Origin: Thermodesulfobacteriota bacterium
Lineage (GTDB): Bacteria; Desulfobacterota; Desulfobacteria; Desulfobacterales; Desulfosudaceae
Direction of reading: 5' to 3'
Length of the DNA stretch: 64,000 nt
NCBI GenBank assembly: GCA_040753795.1
Contig: JBFMDX010000001.1
Location: 186,001-250,000, forward strand
The translations under genes were made by a program, and so were the position numbers. A model generated the notes under the pieces. It saw only the letters and a program-made list of their open reading frames with translations. It was not told the origin of the DNA and did not search any database. Of the stretch, positions 1 to 64,000 are shown piece after piece. Each line of letters opens with the position of its first letter. Within the stretch, counting starts at the first letter, position 1.

Positions 1-878
1 CCGAGGCCCCTCAACCGTTGTTTAAAGCCGAGTATGAAGGCGTCCCGCAGCCAATTTATGCCAAGCCAAGCGCCATGCGGCACTGCCTGGCCAATCGCGA
101 GGGCTATATCGTGGTCTTCGGCACCGGCAAGTTTTTTGCGCAAGGCGATCACCAGGACACTTCGCAGCAGACGATCTACGGCGTCTGGGACTGGGCCGAG
201 GAACTGGAAACCGGCGACATCGTCGATCCGAAAAACTATCCGCTGGGTGCCCCTTCACGGAAGACCGACTACGCCGAGTTGCCGGTCCTGCTGGGCGGAT
301 CTTCTCCGGTTACCTTCGCCCTGCAGGGGCAGTCCGCTGGAAGCGTGTCCGGTATTTTCAGCGAAACCTCTGCAATCAAACTGTATGACAAGTACAAAGA
401 CCCCAATGGCATTCCCAACGACGCAGACGACCAGCGGGCCTGGTTTGACGCCGACACCTGGCAAGCCAATGGCGCCGGTTATACCGGCGTCAGGTATGCA
501 GGCTGGTATTTAGATCTGCCCAATACCGGCGAACGCGTTATCGCCGATACCACCATCCGTTCCGGTCTGGCCATCATGGTTTCGCTGGATCCTTCTCCGG
601 CGCCCTGCAAGCCCGGCGGTAACTCCTTTCTGATGCTGGTACGGGCCTGCGACGGAAGCAATCCGGAAGAAGAGGTGCTGGACACCAATGATGACGGTGT
701 TATTGATGACAAGGACGATGGCAGTAATCGCGAAGAACTGCCTGATATTGTTTACAAGCCGGTTTTTGTTGAAGGAGATAACACAAAGATGTTTTTCGAC
801 GAAAAGAAAGGCAAAGAACCTCCTTCAGAGCATCTTGGCGTGGCTTACTGGCAATTTTTAAGAGTCCTGCATGAATGA
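1..878 (+). CDS. pilY1: PilY1-type pilus tip/biogenesis protein, C-terminal part (5' end outside window)
   Basis: The frame is open from the first bases, so this is the tail of a longer protein; the TTG at 18 is not a credible start. The tail carries the PilY1/PilC beta-propeller signature: a segment ending in AKPSAMRH, then YIVVFGTGKFF, then QTIYGVWDW. PilY1 is a secreted, pilus-associated protein needed for type IV pilus extension and adhesion. Near the C-terminus lies an acidic loop, LDTNDDGVIDDKDDG (about bases 676-722), that resembles an EF-hand or dockerin calcium-binding loop; it lies outside the propeller signature. The next gene starts 55 bases downstream and looks like PilY2, which supports a pilus operon. 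The family assignment is fairly secure; the calcium role is inferred. Confidence 0.75.
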   Translation, partial: EAPQPLFKAEYEGVPQPIYAKPSAMRHCLANREGYIVVFGTGKFFAQGDHQDTSQQTIYGVWDWAEELETGDIVDPKNYPLGAPSRKTDYAELPVLLGGSSPVTFALQGQSAGSVSGIFSETSAIKLYDKYKDPNGIPNDADDQRAWFDADTWQANGAGYTGVRYAGWYLDLPNTGERVIADTTIRSGLAIMVSLDPSPAPCKPGGNSFLMLVRACDGSNPEEEVLDTNDDGVIDDKDDGSNREELPDIVYKPVFVEGDNTKMFFDEKKGKEPPSEHLGVAYWQFLRVLHE

Positions 879-933
879 TCGGGCGATGGCGGTGGCCGCC
901 CCTGAGCGCGGTTTGGTTTTTTAAGGAGATACG

Positions 934-1269
934 ATGAAAAAAGGCATGCTTATTGTGATAATGATGGCGATGATACTGGCGCCCCTGGCGCTGCCGGCGG
1001 AGGAATCGGTGCCCGCTGATCCGCTGATGGGGGCCGTGGAATTCGGTACCCAGGAAGAGCCCGAACTGGTCTGGAAGTCCGGGCGAATCGATTCGATCAA
1101 TGACAACGGCATGGTTGTCGATGACGCCGGCTACAGGTTTTCTACTGATATTAAATATTATAGTGAAAGCGGTGTGCGATTGACACGGTTGAATTTTTCA
1201 CCGGGAACGCCCGTTAAATTTGTTCTGAAAAAGGACCTTGTCACCGTGGTCGCGCTGGTGAAGATATGA
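934..1269 (+). CDS. Small exported protein, PilY2-like
   Basis: A 111-residue protein with a clear signal peptide (Met-Lys-Lys start, hydrophobic stretch ending near LALPAEE). AAGGAG lies 5 bases before the ATG. The mature part is a short beta-rich unit (WKSGRIDSINDNGMVVDD, later FSPGTPVKFVLKKD), compatible with a small barrel. In Pseudomonas, pilY1 is followed by pilY2, a similarly short exported protein with the same general pattern (a statement about what lies under a gloss of the bound 'residue' and 'value' strands). Position directly after pilY1 and size support that reading, but sequence similarity cannot be measured here. It could also be an unrelated periplasmic protein of the DUF5666-like type. 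Confidence 0.5.
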   Translation: MKKGMLIVIMMAMILAPLALPAEESVPADPLMGAVEFGTQEEPELVWKSGRIDSINDNGMVVDDAGYRFSTDIKYYSESGVRLTRLNFSPGTPVKFVLKKDLVTVVALVKI

Positions 1270-1314
1270 CCGGAAGTAATATATAAAAAAATCCGGCCAA
1301 TAAAAATAATCGGT

Positions 1315-1857
1315 CTAAAACCGCTCATAATGGGTGAATTCGGCTATTTCCCGGCGTTTGGGCGCGCTGGCCGGTTTGGCCGGATAGCCTAAAGGAATCA
1401 TGGTCACCACTTCATATCCTCCCGGAACGCCGAGAATTTCCTGAATCTTGTTATGATCAAACAGACCCATGACCACCGCGCCTAAACCCATGTCCTGGGC
1501 CTGAAGGCAGATGTTCTGGGCGGCAATGCCGATGTCAAACATGAACCAGTCGCCGAACTTGGTGGTGACCACATCTTTGTAGTATCCGGAACTCTTCAGT
1601 TTGGCGCAAAGCACCAGTACCACCGGCGCCGCGGACACGGCTTTCTGGGCCGGATTTCCCTTCAGGACCGCTTCGCTGAGCTGGTCCTTGATCTGCTGTC
1701 CCCGGACCACGATCACTTCCCAGCACTGGGTGTTGGCCCAGGATTGGGACCATTGCACGGCCTCCAGCAACTCCTTAACGACCGCCTCCGGAACATCCTT
1801 CTCTTCGTATTTTCTGATACTTCTTCTGTTCTTAATGGCTTCCATGACAGCGCCCAT
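1315..1857 (-). CDS. Nitroreductase family FMN-dependent oxidoreductase
   Basis: This 180-residue protein has the nitroreductase fold signature: an N-terminal AIKNRRSIRKYEEKDVP (FMN phosphate-binding RRSxRxY), then a SWANTQCWEVIVV segment, and IAAQNICLQAQDMGLGAVVMG in the middle. The length matches compact single-domain members. The start was set at 1857 because GGAG lies 6 bases upstream of that ATG; the reading frame extends 20 codons further but without a ribosome site. These enzymes reduce nitro groups, quinones or other electron-poor substrates with NAD(P)H; the substrate here cannot be told. It is the last gene of a minus-strand group after the enoyl-CoA isomerase-like gene. Confidence 0.85.
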   Translation of the reverse strand: MGAVMEAIKNRRSIRKYEEKDVPEAVVKELLEAVQWSQSWANTQCWEVIVVRGQQIKDQLSEAVLKGNPAQKAVSAAPVVLVLCAKLKSSGYYKDVVTTKFGDWFMFDIGIAAQNICLQAQDMGLGAVVMGLFDHNKIQEILGVPGGYEVVTMIPLGYPAKPASAPKRREIAEFTHYERF

Positions 1858-1894
1858 GACAATCTCCTTTTTATGTTTTCCTGCCTTGCGGCGG

Positions 1895-2605
1895 TTATAC
1901 CAGACGGCCTCTTTCAATATATTCCACGTCTTCCACTTCGATGGCCCGGACGATGTGCCGGTTCATGCGGCGTTTCATTTCGCCCACGGTTTTTCTGTCC
2001 TTGTTGAATTTTTTGGCAAACGCCACGGCTTCCTTCATCAGTTCATCGCGCGGACAGGCCTTGGTAATAATATGATGCGCTTCGCACTCCTGGGCGGTCA
2101 GGCGGGAGCCAAGGTATTGCATCTCGTCCATTTTATAAAGCGGAATGGCCGATTTTAGAAGCTCCAGCATGCCGGGCAGGAAGGGAATGCCCAGGTCCAC
2201 TTCCGGAAAGCAGAAAAAGCCCCGGTCCGAGCGCATCAGCCGGAAATCAAAAGCGCAGGCCAGGATAGCGCCGCCGGCAAAGGCATGGCCGGAGAGGGCG
2301 GCGATGGTGATCAGCGGCGATGTGACCAGCCGCTTGAACATTTCGTTCTGCTTATACAAGAACTTTTTTACCTCGTCGATTCTTCCGGCATTGATGAACC
2401 CGGACAGCCAGTCCAGGTCGATGCCGTTGGAAAAGATTTTTTCATGTGAGGAGGTGACAATCAGGGTGCGGGCGTCGGTCCGGTTCTCAACGGCATCCAT
2501 GGTGGACAGGAAAGCGTCCAGAAAATCATTGTTGAAGCGGTTCTCTCCGCTGTTCATAGCGATGATGGCCACCTCGTTTTCCAGGGAATACGTGACTTTG
2601 TCCAT
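1895..2605 (-). CDS. Enoyl-CoA hydratase/isomerase family protein, isomerase-like
   Basis: A 236-residue crotonase-fold protein. The oxyanion-hole loop is ALSGHAFAGGAIL and the second catalytic region reads RSDRGFFCFPEVDLGIP. True hydratases carry two glutamates; here only the one in FPEVDLG is present, and the position after the GGG/GGA loop is Ile. That pattern, with LMRSDRG before it, is closer to delta3-delta2-enoyl-CoA isomerases. It is expected to act on CoA esters of unsaturated fatty acids. The start at 2605 (MDKVTYS) follows an AGGAG 5 bases upstream; the longer frame from 2623 lacks one. Hydratase activity is not excluded. Confidence 0.8.
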   Translation of the reverse strand: MDKVTYSLENEVAIIAMNSGENRFNNDFLDAFLSTMDAVENRTDARTLIVTSSHEKIFSNGIDLDWLSGFINAGRIDEVKKFLYKQNEMFKRLVTSPLITIAALSGHAFAGGAILACAFDFRLMRSDRGFFCFPEVDLGIPFLPGMLELLKSAIPLYKMDEMQYLGSRLTAQECEAHHIITKACPRDELMKEAVAFAKKFNKDRKTVGEMKRRMNRHIVRAIEVEDVEYIERGRLV

Positions 2606-2621
2606 TGCTTCTCCTGTTATC

Positions 2622-2661
2622 AAAAAAACCGCTCCATCGTCAGGCGATGAAGCGGTTTTTG
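2622..2661 (-). terminator. Intrinsic terminator of the HesB-like gene
   Basis: A 16-base arm (2624-2639) pairs with 2645-2660 with one mismatch and a 5-base loop. On the minus strand the stem is followed by a run of T (the A run at 2622-2628). The symmetric flanking A and T runs mean it could also stop plus-strand transcription. It sits between the HesB-like gene and the enoyl-CoA isomerase-like gene, so these two are probably separate units. Confidence 0.8.
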
Positions 2662-2685
2662 TATTAAAAAAACGATTAACCGGGT

Positions 2686-3015
2686 TTAACCACAGCAGGT
2701 GCTTTTTTCACCGCTTCCGCAGCTTCCGCAGCCTCCCTTGCCAAGCTCAATGCTGGATGAAATGGCAAACCCGTAATTGGTAAAATCGACTTTAACCGGT
2801 TTGGCCTTTTCCAGGAAAACCGTGTCAACCAGAAACTTGTAACCGCCGATTTCATGGACACTGTCCGTCTCTTTTGGCTCATCCAGAGCCATCGCAAATG
2901 ACGGTCCGCCTCAGCCACCTTCGTTTAAAAAAATCCGGATGGGAGAGACTGTCCTGCCTTTGAAATATTCGGTAATCTGCTCCTGCGCGGGGGCAGTAAC
3001 CTCAACATCAGCCAT
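2686..3015 (-). CDS. HesB/IscA-like selenoprotein (in-frame UGA read as Sec35)
   Basis: A 109-residue protein if the UGA at 2913-2911 is read as selenocysteine. Translation starts at ATG 3015-3013 (AGGAGG upstream) and runs through LNEGG-U-GGPSFAMALDEP to a GCGSCGSGEKSTCCG tail. The family (HesB-like selenoprotein, A-type Fe-S carrier fold) normally has Cys or Sec at exactly this position, followed by GGPSxAMALDEP. Homology is continuous on both sides of the UGA, with no frame change. A hairpin with the size and distance of a bacterial SECIS lies just downstream of the UGA. The protein probably handles Fe-S clusters or redox chemistry; its exact role is unknown. An automatic caller would report only the 68-codon piece from 2892. 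Confidence 0.82.
2876..2890 (-). promoter_or_regulatory. SECIS-like hairpin downstream of the HesB-like UGA
   Basis: On the minus strand, 20 bases after the UGA, GGCUC-UGGAU-GAGCC forms a perfect 5-bp stem with a 5-base loop. The loop starts 26 nt from the UGA and has G at its second position, matching the general rules for bacterial SECIS elements (16-37 nt, G in the first two loop bases). It lies inside the coding region, as bacterial SECIS elements do. SelB recognition is inferred. Confidence 0.65.
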
Positions 3016-3200
3016 AATATCCTCCTGAAGCATAAACTATTGAACCGGGAACAGATGCCCGGCTATTTTTTGTTAAAACGCCGGCTTGAGGCCGGAAGTT
3101 TCAACCGCCCTTTTTAATATAGATTAAGGATCAACCCGATGGTTGTCAAACACAAATTGTCGAAAGCCGCTGGAGATTTCGAAGGAAAGCAGGCCAAGAG

Positions 3201-3728
3201 TCATGTCGATTCATTGATAACATTTTGATATAATAGGAGATTGTCATTTGAGAAGACCACCAGCACAACTTTTTTAATTCCCGGTTTTGTTTTCAGCGAT
3301 TTACATATGGTCGTTATCGCTATCCGGCAGGCCTCTTCCACCGGATAGCCGTACACACCGCAGCTGATGGCGGGAAAAGCCACTGAGGATAACTGATGTT
3401 CCGCCGCCAGTTTCAGGCTGTTTTCGTAGCAGGAGGCCAGCAATCGGGGAACTTCCGGGTTATTCCGGTTGTACACCGGCCCCACCGTATGAATGATATA
3501 CCGGGCGGGAAGATTGTATCCGCCGGTGATGCGGGCTTCTCCTGTGGGGCAACCGCCCAGAGCGCGGCACTCCTCCAGGAGGCCCGGTCCCGCCGCCCGG
3601 TGAATGGCCCCGTCCACCCCGCCGCCGCCCAGCAGGCTCTTGTTGGCCGCGTTGACAATGGCATCCACGGCCAGGGTGGTGATGTCCCCCTGCCAGATCT
3701 CCACTTTGCTCAACAGGTTGTCTGTCAT
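3201..3728 (-). CDS. Macro-domain protein, O-acetyl-ADP-ribose deacetylase (YmdB type)
   Basis: A single macro domain of 175 residues. The ADP-ribose binding blocks are visible: GDITTLAVDAIVNAANKSLLGGGGVDGAIHR near the N-terminus, IHTVGPV in the middle and FPAISCGVYGYP towards the end. These match YmdB/MacroD enzymes that remove ADP-ribose from proteins or hydrolyse O-acetyl-ADP-ribose. GGGAGG lies 7 bases before the ATG. It is isolated on the minus strand with a 172-base gap to the plus-strand ndk start region, so nothing local suggests a specific target. Confidence 0.88.
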   Translation of the reverse strand: MTDNLLSKVEIWQGDITTLAVDAIVNAANKSLLGGGGVDGAIHRAAGPGLLEECRALGGCPTGEARITGGYNLPARYIIHTVGPVYNRNNPEVPRLLASCYENSLKLAAEHQLSSVAFPAISCGVYGYPVEEACRIAITTICKSLKTKPGIKKVVLVVFSNDNLLLYQNVINEST

Positions 3729-3941
3729 TTGCGTCCTCCCGTTTTTCCCGGCGCCAATACCGCGCCCGTGACGACTGCTTGGCTCTTTTTAATAACCATT
3801 ATCATTTTTCCCTGGAAAGTTCAAAACGAACCTATCTGCTCTTCGGGCGCACTTTCCCGGTTGACTTGGCCCCGTAATTCAGGTAACAGGCAGTAAAACT
3901 TTGCCTTTCCTAACCACACAGACAATAGAAGGAGATGACGC

Positions 3942-4358
3942 ATGGAACAGACCTTGTCGATTATCAAACCGGACGCGGTTCAGCGCGGCCTCATCGGTGA
4001 AGTGGTCAAGCGGCTGGAACAGGCGGGATTCACCATTGCCGCCATGAAAATGGTTTCCATGACCAAGGCCCAGGCCGAGGGGTTTTACGCCGTTCACCGG
4101 GGCCGGCCGTTTTTTGAGAGCCTGACCGATTTCATGTGTTCCGGACCGGCCGTGGTCATGGTACTCAAGGGTGAGAATATCATCAAACGTTATCGCGACC
4201 TGATGGGCGCCACCAACTGCAAGGATGCCGCCGAAGGCACCATCCGCCGGGATCTGGCCACGGACATCGAGAAAAACGTGGTCCATGGCTCGGACGCGCC
4301 GGAAACCGCGGCCTTTGAAATCGGCTATTTTTTCAACGCCTTTGAAATCGTCCGGTAG
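3942..4358 (+). CDS. ndk: Nucleoside diphosphate kinase
   Basis: A 138-residue protein of standard length for the enzyme that transfers gamma-phosphate between nucleoside tri- and diphosphates through a phosphohistidine. It begins with the characteristic [18 protein letters not shown] and carries the active-site block [16 protein letters not shown], whose His is the phosphorylated residue. AAGGAG lies 7 bases before the ATG. The stop is followed after two bases by the trmJ start, so ndk and trmJ are probably co-transcribed. Confidence 0.97.
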
Positions 4359-4360
4359 GC

Positions 4361-5119
4361 ATGACCGCGGCAGCCGTCCTGGAAAACACCGCCATTGTCC
4401 TGGTGCGGCCCCGTATTCCGGAAAATATCGGGGCCTGCTGCCGGGCCATGATGAACATGGGCCTCCGGCGGCTGGTGGTAGTGGCACCGGAGAACCTCGA
4501 GTTCGACCGGATTTACAAAACCGCCACCCACGTGGCCGTGGCCGTGGCGGACGCCATACAGGTCTGTGACAGCCTGGAAACGGCCTTGTCTTCCTTTACC
4601 TATATCGCCGGGACGACCGCCCGAAGGGGGAAGCAGCGCCAGCTGGTTTTGCCCCCGGAGCAGCTGGCCCGCAAAATGGTTGCTCTTTCCGCGGACAATT
4701 CCATGGCCATTCTGTTCGGTCCCGAGGACCGGGGGCTGGAAAACGACGAACTGCGCTTTTGTCACAACCTGATCACCATACCGACGGCGGATTTTTCGTC
4801 GCTGAATCTGGCTCAGGCGGTCATGATCGTCTGCTATGAAATCTTCCGGGCGGCCGGCGAGAAGGAGCCTGAATTCCAACCCCGTCTGGCCAATCACCAC
4901 GAGCTGGAGGGCATGTACGATCACTTAAAGGACGCCCTGATCAAGATCGATTTTGTCAACCGCAGCAACCCGGATTACTGGATGAACAATTTCCGCCGGT
5001 TTTTTGCACGGGTCGGCCTGACGGCCAAGGAAGTCCGGCTGATCCGCGGCATCTGCCGACAGATCAACTGGTATGGAGAGAAACGGTACGCCGACGGAAA
5101 AAAAGAAGGCCGCCCCTGA
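4361..5119 (+). CDS. trmJ: tRNA (cytidine/uridine-2'-O-)-methyltransferase, TrmJ type
   Basis: A 252-residue SPOUT-superfamily enzyme. SpoU motifs are visible: ENTAIVLVRPRIPENIGACCRAMMNMG at the N-terminus (Asn and Glu of motif 1), LFGPEDRGLENDEL (motif 2) and IPTADFSSLNLAQAVMIVCYE (motif 3, AdoMet knot). The C-terminal extension with an RRFFARVGLT block is usual for TrmJ, which methylates position 32 of tRNA. It starts 2 bases after ndk. Its 3' end overlaps the terminator of the convergent TRAP operon. Confidence 0.88.
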   Translation: MTAAAVLENTAIVLVRPRIPENIGACCRAMMNMGLRRLVVVAPENLEFDRIYKTATHVAVAVADAIQVCDSLETALSSFTYIAGTTARRGKQRQLVLPPEQLARKMVALSADNSMAILFGPEDRGLENDELRFCHNLITIPTADFSSLNLAQAVMIVCYEIFRAAGEKEPEFQPRLANHHELEGMYDHLKDALIKIDFVNRSNPDYWMNNFRRFFARVGLTAKEVRLIRGICRQINWYGEKRYADGKKEGRP

Positions 5120-5130
5120 CAGCGGCGGCC
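5098..5130 (-). terminator. Intrinsic terminator of the TRAP operon
   Basis: GGCCGCC (5108-5114) pairs with GGCGGCC (5124-5130) over a 9-base loop. Read on the minus strand the stem is followed by TTCTTTTTTT. It lies 20 bases past the stop of the last DctP-like gene and inside the last codons of trmJ on the other strand. For trmJ transcription the downstream T run is poor. Confidence 0.85.
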
Positions 5131-5150
5131 CTCTTTATGGCAATCCCTGC

Positions 5151-6545
5151 TTAATGTGTTTTTGCCCGGAACTCTTCCAGCGCCTTCTGAATTTCGCCCA
5201 ACAGGTCACCGGGAAATACCGTACCGGTCAGTTTCTGCGCCACGGCCTTATTTACTTTCTGAAGGACCGCCTGATCTTCAGCGGACAGGGTAACGGACTT
5301 CATGCCGCACTTGGTTTCAAAGGCTTTCAGACTTTTTTCCTCGTACATTCTGATCTGCCGTCTCCATTCCGGCTCAACGATGTTCCATTCGGCGGCCAGA
5401 ACCTCAATGATGTTATGGGAAAAGACGGCGGAAACGCCCAGTTGTTTCTGAATTTTATGTTTTTTATCGACGCTGACAATAACGGCCGCCGGTGAATAGA
5501 GCAGATGTGGCTTGATATAATAGTTCGAGTACTGGTAGGCCTGCATGCCCAGCATCCAGGCGGCCGGGGCTATATTGGTTTCGGCCGCGCCGGTGTTAAG
5601 CGCTGCTACGATATCCGGCACGGCCACGGGTTTGGGGGTAATCCCCAGTTCCTTGAAAAAGGTGGTTTCGATGGAACCGAACCAGGTCAGGACCTTTTGC
5701 TTTTTAATATCCTCCAGGCCGGCCGTTTTGGTGGTGGAGAACATGTAAAAGAATCCGGTGTCGATCAGCGCCCACAGGACGTATCCTTTTTTTTCAAACC
5801 CGTCGTCCAGCCGTTTTCTGAATTTTTCAAAGATGTAATCCACCTCTTCAAAGCTGGTGAACAGGCCTGGCACCAGCAGGACGGCCGCTTCCGGGCAGGT
5901 CTCCAGCACGCCCAGGGCGGTGCAGCCGCAGCAGTCCAGCTGGCCGGAGCCCATTTTTTTCAAAATTTCCGGGTCCTCGCCCATGACGCCGCCGCCGTAT
6001 ATTTTGGTTATAAATTTTCCGTCGCTCAGCCGTTCGAACTCGGGAAAGGCGATGGTCTCGGGAACGCTCAGCCAGGGGGTGCCCGGAGGCGCCAGGGTGC
6101 CGACCCTGAATATTACGGGATCTTCTTTCTTGACCGGTGACGCCATGGCCCGCCACATGATTTCCCGGCCTCTTTTCCAATCCATATGGGGCGCGAAAAT
6201 GGCGTTGAATCGTTCCGGCAGGGCTTTGAGCGCGTATCGCGATGTCTTCTGCCGGTCCAGCAGGGACAGAAACGCCGCTTCCATCATGCTTTCCAGTTCG
6301 GCCTTGTTGACGTTGCCGCTCGTCAGCGCGGTCTGCAGCGACTGCTGCCGTTGCTTAACTTCCGGGCTGAATTCCTGTCCGGTCCATATGGCCTCCAGGC
6401 TTGCCTGGAGGTTGTTCTGGAAATCCGTGCGGGCGGCGTCAGCTGCCGCGGCCGCGCCAGCGAACAGCAAGGTCGCCGCCAGGAACAGGCATAACCACCG
6501 CACCGGCGGCCGGATATTGACTGAACGCGCGATAGAAATAGCCAT
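5151..6545 (-). CDS. DctP-like TRAP substrate-binding protein, paralogue 1 (promoter-distal)
   Basis: A 464-residue exported protein and the last gene of the operon. Layout: signal peptide (about residues 1-38), an extra N-terminal helical-looking domain of about 110 residues (contains AIWTGQEFSPEVKQRQQ), then a DctP domain beginning at VFRVGTLAPPGTPW. It has the family-wide DCCGCTALGV and ETKCGM cysteines, and TWFGSIETTFF where ordinary DctP proteins have an arginine-bearing strand. The start at 6545 has GGAG 8 bases upstream, and gives the same length as the paralogues; 6551 has GGAG only 2 bases away. TRAP binding proteins deliver a ligand from periplasm to DctQM; the ligand here is unknown. 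A 160-base gap separates it from paralogue 2. Confidence 0.85.
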   Translation of the reverse strand: MAISIARSVNIRPPVRWLCLFLAATLLFAGAAAAADAARTDFQNNLQASLEAIWTGQEFSPEVKQRQQSLQTALTSGNVNKAELESMMEAAFLSLLDRQKTSRYALKALPERFNAIFAPHMDWKRGREIMWRAMASPVKKEDPVIFRVGTLAPPGTPWLSVPETIAFPEFERLSDGKFITKIYGGGVMGEDPEILKKMGSGQLDCCGCTALGVLETCPEAAVLLVPGLFTSFEEVDYIFEKFRKRLDDGFEKKGYVLWALIDTGFFYMFSTTKTAGLEDIKKQKVLTWFGSIETTFFKELGITPKPVAVPDIVAALNTGAAETNIAPAAWMLGMQAYQYSNYYIKPHLLYSPAAVIVSVDKKHKIQKQLGVSAVFSHNIIEVLAAEWNIVEPEWRRQIRMYEEKSLKAFETKCGMKSVTLSAEDQAVLQKVNKAVAQKLTGTVFPGDLLGEIQKALEEFRAKTH

Positions 6546-6705
6546 GACCATAACTCCTTTTGTGAAATGCGGTTGTTGTCGGAAACCTCCGAATTTTTCC
6601 AGGCGAAATCGAACGCGGTTGCAGCCGGCGGACAGGCGCCGCAATCAGATTTTATTAGAATACCGTGGAATTGAATACAAAACAATAATTTTCCACCTGC
6701 CTGGT

Positions 6706-8091
6706 TTACTGCTTCTGGGCCCGATACGCCTCCAGCGCTTTCTGAATATCATTCATCAGTTTTGCCGAAAAGACCTTCCCGGCCAGTTTCTGCTGAAGCG
6801 ACGTGCCTGCCTTTTCAATGACCTGCTGATCTTGCGGAGAGAGGACCACGGGCTGAATGCCGCATTTGGTTTCAAAGGCCATCAGGCTTTTTTCTTCGTA
6901 GCTTCTGATCTGCGCTTTCCACTCCGGTTCCAGGCCGTTGAATTCAGAAACCATTACCTCCTGAATGTTCCAGGCGAAAACGTCTGAAATGCCGATTTGC
7001 TTTTGCAGCCGGTCTCTCATGCGGGTGGAAACGATAACGGCCGCAGGTGAATAGAGCAGCGGCGGTTTGAGATAATAGCGGCAATACTGATGGGCCTGCA
7101 TCCCCAGGACCCATGCCGCGGGCGACAGGTTGGTGGTGACGACGTTCGTGCTGAGGGCAGTCACCAGTTCCGGCGTTGTCACAGGGATCGGGACAATTCC
7201 CAGTTCCTGATAAAGGGCCGTTTCCACGGTACCGAACCAGGTGGCAACTTTCTGACTTTTCATATCAGTCAGGCCGGTCACGGCGTTTTTAGAAAACAGG
7301 TAAAAAAAACCGGTGTCGATCAGGGCCGCCAGAATGTAACCTTTTTCCTCAAAAACCCGGTCCAGGTCCGGACGGAATTTTTCGCAGATGTAATCCACCT
7401 CTTCATAGTTTTTAAATAGTCCGGGTATCAGCAGCGCGGATGCGTCGGGAGAGGCCGTTAATACACCCAGGGCGGTGCAGCCGCAGCCGTCAACCTGGTC
7501 GTCCTTCATTTTTTTGAGGATTTCAGGGTCTTCCCCCATAACCCCGCCGCCGTAAATCTTGATCAAAATTTTTCCGCCGCTTAATGTTTCGATTTCCGGG
7601 ATGGTGCTGGTTTCCGGCACGGTCAGCCAGGGCGTTCCGGGAGGAGCCAGCGTGCCAATCCGTATCTGGAAAGGCTCCTTCCCCTGAATGGGGGACGTCA
7701 GGGCGCGCCACAGGATCTGCTTAAACTCTTTTTTGTTTATATGCGGGGAAAAAAGAGCGTTAAAACGTTCGGGCAGGTCTTTCTGGATATATCGAGAGGT
7801 TTTGTGCCGATCCATAATGGTCGTCAGCGCTGTTTTTGCCATGCTTTCCAGGTCGACCTTGGCCACGGCGCCGTTGTTGAGCATGGACTGCTGGCGCCGT
7901 TTGAGTTCAGGCCCTACTTCACGACCGGTCCACAGGGTCTCCAGGCTTTCCTGCAGAATTTTTTGAAAACCATCACGGGCGGGTGCGTCGCCAGCGGCCT
8001 CCGGCCGCGACGTGATGCCCAGTATCAGCAGGCAGAAGAATACTGGCAGCGGGCGGCGGATAAGTCCCCAACGAACACCGGGAATATGCAT
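6706..8091 (-). CDS. DctP-like TRAP substrate-binding protein, paralogue 2
   Basis: A 461-residue protein with signal peptide, the extra N-terminal domain (TLWTGREVGPELKRRQQ) and a DctP domain from IRIGTLAPPGTPWLTVPET. It keeps CGCTALGV and ETKCGI. It is the most divergent of the five at the binding-site block: TTNLSPAAWVLGMQAHQYCRYY replaces the TNMAPAAWMLGMQAYQYS form and adds a cysteine. GGGG lies 8 bases before the ATG. A gap of about 156 bases separates it from paralogue 3, longer than the gaps higher up in the operon, so mRNA levels could drop here. Confidence 0.85.
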   Translation of the reverse strand: MHIPGVRWGLIRRPLPVFFCLLILGITSRPEAAGDAPARDGFQKILQESLETLWTGREVGPELKRRQQSMLNNGAVAKVDLESMAKTALTTIMDRHKTSRYIQKDLPERFNALFSPHINKKEFKQILWRALTSPIQGKEPFQIRIGTLAPPGTPWLTVPETSTIPEIETLSGGKILIKIYGGGVMGEDPEILKKMKDDQVDGCGCTALGVLTASPDASALLIPGLFKNYEEVDYICEKFRPDLDRVFEEKGYILAALIDTGFFYLFSKNAVTGLTDMKSQKVATWFGTVETALYQELGIVPIPVTTPELVTALSTNVVTTNLSPAAWVLGMQAHQYCRYYLKPPLLYSPAAVIVSTRMRDRLQKQIGISDVFAWNIQEVMVSEFNGLEPEWKAQIRSYEEKSLMAFETKCGIQPVVLSPQDQQVIEKAGTSLQQKLAGKVFSAKLMNDIQKALEAYRAQKQ

Positions 8092-8247
8092 GATTCACCC
8101 CTTCTTTTTGTTCCTATAACCGATTCACCCCCGTCTGTCCCGCTGTCACACGAAACAGGCACCGGTACGGATGTGCTTCTGATGGAAGAGGCGGCCGGAA
8201 GGCCGCCTCCAAATGTTTTCGGCAAACGATCAGCTTCCGGCCCGGTG

Positions 8248-9642
8248 CTATTTTTTGCTCGCCCGGTAAGCGTCCAGCTCCTTCTGGATGTCGGCCATCA
8301 GTTCCGCGGAGAACGTCTTGCCGGACTGGGAAGCCAGAACCGCCTGGCTGGCCTTTTCAATCATCTTCATGTCTTCGGGAGAGAAGGTCATGGCCTTCAT
8401 GCCGCACTTGCTTTCAAAGGCTTTCAGGCTTTTTTCCTCGTAGGCCCTGATCTGCTTTTTCCATTCCGGCTCCAGGACGTTGAATTCAGCCACCAGCATT
8501 TCCTGGATGTTCTGGGCGTAGGTCTCCGATACGCCAATCTGCTTCTGCAGCCGCTCTTTGGTCTTTGAACTGACGATAACGGCTGCGGGGCAATAGAGGA
8601 AAGGCGGTTTGAGATAGTAGTTGGAGTATTGATAGGCCTGCATGCCCAGCATCCAGGCGGCGGGCGCCATGTTGGTATCGGCCAGGCCGGTGCTCAGGGC
8701 CGAAACCACTTCCGGAACCGCCACTGGGGTGGCGTTGATGCCCAGTTCCTTGTACAGGGTGGTTTCCATGGCGCCGAACCAGGTCAGGACTTTCTGCTTG
8801 CGCAGGTCCTCCAGGCCGGTAATCTTGTTGGCCGAGAATATATAAAAATAGCCGGTGTCGATCAGGGCCGCCAGGATATATCCCTTTTTCTCAAACCCCT
8901 CATCCAGTCTTCTCCGGAACTTTTCGCAGATGTAATCGATCTCGGCATAATTTTTAAACAGGCCCGGCAGGAGCAGAGCCGAGGTGTCCGGCGAGGCCGC
9001 CAGCACACCGATGGCGGTGCAGCCGCAGCTGTCGAGCTGGCCGATGTCGATCTTTCTGAGGATGTCCGTATCTTCCCCCATGACGCCGCCGCCGTAAATT
9101 TTGATCTGGAGCTTTCCTTCGCTCAGCCTTTCGATCTCGGGGAGGGTAACGGTTTCAGGGATGCTCAGCCAGGGGGTGCCCGGAGGCGCCAGGGTGCCGA
9201 GCTTGATCACCATGGGGTCCTCCTTCTTAGCCGGGGACGCCATCACCTTCCAGGCAATGTCTTTAAATTTTTTCCAGTCCATCTGCGGGGCCAGCAGGGC
9301 GTTGATCTGTTCCGGAAGCCCTATCTGGATATATCGGGATGTCTGCTGGCGATCCAGTACGGAAGGCATCATTTTCTGCAGCATGGCTTCCAGGTCGGCC
9401 GCCTGCACGGCGCCTGTTCTCAACGTGTCTTTGATGGTTTCCTGTTTCTGCTTCAACTCCGGGGTCAGATCCTGCCCGGTCCACAGGGCCTCCAGAACGG
9501 CCTGAAGCATGCCCTGGAATTCGGCAGTTCCGGCATCCGCCGCCGCAACGGCGGCCGGGCGCCACGTCAGAATCATCATGATCATGATGCCGCACAGTAC
9601 CCGCAGCCGGGGTTTCATGGAACGCAGATGGATAGTAACCAT
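8248..9642 (-). CDS. DctP-like TRAP substrate-binding protein, paralogue 3
   Basis: A 464-residue exported protein. It has a signal-anchor-like N-terminus (VLCGIMIMMILTW, then AAVAAADA), the extra domain with ALWTGQDLTPELKQKQE, and a DctP domain starting IKLGTLAPPGTPWLSIPET. The block IYGGGVMGEDTDILRKIDIGQLDSCGCTAIG is nearly the same as in paralogue 4. GGAGGAG lies 5 bases before the ATG. The gap to paralogue 4 is 36 bases. It probably arose by tandem duplication from a shared ancestor with its neighbours. Confidence 0.85.
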   Translation of the reverse strand: MVTIHLRSMKPRLRVLCGIMIMMILTWRPAAVAAADAGTAEFQGMLQAVLEALWTGQDLTPELKQKQETIKDTLRTGAVQAADLEAMLQKMMPSVLDRQQTSRYIQIGLPEQINALLAPQMDWKKFKDIAWKVMASPAKKEDPMVIKLGTLAPPGTPWLSIPETVTLPEIERLSEGKLQIKIYGGGVMGEDTDILRKIDIGQLDSCGCTAIGVLAASPDTSALLLPGLFKNYAEIDYICEKFRRRLDEGFEKKGYILAALIDTGYFYIFSANKITGLEDLRKQKVLTWFGAMETTLYKELGINATPVAVPEVVSALSTGLADTNMAPAAWMLGMQAYQYSNYYLKPPFLYCPAAVIVSSKTKERLQKQIGVSETYAQNIQEMLVAEFNVLEPEWKKQIRAYEEKSLKAFESKCGMKAMTFSPEDMKMIEKASQAVLASQSGKTFSAELMADIQKELDAYRASKK

Positions 9643-9678
9643 AACGACTCCTCCTTTATCTTTTCTGGGGCTTGATGG

Positions 9679-11076
9679 TTAATGCTTTGCTCTGTATTCC
9701 TCCAGCGCTTTCTTAATGTCGACGATCAGATCCGCGGAAAAAGCCTTGCCGGCCATCTGTCGCTGCACGGATTCGCCCGCCTTTTCGATGGCCTGCTGGT
9801 CTTCAAATGAAAACGTCATGACCTTGATGCCGCATTTGCTTTCGAAGGCCTCCAGGCTTTTGCCCTCGTAAGCCCTGATCTGCCGTCTCCATTCCGGCTC
9901 GATGGAATTAAATTCAAAAACCAGCAATTCCTGGACATTGTGGGCGTAAGTCTCGGACACGTTGATCTGCTTCCGCAACCGTTCCTTGGTTTTGGTGCTG
10001 ACAATGACGGCCGCGGGTGAATAGAGCAGGGCCGGTTTGAGAAAATATTTGGAATACTGATAAGCCTGCATGCCCAGCATCCATCCCGCCGGCGACAGAT
10101 TGGTGTCGGCCAGTCCGGTACTCAGGGTGGATACGATTTCCGGGACGGCCACGGGCGTGGGATTGATGCTCAGTTCCTTGTAAAGGGCTGTTTCCATGGC
10201 ACCGAACCAGGTCAGGACCTTCTGCTTGCGCAAATCCGCCAGGCCGGTGATCTTGTTTTTGGAAAACATATAGAAGAAGCCGGTGTCGATCAGGGCCGCC
10301 AGAATATACCCTTTTTTTTCAAACCCCTCGTCCAGCCGTTTTCTGAATTTTTCGCAGATGTAATCGACTTCTTCGTAATTTTTGAACAGGCCCGGCACCA
10401 GAAAGGCCGAGGTGTCCGGAGAGGCCGCCAGAACGCCGAGGGAGGTGCAGCCGCAGCTGTCGAGCTGCCCCATATCCATCTTTCTGAGAATGTCGGTGTC
10501 TTCCCCCATGACGCCGCCTCCGTAAATTTTCATCAGAACCCTGCCCTCGCTCAGCCTTTCGATTTCCGGAAAGGCAATGGTCTCGGGAACGGTCAGCCAG
10601 GGTGTGCCCGGCGGAGCCAGGGTGCCGACCTTAAACAATACAGGATCTTCTTTTTTGACCGGTGACGTCATGGCCCGCCAGATGATTTGCTTGATTTCAT
10701 CCCAGGTCATTTGAGGCGCAAAGAGGGCGCTGGCGCGGGTGGGGAAATCCTTGAGAATGTATCGTGAAGTTTTATGCCGGTCCAGAATGGAAGAAATAGT
10801 TTCTTCCGTCATGGTTTCCATCTCGGATTTTGGCACGGCGCCCGATGCCAGCATGGCTTTAAGGGTTTCCTGCCGCTGCTTTAATTCCGGAGAAAATTCC
10901 TGACCGGTCCACAGCGCCGTCAAGCTTTCGACCAGGATGGTTTGAAATCCCTGCCGCCCGGCATCCGCTGCCGCGGATACCGTCGGCCCAACCATGATGC
11001 TGATCAGCAGCGCGATAAAAACGGATAAAAAGACCCGCGGCAGATTGATTCCGGAACGCGCGTTCGAAATAACCAT
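9679..11076 (-). CDS. DctP-like TRAP substrate-binding protein, paralogue 4
   Basis: A 465-residue protein with signal peptide (VFLSVFIALLISIMVG, cleavage near VSAAADA). The N-terminal extra domain reads ALWTGQEFSPELKQRQE, and the DctP domain starts at FKVGTLAPPGTPW. It has LDSCGCTSLGV, TWFGAMETALYKEL and ESKCGI, all features of this five-gene set. GGAG lies 8 bases upstream of the ATG. It is 17 bases downstream of paralogue 5, so the two are tightly linked. Fold assignment is firm; the ligand is unknown. Confidence 0.86.
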   Translation of the reverse strand: MVISNARSGINLPRVFLSVFIALLISIMVGPTVSAAADAGRQGFQTILVESLTALWTGQEFSPELKQRQETLKAMLASGAVPKSEMETMTEETISSILDRHKTSRYILKDFPTRASALFAPQMTWDEIKQIIWRAMTSPVKKEDPVLFKVGTLAPPGTPWLTVPETIAFPEIERLSEGRVLMKIYGGGVMGEDTDILRKMDMGQLDSCGCTSLGVLAASPDTSAFLVPGLFKNYEEVDYICEKFRKRLDEGFEKKGYILAALIDTGFFYMFSKNKITGLADLRKQKVLTWFGAMETALYKELSINPTPVAVPEIVSTLSTGLADTNLSPAGWMLGMQAYQYSKYFLKPALLYSPAAVIVSTKTKERLRKQINVSETYAHNVQELLVFEFNSIEPEWRRQIRAYEGKSLEAFESKCGIKVMTFSFEDQQAIEKAGESVQRQMAGKAFSADLIVDIKKALEEYRAKH

Positions 11077-11093
11077 TTTCCCGTCTCCTTAAT

Positions 11094-12482
11094 CTAATGC
11101 TGCGCCCGGTAAGCCTCAAGCGATTTCTGGATGTCTCCCATCAGGTCTTCCGGGAAAACCTTACCGGCCAGTTTCTGCTGGACGGCTTTACCCGCTTTTT
11201 CGATGGCCTGCTGATCTTCGGGTGAAAAGGTGACGGCCTTCATGCCGCATTTGCCTTCAAAAGCTTTCAGGCTTTTTTCCTCGTAATCCCTGATCTGCCG
11301 GTTCCATTCCGGCTCCAGAGCGATGAATTCAGACACAAGGATTTCCTGAACATTGAAGGCGTAAATCTCGGACACGCCGATCTGTTTTCGTACCCGGTCG
11401 ACCAAATCTTTAGAGATGAAGACGGCTGACGGTGAATAGAGCAGGGGCGGCTGAAGATAAAAACTGATGTATTGATAGGCCTGCATGCCCAGCATCCAGG
11501 CCGCCGGCGCCATGGTGGTTTCAGCCTGGCCGGTACTCAGGGCGGAAACGATGTCCGGCACGGATACCGGCATGGCGGTGATTCCCATTTCCTGGAAAAA
11601 GGTGTTTTCCATGGCGCCGAACCAGGTCAGGGCCTTCTGTTTTCTCAAATCCGCCAGGCCGGCCACCTTGTTTTTCGAGAACAGATAGAAATAACCGGTA
11701 TCAATGATGGCGACCAGGACGTATCCTTTGTCCTCAAAGGCCTTGTCCAGCCGCTTTCTGAACTTTTCACAGATAAAATCCACTTCTTTATAATTCTTAA
11801 ACAATCCCGGCAGGAGCAGCGACGACATGTCCGGTGACGCTTCCAGCACGCCCAGGGCGGTGCAGCCGCAGCCGTCCAGCTGGCCGGCGCCCATTTTTCT
11901 CAGCACCTGGGTGTCTTCCCCCATGACGCCGCCGCCGTAAATCTTGATCAGAACCTTTCCGTCACTCAACTTTTCGATTTCGGGAATGGCGATGGTTTCA
12001 GGTACGTTGATCCAGGGAGTGCCCGGCGGGCCCAAGGTGCCGATCCGGATTTGTATGGGATTGTCTTTTCTGGCCGGGGACGACATGGCCTGCCACAAGA
12101 TGGGTTTCACCTCTTCCCAGGTCATGTGGGGAGACAGGAGGGCGTTCACTCGCGCGGGAAAGTCCTTGAGAATATAACGGGAGGTTTTATGCTGATTCGG
12201 TATGGAAAGAAAGGACGCTTCCAGCAGGCTTTCCAGTTCGGCTTTCGACACGGCGCCGGAAGTCAGCATGGTTTTGACGGTTTCCTGCCGCTGTTTCAGC
12301 TCCGGGGAAAATTCCTGGCCGGTCCACAGGGCCGTCAGGCTTTCGATCAATACGCCCTGAAATTCCGGGGAAACAGGTTCCGCCGCGGCATTCAATGGAC
12401 TTCCCGCCGAAAGGGCCAGGATGGCAGTGGCAAACAGCAGCCACGGACGAATGTTTCTGAAAAACACTTGCCGGCTGAACAT
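11094..12482 (-). CDS. DctP-like TRAP substrate-binding protein, paralogue 5 (promoter-proximal)
   Basis: A 462-residue exported protein and the first of the five, directly after dctM (39 bases). It has a signal peptide (WLLFATAILALSAG), the extra domain (ALWTGQEFSPELKQRQE) and a DctP domain from IRIGTLGPPGTPWINVPET. CGCTALGV and EGKCGM are kept. The start at 12482 (MFSRQ) was chosen because AAGGAGG lies 6 bases upstream; an ATG 6 codons earlier (12500) lies before that site. Being closest to the permease genes it may be the principal binding protein, an inference from position only. Confidence 0.86.
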   Translation of the reverse strand: MFSRQVFFRNIRPWLLFATAILALSAGSPLNAAAEPVSPEFQGVLIESLTALWTGQEFSPELKQRQETVKTMLTSGAVSKAELESLLEASFLSIPNQHKTSRYILKDFPARVNALLSPHMTWEEVKPILWQAMSSPARKDNPIQIRIGTLGPPGTPWINVPETIAIPEIEKLSDGKVLIKIYGGGVMGEDTQVLRKMGAGQLDGCGCTALGVLEASPDMSSLLLPGLFKNYKEVDFICEKFRKRLDKAFEDKGYVLVAIIDTGYFYLFSKNKVAGLADLRKQKALTWFGAMENTFFQEMGITAMPVSVPDIVSALSTGQAETTMAPAAWMLGMQAYQYISFYLQPPLLYSPSAVFISKDLVDRVRKQIGVSEIYAFNVQEILVSEFIALEPEWNRQIRDYEEKSLKAFEGKCGMKAVTFSPEDQQAIEKAGKAVQQKLAGKVFPEDLMGDIQKSLEAYRAQH

Positions 12483-12521
12483 TTTTTGCCTCCTTACCAT
12501 TACAGGTTCAACGCATGCCTC

Positions 12522-13838
12522 CTACAGCAGGGATGACGGGTCAATGATCGCTGGTTTATCCGTGAATTCAAGCAGATAAAGCGATAAGGCCGGGATGTAG
12601 GTGATCAGCAGAACGCCGATGAGCAGCAGAGCAATAAAAGGAAGAATCGAGCGCACGATCGTGGGTAAAGATTTGTTGAACTTGAGCGAGGAGATGAACA
12701 GGCTCATGCCCACGGGCGGGGTAAGGAAGCCCAGTTCCAGGTTGGCCAGAAAAATAATGCCCAGGTGAACCGGATCGACGCCGTATTTCAGGGCGATGGG
12801 GACCACGATCGGCACGACAATGGCGCAGGCGGAAAAGATGTCCATGAGCGCGCCGACCATGAGCAGGAAGCCGTTCAGCAGGAGGAGAAAGGTGTACTTG
12901 CTGGTGATGTACTGACCGAGGAATTCAAACAGTTTTTCCGGAACGGACAGGGTCACGAACACGTCCGTCAGGCCCAGGGCCATGCCCACGATCATCAGGA
13001 TGGCGCCGTTCATGATCATGCTGCGGCGGATGATTGAGATCAGCTTGCGGAAGTTCAAATCCCGGATGACAAACCACTCCACCACCAGCACATAGATTGC
13101 GGCCACGGCCGCGGCTTCGGGCGCAGAAAACAGGCCGGTCAGGATGCCGCCGACCACCAGCACGGGCAGGGGCAGTTCCCACTTGATCTCCCAGGTCGCG
13201 GCAGCCACTTCCGCAAAAGAGAATTTTTTCAGCGGGCTGTATTTGATGCCGAAGAAGAAGGCATAGGCGTAGAGCAGGGCGATCAGCAGGATTGCCGGAA
13301 GCAGCCCGGCTATGAACATGTCCTCCACGTTCAGGCTGACGCCTTTCTGCTGGCCGGCGATGACGCCATATAGGATCAAGGGCAGGCAGGGCATGAGCAG
13401 GGTGCCCAGGCTGCCGCCGGTGGTGATCAGGCCGAGGGTGAAATTTTCCGGGTAGCCGTCTTTCTGGAAGACGGGATAGAGCAGGGTGCCGATGCCGACG
13501 ATGGTGATGGCGCTGGCGCCGGTAAAGGCGGTGAAGATGGAACAGGCGATCAGGGCGACAAAGCACAGTCCTCCGGGCAGCCAGCCCACCAGGGCGTTGG
13601 TCAGGCGCAGCATTTTTTCCGGCAGCCGGGTGTCGGCCAGCAGGTATCCGGAAAAGATAAAGAGCGGGATGGCGACAAAGATCGGCATGGTGGTCAGCCG
13701 GTAGAAGTCCGTGAACAGGGTGGCGGGGGCGATGTCGATCACGAAATAAAAGTTGGCAAAGGCCATGCCGCCGATGATAATAAACAGGGGTTCACCGGAT
13801 ATCGCCAGCAGGAGAAGTCCTAACGCAATGAATGTCAC
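12522..13838 (-). CDS. dctM: TRAP transporter large permease, DctM type
   Basis: A 438-residue protein of about 12 hydrophobic segments, the usual size for an unfused DctM subunit. Recognisable DctM features include the N-terminal GEPLFIIIGGMAF region, IPLFIFSGYLLAD, a long GASAITIVGIGTLLYPVF segment, and LANLELGFLTPPVGMSLFISS near the end. It forms the transport channel, with DctQ, and uses an ion gradient. The start is GTG at 13838 with AAAGGA upstream. Its stop lies 39 bases before the first binding-protein gene. Confidence 0.93.
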   Translation of the reverse strand: MTFIALGLLLLAISGEPLFIIIGGMAFANFYFVIDIAPATLFTDFYRLTTMPIFVAIPLFIFSGYLLADTRLPEKMLRLTNALVGWLPGGLCFVALIACSIFTAFTGASAITIVGIGTLLYPVFQKDGYPENFTLGLITTGGSLGTLLMPCLPLILYGVIAGQQKGVSLNVEDMFIAGLLPAILLIALLYAYAFFFGIKYSPLKKFSFAEVAAATWEIKWELPLPVLVVGGILTGLFSAPEAAAVAAIYVLVVEWFVIRDLNFRKLISIIRRSMIMNGAILMIVGMALGLTDVFVTLSVPEKLFEFLGQYITSKYTFLLLLNGFLLMVGALMDIFSACAIVVPIVVPIALKYGVDPVHLGIIFLANLELGFLTPPVGMSLFISSLKFNKSLPTIVRSILPFIALLLIGVLLITYIPALSLYLLEFTDKPAIIDPSSLL

Positions 13839-13868
13839 GCCCGAATTCCTTTCAACCGTATGAGGCTG

Positions 13869-14375
13869 TTAATCTGTGTTCCTTGCCTTGCGGATATCGT
13901 TTATCTCGGTCAGGAAACAAACGAAAAACTTGAAAGCCATGGACAGAAAACATACCGGAAACATCAGGGTGATGACCCATTCCGGGGTGTGAATGGCCGA
14001 TTCGATTTTTCCCACCTCTCTGGTCACCAGCACGTAATCCCAGGAGAATTTCATGAACAGCAGGCAGGCCAGAGCGGCCACGAGCATTAAAAACATGCTC
14101 AAGTATCTGTTGTAGGGAGGCTTGAGTATTCCCTGGAGAAGGTCGATATTGATGTGGCTTCTTTCGAAACTGGAGGTGGCGATGCTGGCGCCGAGCAGGG
14201 CCAGCGCCAGCAGGGCCATACTGTTGTATACCGCCATCCAGATGATCGAATAGTCAAAGAAATTTCGCAATACGACCTGAATGAAGGCAAAAATGGAGAG
14301 TGACAGCAGCAGGAGAACAATGGCCGTCAACTCGACATTGTAGATGATGCGTTCGATTTTATACAGGATTTTCAT
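13869..14375 (-). CDS. dctQ: TRAP transporter small permease, DctQ type
   Basis: A 168-residue protein with four predicted membrane helices, the usual DctQ build. The second helix is followed by FFDYSIIWMAVYNSMALLALALLGASIA, matching the DctQ pattern of an aromatic-rich loop and a conserved mid-protein helix. Its ATG is 2 bases after the tatT stop, so translation is probably coupled. It is the small membrane partner of DctM. Confidence 0.9.
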   Translation of the reverse strand: MKILYKIERIIYNVELTAIVLLLLSLSIFAFIQVVLRNFFDYSIIWMAVYNSMALLALALLGASIATSSFERSHINIDLLQGILKPPYNRYLSMFLMLVAALACLLFMKFSWDYVLVTREVGKIESAIHTPEWVITLMFPVCFLSMAFKFFVCFLTEINDIRKARNTD

Positions 14376-14376
14376 C

Positions 14377-15252
14377 TTATTGCTCCAGGAGACCCCTCTG
14401 TTTTAGAATAAATCTGGCCTTGGCCTTGGCGATCTGGTTCAACAGCTCGATTTCTGGCATCTCGCCATCCGGGGTATCGATGATTTTTCGCAGGGTCATC
14501 TCGGCGTCTTTGTCGTCGGTCAGATAGAATTTGGCGTAAAACACCTTCGGAAGAAGGAACTTGCCCTTGTTCATCTTGTCGATGGTGTCGAACGCTTCCT
14601 TGGCCTTTTTCTTGTCTCCGCCGAAGGTGGCCGGCAGCATGCTGTTGACCGTTCCGACAAACATGTGCGCGAATCCATGGAAATAATTGCTGTCCAGCTC
14701 CGCCACATGGTTGGCCATGGTGTTGACCGGGGCCAGGTCAATGGCGATCATGGGGTCGCCGGCGTTCAGCAGTACGTTGGCGCCCATGCAGGAGGCCGTC
14801 CACAGCAGGGACGGAGCGAATTTTTTGCTCTTGATCTGCTTGGTGGCTTCGCCCACGCTTTTCCCTTTTTCTATCGCTTTACGGAATCCCCGGTGTTGCT
14901 TGAGCAGCCGCATGCCGCATTCGGTTCCGCGGGTATACAGGGCGGTGGCTTTTTCCGGGTGTTCGTCTTCGACCAGCATGCCCAGGCCGGTGTAGGCTTT
15001 AACGGCCATGGTCAACAGGAGCGGGTCATTGGGAGCCGTCCCCAGCAGGCCTTCCAGAAGCAGGATTTGTCCGGGCAGCCCTTTCTCCACTAAATCCAGG
15101 TTTTTCTGCTGGAAAAGAGCGACCTCGATGTTCTCGATGGCCGGATGCGCGACCTTGATTCCCGAGCGAAGCATGGGAGTGCATCCGCATACGATTACCA
15201 GAAGAGCGGCAACGGCGGACATACACACCATTTTCTTTTTTAGTGAAGTCAT
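14377..15252 (-). CDS. TRAP-associated TPR lipoprotein, TatT family
   Basis: A 291-residue lipoprotein and the first gene of the operon. The signal peptide ends in a VCGC lipobox-like site, giving a lipidated Cys at about residue 24. The body is all-helical, with TPR-like spacing; LLLTMAVKAYTGLGMLVEDEHPEKATALYTRGTECG and the FHGFAHMFVGTVNSMLP segment are features I associate with the TatT family (Treponema pallidum Tp0956). TatT is a trimeric TPR lipoprotein that pairs with the TRAP binding protein TatP and was proposed to handle hydrophobic ligands. GGGAGA precedes the ATG. Finding tatT, dctQ, dctM and dctP-like genes in one unit strengthens the call. Confidence 0.85.
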   Translation of the reverse strand: MTSLKKKMVCMSAVAALLVIVCGCTPMLRSGIKVAHPAIENIEVALFQQKNLDLVEKGLPGQILLLEGLLGTAPNDPLLLTMAVKAYTGLGMLVEDEHPEKATALYTRGTECGMRLLKQHRGFRKAIEKGKSVGEATKQIKSKKFAPSLLWTASCMGANVLLNAGDPMIAIDLAPVNTMANHVAELDSNYFHGFAHMFVGTVNSMLPATFGGDKKKAKEAFDTIDKMNKGKFLLPKVFYAKFYLTDDKDAEMTLRKIIDTPDGEMPEIELLNQIAKAKARFILKQRGLLEQ

Positions 15253-15365
15253 GCTGATCTCCCTTCCTGATTTATGTTTTGTTTAATGGCCGTTAGCGGG
15301 CCGGTTTTCCCCGGGTCGCCGTCAGGCGTTTCGGGCGCCTTTGCGGCTGCCAAAAAAACAGCGCC

Positions 15366-15395
15366 ACTATATATGAAGAAAGGCGGGGCAGTCAA
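15366..15395 (-). promoter_or_regulatory. Sigma-70-like promoter of the TRAP operon
   Basis: On the minus strand TTGACT (15395-15390) and TATAGT (15371-15366) are 18 bases apart; TATATA with a 16-base spacer is an equal alternative. It lies about 115 bases upstream of the tatT start. Confidence 0.6.
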
Positions 15396-15590
15396 TCCAT
15401 TTCGGAATTCATGATGAAAAACCATATCGCGAGCCATTATAAGTGTTTTGCCTGGAACTGTTACGTTGAACTTTTTACTTTTACGGTAAAACAGGGTAAA
15501 TAATGATGGATCGTCTCTGTTTGTCAACACTTTTTCCTTTATGTTCCGCAGGCGGTCTTCCGGCGTTGGCCGACGGTGGTTGAGAAACCT

Positions 15591-15619
15591 TTGAAAACCA
15601 TGGCGGTTACTGCTATATT
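15591..15619 (+). promoter_or_regulatory. Sigma-70-like promoter of the 1386-residue protein gene
   Basis: TTGAAA (15591-15596) and TATATT (15614-15619) are separated by 17 bases. The ATG of the next gene is 46 bases downstream, with AGAGGAAGG between. Confidence 0.6.
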
Positions 15620-15665
15620 GCCAATCGTTATTCTCCATTCTTCAAAAATCAGAGAGGAAGGCCCC

Positions 15666-18600
15666 ATGCGAACCCTATCCGTTACTTTTATGTGCTTGCT
15701 GCTGGCGGCGTCGGTTACGGCCGCCCCCCTTTCCCGCCAGGACGTTCCGGACGCTTTGCGGCCATGGGTCGAGTGGGCCCTGTACGGTGAACAACAGGAC
15801 GTTTGCCCGATCGTTTTCAATGACGGCGAACAAGCCATTTGTGCCTGGCCGTCGTTTCTGACCCTGGATGTTCAGAAGTCGACCGCGGCCTTCTCCCAGC
15901 AGTGGCGCGTGTATGCCGAAGACCTCTGGCTGACCCTGCCGGGCGGGGAAGGCCTGTGGCCCCAGGAGGTGACGGTCAACGGCACGGCCCATCCGGTCGG
16001 CGACAGGGACGGCCGCCCCTCAGTGCGGATTTCCGCTCCCGGTGAGTATACGATCAGCGGGGCCTTTTATTTTAACCGCCTTCCGGAGTGGTTCCGCGTG
16101 CCGGAGCAGACGGGCCTGATCCGGCTGGTTGTTGACGGCCGGCCGGTGGCTTTTCCCCGTCTGGACAGGGAGGGCCGTCTCTGGCTGAGGCAGGAGGGAG
16201 ACCGGGAGGCGGCGGCCGAAACCCAGGAAAACCGGCTGCAGGTGCGGGTGCATCGACTGATTCAGGACGATATCCCCCTGCGGCTGATTACCCGCCTGGA
16301 ACTGTCCGTGTCGGGTCGGCACCGGGAAGCCCGTCTGGGGCAGGCGGATACCGGACAATTTACTCCCATGCGGATCGACAGCGACCTGCCCGTCAAGATC
16401 GACACCGACGGCACCCTGGTGGCGCAGGTCCGGCCCGGCAAGTGGACCATTGAAATCGTAACCCGACATCAGGGACCGGTGTCCGAACTGATCCTGGACG
16501 CGGTCGGCGGTTTTGGCGCTGATGAGGAGATCTGGGCCTTTGACGCCCGTCGGCACCTGCGCCAGGTGGCGGTGGAGGGACCGGCCCAGGTTGACCCCCT
16601 TCAGACCACCGTGCCGGAGGAGTGGCGGCAGTATCCGGTTTACGTCATGACCCCCAGGGATAAGATGTCCTTTGTGGAAAAGAAACGGGGGGATCCCCAG
16701 CCGGCCCCGGATCAGCTCAATCTGGAGCGGACCCTGTGGCTGAATTTTGACGGCGGCGGCGTTTCCATCCGGGATCATATCTCCGGCACCATGACCACCG
16801 GCTGGCGGCTGGAGATGGGGCCGCCCCAGGAACTGGGCCGCGTCACCGTCAACGGTCAGGAGCAGTTTATCACCCGGCTGGCCGGCGCGGACAAGGCCGG
16901 CGTCGAGATGCGCTACGGGTCCGTTGATCTGACCGCGGAGAGCCGGGCCGAAACCGCCGGCCGTCTGCCGGTGACCGGCTGGGACCGGGATTTCCAGTCG
17001 GTCAAGGGCACGTTGAATCTGCCGCCCGGCTGGTCCCTGCTGCATGCCGCCGGCATCGACAATATCCGGCAGACCTGGCTGAAACAGTGGGAACTGCTGG
17101 ATTTGTTCCTGGTGCTGATTATCGCCGTGGCGGCGGCCAGGCTCCGCGGCTGGAAATGGGGGGCGGTGTGCCTGATTACCGTTGTCCTGATCAACCACGA
17201 GGCCGGCGCTCCCCGTTGGGTCTGGCTGCATCTGCTGGCGGCCGTGGCCCTGCTGCGGGTGCTGCCGAAGGGCCGAATCCGTTTCCTGGTTGATTATTAC
17301 CGGCTGGGCGCCCTGATCAGCCTGGTGGTGATCAGCCTGCCGTTCATGGTGACTCAGATCAGGACCGGCTTTTATCCTCAACTGGAGCAACCCTGGCAGG
17401 TGATGGGTCCCTTCGGCGAACAGGAAGAGACGGCCGACGTCCGGCTCGACAAGGTCCACGCGATGGCCAGGATCGAGGCCGGGATGGTGGCGGAGCAGAT
17501 GGCCGCCCCGGCTCCCGAAGCGTCCGTTGCCGCGTCATACCCGGGCCGGAGCCGGCAAGCCCAGGTCGCCATGGTGGATACCGGCGCCAAAATCCAGACC
17601 GGACCGGGCATCCCCAACTGGAACTGGCGCCAGGTATCCTTTTCCTGGAACGGTCCGGTGGGCCGGGGGGAACAGATGACGTTTATCTTCCTCTCGCCGG
17701 GCGCCAATCTTTTACTGGCCCTGGCGCGGGCGACCCTGCTGGCGGTCATGATGTTCGGGCTGGCCGGGGTGGGGTATGCCAGCGGCCGCGGGTTTGATTT
17801 TTCCGCTATCCGGCCGGGACCGGCCATGGCCCTGGTCCTGATGGTTTGCGTCCTGGCGGCCGTTCCCGAGGCACGGTCCGCCGACACCTTTCCGCCGGAC
17901 TCCCTGCTGCAGGAATTGAAGGCCAGACTGACCGATCGGGATCCGCCCGACTGTCTGCCCGGTTGTGCCGCCAGCCCCCGCATGAAAGTGGTCATGGACA
18001 ATACGTCACTCCGGATCCGGATGGAAATACACGGCCTGAGTGACGGCGTGGCCGTACCCCTGCCGGGATCCGACCAGCACTGGCTGCCGGAAACGGTTCT
18101 GGTGGATGACCGCCCCGTGACCGACCTGTATCGCTCTCCCGCCAGCGGAACCCTGTGGCTGAATGTCGCCTCCGGAAAACACCAGGTGGATCTGCGGGGG
18201 CCTCTGCCCCGGCGGCAGACCGTGCAGCTGCCCCTGCCGTTGAAGCCGCGTTATGTCGAGGTCCAGGCCGAAGGATGGACCGTCGAAGGACTTCATGACA
18301 ACGGCGCGGCCGACGATCAGTTGCAGTTTTCCCGGACCGGACGGGACAGCATAGCTGCCGGCGAATCGGCCGGAGAGTCGTTTGATCCGGTGCTGTTGCC
18401 GCCGTTTCTGGAAGTGACCCGGACCCTGTCTCTGGGGCTGACCTGGCGGGTGGATACCCGGGTCCGGCGGCTGACGCCGGCCGGAACGGCCGTGGTGACG
18501 GCCATCCCCCTTCTGGCCGGAGAGTCCGTCACCACGGAAATTCCCGTGGAGAACGGCCGGGTGCTGCTGAACCTGGGGCCGAACCAGGCGGAATTCGAAT

Positions 18601-19826
18601 GGTCTTCCACCCTGGAGGTGGCGGACCGGCTGGTGTTGAAAGCGGCGGACACACTGGACTGGACAGAGGCCTGGAACGTCAATGTCGGTCCGATCTGGCA
18701 TGCCGAGATCCAGGGCATCCCGGTGATTCATCACCAGGACCGGACCGGCAGCTGGCTGCCGGAATGGCGTCCCTGGCCGGGAGAAGAGGTGACCATTAAC
18801 CTGAACCGTCCGGAAGGCGTGGGCGGGCAGACCCATACCATCGAGAAGACCCGGCTGACGGTCCGGCCGGGCCAGCGGATCACGCAGACCGAACTGGACA
18901 TGACCATCCGCAGCAGCCGGGGCAGCCGGCAGACCGTGATACTGCCGGACCAGGCCGTTCTGCAGACGGTGGAGATCAACGGCGCTTCCCAGGCCATCCG
19001 CCAGAGCGGCCGCAACGTGGTCCTGCCGCTGACGCCCGGGCAACAGGAAATCCGGCTGACCTGGCGGGAGAACCGGGATCTGGGCTGGAAATGGCTGACG
19101 CCGGCGGTGGGTCTGGGTATGGCCAGCGTGGATTCGTTTATTACGACTCATATGCCGAGGAATCGCTGGGTGCTGCTGTGCGGCGGTCCCCACGTGGGGC
19201 CGGCGGTTCTGTTCTGGAGTGTCGTGGTGGTGATTCTGCTGATGTCGGCCGGGCTCGGCCGGCTGGATGTCACTCCGCTGCGCTTTCGGCACTGGCTGCT
19301 GCTGGCCCTGGGGCTGACCCAGGCGTCGCTGCTGATCGCCCTGCCGGTGGCGGCCTGGTTCCTGGCAATGGGGTACCGGAAAAGAGCGCCGGACCGCCTC
19401 CCCGGTTTTGTTTTTAACCTTACCCAGATAGCGCTGGCGGGGCTGTCCGTCGCCGCCATGTCCGCCCTGCTGTTCGGTATCAAGCAGGGGTTGCTGGGGT
19501 ATCCGGACATGCAGATCGCCGGTAACGGATCCGGCAACTACTTGCTCAACTGGTATCAGGATATTTCCGGAGATGTCCTGCCCCGGGCCTGGGTGTTTTC
19601 CCTGCCGATCATCGTTTACCGGATCCTGATTCTGCTCTGGGCCCTGTGGCTGGCCCTGGCCGTTGTCACCTGGCTGAAGTGGGCCTGGGAATGCTACAGC
19701 GCCGGCGGTCTGTGGCGGCCGGTAGAATGGCGAGGAAGGTTTGCCGGAAAGGGGGAACCGGCGGTGCAAACACCGCCCCCGGCTTCCGACCTTGACCTGG
19801 ACCTGCCGGAAGATGAGACGGTCTGA
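15666..19826 (+). CDS. Large multi-pass membrane protein of unknown function with duplicated periplasmic modules
   Basis: A 1386-residue protein I cannot assign to a family. The start at 15666 has AGAGGAAGG upstream and gives a proper signal peptide (VTFMCLLLAASVTAAPL). Layout: a beta-rich exported part to about residue 470, membrane helices at about 476-575, a short loop and further helices at about 680-735, a second beta-rich part at about 749-1160, then C-terminal helices from about 1177 to 1340 and an acidic tail. The two soluble parts look related: each opens with paired cysteines, then an LPG...W.P..V.V.g block and a G.v...pG turn. It is transcribed away from the TRAP operon. An envelope or transport role is possible but unproven. 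Confidence 0.85.
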   Translation: MRTLSVTFMCLLLAASVTAAPLSRQDVPDALRPWVEWALYGEQQDVCPIVFNDGEQAICAWPSFLTLDVQKSTAAFSQQWRVYAEDLWLTLPGGEGLWPQEVTVNGTAHPVGDRDGRPSVRISAPGEYTISGAFYFNRLPEWFRVPEQTGLIRLVVDGRPVAFPRLDREGRLWLRQEGDREAAAETQENRLQVRVHRLIQDDIPLRLITRLELSVSGRHREARLGQADTGQFTPMRIDSDLPVKIDTDGTLVAQVRPGKWTIEIVTRHQGPVSELILDAVGGFGADEEIWAFDARRHLRQVAVEGPAQVDPLQTTVPEEWRQYPVYVMTPRDKMSFVEKKRGDPQPAPDQLNLERTLWLNFDGGGVSIRDHISGTMTTGWRLEMGPPQELGRVTVNGQEQFITRLAGADKAGVEMRYGSVDLTAESRAETAGRLPVTGWDRDFQSVKGTLNLPPGWSLLHAAGIDNIRQTWLKQWELLDLFLVLIIAVAAARLRGWKWGAVCLITVVLINHEAGAPRWVWLHLLAAVALLRVLPKGRIRFLVDYYRLGALISLVVISLPFMVTQIRTGFYPQLEQPWQVMGPFGEQEETADVRLDKVHAMARIEAGMVAEQMAAPAPEASVAASYPGRSRQAQVAMVDTGAKIQTGPGIPNWNWRQVSFSWNGPVGRGEQMTFIFLSPGANLLLALARATLLAVMMFGLAGVGYASGRGFDFSAIRPGPAMALVLMVCVLAAVPEARSADTFPPDSLLQELKARLTDRDPPDCLPGCAASPRMKVVMDNTSLRIRMEIHGLSDGVAVPLPGSDQHWLPETVLVDDRPVTDLYRSPASGTLWLNVASGKHQVDLRGPLPRRQTVQLPLPLKPRYVEVQAEGWTVEGLHDNGAADDQLQFSRTGRDSIAAGESAGESFDPVLLPPFLEVTRTLSLGLTWRVDTRVRRLTPAGTAVVTAIPLLAGESVTTEIPVENGRVLLNLGPNQAEFEWSSTLEVADRLVLKAADTLDWTEAWNVNVGPIWHAEIQGIPVIHHQDRTGSWLPEWRPWPGEEVTINLNRPEGVGGQTHTIEKTRLTVRPGQRITQTELDMTIRSSRGSRQTVILPDQAVLQTVEINGASQAIRQSGRNVVLPLTPGQQEIRLTWRENRDLGWKWLTPAVGLGMASVDSFITTHMPRNRWVLLCGGPHVGPAVLFWSVVVVILLMSAGLGRLDVTPLRFRHWLLLALGLTQASLLIALPVAAWFLAMGYRKRAPDRLPGFVFNLTQIALAGLSVAAMSALLFGIKQGLLGYPDMQIAGNGSGNYLLNWYQDISGDVLPRAWVFSLPIIVYRILILLWALWLALAVVTWLKWAWECYSAGGLWRPVEWRGRFAGKGEPAVQTPPPASDLDLDLPEDETV

Positions 19827-20137
19827 TAAAAAACAATTTGTATTTTTTCGTACGACATGCTAATCTAATTGCAAATTAGAAGGGCGGGCGTTCTCATATG
19901 CCCGCATCCGCGTTGATTGTCGTTATCCGCGACCGGGGAAGGGAGACGGATAACGGGCTCATATGCAAGCATTCGCAGGCCGGAAGACAAGTTCCTCTCT
20001 CCGCAAGCCGCTCTCCATCGCGGGCATTCTCTGTTGACCGACGGATGCTGAACGGGGCCGATGGCTTCCCCTGCCGCGGGGCGTTTACCCGTATTCATTG
20101 TAACAAGGATGTTGTTTGAAGAATCCGGAAAGTTCCC
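19827..20137. other. Intergenic region with a 15-bp perfect palindrome
   Basis: A 311-base gap before the small membrane protein gene. CTAATT-GCA-AATTAG at 19865-19879 is a perfect 6+6 palindrome, the shape of a repressor site, but no regulator can be named. A 73-codon frame at 19898-20119 shows no family features and is not called. Confidence 0.4.
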
Positions 20138-20416
20138 ATGATTCATGAAAATGAAATCATTATGCTGGCGCTGGGTATCGCGGTCTTTTTTTTCGCCATG
20201 GTCAATAAAACTCACCTTGAGCGCACTCCCGGCTGGAAACTGCTGCTGTTTTCCTACAGTATTTTCCTGGCGGGCTGTGTGATGACCGTTTTCGAAGACT
20301 TCTTCTGGCCCGACGTTTTAAATGCGCTGGAACATCTCTGTTACGCCGTCAGCACGGCGGCGCTGGCCGTATGGTGCTGTAAATTCTCCCCCGGGGAAAA
20401 GGGAGAGAGACAATGA
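20138..20416 (+). CDS. Small membrane protein upstream of the sensor kinase
   Basis: A 92-residue protein with about three hydrophobic segments (IIMLALGIAVFFFAMV, LLLFSYSIFLAGCVMTVF, LCYAVSTAALAVWCCKF). GGAAAG lies 5 bases or so before the ATG. Its stop overlaps the start of the histidine kinase in an ATGA, which indicates translational coupling and a shared role, perhaps as membrane partner of the kinase. I do not recognise the family. Confidence 0.7.
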   Translation: MIHENEIIMLALGIAVFFFAMVNKTHLERTPGWKLLLFSYSIFLAGCVMTVFEDFFWPDVLNALEHLCYAVSTAALAVWCCKFSPGEKGERQ

Positions 20417-22248
20417 CGTTTGTCTCCGCCACCGATTGCGTCATGCTGCTGGCAGCGGCTGCCGCCCTCATATCCCTGGCGGCCGGGTGGAAGCGGATCA
20501 AGGGTCCGGACGTCAGGATGCTGCTCGCCGTCCTTCTGCTGATAACCCTGTTCTACGCTTGCTGCCTCTGGGTGGAGTGGAAAGGGATAACGGCGACCCT
20601 TGACAGATATGAGGATTACGCGGGTGCTCTCCTGCCCATGGCCTGGGCGTTTGTTTTTTATGCCTTCATTCAGCGGGAGATGGTGCGGGATCTGCGGAAA
20701 AGCGAAGAAAACCTGCGGGTCACCCTCTACTCCATCGGAGACGCCGTCATCACCACCGATACCCGCGGACGCATTACCCGCATGAATCCGGTGGCGGAGC
20801 AGCTGACCGGCTGGTTTTTTGACGATGCCGGCAACCGGCCCGTGACCGACGTGTTCCGGATCATCAATTCCCGCACCCGGGACCCGGTGACCGACCCTGT
20901 CACCAAAGTGCTGATGTCGGGCGCTATCGTGGGACTGGCCAATCATACCGCCCTGATCACGCTGGACGGCCGGGAACGGCAGATCGCTGATTCGGGCGCG
21001 CCGATCAAGGACCGGACCGGCCGGATCCTGGGGGTGGTGCTGGTGTTCCGGGACGTGACCGAAAGTTACCGCCTGCAGGAGGCGCTGCTGGAGAATGAAC
21101 AGCGATATCGTTCTTTTGTGGAACGGTTCCGGGGAATCGCTTACCGGGGCCGCATGGATTTTTCGGTGGAGTTTTTTCATGGCGCCGTGGAGGAGATCAC
21201 GGGCTACACGGAGGGTGATTTTGTTTCCGGGGGAATGCGCTGGGACGCCCTGATTCATCCGGACGATTTGAAGAATATGTTTACGGTCGAAGAGTCCCGG
21301 CTGCATGCCATCCCCGGATTCGCCTATGATCGGGAATACCGCATTTACCGGAAGGACGGGCGGATCCGCTGGGTTTATGACAGCATTCAGAACATCTGCG
21401 ATGAGGCGGGAACGCCGGTCGGCCTGCAAGGCACGATCATTGATATCACCGACCGCAAACAGGCCGAGGAGGAACTGGCCCGCGCCAGGGACGAGCTGGC
21501 CAGGTACGCGGCCGGCCTGGAGCGCAGCAACCGGGAGCTGGAGGATTTCGCCTACATCGCTTCCCACGATCTCAAGGAACCCCTGCGCGGTATTCACAAC
21601 TATTCTTCCTTTCTGTTGGAAGACTACGCCGACCGGCTGGACGAGGCGGGCAAGGACAAGCTTCTCGTCCTCATGCGGCTGACGCGCCGGCTGGAATCCC
21701 TGCTGGATGACCTGCTGCTCTATTCCCGGGTCAGCCAGATCGAACTGGCCACGCAGCGGACCGATACCGGTGAACTGGTCCGGGGGGTGCTGGAGACCAT
21801 GGTACCCCTTCTGGAGGGGCACCAGGTGGAAGTTACCGTTGCTGATGACATGCCGGCGGTTATGTGTGACCGGGCGCGGGTGGGGGAAGTGTTTCGCAAC
21901 CTGATATCCAATGCCTTAAAATATAATGACAACCGCGTTAAACAGGTGGAGATCGGCTGGGCCCGGGATGAGCATCCCGGTTTTGTGACGTTTTATGTCC
22001 GGGACAACGGCATCGGGATTCCGGACAAGCACCGGGAAAAGGTGTTTACGATATTCAAGCGGCTGCATGGCCGGGATCAGTATGGCGGCGGCACCGGGTC
22101 GGGCCTGACCCTGGCCCGCCGTATTGTTGAACGCCATGGCGGCGCCATGGGGGTTACCTCTGAATACGGGCAGGGCAGTAGATTCTGGTTTACGCTGCCG
22201 GCGGGAGAAATAAATGACTGCTGTGTCGCCCCATCTGCTGATCGTTGA
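20413..22248 (+). CDS. PAS-domain sensor histidine kinase
   Basis: A 611-residue kinase. Two N-terminal hydrophobic segments (about 8-25 and 35-55) suggest a membrane anchor, with a third before residue 90. A PAS domain follows (about 105-215, starting SIGDAVITTDTRG), then a second PAS with a PAC motif (about 235-350, RIYRKDGRIRWVYD). The HisKA domain holds the H-box IASHDLKEPLRGI; the ATPase domain has NLISNALKYND (N), DNGIGIP (G1) and GTGSGLTLARRI (G2). The SHDLKEPLR form is typical of kinases paired with Rcp1-type response regulators, which agrees with the next gene. The signal is unknown. Confidence 0.93.
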   Translation: MTFVSATDCVMLLAAAAALISLAAGWKRIKGPDVRMLLAVLLLITLFYACCLWVEWKGITATLDRYEDYAGALLPMAWAFVFYAFIQREMVRDLRKSEENLRVTLYSIGDAVITTDTRGRITRMNPVAEQLTGWFFDDAGNRPVTDVFRIINSRTRDPVTDPVTKVLMSGAIVGLANHTALITLDGRERQIADSGAPIKDRTGRILGVVLVFRDVTESYRLQEALLENEQRYRSFVERFRGIAYRGRMDFSVEFFHGAVEEITGYTEGDFVSGGMRWDALIHPDDLKNMFTVEESRLHAIPGFAYDREYRIYRKDGRIRWVYDSIQNICDEAGTPVGLQGTIIDITDRKQAEEELARARDELARYAAGLERSNRELEDFAYIASHDLKEPLRGIHNYSSFLLEDYADRLDEAGKDKLLVLMRLTRRLESLLDDLLLYSRVSQIELATQRTDTGELVRGVLETMVPLLEGHQVEVTVADDMPAVMCDRARVGEVFRNLISNALKYNDNRVKQVEIGWARDEHPGFVTFYVRDNGIGIPDKHREKVFTIFKRLHGRDQYGGGTGSGLTLARRIVERHGGAMGVTSEYGQGSRFWFTLPAGEINDCCVAPSADR

Positions 22249-22666
22249 AGACAGCCCCGAAGATTATGAGGCCACGGTGCGGGTGCTGCGCCGGTCCGGC
22301 TTGAGAAACGCCATTTACCGCTGCACCGACGGTGAGGACGCCCTGGATTTTCTTTACCGTCGGGGCCGGTACACGGATGCCGCTTCGTCGCCCCGGCCGG
22401 GCATTATCCTGCTGGATTTGAATCTGCCGGGAACGGACGGACGGGAGGTGCTGGAAGCGGTCAAGGGGGACAAACGCCTGCGCCGGATTCCGGTGGTGGT
22501 ACTGACCACTTCCGGGGATGACCGGGACGTACGCATGTGCTATGACCGGGGCGCCAACAGTTACATCCAGAAGCCCGTGGACCTGGAGGGATTTGTCCGG
22601 GCCGTTACCATGGTGAAGGACTACTGGTTTGAGATAACCGTTTTGCCGAAAGGAGACAGGGAATGA
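22214..22666 (+). CDS. Single-domain response regulator (Rcp1-like)
   Basis: A 150-residue stand-alone receiver domain. The acidic pocket (LIVEDSPED), the phosphoacceptor Asp in ILLDLNLPG, the Thr in VVVLTTS and the Lys in IQKPVD are all present. The longer beta4 loop and the DALDFLYRRG segment match the Rcp1 type that serves SHDLKEPLR kinases. It overlaps the kinase gene by 35 bases and the next regulator by 4. With no output domain it probably acts by protein contact or phosphorelay. Confidence 0.92.
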   Translation: MTAVSPHLLIVEDSPEDYEATVRVLRRSGLRNAIYRCTDGEDALDFLYRRGRYTDAASSPRPGIILLDLNLPGTDGREVLEAVKGDKRLRRIPVVVLTTSGDDRDVRMCYDRGANSYIQKPVDLEGFVRAVTMVKDYWFEITVLPKGDRE

Positions 22667-23346
22667 ACAGTCCCATTCCGGCCGGATCATCCGTCCGGGT
22701 GCTGGTCGTCGATGACGCCAAGGAAGACCGCGACGCCTGCCGGCGTTTCCTGGGAAAATGCATGGTGTATGACTATGTTCTGGAAGAGGCCGAATCCGTC
22801 ACCGACGGCCTGAAGCGATATCGTCAGCGGCAGCCGGACTGTGTCCTGCTGGACTACCGCCTGCCGGACGGGGACGGGTTTGATTTTCTGGAGAAGATCG
22901 CCGGCGGTTCCGGTGAGGTTCCCCTCCCGGTGGTTATGATGACCGGCGCGGGCAACGAGGAGATCGCCGTCCGGGCCATGAAACAGGGGGCCATGGACTA
23001 CGTGGTCAAAGGGAGAGTTCAGGACGAGGCCTTCTGCCGTACTGTGCAGGTGGCCATGGAAAAGGCCCTGCTGATAAAAACCATCCGGAGACAGCAGCAG
23101 GAAAAGGATCAACTCATCCGCCAGCTTCAGGACGCCCTGGACCAGGTCAAGACCCTCAAGGGCATCGTGCCCATCTGCGCCTGCTGCAAAAAAATCCGCG
23201 ACGACAAGGGGTACTGGCAGCAGGTGGAAACGTATATCCAGAAGCATTCCGACGCCGAGTTCAGCCACGGCGTCTGCCCGGAGTGCCTGCTCAAATATTA
23301 TCCGCAACACGCCGACAAGATTTTAAAAGACCTGAAAGAGAAATAA
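22663..23346 (+). CDS. Response regulator with coiled coil and C-terminal cysteine-rich domain
   Basis: A 227-residue protein. Receiver domain at about 10-130 (VLVVDDAKED pocket, phosphoacceptor Asp in CVLLDYRLPDGDG, Lys in YVVKG). A coiled coil follows (QQQEKDQLIRQLQDALDQVKTLKG). The C-terminal 55 residues carry ICACCKKIRDDKGYW and HGVCPECLLKYYP, a four- or five-cysteine unit that could bind a metal. That tail recurs in many sensory proteins but its job is not established as far as I know. It overlaps the previous gene by an ATGA. Confidence 0.88.
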   Translation: MNSPIPAGSSVRVLVVDDAKEDRDACRRFLGKCMVYDYVLEEAESVTDGLKRYRQRQPDCVLLDYRLPDGDGFDFLEKIAGGSGEVPLPVVMMTGAGNEEIAVRAMKQGAMDYVVKGRVQDEAFCRTVQVAMEKALLIKTIRRQQQEKDQLIRQLQDALDQVKTLKGIVPICACCKKIRDDKGYWQQVETYIQKHSDAEFSHGVCPECLLKYYPQHADKILKDLKEK

Positions 23347-23368
23347 ACGCGACGCCGGGATTGGAATT

Positions 23369-24292
23369 TTACGAACCGGCCTCATGAATGGTGACCCGGT
23401 TCTTTCCCGATTGCTTGCTCCTGTAAAGGGCAGTGTCGGCTTTGTGAATCAGCAATTCCATCGTGTCCTCCGGCGAGGCTATCACGCCGCCCACGGAGAT
23501 CGTCACGGGTAACAGGCGACTTTCCGTCTTCACCAGCGAATGTTCCACCAGCATGCGCAACCGTTCGGCGGTCTGACGCAGGGTGTCGGCGGTAATATTG
23601 GGAAACACGCCCAGAAATTCCTCTCCTCCCCAGCGGCCGACAATATCAAAGGAACGGATGGCGTGGCGGAAGGTGTCGGCCACGGTTTTCAGGGCCCGGT
23701 CGCCGGCCAGGTGGCCGTGCGTGTCGTTGTATGCCTTGAAGTTGTCGATGTCCATGAACAGCAGGCCGAAGGGGATGTCGATCCGCAGCAGCATCGCCAG
23801 GGATGACAGGATATGGGATTCGATATACCGCCGGTTGGGCAGTTCGGTGAGGGGGTCGATCAGGGCCAGCTGCCGCAACCGGGCAATTTCCACCCGCAGG
23901 GCCTGTCGGGCGGTGTTGTCCGAAAACAGTTCGATGCCGCCGATAATCTCACCTTGCTCGTTGCGCAGCGGGGTTACCCGCACCAGAACCGGCAGGCGGT
24001 GTCCCGACTTGTGACGCATGAATACTTCCGCCTGACGGGTTTCCCCGTCGCGGATGGTCGCGTCCAGAGGGCACCCTTCTCCACACAGGCTGGTTCCATC
24101 GGCGTCTATATGAATCAGGATGTTGGCCGAACAGCGCAAGCCGATGACTTCCCCGGCCGTAAACCCGGTCAGGTTTTCCGCGGCCCGGTTCCAGTATTGA
24201 ATGCGCCGGTCCCGGTCGACCACGAACAGGGCTTCATGAAGATTGGCGACAATGGATTCAAAATTGATGTTGGTGAACATGGGCGGTTCCAT
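23369..24292 (-). CDS. PAS-GGDEF diguanylate cyclase
   Basis: A 307-residue protein with an N-terminal PAS domain (about 10-135, ALFVVDRDRRIQYWNRAAENLTGF) and a GGDEF domain. The active-site loop reads GRWGGEEFLG, a functional GGEEF form. An RSFD sits five residues ahead of GGEEF, which fits the RxxD inhibitory site, so product inhibition is likely. It should make cyclic di-GMP, not break it. It has no membrane segment, so the PAS domain probably senses a cytoplasmic or redox cue. The start could also be 24280 (MFTNIN), as neither has a strong ribosome site. It is divergent from the tetR gene. Confidence 0.92.
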   Translation of the reverse strand: MEPPMFTNINFESIVANLHEALFVVDRDRRIQYWNRAAENLTGFTAGEVIGLRCSANILIHIDADGTSLCGEGCPLDATIRDGETRQAEVFMRHKSGHRLPVLVRVTPLRNEQGEIIGGIELFSDNTARQALRVEIARLRQLALIDPLTELPNRRYIESHILSSLAMLLRIDIPFGLLFMDIDNFKAYNDTHGHLAGDRALKTVADTFRHAIRSFDIVGRWGGEEFLGVFPNITADTLRQTAERLRMLVEHSLVKTESRLLPVTISVGGVIASPEDTMELLIHKADTALYRSKQSGKNRVTIHEAGS

Positions 24293-24345
24293 TATTTTAG
24301 ATCAATATCATATCCGATCGATTTTACCATCCTAAAAAATCCTGT

Positions 24346-24398
24346 TTGACACGCGCGCGTTAAATCCCTATAGTTCGAAACTGACCGGCCGGTCGGTC
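24346..24398 (+). promoter_or_regulatory. Promoter and TetR-type operator of the tetR/efflux unit
   Basis: TTGACA (24346-24351) and TATAGT (24369-24374) are 17 bases apart, a near-consensus promoter. Nine bases past the -10, GACCGGCCGGTC (24383-24394) is a perfect 12-bp palindrome, followed by a further GGTC. Operators of TetR/AcrR regulators often contain such GACCG/CGGTC half-sites. Its place at the transcription start suggests autorepression by the downstream regulator. Confidence 0.65.
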
Positions 24399-24454
24399 GG
24401 GAACCAATCCCCGGTAACGGGGCAACTAATTCCGTCACCGGGAAAGGATGAGTC

Positions 24455-25078
24455 GTGACCATGAAACGTCCCAGTCGAACAGAGCGCAAAGCGCTGATCA
24501 TTCAGGCGGCGGTCGGCGTGTTTGCCGAAAAGGGCTATACCCGTACGCTGATGGCCGAGGTGGCGTCGGCCGCCCAAATCGGCAAGGGCACGGTGTACGA
24601 ATATTTCAAAAGCAAGGATGACCTTTTTTTCGCCGTGTTCAAACATGTGATTCAGGAAAGCGGCGATATCGCTGAAGCGGCTTTGAGAAAAGCGGCCGGG
24701 AAAAGTGCCGCCCGTCGGCTGATGGCCCTCAACAGCGCCATTGTTTCATGGATCGCCCGGCACCGGCACTTCTACACTTTGAGCATGGAGTTCTGGGCGG
24801 CCGCGGTGTCCGCCTCCCCGGAGAAGAGGACCCGGATGGAAACGGAAGTCCGGGACATTTACGAAAGGTTCCGCCGGATCGTGGCCGGCATTATCCAGGG
24901 CGGGATGACCGACGGCGAATTTAAAAAAGAGGTCAACTCCCGGGCCATTGCCGCGGCCATGGTGGGATCCTGGGACGGCCTGGGAGTCCAGGCCTGGTTT
25001 GATCCGGGTTTTAAGATTGAAAAAACATCACAGGCCTACATGAAGCTGCTCGTCAGCGGCATGCTGGCGAACAGGTGA
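24455..25078 (+). CDS. TetR/AcrR family transcriptional regulator
   Basis: A 207-residue regulator. The N-terminal helix-turn-helix block (ERKALIIQAAVGVFAEKGYTRTLMAEVASAAQIGKGTVYEYFKSKDDLF) is a textbook TetR DNA-binding domain; the remainder is an all-helical ligand domain. The start is GTG 24455 with AGGA 6 bases upstream; ATG 24461 is an alternative. It is followed by an outer-membrane/adaptor/RND operon and preceded by a palindromic operator, so it very probably represses the efflux genes and itself until an inducer binds. Confidence 0.93.
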   Translation: MTMKRPSRTERKALIIQAAVGVFAEKGYTRTLMAEVASAAQIGKGTVYEYFKSKDDLFFAVFKHVIQESGDIAEAALRKAAGKSAARRLMALNSAIVSWIARHRHFYTLSMEFWAAAVSASPEKRTRMETEVRDIYERFRRIVAGIIQGGMTDGEFKKEVNSRAIAAAMVGSWDGLGVQAWFDPGFKIEKTSQAYMKLLVSGMLANR

Positions 25079-25152
25079 GAGCCGTGTAACCGCGTCGGAT
25101 TGATCCGAATCGTAAATGGTATGAGCGGGAATCAAGCGTAATAAAAAAATTT

Positions 25153-26469
25153 ATGAATATACGATTTATCATGGTTGTTTTTCTGTGGCTGCTGGCGGCG
25201 GGATTGGCCGCCGGCGCGGAAGAAAATCCGCCGGCGCCCGCGGGTTATGCCCTGCCCGACCTTTACAAACTGGCGTTGGAGCGGGCTGAAACCATCAAAA
25301 TAGCCGAGGCCGATCTGGGTATCGCGCAGAACTACAAGGACGCCGCCTTTTCCGCCCTGATGCCCAGAATAACAGCTTTTGACCGATACGTTCGCAATAC
25401 CGAGGCCAATTTCAATCAACCCGAACAATCCAACGCCTGGGGGGGGCTGCTGACTTACACGTTTACGCTTAACGGCCGGGAGCTTCTGGCCTTCGGCATT
25501 GCCGCGGACAATGTCGAGGGAAAAGAGTATCAACTACGCGAAGCAAAGGAAAACTATCTGCTGACGGTGGCCGCCACCTATTTTGACGCGCTCAAAGCCT
25601 CGGAAATGGAAACAGCGGCCGAAGAAAACCTGGAACGGCTGGAAAAGCACCGGGCCGCGGTGGAGGCCCGGCTGCGACTGGGCGAGGTGACCCGGCCCGA
25701 CGTCTACCGCACCGACGCCGAACTTTCCAGCGCCCGGGCCGACCTGACCGAAGCGCAAAACGCCCGCTACCTGACCGAATCCTCATTGAGCCGTCTGGTG
25801 GGTCTTGACGCCTCTTTTATCATTGCACCACCCCCGGTTACCGGCATTACGCCTCTTTCTAAAGAAAACCTGGCCGATCTCCAGGGCCGGGCGCTTCTGC
25901 TTCGACCGGACCTGCGGACCCGAAAAGTGGCCGAGAAGATAGCGCAATCCCAGATCAGGCTGGAAAAAAGCGCCTACTGGCCCACTGTCACCCTGGAAGG
26001 GGGGTACGCTTACACCGACGTGGAGCCGAAAGAATTCCGACCGGAGGAGGAGAGCATTCATGGCGGCGTATCGGTCAGTGTGCCGATCTTTGACGGCGGC
26101 CTGCGCAAGGCCAGTACGGGAACGGCCGAGGCCGAGCTGGAAAAGGCCCGGCTGGCCCGGGAGGCGCTGGAGAAGGATATCCGGGTGGAAGTGGAGCAGG
26201 CCTGGCGCGACCTCTCCTCCCGGCTTCGGCGGCGCGAGGCCCTTTTCGACAAACTGACTTTTGCCCGGGAAAACTTTGCCGCGGTTTCCAGGCAGTTTGA
26301 GAACGGACTGGCCACCAGCATTGATAAGATCGACGCCAACACCCTTTTTACCCAGGCGGCCAAGGAACTGGCCGTGGCCGAATTTGAATGCGCCATTGCT
26401 TCCCTTCGCCTGGAAAAGGCCACCGGTACGTTTTTTGAAACCGTTATGGGGGTTTTAACCGACATATGA
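25153..26469 (+). CDS. TolC-family outer membrane efflux protein
   Basis: A 438-residue exported protein with a signal peptide (VVFLWLLAAGLAAGAEE). It has the duplicated helical layout of outer-membrane efflux proteins: YALPDLYKLALERAETIKIAEADLGIAQ opens the first half, and LLLRPDLRTRKVAEKIAQSQIRLEKSAYWPTV opens the second. GGVSVSVPIFDGG matches the strand between. It should form the exit duct for the adaptor and RND pump that follow. No strong ribosome site is visible. Its stop overlaps the next start (ATGA). Confidence 0.92.
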   Translation: MNIRFIMVVFLWLLAAGLAAGAEENPPAPAGYALPDLYKLALERAETIKIAEADLGIAQNYKDAAFSALMPRITAFDRYVRNTEANFNQPEQSNAWGGLLTYTFTLNGRELLAFGIAADNVEGKEYQLREAKENYLLTVAATYFDALKASEMETAAEENLERLEKHRAAVEARLRLGEVTRPDVYRTDAELSSARADLTEAQNARYLTESSLSRLVGLDASFIIAPPPVTGITPLSKENLADLQGRALLLRPDLRTRKVAEKIAQSQIRLEKSAYWPTVTLEGGYAYTDVEPKEFRPEEESIHGGVSVSVPIFDGGLRKASTGTAEAELEKARLAREALEKDIRVEVEQAWRDLSSRLRRREALFDKLTFARENFAAVSRQFENGLATSIDKIDANTLFTQAAKELAVAEFECAIASLRLEKATGTFFETVMGVLTDI

Positions 26470-27602
26470 GCATATCTCACACCGCACCGCCGGAGAGGCC
26501 ATTCGGCCAAAAACTGCTGCGGGCCTTCCTGGCCTATGGCGTTCCCGCGCTGGTGATTCTTCTGCTGATCCTTGTTTTTATCATCCGGAAAGCGAACGTG
26601 GAGGCCCGGCGGCGGGCCGAACTGGGTCAGGAACAGGCCACGGTCAACGTGGTCACCTACACGACGGCCCCCCGGACCATCTCCGACCGCATCAACCTGC
26701 CCGGCACCATCGGCGCCTGGGTGCGGCTCAACGTGGTTTCCCAGGTGGCCGGCGAGGTGTTTGAAAAAAACGCCCGCGAAGGGGCCGTGATAAAAAAGAA
26801 CGAACAACTGGCGGTCATCGATTCCCGCAAATACCAGAACACCCGCGACGGGGCCTACGCCTCTTTAGAGTCGGCCCTGGCCACCCAGCAGCGGCTGACC
26901 GAGCTTTACAATGAACAGCTGGCCAGAAAGTCGGACCTGGACGCGGCCGACGCGGCCGTGGAAAATTATCGGGCCGCCCTGGAGACCGCGGCCCTGGACC
27001 TGGACCGGTGCGTCATCCGGGCCCCGATTTCCGGCATCATCAACCGGGTTTTTATCGAAGTGGGCCAGGTGATAAACCCCAACCAGGAGGTGGCCGAAAT
27101 CCTGCAGATCGACCCGGTCAAGGTGACCGTGGGCATTCCCGAAACGGATATGCCGGCGGTGCGCGGCCTGAGCGAATTCTCCGTGACCATCGCCGCCCTG
27201 AGCGGCAAAACAGTGACCGGCCGAAAGCATTTTCTGTCCAAAACCGCCGATCCCATGGCCCGGCTTTACGATCTTGAAATTCTGCTGGACAACCCGGATG
27301 CCCAGATCCTGCCGGACATGTTCGCCCGGGTGGACGTGGTCAAGCAGACCGTGGACAACGCGGTGGTGCTGCCGCTTTACGTCGTCACCTCCAATGCCGT
27401 GAACACCGTCATGGTGGAAAAGGACGGGGTGGCCCATCTCCGGGAGGTCGGCCTGGGCATCGTGGAAGGATTCAACGTTCAGATCACATCCGGCCTTGAC
27501 TTCGGCGAGCAGGTCATTGTCGTGGGCCAGAAACAGGTGGCCGACGGCCAGAAGGTCACCGTCACCCGGACCGTCGCCGACCCGGCCATGGTAATGCAAT
27601 GA
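26466..27602 (+). CDS. RND efflux periplasmic adaptor (membrane fusion protein)
   Basis: A 378-residue protein anchored by one N-terminal helix (VPALVILLLILVFII). A lipoyl-like half is at about 80-100 (VVSQVAGEVFEKNAREGAVIKKNEQLAVID), a short hairpin follows, and the second half reads CVIRAPISGIINRVFIEVGQVINPNQEVAEI. A beta-barrel domain follows with VKVTVGIPETDMPAV. It links the inner-membrane pump to the TolC-like protein. It overlaps both neighbours by 4 bases. Confidence 0.93.
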   Translation: MSISHTAPPERPFGQKLLRAFLAYGVPALVILLLILVFIIRKANVEARRRAELGQEQATVNVVTYTTAPRTISDRINLPGTIGAWVRLNVVSQVAGEVFEKNAREGAVIKKNEQLAVIDSRKYQNTRDGAYASLESALATQQRLTELYNEQLARKSDLDAADAAVENYRAALETAALDLDRCVIRAPISGIINRVFIEVGQVINPNQEVAEILQIDPVKVTVGIPETDMPAVRGLSEFSVTIAALSGKTVTGRKHFLSKTADPMARLYDLEILLDNPDAQILPDMFARVDVVKQTVDNAVVLPLYVVTSNAVNTVMVEKDGVAHLREVGLGIVEGFNVQITSGLDFGEQVIVVGQKQVADGQKVTVTRTVADPAMVMQ

Positions 27603-30600
27603 TTATTTCCGATACCGCCATAAAAAACCGCGTCAGCGTGATGGTGCTGGCGTTTATCATTTTGGTCACCGGCACCTGGTGCTACCTGGCCCTTCCCCGG
27701 GAGAGCGCTCCGGACATTGAAATTCCCCACGTGTTTGTCTCCACCACTTACCGGGGCGTGGCCTCCCAGGATATCGAGACGTCCATCACCATCCCCATCG
27801 AGAAAAAGCTGAAAAATCTGGATGACGTCAAGAAGATCGTGTCGGTCAGCTCCGAAGGCATCTCCTACATCGATATCGAGTTTATTCCCGGCACCAATAT
27901 CGACGACGTGCTGCAGAAGGTGAAAAACAAGGTGGACGATGCGGCACCCGACCTGCCCACGGACCTGGAGAACGACCCGTCGGTGTACGAGGTGAATTTT
28001 TCTGACGTGCCCATCGTGGTCTACTCGTTTGCCGGCCCTTACAACATGCGAACCCTGAAAAAGATCGCCGACGATCTGGAGGACGAGATCGAGGCCATCT
28101 CCGGCGTCCTGGAAGCGGAGGTCACCGGCACCCGGGAGCGGGAAATCCGTATCGAGGTGGATCCGGACAAGCTGGCCTATTACCGCATTCCCATCACCGC
28201 GTTCCAGACCGTGGTGCCCGGTGAGAACCAGAACACGACCGGCGGAACGGTAACGCTGGGTGACGGGCGATTCCAGGTGCGCGTACCCGGCGAGTTTGAA
28301 ACACCGGAGGAGGTATACGGACTGGTGGTGGCCACCCACCAGGGACGGCCCATCTATTTAAAGGACGTGGCCGTGGTGGTGGACGACTTCAAGGACGAGA
28401 CCAGCCGGTCCCGGCTGGACGGCCACAACGCCGTCAATATTTCCGTCAAGAAACGGGCCGGTGAGAACATCATTGCCATCGCTGAGGCCGTTGACGCCCT
28501 GATCGTCCAGCGCCGGACCCAGTGGCCGCCGGGCATCACCGTGACTAAGCTTATGGATCAGGCCAAGGATATACACAACATGGTCAAGGACCTGGAAAAC
28601 AATATTCTGTCCGGCCTGCTGCTGGTGGTCGGGGTGCTGCTGTTCTCCCTGGGGCTTCGCAATGCCGTGCTGGTGGGCCTGGCCATCCCCTTTTCCATGC
28701 TGCTCTCCTTTATCGTGCTCTATGCCCTGGGCGTGACGCTGAACATGGTGGTACTGTTTTCCCTGACCCTGGCCCTGGGCATGCTGGTGGACAACGCCAT
28801 CGTGATCGTGGAGAACATCTACCGTTACATGGAGCAGGGCGTGCCCCGGCTCCAGGCGGCCATGGCCGCCACCTCGGAAGTGTCCTACCCGGTCATCGGT
28901 TCCACCCTGACCACGGTGGCCGCCTTTTTCCCCATGATTTTCTGGCCCGGCATTATGGGCGAGTTCATGAAATACCTGCCCATCACCCTGGTGGTCACTC
29001 TTTCCTCCAGCCTTTTTGTCGCCATGGTCATCAATCCGGCCCTGGCTACCTATTACATGAAATTGAAGGCCGGCGGCGCCGTGCCCGGACGGAGCATGAC
29101 GGCGGAGGAGATGCTCAGGGGCGGTGAAAAACCCGTCGAGATCAAAGGCCGCGTCCTGATGTTTTACAGCCGCATGATGCGCGAGGTGCTGGATAACCCC
29201 GGCAAGGTGCTGTTCGGCGCCTTCGGCATGATGGTCGGCTGCATCCTGCTGTGGCTGATCGTGGTGGGCGTGGACCGGCCGGTGGAATTTTTCCCATCCA
29301 TTCAGCCCAATAACATCTACATCAACGTGGACCCGCCGGAGGGGGCCGACATCGATTATATCGACAAGGTCGTCCGCCGGGTGGAGATCGCCGTGTCCGG
29401 GGTACGGGCCGACCACCCGGAAGCCCTCGACCATATTCCGCTGGACCTGTATGAGGCCGCTTACCGGTCCAAGTCCCATGAAACCCGGAAGGGCACGGTG
29501 TTCGAAGGCCCCAGCGACCTGGCCAACATCGAGCATGTGTACGCCACCAGCGCGCTCAAGGCCAGCACCAGCATTTTTTCCCAGACCAGCGCCAGCCACC
29601 TGGGCGTTCAGTTTATCGACCTGGAGGATCGCCACCACCCCACCTTTGATGAGATTCAGGAGATCCGGGGGCGCATCCGCGACATTCCCGGCGCCCGCAT
29701 CTCCATCAAGGAGGAAGACCAGGGACCGCCCACCGGCGCACCGATCAACATCGAGATTTCCGGCACCGACTACCGGGTTCTGGGCGTACTGGCCCAGAAA
29801 ATCCGGGAGGCCATCTCCCAGCTTCCCCACATCGAGGACGTGCGGGATGATTACGTGGAATCGATCCCCTCCATCGAGATCACTATTGACCGGCAGAAGG
29901 CGTCGGAGTTCGGCCTGTCCACCGGCATCATCGGCTATGCCCTGAAGACCGCGTATAACGGCGTCGACGTATCCACCTTTCGGGAGGCGGGCGATGACTA
30001 TGACATCAGCGTCCGCCTGCCGGAAAAGGACCGTCGGAACACCGACGTGCTGCGGAAGCTGCTGATCCCGGCGCCCAACGGCGAACTGGTGCCTTTAACC
30101 ACCCTGGCCGACATCCGCCACACCGGCACCATCGGCGACATCACCCGCATCGACCACAAACGGGTGATCACGGTCAAGGCCAACGTGGATGAAACCCAGG
30201 TGCCGGGAAGCGTGCTGCGCATACAGGCGGAAAAGCTGTTGTCCGGGTTTGCCCTGCCGCCGGGATACCAGCTTACCTTCACGGGAGAAAGCGAAGAACA
30301 GGAAGAGGCCGGAAAATTTTTATCCAAGGCTTTCGTCGTGGCCGTGCTCCTGATTTTCCTGATCCTGGTGACCCAGTTCAACTCGGTGATGCAGCCCTTT
30401 ATCATCATGACCTCGGTCCTGCTCTCCCTGGGCGGGGCCTTTCTGGGACTGGTTCTGATCAACGCGCCTTTCTCCATCATCATGACCGGCGTGGGCATCA
30501 TCTCCCTGGCCGGCGTGGTGGTGAACAACGCCATCGTGCTGATCGACTACACCAATAAGCTGCGGGCCGGGGGCATGCCCCTGCGCGAAGCGGTCATTGC

Positions 30601-30877
30601 CGGGGGCGCCACGCGGTTGCGGCCGGTGATGCTCACGGCCGTGACCACCGTGCTGGGGCTGATCCCCATGGTGACCGGCGTCTCCATCAACTTCACGGAT
30701 TTTAATATCTCCCTGGTCAGCGAATCCTCCCAGTACTGGCGCTCCATGGCCAGCGTGGTGATCTGGGGCTTGACCATGGCCACTTTTCTGACCCTGGTGG
30801 TGGTGCCCACCCTCTATACCCTGTTTGACGATCTGCCCGGTAAGCTGAAACGCCTTACCCGCCCGGCGGAGGGGTAA
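27599..30877 (+). CDS. RND family multidrug efflux pump
   Basis: A 1092-residue pump with the standard 12-helix, two-porter-domain build. The first helix ends before LALPRESAPDIEIPHVFVSTTYRGVASQDIE, typical of RND N-termini. The transmembrane proton-relay helix carries LALGMLVDNAIVIVENIYRY, with the acidic residue in VDNA. The second membrane half has GVVVNNAIVLIDY. It sits after its outer-membrane and adaptor genes and should be under the TetR regulator. Substrates are not readable; it is of the HAE-1-like/AcrB class. Slightly longer than AcrB because of an insertion around residues 495-530 (GGAVPGRSMTAEEMLRGGEKP). Confidence 0.94.
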   Translation: MIISDTAIKNRVSVMVLAFIILVTGTWCYLALPRESAPDIEIPHVFVSTTYRGVASQDIETSITIPIEKKLKNLDDVKKIVSVSSEGISYIDIEFIPGTNIDDVLQKVKNKVDDAAPDLPTDLENDPSVYEVNFSDVPIVVYSFAGPYNMRTLKKIADDLEDEIEAISGVLEAEVTGTREREIRIEVDPDKLAYYRIPITAFQTVVPGENQNTTGGTVTLGDGRFQVRVPGEFETPEEVYGLVVATHQGRPIYLKDVAVVVDDFKDETSRSRLDGHNAVNISVKKRAGENIIAIAEAVDALIVQRRTQWPPGITVTKLMDQAKDIHNMVKDLENNILSGLLLVVGVLLFSLGLRNAVLVGLAIPFSMLLSFIVLYALGVTLNMVVLFSLTLALGMLVDNAIVIVENIYRYMEQGVPRLQAAMAATSEVSYPVIGSTLTTVAAFFPMIFWPGIMGEFMKYLPITLVVTLSSSLFVAMVINPALATYYMKLKAGGAVPGRSMTAEEMLRGGEKPVEIKGRVLMFYSRMMREVLDNPGKVLFGAFGMMVGCILLWLIVVGVDRPVEFFPSIQPNNIYINVDPPEGADIDYIDKVVRRVEIAVSGVRADHPEALDHIPLDLYEAAYRSKSHETRKGTVFEGPSDLANIEHVYATSALKASTSIFSQTSASHLGVQFIDLEDRHHPTFDEIQEIRGRIRDIPGARISIKEEDQGPPTGAPINIEISGTDYRVLGVLAQKIREAISQLPHIEDVRDDYVESIPSIEITIDRQKASEFGLSTGIIGYALKTAYNGVDVSTFREAGDDYDISVRLPEKDRRNTDVLRKLLIPAPNGELVPLTTLADIRHTGTIGDITRIDHKRVITVKANVDETQVPGSVLRIQAEKLLSGFALPPGYQLTFTGESEEQEEAGKFLSKAFVVAVLLIFLILVTQFNSVMQPFIIMTSVLLSLGGAFLGLVLINAPFSIIMTGVGIISLAGVVVNNAIVLIDYTNKLRAGGMPLREAVIAGGATRLRPVMLTAVTTVLGLIPMVTGVSINFTDFNISLVSESSQYWRSMASVVIWGLTMATFLTLVVVPTLYTLFDDLPGKLKRLTRPAEG

Positions 30878-30961
30878 ATTTTCTTTCTTTGCGACAGGCG
30901 AGGGCCGCGCGGAGGTGTTTTGATAAAACAGATTGCGTCCGAAGCGAAAATCTGGTTTTAA

Positions 30962-32392
30962 GTGGGCATGCTCGCGCCCGAACAAAACAGAATTCCGGAT
31001 AATGTGCGCCGCGTTCACCTGATCGCGGCCTGCGGCACGGCCATGGCGGCCCTGGCCTGCATGCTTCAGGAACTGGGCTACGCGGTCACCGGCTCGGACC
31101 GGAACGTCTATCCGCCCATGAGCGTTCTGCTGGCCGACCGGGGCATCGCCGTGGCCTCCGGGTTTTCCGGAGACAACCTGGCCTATGGCCCCGACCTGGT
31201 GGTGGTGGGAAACGCCGTTTCCCGCGACAACCCGGAAGTCATTAAGACAGGGGAGATGAACCTTCCCTACTGTTCCATGCCCCAGGCCATCAACCATTTT
31301 GCCGCCGCCGGCCGGAAAATCCTGATGGTCTGCGGCACCCACGGCAAGACCACCACCTCCTCCCTTCTGGCCGGAATTCTCCATTCGGCCGGTTTTGACC
31401 CTTCCTTTGTCATCGGCGGCGTGGTCAAAGATTTCGGCGGCAATTACCGGTTGGGCAAGGGCCCTCACATGGTCATCGAGGGCGACGAGTATGATACGGC
31501 CTTCTTTGATAAGGGATCGAAATTCCTTCATTATCCAGCGGTTGCCACCATTTTGACCAGCGTGGAGTTCGACCACGCCGATATCTTCGCCGATCTTGAC
31601 GCGGTCAAGAAGAGTTTTGACCGGCTGCTTTCCGGCCTACCGTCGGAGAGCACGGTGTTTGCCTTTGACGATGACAAAAACATCGACGAACTGGTCGGTA
31701 ACCGGTCCTGCCGGATCGTCCGCTACGGCCGCAAGGAGGATTCGGACTGGCGGCTGGGCCGGGTGACGGCCCGGACGGGCCGGACGGATTTTGAGATCAT
31801 CCGTTCCGGCAGGCTGGTGGGGGAATACACCAGCCCCTTGAGCGGCCGCCATAACCTGTACAACGCCCTGGCGGCGTTTGCCTGCGCCGAGATGGTCGGC
31901 GTTCCCCATGACGCCATCGGCCGGGCCCTGGCCGGGTTCGGCGGGGTCAAGCGGCGGCAGGAGGTTCGGGGAATAAAAAACGGCATCACCGTCATGGATG
32001 ATTTCGCCCATCACCCCACGGCGGTGACGGAAACTTTGGCCGGAATCCGCAGCTTTTACCCGGATGCCCGGCTGATCGCGGTGTTTGAGCCGCGCACCAA
32101 CACCAGCATGCGCAACGTGTTTCAGGCGGAGTACGCCCGGGCTTTTGACGCCGCCGACCTGGTCTGCGTCAGCCGGCCGCCCCTGCCGGAAAAAGTGCCG
32201 GAAGGCCAGCGCTTTTCCTCCGACCAGCTGGCGGCCGATCTGGCCGCCCGGGGCAAGGAGGCGCATGTTTTCAAGAACGCCGACGAGATCGTTGACTTTC
32301 TCGTGCCCCGGGCCCGTCCCGGCGACCTGATCCTGGTCATGTCCAACGGCGGGTTTGATAATATACACGAAAAACTTTTATCTCGGCTGTAG
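30962..32392 (+). CDS. mpl: UDP-N-acetylmuramate:L-Ala-gamma-D-Glu-meso-DAP ligase, Mpl type
   Basis: A 476-residue Mur-ligase-family protein that returns recovered murein tripeptide to UDP-MurNAc. The N-terminal domain starts RVHLIAACGTAMAALA, as in Mpl (the GIGG-like loop of MurC is replaced by CGTAM). The ATP site is GTHGKTTTSSL at about residue 123; VEFDHADIF and the C-terminal DDFAHHPTAV block follow. The start is GTG 30962 or ATG 30968; neither has a clear ribosome site. It is downstream of the efflux operon by 84 bases and probably independent of it. Confidence 0.9.
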   Translation: MGMLAPEQNRIPDNVRRVHLIAACGTAMAALACMLQELGYAVTGSDRNVYPPMSVLLADRGIAVASGFSGDNLAYGPDLVVVGNAVSRDNPEVIKTGEMNLPYCSMPQAINHFAAAGRKILMVCGTHGKTTTSSLLAGILHSAGFDPSFVIGGVVKDFGGNYRLGKGPHMVIEGDEYDTAFFDKGSKFLHYPAVATILTSVEFDHADIFADLDAVKKSFDRLLSGLPSESTVFAFDDDKNIDELVGNRSCRIVRYGRKEDSDWRLGRVTARTGRTDFEIIRSGRLVGEYTSPLSGRHNLYNALAAFACAEMVGVPHDAIGRALAGFGGVKRRQEVRGIKNGITVMDDFAHHPTAVTETLAGIRSFYPDARLIAVFEPRTNTSMRNVFQAEYARAFDAADLVCVSRPPLPEKVPEGQRFSSDQLAADLAARGKEAHVFKNADEIVDFLVPRARPGDLILVMSNGGFDNIHEKLLSRL

Positions 32393-32694
32393 CCCGCTTT
32401 ATACGGCTGTTTTGATTAGAAAATGATATATCCTTCAGGCCGAAAACATTGATGAGCCCGAAAAAAGTCGCACTTCTATGTCATTTCGAGCGTAGCGAGA
32501 AATCCCTAAAACATAACTTTCGGGAAAAGATAGATTTCTCCCTTCGGTCGAAATGACATCGACAACCATCGCCTTTTTGCGACACGGTCAGCTTTGGTTC
32601 CCGGCCCGGTAAAAAAATGTTTCGGGTGGTTGTCTTTTGTATAAAAATCAAATACCGTTAGCCCGGATCTTTTAATAATGGAGCGAATAAAGTA
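32393..32694. other. Intergenic region with a large inverted repeat
   Basis: A 302-base gap. Apart from the palindrome at 32478-32559 (listed separately) and the ribosome site of the next gene I see nothing in it. Confidence 0.6.
32478..32559. repeat. Palindromic repeat with 27-base arms
   Basis: Arms 32478-32504 and 32533-32559 are inverted copies with three mismatches around a 28-base loop. The arm contains ATTTCGAGCGTAGCGAGAAAT. Elements of this form recur in intergenic regions of many bacteria and may be MITE-like or hairpin-mobile; only one copy is in this window. Confidence 0.7.
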
Positions 32695-33936
32695 GTGAAC
32701 AACGACAGACCGCTTCGCATCTGCATATTGAGTTACCGCAGCAATCCCCATTGCGGCGGCCAGGGGGTTTATGTCCGGAACCTGAGCCACGGGCTTTCCC
32801 GGCTCGGTCACAGCGTGGAGGTGGTCTCCGGCCCGCCGGACCCCCAGTTAAAAGACGGGGTCAAGCTGACCCAGCTGCCCTGCCTGGACCTGTATAACCC
32901 GGAAAATCTCTTCCGAATGCCGTCCCGGCAGGAACTGTCCCAGCCCATCAATTTCATGGAGTGGTTCGGCGTTTCTACCATGGGCTTTCCCGAACCGTTT
33001 ACCTTTGGCTTGAGAGCCTACGAATTTTTAAAAAAGCATCACCGGCAATACGATATCGTCCACGACAACCAGAGCCTGTCCTACGGCGTCTGGGCCATCG
33101 GCCGGAAGATGCCGACGGTGGTCACCATTCATCACCCCATTACCCGGGACCGGGAAATCGCCATGCGCAGCACCCGTTCGCACATGGTGCGCCTGAAACA
33201 TATGCGCTGGTATTCATTTATCGGCATGCAGAAAAGGGTGGCCCGGACGTTTCCGCGCATCATCACCGTTTCCGAATGCTCCCGTGATGATATCTGCCGG
33301 GACTTTGACATTCCCTTCGGCCGGTTTGCCGTGGTTCCCAACGGCATCAACACCGAACTGTTTTATCCCATGACGGAAATTCCCCGGGAGCCCGACCGGG
33401 TCATCGTCACCAACAGCGCCGACACCCCGCTGAAAGGTCTTTACCATCTGCTGCGGGCCGTGGCCATGATCGCCGCCGAGCGGAGCATCAGGCTGACGGT
33501 GATCGGCACGCCCAAGGAAAACGGCGGCGTCCTCCGGCTGGTGGAAAAGCTCGGCATCGGCCAGCTGATCACCTTCACCGGCCGGATCGATCACGATGCC
33601 TTCGTCCGGCACTACGCCGTCTCCACGGTGGCGGTGGTGCCGTCCGTGTACGAGGGGTTCGGCCTGCCGGCCGGTGAAGCCATGGCCTGCGGCATCCCTG
33701 TCATCAGCACCTCCGGCGGGGCTCTGCCGGAAGTGGTCGGCGACGCCGGCATCATCGTGCCGCCCGGAGACCCCCGGGCCCTGGCCGAAGCCATCGTCCG
33801 GGTGTTCGACAACCCTGGCCTGGCGGCCGAACTGGGCCGTAAAGGATACGCGCGGGTGCATCAGCGGTTCACCTGGGAAAAGGCCGCCCTGGAGACGGTG
33901 CGGGTATACCGGGAGGTGATCCGTGGTTACCGCTGA
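32695..33936 (+). CDS. Glycosyltransferase, GT4 (GT-B fold)
   Basis: A 413-residue enzyme. The N-terminal domain starts ICILSYRSNPHCGGQGVYVRNLSHGLSRLGHSVEVVSG, a standard glycosyltransferase-4 opening. The C-terminal GT1 domain has VVPNGINTELFYP and the nucleotide-sugar motif VPSVYEGFGLPAGEAMACGIPVI (E-x7-E). It probably acts at the inner membrane in surface polysaccharide or lipid glycosylation; the sugar is unknown. The start is GTG 32695 with GGAG 11 bases upstream. It overlaps the next methyltransferase by 14 bases. Confidence 0.9.
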   Translation: MNNDRPLRICILSYRSNPHCGGQGVYVRNLSHGLSRLGHSVEVVSGPPDPQLKDGVKLTQLPCLDLYNPENLFRMPSRQELSQPINFMEWFGVSTMGFPEPFTFGLRAYEFLKKHHRQYDIVHDNQSLSYGVWAIGRKMPTVVTIHHPITRDREIAMRSTRSHMVRLKHMRWYSFIGMQKRVARTFPRIITVSECSRDDICRDFDIPFGRFAVVPNGINTELFYPMTEIPREPDRVIVTNSADTPLKGLYHLLRAVAMIAAERSIRLTVIGTPKENGGVLRLVEKLGIGQLITFTGRIDHDAFVRHYAVSTVAVVPSVYEGFGLPAGEAMACGIPVISTSGGALPEVVGDAGIIVPPGDPRALAEAIVRVFDNPGLAAELGRKGYARVHQRFTWEKAALETVRVYREVIRGYR

Positions 33937-34651
33937 TTTCAGCCGGCTGAGGGTCAAGCCGGGATCCAAGATCCTGGATATCGGTTGCGGCGAGGGACGC
34001 CACGTCTGCGCCGCCTACCGGTTAAAAAACGTCACCGTGGTGGGCGCGGACCTGAATTTCAATTCCCTGCAAGAGGCCAGAAAAAGGCTTCAGTTTCACG
34101 ACCAGCTCGGCGAACACGGCGGCGGCGCCTGGGGCCTGCTCCAGACCGACATCACCCGCCTGCCGTTCCCGGACGGGTATTTTGACCTGGTCATCTGTTC
34201 GGAGGTGCTGGAGCACATCCCCCAGGACGAGGCTGCCATGCGGGAGATCATCCGGGTGGTCAAGCCGGGGCGGGACCTGGTGGTCAGCGTTCCCCGATAT
34301 TTCCCCGAGCGCATCTGCTGGGCCCTGTCGGACGAGTACTTCAACGTCAACCAGGGCCATGTCCGCATCTACCGGCAGGGGCAGTTGATCCGGCGCCTGG
34401 AGAGCCTGGGGGTGAAACCGTACGCCCGGCACTTTGCCCACAGCCTGCATTCGCCCTACTGGTGGCTCAAATGCCTGGTGGGACCCACCCGGACGGACAG
34501 CCTGCCGGTCAACCTCTACCACCGGTTTTTGACCTGGGATATCATGAAGCGGCCGAAAATCACCCGGGCCGCCAGCCGGCTGCTCAATCCGGTCCTGGGC
34601 AAGAGCCTGGTGCTCTATTTCAAGAAACCGGCGGCGGTCCTGCCGCGATAA
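33923..34651 (+). CDS. Class I SAM-dependent methyltransferase
   Basis: A 242-residue methyltransferase. The SAM-binding motif KILDIGCGEGRHVCAA is at about residues 14-28, with VVGADLNF next, then YFDLVICSEVLEHIPQDEAAM (motif IV-like of the Methyltransf_11 family). GGAGG sits 7 bases before the GTG start, inside the end of the glycosyltransferase gene, so the two are co-translated and probably act on the same glycan. Later residues are basic and aromatic. The acceptor is unknown. Confidence 0.88.
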   Translation: MVTADFSRLRVKPGSKILDIGCGEGRHVCAAYRLKNVTVVGADLNFNSLQEARKRLQFHDQLGEHGGGAWGLLQTDITRLPFPDGYFDLVICSEVLEHIPQDEAAMREIIRVVKPGRDLVVSVPRYFPERICWALSDEYFNVNQGHVRIYRQGQLIRRLESLGVKPYARHFAHSLHSPYWWLKCLVGPTRTDSLPVNLYHRFLTWDIMKRPKITRAASRLLNPVLGKSLVLYFKKPAAVLPR

Positions 34652-34681
34652 CCGTTTTTACCGGCAAGGGGAGGAACGGCC

Positions 34682-36127
34682 ATGATGATGACCCCGGAAG
34701 CTTATGAAGAGAGTCTGCGCAAACTCAACCTGAAGGTTTACCTGTTCGGAGAGAAGCTGGACAACGTGGTGGACAACCCCATCATCCGGCCCTCCATGAA
34801 CGCGGTCGCCAAGACCTATGAACTGGCCGGGAAGCCGGAACACGAGGACCTGATGACCGCCGTTTCCCACCTGACCGGCCGGAGAATCAACCGCTTTACC
34901 CATATCCACCAGAGCACCGACGACCTGGTCCGCAAGACGCGCATGGGCCGGCTCCTGGGCGGGGCCACGGCCTGCTGCTTTCAGCGCTGCGTGGGCATGG
35001 ACGCGTTAAACGCCCTGTCCATCGTTACCTTCGATATTGACGTCAAATACGGCACCGAATACCACCGCCGGTTTGTCAAATACCTGGAATACGTCCAGGA
35101 GAATGACCTGACCTGCGACGGCGCCATGACCGATCCCAAGGGCGACCGCTCCCTCCCGCCCCATCAGCAGCCGGACCCGGACATGTACCTGCGGGTGGTG
35201 GAGGTGAAGAACGACGGTATCGTGGTCCGGGGGGCCAAGGCCCACCAGACCGGCGCCGTCAACTCCCACGAGGTCGTCGTCATGCCCACCATCGCCATGC
35301 GGGAGGCGGACAAGGATTACGCCGTGTCCTTTGCTCTGCCCAGCGATGCCGAGGGCATCACCTATATCATGGGCCGCCAGTCCTGCGATACCCGCAAGCT
35401 GGAAAATGGCCTCATCGACCGGGGCAACCCGGTCTTCGGCGGTCACGAGGCCCTGGTGGTCTTCGAGGACGTGTTCGTGCCCCACGAGCGGGTTTTCATG
35501 CTCAAGGAATTTGAGTTCGCCGGCCGGCTGGTGGAGCAGTTCGCCGCCTATCACCGCCAGAGCTACGCCTGCAAGGTGGGCGTCGGCGATGTGCTCATCG
35601 GCGCGGCCCAGCTGGCCGCTGAATACAACGGGGCAGAAAAAGCTTCACATATCAAAGACAAAATCGTGGAGATGAACCATTTAAACGAGACCCTTTTCTG
35701 CGGGTCGTTCTCCTGCGCCGCCGCCGGCCACCGGGAACCCAGCGGGACCTTTGCCGTCAACACCCTGCTGGCCAACGTCTTCAAACAGAACGTGACCCGG
35801 TTCCCCTACGAGATCGCCCGCCTGGCCCAGGACATCGCCGGCGGCCTGATGGTCACCCTGCCGTCGGAGGCTGATTTCAATTCCCCGGACGTGGGCGGGC
35901 TGGTGAAAAAGTATTTTAAAGGACGGGCGGGCGTGCCCGTGGAAAACCGGCAGCGGGTGCTGCGGCTGATCGAGAACCTGACCCTGGGGACCGCGGCCGT
36001 GGGCTACCTGACCGAATCAATGCACGGGGCCGGATCGCCCCAGGCCCAGCGCATCATGATCTCCCGGCTGGTCAACCTGGAAGAAAAGAAGAAGAAGGCC
36101 GCCAAGCTCTGCGGCATCTGGTTTTGA
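34682..36127 (+). CDS. 4-hydroxybutyryl-CoA dehydratase/vinylacetyl-CoA isomerase homologue (AbfD family)
   Basis: A 481-residue flavin and Fe-S enzyme family member. Two of the cluster ligands fall exactly at the known Clostridium numbering: ATACCFQRCVG gives Cys99 and Cys103. The other pair lies in AYHRQSYACKVGVGD, His291 and Cys297, one residue closer together than the known His292/Cys299. The remaining body (AKAHQTGAVNSHEVVVMPT, VEMNHLNETLFCGSFSCAA) fits the family. The reaction dehydrates 4-hydroxybutyryl-CoA by a ketyl radical; some relatives act on other acyl-CoA esters. GGAGG lies 6 bases upstream. The next gene is an acyl thioesterase. Confidence 0.85.
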   Translation: MMMTPEAYEESLRKLNLKVYLFGEKLDNVVDNPIIRPSMNAVAKTYELAGKPEHEDLMTAVSHLTGRRINRFTHIHQSTDDLVRKTRMGRLLGGATACCFQRCVGMDALNALSIVTFDIDVKYGTEYHRRFVKYLEYVQENDLTCDGAMTDPKGDRSLPPHQQPDPDMYLRVVEVKNDGIVVRGAKAHQTGAVNSHEVVVMPTIAMREADKDYAVSFALPSDAEGITYIMGRQSCDTRKLENGLIDRGNPVFGGHEALVVFEDVFVPHERVFMLKEFEFAGRLVEQFAAYHRQSYACKVGVGDVLIGAAQLAAEYNGAEKASHIKDKIVEMNHLNETLFCGSFSCAAAGHREPSGTFAVNTLLANVFKQNVTRFPYEIARLAQDIAGGLMVTLPSEADFNSPDVGGLVKKYFKGRAGVPVENRQRVLRLIENLTLGTAAVGYLTESMHGAGSPQAQRIMISRLVNLEEKKKKAAKLCGIWF

Positions 36128-36138
36128 GGAGCCAGGGC

Positions 36139-36870
36139 ATGGGTTTTCAACTGACCCGGACCATCGATTATTTCCAGTCGGCCACGGACGGCCGGGTCAA
36201 ACTGGATTCCTTCATCAAGATCCTGCAGAACGCGGCCCTGGAACATGTCCGGGAGGTTGACCGGGATTCCCGGGTGCTCATCGCCGATGGCTATGCCTGG
36301 ATCCTCAACAAGGTGGCTATTACGATTTTCCGGCATCCGGTTTACGGTCAGACCCTGACCGTGGATACCTGGCACCGGGGGACAAAAGGCTTCAAGTCCT
36401 ACCGGGAATACGAAATCCGGTCGGGTGAGGAACTGGTGGCGGCGGCCACCAGTTCCTGGCTTTACCTGGACCTGGCCCGGCGCCGGGTGGTCAAGATTCC
36501 GGCGGAAACCGACCGGATTTACGGCACGCGGCCGGACCTGGCCCTGGGCCTGGACATCGAGGAGTGGCGGCCGGACAAGAAACTGGCGCCCGCCTTTGTC
36601 ATGGATATCACCACCCGCCATTCGGACTATGACATGCTGGGTCATGTCAATAACGCCGCCTATTTCGATTATCTGGACACCCTCATCCGCCGCTCGTCCC
36701 CAAACGCGCCGACGGTGAAAAGCATCTTCATCCAGTACAACAAGGAGATCGGCGGCGAGGTCGGCCGGGTCAAAGCCGGCCTGGCTCCCAACGCGGCCGG
36801 GGGAAGCTCCTTTGTGATCTATGACGAAACCCAACTGTACGCCTGCGGGGATATGGTGATGGGGGAATAA
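36139..36870 (+). CDS. Acyl-ACP/acyl-CoA thioesterase, double hot-dog fold
   Basis: A 243-residue protein with two hot-dog units: the first opens RTIDYFQSATDGRVKLDSFIKILQNAALEHV and the second includes TTRHSDYDMLGHVNNAAYFDYL. The HSDYDMLGHVNNAAYFDY block matches acyl-ACP thioesterases (Asn and His of the active site). The start at 36139 (MGFQL) has GGAG 7 bases upstream; the upstream frame begins with TTG and no site. It follows the AbfD-like gene by 11 bases, so a joint role in acyl-CoA handling is likely. Confidence 0.85.
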   Translation: MGFQLTRTIDYFQSATDGRVKLDSFIKILQNAALEHVREVDRDSRVLIADGYAWILNKVAITIFRHPVYGQTLTVDTWHRGTKGFKSYREYEIRSGEELVAAATSSWLYLDLARRRVVKIPAETDRIYGTRPDLALGLDIEEWRPDKKLAPAFVMDITTRHSDYDMLGHVNNAAYFDYLDTLIRRSSPNAPTVKSIFIQYNKEIGGEVGRVKAGLAPNAAGGSSFVIYDETQLYACGDMVMGE

Positions 36871-37099
36871 AAAAGGGTTCAAGGGGTCGAGGGGTCGAGG
36901 GGCGGGGTGTAAGGCGAAAGGTGCAGGGTGTAAGGGGTTGAGGCGTTGAGGGGGAAAATTCAGGCCTTTCTGCCGAGAAGAGTGACGCGGTAGAGGCGGT
37001 CCGACGCCTGACCAAACAGACGGCGGATTGATGAGAAGGGGCACAATCCCCCACCAAAATTATGTTGACAAAAGGCAGACAAAAGCATAAGTTATTAAC
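36871..37099. other. Short gap with G-rich low-complexity sequence
   Basis: 36874-36960 is a purine-rich run of short degenerate repeats (GGGGTCGAGGGGT and similar). The remainder leads to the AT-rich toxin gene and carries TTGACA at 37063-37068, a possible -35 box, with TAAGTT as a poor -10. Confidence 0.35.
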
Positions 37100-37369
37100 A
37101 TGAAATATCTGAACTGGAATCCTGAAAAAAACGAAATTTTAAAAAGAGAACGTGGCCTGTCCTTTGAAGAAATAGCCTATTTGGTTGAATCCGGCCGGGT
37201 AATCGGAATCGAGGAAAATCCCGGGTATCCGGGTCAAAAAATGTATGTGCTTGAAATTGACGAATATGCCATCGTCGTACCTTATCTGGAAGATGATGCC
37301 GAAATATTTTTAAAGACTGCTTTTCCAAGCCGTAAATACACAAAAAAGTACGGTTTGAAGGGGGCATAA
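37100..37369 (+). CDS. BrnT-like toxin of a type II toxin-antitoxin pair
   Basis: An 89-residue protein of the BrnT/RelE-like small-toxin group. It starts YLNWNPEKNEILKRERGLSFEEIAYLVESG, the usual W(D/N)P.K...L...RG.SFE opening, and ends FPSRKYTKKYG with the basic C-terminal Arg-Lys cluster. The gene is clearly AT-richer than its neighbours, which suggests transfer. Its last base is the first of the antitoxin ATG (overlap at 37369). It probably cleaves mRNA when free; the antitoxin follows directly. Confidence 0.8.
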   Translation: MKYLNWNPEKNEILKRERGLSFEEIAYLVESGRVIGIEENPGYPGQKMYVLEIDEYAIVVPYLEDDAEIFLKTAFPSRKYTKKYGLKGA

Positions 37370-37665
37370 TGAATAAAATCAAAAAAAAAGCATTTGACCC
37401 AATCGATCAGGAAGAAAAAGACCTGATGGAATCCATTGATCGTGACGAGTGGCAACCCGTTAAAAAATTTGATCAGGAAAGAAAAAAAGCAATCGAGGCG
37501 GCCAGAAACACTCTGAAAAAAGACAAGCGAATCAATCTTCGTCTTTCTCAGAAGGACTACCATCAAATACAGATAAGAGCCATTGAAGAAGGCATCCCCT
37601 ATCAAACACTCATTTCAAGTATTGTGCATAAATATTTGAGCGGTTCTTTAACGCCTAAATCATAG
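37369..37665 (+). CDS. BrnA/CopG-like antitoxin
   Basis: A 98-residue antitoxin. The N-terminal half is acidic and likely wraps the toxin (EEKDLMESIDRDEW), and the C-terminal half carries a ribbon-helix-helix-like unit: KRINLRLSQKDYHQIQIRAIEEGIPYQTLISSIVHKYLSG. It overlaps the toxin stop. The toxin-first order is the usual one for this type. It should repress its own operon together with the toxin. Confidence 0.82.
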   Translation: MNKIKKKAFDPIDQEEKDLMESIDRDEWQPVKKFDQERKKAIEAARNTLKKDKRINLRLSQKDYHQIQIRAIEEGIPYQTLISSIVHKYLSGSLTPKS

Positions 37666-37687
37666 AGTAAGACTCAAAGGGAAGATT

Positions 37688-38482
37688 ATGACAACACCAA
37701 TCCTGGACGAGATCCGCGCCACCCTTGAAAAAAACAACATCCCCCTGCTCGGCGTGGCCGACGCCGGGCAGTTAAACCGCACGGCGCCGGAAGGCTTCCG
37801 GCCGGAGGACATGCTGCCCGGCGCCCGATCGGTGCTGATCGTGGCCAAGCCTCTGCCCCTGTCGATTTTTCAGACGCCGCGCAACCGCAAGATCTATTCA
37901 TTTTACACCAGTTCCTTTCACACCTACTACCAGGCCACCAACGAAGCCGTGAACACCATCTGCCTGATGCTCGAGGACGCCGGTCATGCCGCCCTGCCGA
38001 TTCCGTCTTACAGCCCCTTGAAGTTTCACGACGGCGAACCGCGGGGGCTGATCAGCCTCAAGCACGCGGCCGTGGCCGCCGGCCTGGGCAAGATGGGCAA
38101 GAACACGCTGCTGATTCATCCGACGGAAGGCAACATCCTGCGCCTGGGTGGCCTGATGACGACCCTGGAGCTGCCGGCCGACGGCCCCGGCGAGTTCCCG
38201 AAGCTGTGCCCGGAAGCCTGCCATAAATGCCGGGATGCCTGCCCGGTGGGAGCGTTGTCTGAAAAAGGCATCAACAAAATGCAGTGCATGGGCAACTGCA
38301 TCGAGCATCTGCTGCTGCCGCCGAGGTGGGTCCTGTCGCTGATCCGCTGGCCGGTGGGCAAAAGCCGGTTTCTCTCCAGCCTCATGGACCTTTTCGCCCT
38401 GAGCTTTTTCGAGAGCTACGGCATTTCCTGCTTTGCCTGTCTCAAGGCCTGCCCCCATTTTCCGGGGAACCGGAAGGCCTAA
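37688..38482 (+). CDS. QueG-like 4Fe-4S protein (epoxyqueuosine reductase family)
   Basis: A 264-residue protein. The N-terminal part (GARSVLIVAKPLPLS, then YYQATNEAVNTICLMLEDAGHAALPIP) resembles QueG-type proteins; the KHAAVAAGLGKMGKNTLLI block is a strong match. A ferredoxin-like cluster follows in CPEACHKCRDACPVGALS, with further cysteines in MQCMGNCIE and FACLKACPH. True QueG enzymes are longer and reduce epoxyqueuosine in tRNA. This shorter, C-terminally distinct member could be a reductase of another substrate. It reads convergently with the SGNH hydrolase (4-base overlap of the stop ends). Confidence 0.8.
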   Translation: MTTPILDEIRATLEKNNIPLLGVADAGQLNRTAPEGFRPEDMLPGARSVLIVAKPLPLSIFQTPRNRKIYSFYTSSFHTYYQATNEAVNTICLMLEDAGHAALPIPSYSPLKFHDGEPRGLISLKHAAVAAGLGKMGKNTLLIHPTEGNILRLGGLMTTLELPADGPGEFPKLCPEACHKCRDACPVGALSEKGINKMQCMGNCIEHLLLPPRWVLSLIRWPVGKSRFLSSLMDLFALSFFESYGISCFACLKACPHFPGNRKA

Positions 38483-39489
38483 TCAAAAACCACCTGCGCT
38501 GTTTTCGGGTCGCAGAAAACATGGCGGCTGATGATATCCGCCCAGGCGGCGTTGGCCCTGTGATTGGGATGGGAAGGGTCTTTTTCCAGAAACATGTCCG
38601 GGGCCATGTCCATGTCGGCATCGATGAACGGGATGCCGTTTCGTTCAAAAAAGGTCGTGTAAAAAAATTTTTCCTGCCGGTGGTCTATGCCGAGTACCAC
38701 CACCACCAGCCGTGCGCCACGGGCGGCGCACAGGTCTCTCATCTCCGTCATCAGGCGCTGCCAGGCCATATCCATGGCTTTAAAATATTCCCGGCCCTGG
38801 AGGGTACTCAACACCATGACCTGGGAAAACCTCACCAGCGCCAGCGACCGACTGAAAGGCCAGGGGCGAACGGAGGCCGCGGGATGGCGGATCAAACGAT
38901 CTTCCTGGTCGATACTTACGTATGGCAGCCGCGCTTCCTGCCCGCGGTTCATGTTCAGCACTGCCCGCCAGGATGGCGGTGCTACGTTGCGGACCAGGTG
39001 ATGCTCGAGAAATCCGTAAAGAACGATTCGCGGGGAGGATAATTCCGGCAGAATCCGCTCCAGCGTCAGCAGGCACTGGTAAGTGCCGTATCCGGGGGTA
39101 CCATAGTTTAATACCCGGGTACAGGGGGTTCTTTGCTGGAGAAGCCAGGGCCAGGTCTCCTCGTCCGACAGGCCGTAGCCATAAGTCAGGGAGTCGCCGA
39201 TCACCACCACCTGGCCGCGGTCGTCCATGTTCCCCTTGTCCGGGGAGGTGATCCGCCGGCCGTCGGCGGTATGCGACACCATGACCGTCTGCCGGTGGGA
39301 TGACAGGGAAGGCAGTTCGCCGGCCGTCGCCTGGTTGCGCCAGCCGAGGACATCATCATGCCGGCAGGGAGGGTGGGGCGGCGGGGTCGCGTAACCGGGC
39401 AGCTTGTGACGGACAACCAGCTCGCCGCCGGCAATTATGATGACAACCGTCAGCATAACGATGCTGATTCGCGTCCAGGCTGATTTCAT
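38479..39489 (-). CDS. SGNH/GDSL-type hydrolase, membrane-anchored
   Basis: A 336-residue protein with an N-terminal anchor helix (ISIVMLTVVIIIAGGELVV). The SGNH signature is visible: block I GQVVVIGDSLTYGYGLS (Ser nucleophile), a later GTPGYGTYQCLL (Gly), and a C-terminal DPSHPNHRANAAWADII (Asp-x-x-His). Such enzymes deacylate or acylate polysaccharides at the cell surface. The start at 39489 was chosen from the position of the anchor; the ribosome site is weak. Last gene of the rnj-ftsK unit. Confidence 0.8.
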   Translation of the reverse strand: MKSAWTRISIVMLTVVIIIAGGELVVRHKLPGYATPPPHPPCRHDDVLGWRNQATAGELPSLSSHRQTVMVSHTADGRRITSPDKGNMDDRGQVVVIGDSLTYGYGLSDEETWPWLLQQRTPCTRVLNYGTPGYGTYQCLLTLERILPELSSPRIVLYGFLEHHLVRNVAPPSWRAVLNMNRGQEARLPYVSIDQEDRLIRHPAASVRPWPFSRSLALVRFSQVMVLSTLQGREYFKAMDMAWQRLMTEMRDLCAARGARLVVVVLGIDHRQEKFFYTTFFERNGIPFIDADMDMAPDMFLEKDPSHPNHRANAAWADIISRHVFCDPKTAQVVFD

Positions 39490-39517
39490 GATGAGGCCCC
39501 GCTTTCCATCAGCGGTT

Positions 39518-40144
39518 TTATTTTCGCCGCAACACGCCCAGGGTCCTGACGCGGGAGTGAGGCGCAAAGAGGCCTGAGGATTGAGCGAGCTTGTAAACTT
39601 CGTATGGCGCCTGCCCGCCTTCTTCCGGGTTTTCAAAAATATCGTGGATCAACAGAAAACCGCCCGGCATGAGATGATGGGCCCAGCAGCGGTAGTCCGT
39701 GACGGCGGTTTCCAGGGCGTGGCCGCCGTCGATAAAGACCAGGGACAGGGGAGTGGCCCAGGCCCTGGCCGCCACGTCCGAGGCGCAGACGATGGGCACC
39801 ACCGTTCCGGTCAGTCCGGCATGTTCAAGGGCCGCCAGGAAGGCAGGCAGGGTGTTGACGCGGCCGGCCCGGTAATCATACAGGGCCGGATCAAAGTATT
39901 CCTCGCCGGCCTGCTGCTCCTCGGAACCCCGGTGGTGGTCAATGGAAAAGAGGATGCCGCCGGCTTCCCGGCAGCCGCTGCCCAGGCAAACCGCCGATTT
40001 GCCGCAGTAGCTGCCGATTTCAAGGCAGGGCCCCAGCCCGGCCGCCTCCCGGGCCACGCGATAAAGGTGGGCTGCCTCTTCGTCGTCCATAAAGCCTTTT
40101 ATGGCAGCCAGTTGTTTTACATCAAAATCCAATTTTTTTTCCAC
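39518..40144 (-). CDS. Class I SAM-dependent methyltransferase (Methyltransf_24 type)
   Basis: A 208-residue methyltransferase. The SAM motif is GPCLEIGSYCGKSAVCLG, followed by ILFSIDHHRGSEEQQAG and a central LSLVFIDGGHALETAVTDYRCW, typical of the Methyltransf_24/cephalosporin-hydroxylase-like group. The start is taken as GTG 40144, which follows the ftsK stop by one base and has AAGGGG about 9 bases upstream. The longer frame to 40264 runs inside ftsK and is not used. The substrate is unknown. Confidence 0.82.
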   Translation of the reverse strand: MEKKLDFDVKQLAAIKGFMDDEEAAHLYRVAREAAGLGPCLEIGSYCGKSAVCLGSGCREAGGILFSIDHHRGSEEQQAGEEYFDPALYDYRAGRVNTLPAFLAALEHAGLTGTVVPIVCASDVAARAWATPLSLVFIDGGHALETAVTDYRCWAHHLMPGGFLLIHDIFENPEEGGQAPYEVYKLAQSSGLFAPHSRVRTLGVLRRK

Positions 40145-40145
40145 T

Positions 40146-42314
<2,169 letters not shown>

Positions 42315-42322
42315 ACTTATAA

Positions 42323-43972
42323 TTATATCTCTACAATAATGGGGATGACAACCGGCCGTCGCTGAATCGTAAATTTAAAGTATTGCCGCAGGGCGATTTT
42401 CATCTTCGCTTCGATGACCGCCACCCGGTCGGGAACGGTACCGCTGACCTCTTCCACGATTTCCAGGATGACGCATTCGGCGTCCTGGAGCAGATGGCCG
42501 GTGACCCCGGGGAAGACAAAACCCTTGGAGATGATTTCCGGGCCGTGCAGGATGATGCCGGTCTCTTCGTCGAATATCATGACCACGATCACCAGGCCGT
42601 GCTCGGCCAGTTCCCGGCGCTCCCGCAGGACGCGCTGGCCGACATCGCCGACGCCTTTGCCGTCGACCAGCACCCGGCTGGTTTCGATGCGTCCGCCGAT
42701 GCGTCCGCCGTTCTCGTCGAATTCGATGACCCGGCCGTTGTCCGGCAGCAGCGTCCGTTCCCGGGGGATGCCCATTTCTTCGGCCAGCCGGATATGGTGC
42801 ACCAGGTGCCGCCGTTCGCCGTGGATGGGAATGAAATATTGGGGGTTGACCAGGTCGATCATCTCCTTGAGTTCGTCGGCAAAGGCGTGGCCGGAGACAT
42901 GGATGTCGGAAATTTTTTCATAGATGACCCGGGCGCCGTCTTCGCAGAAATTATTGATGACCCCGGCAATGGCCTTTTCGTTGCCGGGAATGAACTTGGA
43001 GGACAGGATAATGGTGTCGTCCGGTTTGGTGCGGATCATCTTGTTGTTGCCGATGGCCATGCGGGCCAGGGATGACATGGGCTCACCCTGGCTGCCGGTG
43101 GTGATGACGATGACTTCCCGGTCGGGGAAGTAATCCATGTCCTTGATGCTGATTCCCAGGTGTTCCGGAATGCGCAGGTATCCCAGGTCCCTGGCCGTCT
43201 GGACGCTGACCTCAATGCTGCGTCCGTCAAAGGCGATCTTGCGGTTGTGCCGGGCGGCGATGTCGACGATCTGCTGAATGCGGACGATGTTGGACGCGAA
43301 CAGGGCGATAATGGCCCGGCCCGGGCTGCGGGAGATCAGTTTTTCCAGGGTGTCCCCGACTTTTTTGTCGGAAAAGGTGCGCCCTTCCTTTTCAACGTTG
43401 GTGGAATCGGACATGAGGGCCAGCACGCCTTTCTGGCCGTATTCGACGAACTTATCCACGTCCGTGTTCATCCAGGAGAAATGGCTTTCGCTGAGCTTGA
43501 AATCCCCGGTATGGATGACTGTGCCCACCGGCGTGCCAATGGCGATACCCACACCGTCCACCACGCTGTGGTTGACCCGGATGAAATTCAGTTCAAACGG
43601 ACCGATCTTCAATGTATCATCCGGGGAGATCGGGTGAAGACGGGCATTTTCCAGCAGGCCCCATTCGTTCAGCTTGTACTTGACCAGTTCCAGGGTGAAG
43701 GGCGTGCCGTAGACCGGCACATTCATGGTCTTTAATACATAAGGAATGGCGCCGATGTGATCTTCGTGACCGTGGGTCAGGACAATGGCGGCGAAGCTGT
43801 CCTGTTTGGCCTTGAGATAGCTGATTTCGGGGATAACGATATCCACCCCGAGCATGTAATCTTCCGGAAACATCAGCCCGGCGTCGATGGCGAAAGTCGT
43901 GTCGCCGTATTCAACGGCCATCATATTCAGACCGATTTCCCGGGTTCCGCCCAGGGGAATGATTTTCAGCAT
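42323..43972 (-). CDS. rnj: Ribonuclease J
   Basis: A 549-residue metallo-beta-lactamase-fold nuclease of normal RNase J length. The start is MLKIIPLGGTREIGLN, with the zinc motif HGHEDHIG at about 72-79, HTGDFKLSE, and VSGHAFADELKEMIDLVNPQYFIPIHGERRHL further on (beta-CASP region and the conserved HGE). RNase J processes and degrades RNA in many bacteria that lack a full RNase E system. It heads the operon with ftsK. No strong ribosome site is visible. Confidence 0.96.
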   Translation of the reverse strand: MLKIIPLGGTREIGLNMMAVEYGDTTFAIDAGLMFPEDYMLGVDIVIPEISYLKAKQDSFAAIVLTHGHEDHIGAIPYVLKTMNVPVYGTPFTLELVKYKLNEWGLLENARLHPISPDDTLKIGPFELNFIRVNHSVVDGVGIAIGTPVGTVIHTGDFKLSESHFSWMNTDVDKFVEYGQKGVLALMSDSTNVEKEGRTFSDKKVGDTLEKLISRSPGRAIIALFASNIVRIQQIVDIAARHNRKIAFDGRSIEVSVQTARDLGYLRIPEHLGISIKDMDYFPDREVIVITTGSQGEPMSSLARMAIGNNKMIRTKPDDTIILSSKFIPGNEKAIAGVINNFCEDGARVIYEKISDIHVSGHAFADELKEMIDLVNPQYFIPIHGERRHLVHHIRLAEEMGIPRERTLLPDNGRVIEFDENGGRIGGRIETSRVLVDGKGVGDVGQRVLRERRELAEHGLVIVVMIFDEETGIILHGPEIISKGFVFPGVTGHLLQDAECVILEIVEEVSGTVPDRVAVIEAKMKIALRQYFKFTIQRRPVVIPIIVEI

Positions 43973-44023
43973 CAGGAGCGCCTTTTCCCCACGGCCGCGC
44001 CGGCAGGGACGATATCGTTATGC

Positions 44024-44356
44024 TTACGTAATTATTTCAAGCCGTTCAAAAATTGAATCGATATAAGTCAGCAGCCAATTCCGCTGTTCCGGGGTGGCAT
44101 AGCCGATACAGTTGCAACGGATGGTGTTTTTGGTTCGGACCAGGAGCTCGCAGGACATCTGCGACTCATTGATATCAACAACAAAATAAAACGGTTGACA
44201 GTTTTTGTGGGTCGCCTGGGTGCCGGAGAGCAGGTCTCCTGGAAGGGGAATCCAGAACAGGCTGGACAGTTCCGGCGGACCGAAGGTTTTGATCAGATAA
44301 TCCGTGATTTTGTCCGCTTCCCCGGGGCGGAGCTCGTCGATTACATATTGTTTCAT
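44024..44356 (-). CDS. Conserved short protein of unknown function
   Basis: A 110-residue soluble protein. It opens MKQYVIDELRPGEADKITDYL and ends CNCIGYATPEQRNWLLTYIDSIFERL. Three cysteines lie in the second half (CELLVRTK, RCNCIG). I recall similar Desulfobacterales proteins of the same shape but no named family. The start at 44356 is chosen because the recognisable sequence begins there; 44395 is possible. It lies upstream of rnj on the same strand with a 51-base gap. Confidence 0.6.
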   Translation of the reverse strand: MKQYVIDELRPGEADKITDYLIKTFGPPELSSLFWIPLPGDLLSGTQATHKNCQPFYFVVDINESQMSCELLVRTKNTIRCNCIGYATPEQRNWLLTYIDSIFERLEIIT

Positions 44357-44459
44357 GAAGGTCTGATTAGCATAAATAACGGGATAGTGCAACATGGGAA
44401 AAAAAGATTGATATCAGGCGGCCATCAACGATAAACTGTGAAATACAATAAATGACAGT

Positions 44460-44478
44460 CTCGTAAGGCTTTTACGAG
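44460..44478. repeat. Short perfect hairpin upstream of pheA
   Basis: CTCGTAA (44460-44466) and TTACGAG (44472-44478) pair perfectly over a 5-base loop. No T run follows in either direction, so it is not a good terminator. It could be a remnant of a dispersed repeat or an operator. Confidence 0.4.
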
Positions 44479-44533
44479 CGCATCAAAAGATAAGGTACCT
44501 TTAACCTGCTGCCGTTTCAGGGAAAAGATCAGG

Positions 44534-45667
44534 ATGAACGATTCCGGATCAGAAAAGCCGGGAGGACCGGAAAACAGGACGCTGGAACAGCTACGTCAGG
44601 AGATCAGCCGGACCGACCGGGAGATCCTGACCTTTTTGAACAGGCGGGCCGAGTTGTGTCTGGCCGTGGGGCGGATCAAGGCAGCCACGGATGACGCCAT
44701 CTTCAAGCCGTTCCGCGAGAAGGAGGTGCTTCAGCAACTGGTCGGCAGCAATCCCGGGGCTCTGCCGGAAGACCACCTGCGGGCCATTTACCGGGAAATC
44801 CTCTCTTCCTCCCGCAAGCTCCAGCGCCCGGATAAGGTCGTTTACCTGGGACCGGAAGGGACCTTTTCCTATTTTGCCGGCGTGGAGCTGCTGGGCGGCA
44901 GTACGGATTTTGAGCCCCGCGGCAGCCTGGCCGACGTGTTCGCGGCAGTGGCCGCCAGAGAAGCGGCGCTGGGCGTGGTGCCCCTGGAGAACTCGCTGCA
45001 CGGCAGCGTGGGGCAGAACCTGGATTTCTTTCTGCGCTACCCGGTATTTATCCAGGCGGAAATTTACTGCCGCGTCAGTCATTGCCTGTTGAGCGCGGGG
45101 GACGGGCTGGAAGCGGTCCAAACGGTCTACTCCCATCCCCGGGCCCTGGAGCAGTGCGCTGCCTGGCTGGACGCGCACCTGCCGCGGGCCGAGTGCGTGC
45201 CCGTGTCGAGTACGGCCGCGGCCGCCCGCCGGGCGGCCGGGCGCAGGGAATATGCCGCCATCGGTCACAGCCGGCTGGCGGACATGTTCTCCCTGAAGAT
45301 TCTGGCCGCCCGGATCGAGGATATGCCGGACAACTGGACGCGGTTTGTGACCATCGGCCCGGACATGCCCGCGGTCAGCGGCCGGGACAAGACATCGCTG
45401 CTGTTTACCCTGCCGGACCGGTCGGGAGCCCTGTCCGACGTCCTGTCGGTGCTGGCCCGTGGCAACATCAACATGAAGAAACTGGAGTCCCGCCCGCTGA
45501 AGACGGACCAGTGGCAGTACCTGTTTTTTGCCGACGTTGAATGCGACCTGAACGACGATGAATATTCCGGCCTGATGCGGGAGCTGTCCGGCAAATGCCA
45601 CAGCCTGAAAATCCTGGGCAGTTATCCGGCGGGGCGGAATGTGGACGAAGGGTGCGCGCGACCATGA
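44534..45667 (+). CDS. pheA: Bifunctional chorismate mutase/prephenate dehydratase (P-protein)
   Basis: A 377-residue fused enzyme of phenylalanine synthesis. The N-terminal AroQ-type chorismate mutase (about 18-95) includes [25 protein letters not shown]. The prephenate dehydratase (about 103-280) starts [15 protein letters not shown] and has the catalytic Thr in NWTRFVTIG. The C-terminal ACT domain contains [13 protein letters not shown], the ESRP motif that gives feedback control by phenylalanine. It heads a four-gene unit; its stop overlaps nadK by ATGA. Confidence 0.95.
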
Positions 45668-46491
45668 CGACCATGGGCCTGGTGGTAAAATCCGATCCCG
45701 AAGCCGTCGCCAATGCCGATGCGCTGGAGCAATGGCTGCGGGAGCGGGGTGTGGGGGTGGTTCGCAAGACACCTGAGTCCGGACAGCCGGCTTCGGCCGC
45801 GCTTTCCTGCGTGTTCGTTCTGGGCGGAGACGGCACTTTTTTAAGCGCTGCCCGCTGGATCGGTGACCTGGACATCCCCATGATCGGCATCAAGTTCGGC
45901 CAGGTGGGGTTTTTGGCGGAGACGGTCGAGGACGACCTGATCTCCGCGGCCGAAAAGATAGTCGGCGGCAACTTTACCATTCAGCAGCGGATGCGCCTGC
46001 AGGTTACCATTGTCAAAAACGGTGCTGAACGGGTCCGGCAGACGGTGTTAAACGACGTGGTCATCAACAAGGGCGCCCTGGCCCGATTGGCCCACATCAA
46101 GGCCAGCATCAACGGCCATTACCTGACCACCTATCCCGGCGACGGCCTGATCATTTCCACCCCCACCGGATCAACAGCTTACTCCCTTGCGGCCGGCGGC
46201 CCGATCATCCATCCCTCGGTGGCGGGCATCGTGCTGACGCCGATTTGTCCGTTTACGCTCACCAACCGGCCCCTGGTCGTGCCGGAAAGCGCCCGTATCG
46301 AGTTGAGCCTGGCCAAGAAACCCAGGGATATCATGGTCACCCTGGACGGGCAGGAAGGGCACGAAATCGACGAACGGGACACGGTGATCATCGAAAAGGC
46401 GCCGCATCCGGTCAACATGATCATCCTGCCGGGGCAGCGGTATTTTGACGTGCTCAAGGCCAAGCTGCGGTGGGGCGGGGGGCCGGGATGA
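45664..46491 (+). CDS. nadK: NAD kinase
   Basis: A 275-residue enzyme that makes NADP from NAD. The motifs [15 protein letters not shown] (GGDGT, ATP site) and [15 protein letters not shown] (NE/D region) are present, followed by the conserved [26 protein letters not shown]. The start at 45664 overlaps the pheA stop; 45673 is an alternative. The gene begins within the end of pheA and ends in an ATGATGA overlap with the next gene. Confidence 0.95.
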
Positions 46492-47237
46492 TGAAGGTGT
46501 TTTTCCACAACGATTTTTATCAGGTCTATGCCGACGACCCGGCCGCGGCGGCCGGGAGGATGCAGGCCATCGTCCGGGAGATCGCGCCCCACGTCGCCTT
46601 CGTGGAGGCGGAATTCGCCGACCATGATGACGTGGCGGCCGTGCATACCGCGCGGCACATCGATCATGTCCGAGACGAGGGCGTTTACCCCATGGCCATG
46701 CTCGCCGCCGGCGGTGCTGTCCAGGCGGCCGAGACCGGCCTGGCCGAGCCCTGCTTCGCGCTGATCCGGCCGCCGGGGCATCACGCCTCGGCCGGCTCCT
46801 GCTGGGGCTTCTGCTATTTCAATAACATGGCCGTGGCCCTGACCTCCCTGAAGCGCCGGAAGATGATCGCCATTGCCTACGTACTGGACATCGATCTGCA
46901 CTACGGCGACGGCACGGTCAACATCCTCGGGGATAAGGACTGGGTCACCGTCTATAACGTCGAGTCCATGAAGCGGGACAGCTACCTGGAGGAGGTCCGG
47001 CGCGAGATGGCCGCCTGCCGGGCCGACCTCATCGGCATTTCCGCCGGGTTCGACAATCACCGCCAGGACTGGGGCAGCGTGCTGGAGACGGAAGATTTCA
47101 CCGAGATCGGCCGGCTGGTCCGGGCGGCGGCCGTCCGAAACCAGGGCGGCTGCTTTGCCATCCTGGAGGGCGGCTATAATCATGAAATTCTGGGCCGCAA
47201 CGCGCTGGCCCTGATTCAGGGGATGTCGTCCAAATGA
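46488..47237 (+). CDS. Histone deacetylase family protein (AcuC/HDAC fold)
   Basis: A 249-residue zinc hydrolase. Active-site sequences are intact: RPPGHHA (tandem His), [10 protein letters not shown], and the metal site [10 protein letters not shown] followed by ISAGFDNH. It lacks the longer C-terminus of AcuC, so it is near the small end of the family. Substrates include acetyl-lysine or acetylated polyamines. The start at 46488 (ATGATGAAGG) overlaps the nadK stop. It is coupled to the methyltransferase that follows. Confidence 0.88.
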
Positions 47238-48040
47238 TGATCGTGGCCGATAACCTGCAGGTGACCAGCCGGCGCGTTGCCCAGGCCATCGAGCACCGGG
47301 ACGCGGAGGCGATCCGCGCCATGGTGACGCAAAGCCTGAAGGCCGGGGCCGATGCCATCGACATCAACCCCGGCCCGCTGACCCGGGAGCCGGAAGACAA
47401 GATGACCTTCCTGGTGGAGGCGGTGCAGTCGGCCACGGACAAGCCCCTGCTGCTGGATACCACCAACCCCCGGGCCCTGGCCGCCGGCCTGAAGGTTGCC
47501 CGCAATCCGGCCGTCATCAACGGTTTTTCCCTGGAGCCCGTCAAGCTGGCGGAGATCCTGCCCCTGGCCGTGGCCCATGACGTCGACATCATCGGTTACC
47601 TGCTCTATCCCGACAGCCGGGTGCCGGTGGATGAGGACGAGTGCCTGGCCGTGGCATCGGCCCTGCTGGAAGCCTTCGAACAATCGGGTCTCGGCCGGGA
47701 GCGGCTGATCATCGACCCGGTGGTCGCGCCCCTGATCTGGGACAACGGCCTGCGGCACAACCGGGCGGTGTTGGGCGTCATTCCCCGCCTGGCCGATTTG
47801 TTCGGGTTTCCCGTTCGCACCATTGCCGGGATTTCCAACCTGACCACCGGCCCGGCCGTTTATCCGAGACGGATTCGCATGGAACAGACCTTTATTCCCA
47901 TGCTGGCGGCCGCCGGCTTGAGCATGGCTCTGATGAACATGCGCCATGTCGAGTCGGTACGAAGCGTCCGGGCCGGTGATCTGCTGCTGCAATCGGACGT
48001 TTTTGCCTGGGATGCCATGGAAGATCCCGGTATCAGATAA
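47234..48040 (+). CDS. Pterin-binding methyltransferase (methyltetrahydrofolate-corrinoid type)
   Basis: A 268-residue TIM-barrel protein of the pterin-binding family. The opening [34 protein letters not shown], and LLLDTTNPRALAAGL fit AcsE-like methyltetrahydrofolate:corrinoid methyltransferases rather than dihydropteroate synthases. AcsE-type enzymes transfer methyl to a corrinoid protein in the Wood-Ljungdahl pathway. No corrinoid partner is in this window. It overlaps the HDAC stop (ATGATGA). The specific acceptor is not readable. Confidence 0.82.
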   Translation: MMIVADNLQVTSRRVAQAIEHRDAEAIRAMVTQSLKAGADAIDINPGPLTREPEDKMTFLVEAVQSATDKPLLLDTTNPRALAAGLKVARNPAVINGFSLEPVKLAEILPLAVAHDVDIIGYLLYPDSRVPVDEDECLAVASALLEAFEQSGLGRERLIIDPVVAPLIWDNGLRHNRAVLGVIPRLADLFGFPVRTIAGISNLTTGPAVYPRRIRMEQTFIPMLAAAGLSMALMNMRHVESVRSVRAGDLLLQSDVFAWDAMEDPGIR

Positions 48041-48102
48041 TTAAAGCATCCGGAGCCGGTGGCCCGGCTTATCGAATTCATAACAAGGGAGTGGAGACCG
48101 TC

Positions 48103-48681
48103 ATGAAAAAAACAGTTGTCATCATTATGATAATGTTTCTTGTTATGACCGGGGCGGCGGATTTTGTTTCCGCCGGCCGGCTGCTCTGGGACTACAGAAA
48201 GAACGGCTACGACCGGGACATGGACAATGACGGCCTCTGGGAGCGCGGGCAGGGCGGGACCGACCGGGATATCGACAACGACGGCGTTTGGGACAAGGAC
48301 CGGGGCGGAACGGACCGGGATATGGACGGCGACGGCGTCTGGGATTACGGCCGGGGCGGGGTGGACCGGGACGTGAACAAAAACGAACTTTTCGATTATA
48401 CCAGCGGCGGCACGGACCGGGACATGGATTACGACGGCGTCTGGGACGCGTCCCGGGGGGGGACCGACCGGGATGAGGACAACGATGGGGTTATGGATTT
48501 TGGCAGCCGACCCATGGAGCGGGACATCGACCATGACGGCATCTGGGACTACCAGAGAGGCGGCATGGACATGGAAATGAACAAGGAAGGAATATGGAAC
48601 TACAAGCGCGGCGACCTTGACCGGGCCTTCTCGACGCCGCTTGATAAGCTCCTGGAAAAGACAAAATCAGAAAAAGAATGA
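48103..48681 (+). CDS. Exported protein of eight 17-residue acidic repeats
   Basis: A 192-residue protein with a signal peptide (TVVIIMIMFLVMTGAADFVSA). Then come eight units of 17 residues of the form GGTDRDxDxDGVWDxxR, some degenerate (the fourth has VNKNELFDYTS, the eighth MNKEGIWNYKR). Each unit has DxDxDG with a conserved Trp and Asp, like a calcium-binding loop of the EF-hand, dockerin or thrombospondin-3 type; whether it binds calcium is inferred. At the DNA level the period is 51 bases. GGAG lies 6 bases before the ATG at 48103. I know no named family with this exact repeat. Confidence 0.8.
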   Translation: MKKTVVIIMIMFLVMTGAADFVSAGRLLWDYRKNGYDRDMDNDGLWERGQGGTDRDIDNDGVWDKDRGGTDRDMDGDGVWDYGRGGVDRDVNKNELFDYTSGGTDRDMDYDGVWDASRGGTDRDEDNDGVMDFGSRPMERDIDHDGIWDYQRGGMDMEMNKEGIWNYKRGDLDRAFSTPLDKLLEKTKSEKE

Positions 48682-48757
48682 TGTGATCGCCGCGAATCCG
48701 TTTTGTTCGCTCCCCTGATCATTTTGGGCGGATGGTAAACTTGATCGGGCCATCCTG
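48677..48757. repeat. Copy 1 of an X-Y repeat pair flanking hicBA
   Basis: X (48677-48731, starting in the last codons of the repeat-protein gene) reads like one outer arm of the large palindromes, ending CATTTTGGGCGG. Y (48729-48757) is the 29-base sequence that also appears at 49324-49352, with arms GGATGG/CCATCC. X and Y are adjacent here and in reverse order in copy 2. Confidence 0.6.
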
Positions 48758-48774
48758 GACAACAATGTGTGTCG

Positions 48775-48963
48775 TTATTGAGTGAAGGGGATGCCCAGGT
48801 CTTTGCAGATCTTGCGGGCGAGGTTATCATTGATCTCGGTGTGTCTGGGAATAGAGGATCGGCGATTCCGGTCCGGATTGCTCCACCATGAATGGCTTCC
48901 GCCCTCGCGAATGAAGAGGCACCCATGCTCGCGCAAATGCTTGAGCAACTCCGTGCGTTTCAT
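48775..48963 (-). CDS. hicA: HicA-type mRNA interferase toxin
   Basis: A 62-residue toxin of the HicA family, with a double-stranded-RNA-binding-like fold. It has the conserved opening KRTELLKHLREHGCLFIREGGSHSWW, with the catalytic His in GGSHSWW, and a C-terminal IKDLGIP-like tail. Its start overlaps the hicB stop by ATGA. It is minus strand and lies between two 29-base direct repeats. When released it degrades mRNA. Confidence 0.92.
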   Translation of the reverse strand: MKRTELLKHLREHGCLFIREGGSHSWWSNPDRNRRSSIPRHTEINDNLARKICKDLGIPFTQ

Positions 48964-49172
48964 ACCGTGACCGGTTCTTCGGTAAAGTCCGGGGCGGCCG
49001 CTCGAATTGCATCCTCGCGGTTAAGTTCGATGGCTTCCGCCAATGTCGTTTTCAGGCTGGCCAGCAGGGCCTCACGCGTCAGCTCCTGGCAGTTCACGCC
49101 CGGCACTTCCTCAATCCATCCGATCCACCAGCCCCCATCCTGCTTGGTAACCGCTGTGTAGGTATTTGCCAT
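48960..49172 (-). CDS. hicB: HicB-type antitoxin
   Basis: A 70-residue short HicB-like antitoxin with the degenerate RNase-H-like fold: YTAVTKQDGGWWIGWIEEVPGVNCQELTREALLASLKTTLAEAIEL. No DNA-binding C-terminal domain is visible. GGAGG lies 9 bases before the ATG at 49172 (the earlier in-frame TTG lies after it, but ATG is preferred). The antitoxin-first order is the less common one for this family. It neutralises HicA. Confidence 0.9.
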   Translation of the reverse strand: MANTYTAVTKQDGGWWIGWIEEVPGVNCQELTREALLASLKTTLAEAIELNREDAIRAAAPDFTEEPVTV

Positions 49173-49225
49173 TTTCAATCACCTCCGGAATCAGAATACC
49201 ATCTCTTGGTCGGTCTTGTCCAGAA

Positions 49226-49284
49226 TACCGACTTCAAATCAAAGCGCTCTTTTCGTTGGCTGCATCGTCGGATCTTCGGCATAT
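49226..49284. repeat. Half copy of palindrome family 2
   Basis: This stretch matches the left half of the perfect-armed element at 58733-58857 (TACCGA-TTCAAATCAAAG arm, then the GTTGGCTGC-TCGTCGG interior) with several differences. Its right half is missing. Confidence 0.65.
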
Positions 49285-49370
49285 GACTTTCCGTTTCGTC
49301 ATGGCCAAACCATCCGATCAGGTCGGATGGTGAACTTGATCGGGCTATCCAGAAGAAGAATGATGTACTC

Positions 49371-49570
49371 GCCGCAATCCGTTTTGCTCGCTCCCCTGAT
49401 CATTTTGGGCGGGTTCAATGACCCCGGCTGAATTTCTCAAACTTGGGCTGTTCCGTATTGCTAAAAATGTCCGGACTGCGCCCTCAAACAGCGAGAAATT
49501 CTATACGCCGGGGTCATTGAACCCTTGCCTCCTAAAATGACCAACGGTCGCTCACAAAAGGATTCGCGGC
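49371..49570. repeat. Palindrome family 1, copy A
   Basis: An imperfect palindrome of 200 bases. The inner arm is an 18-base perfect inverted pair (49411-49428 with 49507-49524). The outer arms (49371-49410 and 49525-49570) also pair, with mismatches. The core contains TTTCTCGCTGTTTGAGGGCG on the minus strand and a 27-base insertion not found in copies B and C. The outer left arm doubles as X of the repeat pair that flanks hicBA. Confidence 0.75.
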
Positions 49571-49619
49571 GAGAACGTTTTGATCGGGGGCAAGCCATCG
49601 TTGATTCCGGCAAGAAGAT

Positions 49620-50000
49620 TCATTCCCCCATTTCAACAAGGACAGCCTTGCATTCTTTGCCTTTGTTGTAAGGCATGGTAGTCAGTCTCGACTGGGAGAA
49701 ACCATTCTGGATCAAAATATCTCTTACAACATTGGCTCGGTGTGCGGCCATGGATAGCAACTCTTCTTCCGTCCCTTTATCTTCCTCGCCAGTGTATCCG
49801 TAAATCTGGTATCGTTTTGTTTTACTCAGGCCGCTGATTAGTTCCTCTATATTTTGTTTAGCCAGTTCAAAGGTCCCAGGCTTAAAATAGACTGCAGTTC
49901 TCGACAGGCCATCATCCTGCTTATCATCCACGCCACTATAAGAAGTAGCATTAAAGGCAACAATGGCGAAACCTACCAGAATGATAATAATGATCTTCAT
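49620..50000 (-). CDS. Small exported OmpA-like protein
   Basis: A 126-residue protein with a signal peptide (IIIIILVGFAIVAFNA). The rest is a reduced OmpA C-terminal fold: AVYFKPGTFELAKQNIEELI, then a YQIYGYTGEED strand, and MAAHRANVVRDILIQNGFSQSRLTTMPYN. The usual NxxLSxxRA motif is altered here. OmpA-like units bind peptidoglycan. GGGAGG lies 7 bases before the ATG. It is flanked by palindromic repeats. Confidence 0.75.
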   Translation of the reverse strand: MKIIIIILVGFAIVAFNATSYSGVDDKQDDGLSRTAVYFKPGTFELAKQNIEELISGLSKTKRYQIYGYTGEEDKGTEEELLSMAAHRANVVRDILIQNGFSQSRLTTMPYNKGKECKAVLVEMGE

Positions 50001-50606
50001 GTCTTTCCTCCCCTAAATAACATTTTGCCCAGAATTTTGATGAATTACAATTAATTTATCAGGAAGCAGGTAGCTATGAGGGCTTTTGTTGCCGTCGCAA
50101 AAAGGGTGTTTGGTGAGCGACTTCGATCATTTTGGGAGAAAAGGGATCAAGGGCCTTCGCGTTAAAATTTTCTCGCTGTCTGAGGGCGCAGCCCGAGTTC
50201 GAGAAAATTAGCGAAGGCCCTTGATCCCGCCCAAAAGGATCGAGGAGCGAACGAAACGACCTTTTGCGACATCATTGTTGGATTTTCCTGCTCCTTTACT
50301 CTAATGAACACCGCCTGGGCATTCGGACCTGAGCTTGTCCGTGTGTTCGTGGCGTAGATGGCCTTGCACGGGCAAGCCCGTCTGCGGCAGTCTTCGTCCG
50401 TGGCACCCAACGACGGTGTACGCTCATGGCACCCGACAAAGGGAATGACGGCTCCTGCCGGATGATCTTTCGGCCGTTTTAATATGATGTCTTTGCGGTT
50501 GACAGCCGGGGTTTCATCGACTACTCTTTTCAACAATTTCGCCTGCCGGCAGGGAAGCCGGAACGCCGGGCGGAAACAAAGCAACACGACAGGGAAGTCA
50601 AAGGTT
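50001..50606. other. Intergenic region with palindrome copy B and a candidate promoter
   Basis: A 606-base gap. It holds copy B of palindrome family 1 (50094-50270). A weak promoter is possible further on: TTGACA at 50499-50504 with TACTCT 17 bases later. In 50271-50490 I see nothing that I can name. Confidence 0.5.
50094..50270. repeat. Palindrome family 1, copy B
   Basis: A 177-base element with an 18-base perfect inner arm (50143-50160 with 50211-50228), then a conserved core TCTCGCTGTCTGAGGGCGCAG at its centre. Outer arms (GTCGCAAAAAGG at 50094, and GACCTTTTGCGAC ending 50270) also pair. The arm sequence differs from copies A and C. Confidence 0.8.
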
Positions 50607-52799
50607 ATGGACAACCAGGGCATCATGCTTGCCGGCCGCGGGATGCGGCACGCGCCATGGACGGTGGATTCACAGGGCTGTTATCGCCCGCCTTCTGAAA
50701 AAGAATCAACCGAAGTATACGGCATTGCCGGAACCGCGGTCCGGGAAACCCTCCTCTATTTTGAACAATGCCGGGGCAGCACCCCGGACCTGGTCGATCG
50801 GCTCAACCGTCACGTCCCCGGCGACCGGTTCTTCATCACCCGTGCCGGTCTGCTGGATGAAGACCGCTGGTATACCCATGAGTATTATTTCTACTTCCAG
50901 ATGTTCTGCAAGCAGTTCATCGGCCGGTTTGACTGGCATTTCGGTGAATACTCGACGGCACAATTGTCCGAGCATCACAAGATCTGGGAAAAGGGACCGC
51001 TGCGCTATATCCCCTACGGCGGGCCGGAAAAAGACTCCACTTTCAGCATGATCCGGGCCATGCTGGACCACTATACCGAGGCAGGCGTGGATTTTTCCGA
51101 CCTGTACGACTGGGCCGAGGCGCTGTGCCGGGAGAAGACGGGCATCAGCTTCAAGAATGTCATTGTCAATATTAAGAATATCTGGCTGTGCTCGGAGTTC
51201 TGGTATTACCTGATCGAGTTTGTCAAGATCATCGCCAACGTCAGCAGCACCACCCGGATCGTGGAGGAGAGCTTCGACCATTACGAACTGGAAGGGTTTT
51301 CCTTTGCGCCGGACGGCATGCTGATTCATCTGTTGACCTACATGCTAAACCGGTCTACCCGCGCTTATCACGTCCGGGTGGACTATGCCGGCGGCAACCG
51401 CGCTACTTTTGAGCTGACCCGGCGGCCGGACTGGAACGCCGACAAGACCGACAAATACTTCGCGTCCGCCACCCGCAATGGCGACGAGGCCATTATCGCG
51501 GCCTACCGGCTGATCATCAGGAAATTCCTGCGGCTGGACGTGCCCCCCGAGGTGACTCGGTTGTCGGGCGTGAGTTCAGGCGAAGTGACTTTCACCATTG
51601 CCTGGCCACGCCGTCTGCTGCCGGTCCCCGCCATTCCCCTGATCCTGGCCAACGGCGGCCTGGCCGGGCTTTATGCCCTGACCGGACCCGGCCGGCCGGT
51701 CTGGCTGGCCCTGGGCCTGGTCGCCGTCAGCAGCGGTCTTCTTCTTTACCGTCATGCCCGTTATGCCCGCAACCGGGTTCATACCCTCAAACAGCGGCTA
51801 TCCCGGACCATCAGTGCCAACGAGGCCAAGATCGAGCAGGCGGAACGGATTGCCCGGGACCTGCTGGAGGAGAAAAAGCGGCTGCTGGCGGAACGGCGGG
51901 AGATCATCCGGCGGATGGAGATCGTTCAGGTTTACACCCGCAAGTCCCTGGTGGATATTATTGCCGCCGGGGATGATCCCACCTGTTTTCCCTCCACTCA
52001 TCGCATGGTGTCGGTTCTTTTTGCCGACATCAACGATTTTACCCGCTGGTCGGAGAAGCGGAGTTCGATGGAAATCGTGGACATGCTGAACCGATATTTT
52101 AATGAAATGAACCGGCATATCATCAGTGAGAACGGAGAGATCGACAAACTCATCGGCGACGGTCTCATGGCCGTGTTCACCGACCCGGACAGCTGCCTGC
52201 GGGCGGCCGTCCGCATGTGCGGCGGTCTGCGGTCGCTCAACGGCGGCAGTCCCGTCTACAGGGAGCGCTTTTTCCATTGCGGCATCGGCATCAATTACGG
52301 CCAGGTGGTGGTGGGCAACATCGGCTCGGAAAACAAGATGGATTACACGGTCATCGGCGACATTGTCAATGCCGCCAGTCGCCTGGAAGCCCTGACCCGT
52401 TACTACCAGGCCGACATCATTATTTCCGAGGAATTCAAAACCCAGCTTTCCGGTAATTACCGCCTGCAGTTTCTGGACATGGTCCAGGTCAAGGGGCGGC
52501 AGGCGCCGACCCGCATCTATGAGGTATACGACCATCTGGACGCGGAAGCGCTCCGTCTCAAACAGGCCGTGGGACCGGACCTGGATAAGGCCTTTGCCTG
52601 TTATCAGCGGGGTGATTTTGAATCGGCCCTGTCCATTTATGACGCCATCCGGAAAAGAGCGGAGATGGGGGGGCGGACCGGCCGGCCCCTGCGCCTGCCG
52701 CTGAAGTTTTACCGGGACCGTTGCCGGGAGCTGCTGGCTCGCCGGGAGTCCGGCGGCCTGGACCGGTGGACCGGGATATATGATTTCACCATTAAATAA
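50607..52799 (+). CDS. Class III adenylate/guanylate cyclase with a novel-looking N-terminal region
   Basis: A 730-residue protein. The first about 330 residues are soluble and do not match a family I know; it has a FYFQMFCKQFIGRFDWHFGEYS segment. Two membrane helices follow (about 335-380), then a coiled coil (about 385-440) and a class III cyclase domain (about 465-640). In the cyclase VLFADINDFTRW carries a metal Asp, EIDKLIGDGLMAVF has a second metal Asp and a Lys fitting adenylate specificity, and MDYTVIGDIVNAASRLEAL is the GDxVNxAsRLe motif. The start at 50607 gives the first full-length Met after AAAGG. Confidence 0.85.
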   Translation: MDNQGIMLAGRGMRHAPWTVDSQGCYRPPSEKESTEVYGIAGTAVRETLLYFEQCRGSTPDLVDRLNRHVPGDRFFITRAGLLDEDRWYTHEYYFYFQMFCKQFIGRFDWHFGEYSTAQLSEHHKIWEKGPLRYIPYGGPEKDSTFSMIRAMLDHYTEAGVDFSDLYDWAEALCREKTGISFKNVIVNIKNIWLCSEFWYYLIEFVKIIANVSSTTRIVEESFDHYELEGFSFAPDGMLIHLLTYMLNRSTRAYHVRVDYAGGNRATFELTRRPDWNADKTDKYFASATRNGDEAIIAAYRLIIRKFLRLDVPPEVTRLSGVSSGEVTFTIAWPRRLLPVPAIPLILANGGLAGLYALTGPGRPVWLALGLVAVSSGLLLYRHARYARNRVHTLKQRLSRTISANEAKIEQAERIARDLLEEKKRLLAERREIIRRMEIVQVYTRKSLVDIIAAGDDPTCFPSTHRMVSVLFADINDFTRWSEKRSSMEIVDMLNRYFNEMNRHIISENGEIDKLIGDGLMAVFTDPDSCLRAAVRMCGGLRSLNGGSPVYRERFFHCGIGINYGQVVVGNIGSENKMDYTVIGDIVNAASRLEALTRYYQADIIISEEFKTQLSGNYRLQFLDMVQVKGRQAPTRIYEVYDHLDAEALRLKQAVGPDLDKAFACYQRGDFESALSIYDAIRKRAEMGGRTGRPLRLPLKFYRDRCRELLARRESGGLDRWTGIYDFTIK

Positions 52800-52820
52800 T
52801 GGCTGGCTTTCAGGCGACGA

Positions 52821-53924
52821 TCATCCGCCACTGCGCAGGGTTATCGCCAGAATCTCCCCCGGCAGCCAGAGACGCATGCGCGGGCCCCAGGTGCCGGTGC
52901 CGCGGCAGACGATCAGGGTCATGTTGTCGACCTGAAAACGGCCGGACAGAAGAGGGTAGACGAGCCGTTCCAGATGGTTGAAGGGCCAGATCTGGCCGTC
53001 GTGGGTGTGGCCGCTGAGCATGAGCCCGGCGCCGAGGGCGGCCGCTTTTTCATATTCCAGCGGACTGTGGGAGAGAAGGATGGCGGCCCCGGCCGGCCGG
53101 CCGGAAAGCGCGGCGGCAACCGGATCACCGGGGGGGGTATCCCGGCGGCGGGTGGTCAGGTCGTCCACCCCGGCCACGATCAGTCCGGGAGCGGTTTGCG
53201 CCCACTGATCGCGCAATAAACGGAACCCGGCCTGTTCCATGCGCCGGATTCCCTGGTTGTTGCGACCGTGAAACTCATGATTGCCCGTGACTGCCCATAC
53301 ACCCAGGGGCGGGGCAAGCTGTCGGAAAAGACGGGCAAAGGCCTCCTCGCTGCCGCCGTGGCCTTCAAATATGTCGCCCAGCAGTATGATCATGTCCGGG
53401 TTCAATTCGTTGATCTGCTCTATCCGTCCGGCCAGCCATCGCTCGCCGATCAGGGAACCGAGATGCGTATCGGAAACGACCGCCAGCACGGTGCCGTCCA
53501 GAGCCGCGGGCAGGCCGGTCAGGCGCACCTCATGCCGGGTGACCACCGGCGGCCGCATTCCCTGGACCAGGGCGATGATGGAGAGGATGACCCCGGCGGC
53601 CAGCGCCCAGCCCCGCATCCGCGGGGCCCATTGCTTCAGGATCAGACCGCCGAGGGTGGTCAGATCCGCGGCCAGCATTGTTATAAAGGACAGGAAAATT
53701 ACGCCCATCAGGGTCATGCCGGAAAATTCCAGAATCGCGGCAGCGGGTCCGGTTCCATCGTGCCCCAAAGTGCGGCCGGAAAATAAAATTGCCCAGGCGA
53801 CGACGGCCGCAATCAGAAGGGTTTGTCTGGAAACATGCCGTCTGACCAGGGGCACTGAAGCGGCCCGCAGGAAAACATAGAGTTGCATGAGGGTCATGAT
53901 GGAGATGAGTATGGTGCCGAACAT
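52821..53924 (-). CDS. Membrane-anchored metallophosphoesterase
   Basis: A 367-residue protein with four or so N-terminal helices (about 1-130) and a C-terminal calcineurin-like phosphoesterase domain. Metal motifs: VVSDTHLGSLI, ILLGDIFEGHGG, VTGNHEFHG, LLSHSP and GLMLSGHTHDGQIWP. The MPE domain of the YkuE/YaeI-like type may act on lipid A precursors or other membrane phosphoesters. The start at 53924 fits the first helix; a TTG at 53996 extends the frame, but it has no ribosome site. It reads convergently with the cyclase gene. Confidence 0.85.
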   Translation of the reverse strand: MFGTILISIMTLMQLYVFLRAASVPLVRRHVSRQTLLIAAVVAWAILFSGRTLGHDGTGPAAAILEFSGMTLMGVIFLSFITMLAADLTTLGGLILKQWAPRMRGWALAAGVILSIIALVQGMRPPVVTRHEVRLTGLPAALDGTVLAVVSDTHLGSLIGERWLAGRIEQINELNPDMIILLGDIFEGHGGSEEAFARLFRQLAPPLGVWAVTGNHEFHGRNNQGIRRMEQAGFRLLRDQWAQTAPGLIVAGVDDLTTRRRDTPPGDPVAAALSGRPAGAAILLSHSPLEYEKAAALGAGLMLSGHTHDGQIWPFNHLERLVYPLLSGRFQVDNMTLIVCRGTGTWGPRMRLWLPGEILAITLRSGG

Positions 53925-54141
53925 GATGGCGAGGTATCCTTTTATAATAATGAGGTAAAGATTCCGGAAATCCGATATCCCGGAAACCATCTGCAAGGAC
54001 TTTATGGACAGATCCGCAGCATGTCAAACAAAAGCGGCGCCGAACGGTTTTCCCCGGTTCGGGTTTTCTTGCCACCCATCTGTTGCCATGATATATCCTC
54101 AATCATCTGACGGGATAATCCGCACAACCGGGAGTTTTCTG

Positions 54142-56820
54142 ATGCCAAAAAAACGTATTGTTTACCTGATCGACGGCACTGCCTATATTCACCGCGGGTA
54201 TCATGCCGTGCGCAGCCTGTCCAATTCCCGGGGGCTGCCCACCAACGCGGCTTTTTCTTTTACCCGCATGCTGATCAAGTTCATGAAGGAACGGCAGCCG
54301 CAGTATGCCGTGGTCCTGTTTGACGCCCGGGGCCCGACGTTCCGTCATGACATCTATAAGGAATACAAGGCCAACCGGGCGGCCATGCCCGAGGACATGG
54401 CCGTGCAGATTCCCTATATCAAAAAGATCGTGGAAGGTTTCCGCATTCCCATGCTGGAGATGCCGGGATTTGAAGCCGACGACCTCATCGGCACCCTGGC
54501 CCGGCAGGCGGTGGCGGCCGGGTTTGAGGTGGTCATCGTCTCCGGGGATAAGGATTTCGCCCAGCTGGTCACCGACCATGTCACCATCTGGGATCCCCTC
54601 AAAGAGATCAGCGTCGATGCGGAGGCCGTGAAAAAGAAACTCGGCATCGAGCCATCCCAGGTCATCGACGCCATGGCCCTGTCCGGGGACACCTCCGACA
54701 ATGTCCCCGGCGTACCGGGCATTGGTGAGAAAACGGCTCTGGGCCTGATCCAGGAATTCGGCTCCCTGGACAGTATTTATAGCCGGGTGGACGAGATCAC
54801 GAAAAAGAAACAAAAGGAAAACCTGATCAGTTTCAAGGATCAGGCTTATTTGAGCCGGCAACTGGTGACCATCGACACCGCCGCGCCGGTGACCTATGAC
54901 GCCAAAGCGTTCATGGTGGCCGAACCGGACAACAATGCTCTGTCGGACCTGTTCGGCGAACTGGAGTTTGCCGCCCTGCAGAAGGAGTTCCCCCGGGAGA
55001 GCGACCTTTCGGGCAAGCAATACACCGCGATTCTGAGAGTGGAAGACCTGGACCGGCTGACGGACCGCCTGGGCCGGGCCCCCGCCTTTTCCCTGGACAC
55101 GGAGACCACCGGCCTTGACACCATGACCGTCCGGCTGGTGGGCCTGTCGTTTTCCCTGAAAGCGGATGAGGCTTTTTATATTCCGGTGGGCCATGATTAT
55201 GACGGCGCGCCAGAACAGCTTGACCTTGAAACAATTGCCGCCCGGCTGCGGCCGGCGCTGGAAAATCCGAATATTCTGAAGGTCGGTCAGAACATCAAAT
55301 ATGACCTGACGATTCTGGCCCGGTACGGCCTGACTGTCCGGGGCCCCATGTTCGACACCATGGTGGCGGCTTACCTCCTCAATCCCGCCCGTCGGGGATA
55401 CGGCCTGGATCAACTCGCCCTGGATTACCTGGACCACCGCATGATCTCTTATGCGGAGGTGACCGGCACCGGCCGGGACGCGATCTGCTTTTCCAAAGTC
55501 GCCATCGATAAGGCCGCGACCTATTCCGGCGAGGACGCGGACATCACCTTCTGCGTCTATCGGCTGCTATCGGAAAGACTTCAGGAAGCCGGCCTGACCG
55601 AATTGTTCGAAAAGATTGAAATGCCCCTGGTGCCGGTGCTGACGGCCATGGAGATGCGCGGTGTCCTGGTCGATCCGGAGGCCCTGCTGGCCCTGTCCAA
55701 GCAGTTCGAGGGACAGCTGGAACAGCTGGAAAAGGAGATCTACGGTCTGGCCGGGGAAGCGTTCAACATCAACTCCCCCCAGCAACTGGGGGTGATCCTG
55801 TTTGAAAAACTGAAACTGCCCACCCAGAAGAAGACGAAAAAAAAGACCGGCTACTCCACCGACGCCGATGTGCTGGAGACCCTGGCCGAGCATCACGAAC
55901 TGCCGGCGGCCCTGTTGCGGCACCGCACCCTGTCCAAGCTCAAATCCACCTATGCCGACGCCCTGTTCGGGTTGATCAACCCGGACACCGGCCGCATTCA
56001 TACCTCGTTTAACCAGACGGCCACGGCCACCGGACGGCTGAGCAGCACCGAGCCCAACCTGCAGAACATCCCCATCCGCACCGAGGAGGGCCGGCTGATC
56101 CGCCGGGCCTTTATCCCGCGGCCCGGCTGGGAGTTCATTTCCGCCGACTATTCCCAGATCGAGCTGCGCATCCTGGCCCATTATTCCCAGGACCCCATTC
56201 TGATCGAGGCCTTTGAAAAGGACGAGGACATCCACACCCGCACGGCCAGCGAGGTGTTCCAGGTCTTTCCGGAGATGATCACCGAGGACGTGCGGCGCCA
56301 GGCCAAGGCCATCAATTTCGGGATTGTCTATGGTATCAGTGCTTTCGGTTTATCCCGGGATCTGGGCATCAGCCAGAAGATGGCTAAAAATTACATCGAC
56401 AGTTACCTGGACCGTTACCGCGGGGTCAGGCAGTTCATGGACGGGGCCATTGAAAGCGCCCGGAAAAACAAGCAGACCCGGACCCTGTTCGGCCGGATCC
56501 GGCACCTGCCGGACATCGACAATTCAAACTTTGCCGTGCGCGGGTTTGCCGAGCGGGCGGCCATCAACACCCCTATCCAGGGCACGGCCGCGGATATCAT
56601 CAAGCTGGCCATGATCGCGGTGGAAAAGGAGCTGACCAGAAGAAAACTGGCGGCCGCCATGCTCTTGTCGGTCCATGACGAGCTGGTGCTGGAGAGTCCG
56701 CCCGAAGAGATCGACACGGTCATCAGCCTGGTCCGTGATATCATGGAGCATGTCTGCGACCTGGCCGTTCATCTGAAGGTGAATATTGCAACTGGCCGGA
56801 ACTGGGCTGACGCTCATTAG
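54142..56820 (+). CDS. polA: DNA polymerase I
   Basis: An 892-residue polymerase with all three domains. The 5' nuclease (about 1-290) starts VYLIDGTAYIHRGYHAVR and includes the SGDKDFAQLV block. The 3'-5' exonuclease keeps its metal acids: SLDTETTGLD, GQNIKYDLTIL and YSGEDADITF, so proofreading should be active. The polymerase has TATGRLSSTEPNLQNIP (motif near A), FISADYSQIELRILAH (A), RRQAKAINFGIVYG (B) and VHDELVLE (C). Start at 54142: GGGAG 7 bases upstream; the longer frame from 54004 lacks one. Confidence 0.97.
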   Translation: MPKKRIVYLIDGTAYIHRGYHAVRSLSNSRGLPTNAAFSFTRMLIKFMKERQPQYAVVLFDARGPTFRHDIYKEYKANRAAMPEDMAVQIPYIKKIVEGFRIPMLEMPGFEADDLIGTLARQAVAAGFEVVIVSGDKDFAQLVTDHVTIWDPLKEISVDAEAVKKKLGIEPSQVIDAMALSGDTSDNVPGVPGIGEKTALGLIQEFGSLDSIYSRVDEITKKKQKENLISFKDQAYLSRQLVTIDTAAPVTYDAKAFMVAEPDNNALSDLFGELEFAALQKEFPRESDLSGKQYTAILRVEDLDRLTDRLGRAPAFSLDTETTGLDTMTVRLVGLSFSLKADEAFYIPVGHDYDGAPEQLDLETIAARLRPALENPNILKVGQNIKYDLTILARYGLTVRGPMFDTMVAAYLLNPARRGYGLDQLALDYLDHRMISYAEVTGTGRDAICFSKVAIDKAATYSGEDADITFCVYRLLSERLQEAGLTELFEKIEMPLVPVLTAMEMRGVLVDPEALLALSKQFEGQLEQLEKEIYGLAGEAFNINSPQQLGVILFEKLKLPTQKKTKKKTGYSTDADVLETLAEHHELPAALLRHRTLSKLKSTYADALFGLINPDTGRIHTSFNQTATATGRLSSTEPNLQNIPIRTEEGRLIRRAFIPRPGWEFISADYSQIELRILAHYSQDPILIEAFEKDEDIHTRTASEVFQVFPEMITEDVRRQAKAINFGIVYGISAFGLSRDLGISQKMAKNYIDSYLDRYRGVRQFMDGAIESARKNKQTRTLFGRIRHLPDIDNSNFAVRGFAERAAINTPIQGTAADIIKLAMIAVEKELTRRKLAAAMLLSVHDELVLESPPEEIDTVISLVRDIMEHVCDLAVHLKVNIATGRNWADAH

Positions 56821-56824
56821 GCCT

Positions 56825-56950
56825 GATGGCTTCGGTAAACGCCCCATGTCAGCGTTGCGCTTCAGCCCTCCTCGTTCGGCGTACTGCCAGTAGAGCTTCA
56901 TTCGTCGGGCTTCGCGCGCCTTGACCTGGAACGTTTCGTGAAGGCTGACT
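56825..56950. repeat. Palindrome family 2, degenerate copy
   Basis: The interior (CAGCGTTGCGC...CCCTCCTCG...GCGTACTG...GCGCGCCTTGA) matches the two tandem elements at 58733-58980. The arms pair with many mismatches, so it appears decayed. It begins right after the polA stop and could help end polA transcription. Confidence 0.6.
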
Positions 56951-57039
56951 CAATATGCATTCTGGCGCTTATAGCGAGTGGTTCCGGAATGATGCATAAC
57001 GACGCTCAAAAAGACTGCCAGGGTTATCGGGTTTTGAAA

Positions 57040-57224
57040 GGTTTTCCGGGAACCTGTTTTTTGAGCGCCATTTGACGCTTTTGGGAAAAAGCCGGTTGGA
57101 AGCGGCGGCGTCAAGAATTTCTCGCTGTTTGAGGGCGTCAGCCCGAGTTCGAGAAATTCAGCCGCCGGTTTCAACCGGCCCCAAAAGGGTCAAGGCGCGA
57201 AGGAAAACGGTTCCTCGGAAAACC
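57040..57224. repeat. Palindrome family 1, copy C
   Basis: A 185-base element. The inner arms 57091-57109 and 57161-57179 pair with two mismatches. The outer arms from GGTTTTCCG at 57040 and CGGAAAACC at 57216-57224 pair over about 45 bases with mismatches. The centre has TTTCTCGCTGTTTGAGGGCG, as in copy A (other strand) and close to B. Confidence 0.8.
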
Positions 57225-57299
57225 ATAGATTCGTTTTTGTGCTATAGCGACCCCATATAGAGAGTGAATGTTTATACGCAGTGCGTTAAGGGTGAAAAC

Positions 57300-58733
57300 A
57301 TGGAACTAAAGCAAATAGATGAAAACCGCTGGGAAATTCCCCGGACCGGGGCCATGCGGGTGCCCGGGATTATTTACAGCAGCAGGGAACTGGTCGAACA
57401 GCTTCGCCGGGAAGAAGCCTGCCAGCAGGTGGCCAACGTGGCCACCCTGCCCGGCATCCTGTCGGCCTCCCTGGCCATGCCCGACATTCACTGGGGCTAC
57501 GGCTTTCCCATCGGCGGGGTGGCGGCCTTTGACATGGCCGAGGGCATCATCTCGCCGGGCGGGGTGGGCTATGACATCAACTGCGGGGTGAGACTGGCCG
57601 CCTGCCGCCTGGATCTGCCGGAGGTGACCGCCCGGGCCGAAGACCTGGCCGACGCCCTTATCGCCGCCATTCCCTGCGGCGTGGGCGCCACCGGCGGCCT
57701 GAATCTTTCCTATGTCGAGGAACGACGGGCCATGGCAACCGGCGCGCCCTGGGCAATCAAACGGGGGTTGGGCGAGGAGGGGGATATCGACCGCACCGAG
57801 GATGGCGGCTGCATGGCCGGGGCCGACCCCGAGGCGGTCAGCGACCGGGCCCTGGAACGGGGGAAAAAGCAGCTCGGCACCCTGGGGTCGGGCAACCATT
57901 TTATCGAAGTCGGTGTAATCGAAGAGATATTCGACCAGCGGGCGGCCGTCCGCATGGGCCTGCACCAGGACCAGGTGACGCTGATGTTTCATTCCGGTTC
58001 CCGGGGCCTTGGCCACCAGGTCTGCGACGATTATCTGGCGGTCATGGCCAAAGCCGTCCGCCGGATGCCCATCGATCTGCCGGACCGGCAGCTGGCCTGC
58101 GCGCCCATCGACTCCGACGAGGGCCGGCGCTATTTCGCGGCCATGGCCTGCGCCGCCAATTTCGCCTGGATCAACCGCCAGGTGCTGCTGCACGAGGCCC
58201 GCGAAGTCTTCTGCCGGGTGTTTCGAAAAGGACCGGCCGAGGTCGGGCTCCGCCAGATTTACGACGTCTGCCACAATATCGCCAAGAAAGAGGAGCACCT
58301 GGTGGACGGGAAGAAGCGGCTGGTGTGCGTCCACCGCAAAGGCGCCACCCGGGCTTTGCCCGCCGGGCATCCCTCACTGTGCCATGAGTACCAGGACGTG
58401 GGCCAGCCGGTGCTGATCCCCGGCGACATGGGCACGGCTTCTTATGTGCTGGTGGGCGGCCAGAACGCCCTGACCGACACTTTCGGTTCCACCTGTCATG
58501 GCGCCGGCCGGGTGCTGAGCCGGACAGCTGCCAAAAAATCGGCCCGGGGACGGAATCTGTTCGACGAAATGGCCCAGAGAGGCGTGACCCTGCGCTGCGC
58601 CGGCCGAGCCACCGTGGCCGAAGAGATGCCCGAGGCCTACAAGGACGTGGACGCGGTGGTGGACGTGGTCCATCGGGCCGGCGTGTCCACGAAGGTGGCG
58701 CGGATACGGCCATTAATCGTCATTAAAGGCTGA
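57300..58733 (+). CDS. rtcB: RNA 3'-phosphate/5'-OH ligase, RtcB
   Basis: A 477-residue ligase that joins 2',3'-cyclic phosphate or 3'-phosphate ends to 5'-OH ends using GTP and manganese. Signatures: VGYDINCGVRLAACR (metal Cys), GTLGSGNHFIEVGVI, HSGSRGLGHQVCDDYL and the guanylated-His block STCHGAGRVLSRTAAKK. AAGGGTG lies 5 bases or so before the ATG. The upstream frame begins at 57264 but has no ribosome site. No archease or RtcA gene is near. Confidence 0.95.
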   Translation: MELKQIDENRWEIPRTGAMRVPGIIYSSRELVEQLRREEACQQVANVATLPGILSASLAMPDIHWGYGFPIGGVAAFDMAEGIISPGGVGYDINCGVRLAACRLDLPEVTARAEDLADALIAAIPCGVGATGGLNLSYVEERRAMATGAPWAIKRGLGEEGDIDRTEDGGCMAGADPEAVSDRALERGKKQLGTLGSGNHFIEVGVIEEIFDQRAAVRMGLHQDQVTLMFHSGSRGLGHQVCDDYLAVMAKAVRRMPIDLPDRQLACAPIDSDEGRRYFAAMACAANFAWINRQVLLHEAREVFCRVFRKGPAEVGLRQIYDVCHNIAKKEEHLVDGKKRLVCVHRKGATRALPAGHPSLCHEYQDVGQPVLIPGDMGTASYVLVGGQNALTDTFGSTCHGAGRVLSRTAAKKSARGRNLFDEMAQRGVTLRCAGRATVAEEMPEAYKDVDAVVDVVHRAGVSTKVARIRPLIVIKG

Positions 58734-58857
58734 TACCGATTTCAAATCAAAGCCCTCTCTGCGTTGGCTGCGTCGTCGGCTCCTCGACGTATTATCAATA
58801 CGCCTGCGCCGCCTCCTCCTGGCCGCCTTGAGATCATCTTTGATTTGAAATCGGTAT
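58733..58857. repeat. Palindrome family 2, element 1
   Basis: A 125-base element. Its 20-base arms (58733-58752 and 58838-58857) are a perfect inverted pair. The interior pairs in part: a GCGTTGGCTGC side and a GGCCGCCTTGAG side around a GTATTATCAATAC turn. It starts on the last base of the rtcB stop. Confidence 0.85.
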
Positions 58858-58858
58858 A

Positions 58859-58980
58859 CCGGCAAAGCGCAAAGCCCGATATCGGCGTTGCGCTGTATCC
58901 CTCGTCACTGCTGCGTACAAACAGTACGCCTCACTCCTCGGGATTGGCGCGCCTTGATCTTGGGCTTTGCGCTTTGCCGG
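58859..58980. repeat. Palindrome family 2, element 2
   Basis: A 122-base element one base after element 1. Arms 58859-58877 and 58962-58980 pair perfectly over 19 bases and have a different sequence from element 1 (CCGGCAAAGCGCAAAGCCC). The interior keeps the family pattern (GCGTTGCGCTG, CCCTCGTCACTG, CAGTACGCCTCACTCC, GCGCGCCTTGATC). Confidence 0.85.
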
Positions 58981-59526
58981 CAGGGTTATGAATTTTTTCG
59001 GAAGTTGCCTGTTTTCTCTTCGGTTGAACCGTCCGGAATAGTCGGTAGGGCGACATAGTTAATCTCCCCCGTCGCTGCTTTCCTTATTAATATGGCGGTT
59101 GGCCCTCATAAATCCTTTCGGTCGGGATCCGGATACCGGTTTTACGCCGGAAACGGTATTTAACTGTTTTGATAAATTATGTATTTTATTGTTTTCCGCG
59201 CCTTGATGTCTGCCCGGGCGCTTCGTTCAGGCGGCAGAGATGAGGCGCACCGGCCGGCCGGGCGACAAGAAACTTGAAGCCTTTTCTGATGCCTTTGGGG
59301 ATAACCCGCCGCTTTTCCATTCTTTTCCTTTTTGGGGAAAAAATACCATATATTGAATTTTTTGGTTGACAGATCACAATATGTTGGGATAGGTTGAAGT
59401 CCATTCCAGACAAAAAATCATTTCGACTACCTTTTGGATTTATGCAATGAATCGGATCAGAGCCGTTGATGGTACTGATTGCTATCAATATTATTCATTA
59501 TGCAGCCGGTCATAAGGAGGCCCCAA
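58981..59526. other. Upstream region of nrdD
   Basis: From 58981 the sequence is AT-rich. 58981-59340 shows nothing I can name. The NrdR-like boxes and a TTGACA box follow at 59343-59394. No gene is seen; a 100-codon minus-strand frame at 59186-59488 lacks support. Confidence 0.5.
59343..59394 (+). promoter_or_regulatory. NrdR-like box pair over the nrdD promoter
   Basis: Two 16-base sites, ataCcATATATTGaat (59343-59358) and tcaCaATATgTTGgga (59374-59389), each match about 12 of 16 positions of the known NrdR box (acaCwAtATaTwGtgt). Their starts are exactly 31 bases apart, three DNA turns, the usual NrdR spacing. TTGACA at 59366-59371 lies between them, and the second box covers the spacer up to a weak -10 (GATAGG, 59388-59393). 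Repression by NrdR-dATP is inferred. Confidence 0.65.
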
Positions 59527-61698
59527 TTGTTTGAAAGCATCAAGAAGCGAGACGGCAGGGTGTGCGGGTTTGATTCACGGAAGATTACCAACGCCATCGC
59601 CAAAGCCGGTGAAGCAACGGGTGAATTCGACATTCAGGTGGCGAGAAAACTGACGCTCAAGGTACTGGCCATGGCCGAGCAGATGGGGCTGGGCCCGATA
59701 CCCGAGGTGGAGGAGATTCAGGACATTGTCGAGCGGGTCCTGCTGGACTCTCCTTTTTTAAAGAGCGCCAAGGCCTATATCCTTTACCGGGAACAGCACG
59801 CCCAGATCCGGCAGATCGCTACCCGGGCCAGCGTCAAGCTGGTGGAAAGCTATATCGATAACGCTGACTGGAAAATCAAAGAAAACAGCAATATGAGCTA
59901 CTCGCTCCAGGGGCTGAACAACTACATCTCGTCGGACGTCACCTCGGAATACTGGCTCAACCGGGTCTATCCGCCCAAGGTCCGGGAGGCGCACAAGAGC
60001 GGCGATATCCATATCCATGACCTGAGCCTGCTGTCCGTGTATTGCGTGGGCTGGGACCTGCAGGACCTTCTGCTTCAGGGGTTCCGTGGGGTGAAAGGCA
60101 AGGTGGAGAGTTCGCCGCCCAAGCATTTCCGGTCGGCCTTGGGGCAGATCGTCAATTTTTTCTACACGCTTCAGGGAGAAGCCGCCGGCGCCCAGGCGAT
60201 TTCCAACTTTGACACCCTGCTGGCGCCGTTTGTGCGCCATGACAAGCTGGATTATGAGGAGGTCAAGCAGGCCCTTCAGGAGTTCGTCTTCAACATCAAT
60301 ATTCCTACCCGGGTGGGCTTTCAGACGCCGTTTACCAATCTTACCATGGATCTGAAGGTTCCGGGGACGCTCCGCGACCAGCCGGTCATCATCGGCGGCA
60401 AATACAGCGAGAAAGAAACCTACGGCCAGTTTCAGGTGGAAATGGATCTCATCAACCGGGCTTTTGCCGAAGTCATGATGGCGGGCGACGCCAGAGGGCG
60501 GGTGTTTACCTTCCCGATCCCGACCTATAATATCACCAAGGATTTTGACTGGGACAACCCCAACCTTGACGCCATCTGGCGAATGACGGCCAAGTACGGC
60601 ATTCCCTATTTCTCCAATTTCATCAATTCCGATATGTCGCCCGAAGACGCCCGCTCCATGTGCTGCCGGCTGCGACTGGACAACCGTGAGCTCAACAAGC
60701 GGGGCGGTGGCCTTTTTGGCGCCAACCCCCTGACCGGATCCATCGGCGTGGTGACCATCAACCTTCCCCGGATCGCCTATGAGGCCAGAACCCGGGAGGA
60801 CTTCTTCAACCGACTGGCGGAACTGGTGACCCTGGCCAAAGACAGCCTGGTGATCAAGCGCAAAGTGCTGGAAGCATTTACCGAAAGTAATTTATACCCC
60901 TACGCGAAATTTTATCTGACCAAAATCAAGGAATCCTCCGGATCCTACTGGAAGAACCATTTTTCCACCATTGGCATTGTCGGCATGAACGAGGCCTGCC
61001 TCAATTTTCTCGGGGTGGATATCGCCAATGGCGCCGGTCAGGCCTTCTCCCTAGAGGTCATGGACTTTTTGCGGGACACGCTTTCCGGGATCCAGAAGGA
61101 AACCAAGGACATCTTCAATCTGGAAGCCACCCCGGCCGAAGGAACCGCCTTTCGGCTGGCCATGCTGGACAAGCAGCGCTATCCGGACATCATCTGCGCC
61201 AACGAATGCGGCGATCCCAGCAGCTTTCCTTTCTATACCAATTCCACCCAGCTGCCGGTAAATTACACGGATGATATTTTTGAAGCGCTGATGCTTCAGG
61301 ACAAGCTTCAGACCAAGTATACCGGCGGTACGGTTTTCCATGTGTTCCTGGGAGAACAGGTGGAGGATACCGAGGGCGCCAAGGCCCTGATCCGGAAAAT
61401 CGCCGAGAACTTCCATTTGCCTTATTTTACCCTGACGCCGACCTTCAGCATCTGCCCGGAACACGGCTACATGAGCGGCGAACAGCCGGTCTGCGCCGCC
61501 TGCGGATGCGAGACCGAGGTATACTCCCGGGTGGTGGGATATCTGCGGCCGGTGACCCAGTGGAACGACGGCAAGCAGGCCGAATTCGTCATGCGCAAGG
61601 TCTTTGACGCCGGCGTCCGGCATGACATACCCGTCATGGCGACGGCGTCTGCCGAGGACAAGAAGACCTATGAGCAGACGCTCTCCATCGTGCAGTAA
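59527..61698 (+). CDS. nrdD: Anaerobic ribonucleoside-triphosphate reductase
   Basis: A 723-residue class III reductase that makes dNTPs with a glycyl radical. An ATP-cone is at the N-terminus (FESIKKRDGRVCGFDSRKITNAIAKAG), the catalytic barrel follows, and a C-terminal zinc unit CPEHGYMSGEQPVCAACGCE ends in RVVGYLRP, with the radical Gly at about residue 671. The start is TTG 59527: AAGGAGG lies 6 bases upstream, whereas the ATG at 59500 lies before that site. NrdR-like boxes precede it. NrdG follows 21 bases after the stop. Confidence 0.95.
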   Translation: MFESIKKRDGRVCGFDSRKITNAIAKAGEATGEFDIQVARKLTLKVLAMAEQMGLGPIPEVEEIQDIVERVLLDSPFLKSAKAYILYREQHAQIRQIATRASVKLVESYIDNADWKIKENSNMSYSLQGLNNYISSDVTSEYWLNRVYPPKVREAHKSGDIHIHDLSLLSVYCVGWDLQDLLLQGFRGVKGKVESSPPKHFRSALGQIVNFFYTLQGEAAGAQAISNFDTLLAPFVRHDKLDYEEVKQALQEFVFNINIPTRVGFQTPFTNLTMDLKVPGTLRDQPVIIGGKYSEKETYGQFQVEMDLINRAFAEVMMAGDARGRVFTFPIPTYNITKDFDWDNPNLDAIWRMTAKYGIPYFSNFINSDMSPEDARSMCCRLRLDNRELNKRGGGLFGANPLTGSIGVVTINLPRIAYEARTREDFFNRLAELVTLAKDSLVIKRKVLEAFTESNLYPYAKFYLTKIKESSGSYWKNHFSTIGIVGMNEACLNFLGVDIANGAGQAFSLEVMDFLRDTLSGIQKETKDIFNLEATPAEGTAFRLAMLDKQRYPDIICANECGDPSSFPFYTNSTQLPVNYTDDIFEALMLQDKLQTKYTGGTVFHVFLGEQVEDTEGAKALIRKIAENFHLPYFTLTPTFSICPEHGYMSGEQPVCAACGCETEVYSRVVGYLRPVTQWNDGKQAEFVMRKVFDAGVRHDIPVMATASAEDKKTYEQTLSIVQ

Positions 61699-61719
61699 GC
61701 GGAATATGGGCGGCTGATC

Positions 61720-62409
61720 ATGCTTATTGGCGGCCTGCAGAAAACCACCGTTATCGATTACCCCGGGAAGGTCAGCTGTGTGCTGTTCTGCGCCGGCTGC
61801 AACTTCCGTTGCCCTTATTGTCATAATCCGGACCTGATTTCCGTGGCCGGCGATCCTTTCATGTCCCTGGACCAGTTTTTCGATTTCCTCTCCCTTCGCC
61901 GGGGTTTTCTGGACGGGGTGGTCGTCACCGGCGGAGAGCCCACCCTGGATGACGGGATCCTGTCCCTGTGCCGGAGGATCAAGGAGAAGGGGATGGCCGT
62001 CAAGCTGGACACCAACGGCAGCCGGCCGGCCATGCTGGACAAATTGCTGGACGCGGGCGTGATCGATTATATCGCCATGGACATCAAGACCCGGCCCGCC
62101 AATTACACCCTGCTGGCCGGAAAGAACTTCGACTGCGACCGGATCCGTTCCAGCATCAAGATCATCAAGCATTCCGGTTTGCCCTATGAATTCAGAACCA
62201 CCTGCGCCCGGCCGTTTGTGGATGAGGCCATTATGGAAAAAATTTCCGATCTCGCGGCCGGCGCGCCGCTGTATGTCCTGCAGCGGTGCCGCACAAAGCG
62301 GATGCTTGCCCCGGAGTTTTTCGCGGGCAGGGAGCCGTTCGCGGACTGGGAACTGGATAGGTTCCGGGAAATTGCCGCCGGAAAAGTGGGGCGGTGTTAT
62401 ATTCGGTGA
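61720..62409 (+). CDS. nrdG: Anaerobic ribonucleotide reductase activating protein, NrdG type
   Basis: A 229-residue radical SAM protein that installs the glycyl radical on NrdD. The cluster motif CNFRCPYC is at about residues 27-34 (CxxxCxxC), in FCAGCNFRCPYCHNPDL. GGVVVTGGEPTLDDGIL is the SAM-binding GGE block. It opens with IGGLQKTTVIDYPGKVSCVLFC, typical of NrdG-like activases. It is longer than E. coli NrdG (about 154 residues), like many anaerobe versions. It immediately follows nrdD on the same strand. Confidence 0.92.
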   Translation: MLIGGLQKTTVIDYPGKVSCVLFCAGCNFRCPYCHNPDLISVAGDPFMSLDQFFDFLSLRRGFLDGVVVTGGEPTLDDGILSLCRRIKEKGMAVKLDTNGSRPAMLDKLLDAGVIDYIAMDIKTRPANYTLLAGKNFDCDRIRSSIKIIKHSGLPYEFRTTCARPFVDEAIMEKISDLAAGAPLYVLQRCRTKRMLAPEFFAGREPFADWELDRFREIAAGKVGRCYIR

Positions 62410-62433
62410 CATATTAAACGCTGTGGTGCCTGT

Positions 62434-63189
62434 ATGACCTTACAACGAGGAGACCGAAAGAAAACCGCCAGGGATTATCTGATTTTCGCCCTGGATGTGC
62501 CTGATGCTGACAAGGCCCGGAGGTATATCCGGATGCTTCGCGGCCGGGTCGGTCTGTTCAAGGTCGGGTTGGAACTGTTTGTCCGGGACGGCCGCCAGGT
62601 CATTGACGAGATAAGGACCAGTGGCGATGCCGATATCTTTCTGGATTTGAAACTCCATGACATCCCGGCCACGGTCTTCCGGGCCATGAAAAACATCGCC
62701 GACATGGGGGTGAGGCTGACCACGGTGCATTGCGCCGGTCAGAAGGACATGCTCCGGGCGGCGTTGGACGGCGCCGACGGCCGGGTGGGAGTGTTGGGAG
62801 TGACCGTGCTGACCAGCGTCACTGCCGAAGACGTCCTGGAGGCGGGCTTCGCCGACATTTACGCGCGGGATGTTTCGCTGCTGGTAGCAAAACGGGCCGC
62901 CATGGCGGCCGAATGCGGGCTGGACGGGGTGGTCTGTTCGCCGTTGGAGGCGGCGGCCGTTAAAGCGGCGCACGGTCAAGGATTTATGGCCGTAACGCCG
63001 GGCGTCCGTCCCTCCTTCGGAGCGGTGGCCGGTGATGACCAGCGCCGGGTCATGACGCCGGCCGAAGCCGTCAGAAACGGGGCGGATTATATCGTTATCG
63101 GCCGACCCATCCGCGACGCCGCTGATCCCGGCCAGGCGGCCGACGCGGTCTGCAGGGAAATCGAAGCGCTCCTCACGGCCGGCAAGTGA
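62434..63189 (+). CDS. pyrF: Orotidine 5'-phosphate decarboxylase
   Basis: A 251-residue TIM-barrel enzyme, the last step of UMP synthesis. The catalytic block DIFLDLKLHDIPATV (D-x-K-x-x-D-I-P, about residues 70-78) is intact, and GADYIVIGRPIRDAADP is the phosphate-binding end. It opens YLIFALDVPDADKA. The start is 24 bases after the nrdG stop; GAGGAG lies within the first codons, so a start slightly downstream cannot be excluded but no other Met fits. It is probably in one unit with nrdDG. Confidence 0.95.
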   Translation: MTLQRGDRKKTARDYLIFALDVPDADKARRYIRMLRGRVGLFKVGLELFVRDGRQVIDEIRTSGDADIFLDLKLHDIPATVFRAMKNIADMGVRLTTVHCAGQKDMLRAALDGADGRVGVLGVTVLTSVTAEDVLEAGFADIYARDVSLLVAKRAAMAAECGLDGVVCSPLEAAAVKAAHGQGFMAVTPGVRPSFGAVAGDDQRRVMTPAEAVRNGADYIVIGRPIRDAADPGQAADAVCREIEALLTAGK

Positions 63190-63258
63190 AGGCCGTCCAT
63201 GTTCCCCGGGCCGGATGGTCCGCCGTCGTGATGAAAACAAGGGTTTTCAAAACATGGA

Positions 63259-63288
63259 TTGACAGAAGGCGCATTCATAAGATACAAA
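63259..63288 (+). promoter_or_regulatory. Possible promoter of the exoprotein gene
   Basis: TTGACA (63259-63264) is followed by TACAAA at 63283-63288 (18-base spacer). The start codon of the next gene lies about 60 bases downstream. Confidence 0.4.
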
Positions 63289-63348
63289 ATAATGAATAAT
63301 TTATTTTTTCATTAATCCCCGGCGATATCCTTTCGGGGCGGAGTAGAA

Positions 63349-64000
63349 GTGAAGATGTCTCTGTTTTTCCGGACCGGCCGTTCGCTGGTGACAGAAATAT
63401 CACGGGCCGCTCTCTTTTCCACCCCCGGCACCTTTACCGTATTGAATTTCATCCTGGTTACTTTTTTCCTGCTCGTATGCCTGCCGCCGTTTGTTCTGGC
63501 CAACCCTGAAAACGGCCGGACCGTGGCCGGCCGGGCGTCCATCCACCAGCAGCCGGGCCTGACCACGGTCAATCAGATTTCCGACCGGGCGGTCATCAAC
63601 TGGCAGCGCTTTTCCATTGATTCCGGAGAAGTGACCCGCTTTAATCAGCCCTCGCCGCGTTCGGCCGTCCTGAACCGGGTAACCGGCGCGCTTTCGTCCG
63701 ACATCAACGGAAACCTCCAGGCCAACGGCCGGGTGTTTCTGATCAATCCCAACGGCGTGGTTGTCGGGCCGGAAGGCCGCATTCAGACCGGCGGGTTTAC
63801 CGCCTCCACCCTGGACCTGCCGGACGCGTCCTTTATGCAGGGGGGTGACCTGCTTTTTTCCGGCGGCTCCGCCGGGGGGGTAGTCAACCTGGGCAGCATC
63901 GCGGCCGAAAACGGGGACATCCTGCTGATTGGCCGCCAGGTGAAAAACGAGGGGATCCTCACCGCTCCTAACGGGACGGTAGGCCTGGCGGCGGGCGGTG
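63349..64000 (+). CDS. Two-partner-secretion exoprotein (filamentous haemagglutinin-type), N-terminal part
   Basis: The frame runs past the window end. After an extended signal peptide with a hydrophobic core (FTVLNFILVTFFLLVCLPPFVLA), the mature N-terminus is a TPS domain. It has the hallmarks RFNQPSPRSAVLNRVTG, INGNLQANGRVFLINPNGVVVG and GGFTASTLDL. Such proteins leave the cell through a TpsB pore and form long beta-helices for adhesion or contact-dependent functions. The start is GTG 63349, with GGAG 5 bases upstream; ATG 63355 is an alternative. No TpsB is visible yet and may follow. Confidence 0.9.
   Translation, partial: MKMSLFFRTGRSLVTEISRAALFSTPGTFTVLNFILVTFFLLVCLPPFVLANPENGRTVAGRASIHQQPGLTTVNQISDRAVINWQRFSIDSGEVTRFNQPSPRSAVLNRVTGALSSDINGNLQANGRVFLINPNGVVVGPEGRIQTGGFTASTLDLPDASFMQGGDLLFSGGSAGGVVNLGSIAAENGDILLIGRQVKNEGILTAPNGTVGLAAGG

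Follow-up and report, generated by a model that had tools for sequence, protein, structure and literature searches.

By its gene content, the locus at positions 15252–5151 on the minus strand of the window (the whole stretch of 64,000 nt analyzed here) is a TPAT-type TRAP transporter operon, in which tatT is followed by dctQ, dctM and five consecutive dctP genes, denoted P1–P5 (Table 1). The operon belongs to a bacterium within a sulfate-reducer group. DctM, DctQ and DctP, whose joint presence marks a TRAP transporter, all score above the Pfam cutoffs (PF06808, PF04290, and PF03480, respectively), the latter in each of the five dctP genes, all of them intact. The gene tatT (PF16811), whose location next to the QM and P genes marks the TPAT type, lies immediately before dctQ. 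The gene order, strand and Pfam matches agree with the earlier note, which had described one TatT-type TRAP operon with five tandem paralogues.

TatT is a predicted lipoprotein with a VCGC lipobox near residue 24, and its sequence matches a solved TPR-region protein, 8g52 (E = 8e-7). The start of P5 is assigned to ATG at 6551, where a ribosome-binding site is found, and not to TTG at 6644, the start of a longer frame. Genes from tatT to P3 are separated by 1–36 nt, and the gaps preceding P4 and P5 are wider, 156 and 154 nt, respectively. A single transcript including P4 and P5 is likely. A stem-loop between P3 and P4 is possibly a partial terminator or an mRNA stabilizer, and a 3+2 arrangement of the P genes in transcripts is also possible. 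Divergently from tatT, a 1416-aa open reading frame (15576–19826, plus strand) without Pfam or NCBIfam matches encodes an apparently exported protein with a signal-like start near 15692.

Table 1. Features of the operon and of related loci. Positions refer to the window or, where a locus is named before the colon, to that locus.
Feature	Position	Strand	Remarks
tatT, T-component of TPAT-type TRAP transporter	14377–15252	-	PF16811 137 bits, cutoff 26.5
dctQ, small membrane subunit	13869–14375	-	PF04290 61.6 bits
dctM, large membrane subunit	12522–13838	-	PF06808 239 bits; TIGR00786 above cutoff
P1, long-type DctP, 468 aa	11094–12500	-	PF03480, NF037995, N-domain HMM
P2, long-type DctP, 465 aa	9679–11076	-	PF03480, NF037995; predicted structure, mean pLDDT 88
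P3, long-type DctP, 464 aa	8248–9642	-	PF03480, NF037995, N-domain HMM
P4, long-type DctP, 461 aa	6706–8091	-	PF03480, NF037995, N-domain HMM
P5, long-type DctP, 466 aa	5151–6551	-	PF03480, NF037995, N-domain HMM
N-terminal domain of P1	12060–12386	-	
N-terminal domain of P2	10645–10971	-	Predicted fold, pLDDT 87.7; no Pfam match
N-terminal domain of P3	9217–9543	-	
N-terminal domain of P4	7675–8001	-	
N-terminal domain of P5	6120–6446	-	
CGC motif of P2	10447–10455		Residues 208–210; equivalents in the other four copies
Stem-loop between P3 and P4	8188–8209	-	z -4.1 for region; coding strand without T-run
Intrinsic terminator after P5	about 5099–5137	-	
Promoter-like sites upstream of tatT	15366–15527	-	Consensus matches only
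P proteins with double N-terminal domain	L037:11234–12904, L044:7606–9270, L002:6569–8038		
START-domain neighbors	L043:13516–14595, L037:9649–10929, L044:9450–10772		
Two-gene neighborhood (membrane-anchored protein, universal-stress-like protein)	L036:7023–8341, L043:14602–15974		

Divergence of the five paralogues and their binding cleft

In pairwise comparisons of P1–P5, protein identity is 57–67%, nucleotide identity is 66–72%, dS is 0.9–1.4, and dN/dS is 0.21–0.32; hence these are old duplicates, all of them under purifying selection. As five old, intact and selected genes reside on a contig of 626 kb, neither chance nor assembly error explains the array; the latter is rejected given that 28–34% of bases differ between the copies. 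Identity in a sliding window forms a gradient along the proteins with the minimum at the N-terminus, and sharp blocks, as expected from gene conversion, are not seen. No plasmid copies were found at near identity.

The cleft-forming segments (six segments, selected from known DctP anatomy and HMM alignments rather than from coordinates) show the strongest conservation within the proteins, with 64% of positions invariant among P1–P5, compared to 37% in the remaining DctP domain and 25% in the N-terminal domain. This reverses the earlier suggestion that the copies diverge in the binding region. As the cleft is retained and changes accumulate elsewhere, related ligands are favored: rather than binding unrelated ligands, the copies more likely accept related ones, or else operate under differing conditions or with differing partners.

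The region of residues 144–460 is predicted to adopt the DctP fold, as judged by comparison with solved structures of TRAP binding proteins (Z of 28–31). In all 21 long-type proteins, L, I, V, A, or G occupies the place of the arginine that confers selectivity in TRAP and interacts with the ligand carboxylate. This arginine is present in 96.8% of DctP proteins (PMC4646407), being typical of TRAP rather than universal; TatP proteins mostly lack it (PMC5812351), so its absence is indicative of TPAT while being compatible with a TRAP transporter. The replacements are consistent with the hydrophobic ligands proposed at the outset, the ligand class itself being probably hydrophobic, lipid-like or hydrocarbon-derived. 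Moreover, the predicted cleft of long-type proteins contains a CGC motif (CGA in one member), where short TatP-like proteins have AG[ILM]. The long-type proteins constitute a rare clade, which is marked by the N-terminal domain and shares both the CGC motif and the loss of the TRAP arginine. Most of them also retain a third cysteine close to the C-terminus.

The N-terminal domain

Pfam and NCBIfam models match long-type proteins starting from approximately residue 144, the preceding part remaining unmatched. In P1–P5 this part comprises a type I signal peptide, as read from the sequence, and an N-terminal domain of approximately 105 residues; the latter was overlooked in the earlier note, which had correctly recognized the paralogy of the five genes. 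AlphaFold predicts five helices for the domain, both within the whole protein and alone (mean pLDDT of 87.7 in the latter case). Comparison of the domain with Pfam yields no family, the best hit among PDB sequences is a designed transmembrane protein (E = 0.0048), and no PDB fold matches it at E ≤ 0.001. The best superposition, with a chain of the 4n9f complex (Z = 8.7, rmsd 3.5, 101 residues), is within the chance level for helical bundles. Hence the predicted domain has no credible relative in Pfam or PDB, which does not by itself make it a new fold.

In a phylum-wide sample of 395 genomes, three have the domain, and the order-level search, in which at most five candidates were scored per genome, found it in six of 291 genomes; both counts include the genome studied here. 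It is met only as a fusion to DctP, and all genomes where it was found also encode a TatT. In three orthologous long-type proteins from three genera it is doubled in tandem, and for this reason it behaves as a module. Two of the three genes encoding these double-domain proteins have a START-domain protein as a neighbor.

Related operons, copy numbers and gene neighborhoods

Related operons form a graded series, with one to three long-type P genes at the operon compared to five in the T-Q-M-P5 arrangement described here. Two genomes (G249 and G321) have T-Q-M-P, another (G204) has Q-M-P with a divergent tatT, G001 has P-T-Q-M-P, and G002 has P-P-T-Q-M-P in a contig that is cut. Given the one to three genes in relatives, the five-gene array represents an expansion in this lineage, and the phylogenetic tree, grouping the five with other copies from the same genome, also agrees with the lineage-specific expansion put forward earlier. 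In the tree, P1–P5 and two dispersed copies form one group (support of 93/95, which is not strong) next to the downstream P of G001. A clade of exactly P1–P5 is not recovered, as one dispersed copy (C3) is placed among them, while a single clade is not rejected either (p-AU = 0.41). Dispersed copies have orthologues in G001 (support of 100/99), hence some dispersed lineages predate the split of the genera.

Thirteen long-type proteins are encoded in the genome, five in the operon and eight on seven other contigs, together with two TatT and three complete DctM. A short-type P accompanies the second TatT and its QM, and a further DctP gene adjoins the third DctM, while no T, Q or M gene is located within approximately 4–9 kb on either side of the eight dispersed long-type genes. 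As the second TatT-QM is paired with a short-type P, a single matching permease is left for the thirteen long-type proteins. The proposal that one permease could serve several binding proteins is thereby strengthened by eight more candidates, and it remains plausible, the sharing itself being inferred from gene counts.

At three loci, distributed over two genomes, a long-type P gene has a neighbor encoding a secreted START-domain protein. The START domain is a lipid-binding fold, and these neighbors are possible periplasmic lipid-handling partners. Genes of the beta-oxidation type, encoding acyl-CoA dehydrogenase and enoyl-CoA hydratase, are adjacent to long-type P genes at two loci, but several dispersed loci have no lipid-related neighbor, and gene neighbors are weak evidence for the ligand class. 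A pair of genes encoding a membrane-anchored protein and a universal-stress-like protein adjoins a dispersed P gene in the genome studied here and the P-T-Q-M-P operon in G001; because of this common neighborhood, the site of the operon has probably changed in one of the lineages.

Possible working of the system and comparison with known transporters

Our preferred reading, held with moderate confidence, is that the operon encodes a TPAT-type TRAP importer of hydrophobic, probably lipid-like ligands, with several soluble binding proteins sharing one TatT-QM. The TatT lipoprotein would take the ligand into its own hydrophobic pore and pass it on to a soluble binding protein of the periplasm, for which TatT would serve as the docking site; after closing on the ligand, the long-type P would deliver it to the single DctQM pair for import by ion-coupled secondary transport. 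The binding protein with the N-terminal domain would have been amplified in this lineage to the five copies in the operon and the eight elsewhere, all using the same TatT-QM. TatT-type systems are regarded as carriers of hydrophobic molecules: TatT of Treponema pallidum (Tp0956) has a hydrophobic pore and holds hydrophobic ligands (PMC5812351), and BstC from the same superfamily as TatT binds sterols (PMC10942540). In TRAP transporters a binding protein usually works only with the membrane subunits of its own system, the pairs being usually unique, and a non-cognate interaction has been suggested in one case, DctP with IctQM (PMC12599236), so sharing is not a settled mode in TRAP transporters. 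Gene counts demonstrate an imbalance, not sharing, and the dispersed copies could serve sensors or have other roles. A stronger version, which we offer tentatively and consider somewhat doubtful, is a TRAP hub, where over ten soluble binding proteins, all equipped with a new N-terminal helical domain for docking, would feed a single TatT-QM with a family of hydrophobic ligands. If this were the case, the substrate range would depend on the set of binding proteins rather than on the permease.

The same conservation of the cleft, 64% of which is invariant, would also be expected if the five copies bound one and the same ligand and merely made the binding protein more abundant relative to the permease, and this agrees with the location of every operon copy downstream of dctM and with the stem-loop after P3, which could stabilize the message. 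Still, copies amplified purely for dosage are as a rule young and almost identical, or else are kept alike by gene conversion, whereas P1–P5 are 57–67% identical with dS near 1, so that dosage seems an unlikely explanation.

The remaining alternatives concern the partners of the proteins. Several of the proteins, in particular those encoded at dispersed loci, may have no part in transport and instead carry or sense ligands in the periplasm together with START-domain proteins or signal receptors. The eight long-type genes without a permease nearby, the START-domain neighbors at three loci and the retention of orthologous double-domain copies in three genera are compatible with such a role, which we nevertheless regard as quite improbable, as no genome was found to have the N-terminal domain without TatT and the five P genes of the operon directly follow dctM. 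Finally, different paralogues could combine in one TatT3-P3 complex instead of acting as alternatives, given that TatT of T. pallidum forms a trimer, to which three TatP bind (PMC5812351), and that the N-terminal domain, which could set the choice of partner, varies among the copies more than the DctP domain. Such mixing is not required, since single-P operons with the N-terminal domain exist, and we consider it quite improbable as well.

The closest known counterpart of the importer with shared TatT-QM, our preferred reading, is the TPAT system of T. pallidum (TatT Tp0956, TatP Tp0957, and TatQM), which likewise combines TatT, DctQ/M and DctP, with the arginine missing from P; superposition of the predicted DctP domain from P2 and Tp0957 (3u65) covers 301 residues, with Z = 28.7 and rmsd 3.3. 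By contrast, T. pallidum has one P, which is a lipoprotein, whereas here there are five, soluble and with type I signals, so that the number of binding proteins, the N-terminal helical domain, the CGC motif, and soluble rather than lipid-anchored P proteins distinguish this system from the known TPAT. Precedents for sharing come from other families. The orphan TctC/Bug proteins of Bordetella (TTT family) are also many per few membrane units and mostly encoded away from the permease (PMC5812351), but they represent a different transporter family and are dispersed, while here five are also found in one operon. Multi-binding-protein ABC importers share one membrane unit, as proposed here, but are ATP-driven and not homologous. 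For TRAP transporters sharing is not established, and in the literature accessible to the search we found no account of a TRAP operon where multiple dctP genes accompany one QM pair. With thirteen related binding proteins and a single candidate permease, the question whether a TRAP permease can serve many of them becomes directly testable; the same set provides material for finding ligands of TatT-type systems, while the N-terminal domain, as yet unnamed, can be removed for testing.

A similar excess is observed for short-type TatP-like paralogues of family f68 from the same order: four genomes (G069, G140, G162, and G230) have 16–22 DctP, many of them TatP-like and some in tandem, per one or two TatT and few DctM. 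The N-terminal domain was not found in the three f68 genomes covered by the phylum search, and the six short-type proteins checked have no CGC. We found no description of this excess in the literature. Within the order, TatP-like proteins outnumber TatT more widely, as observed in four genomes of one family.
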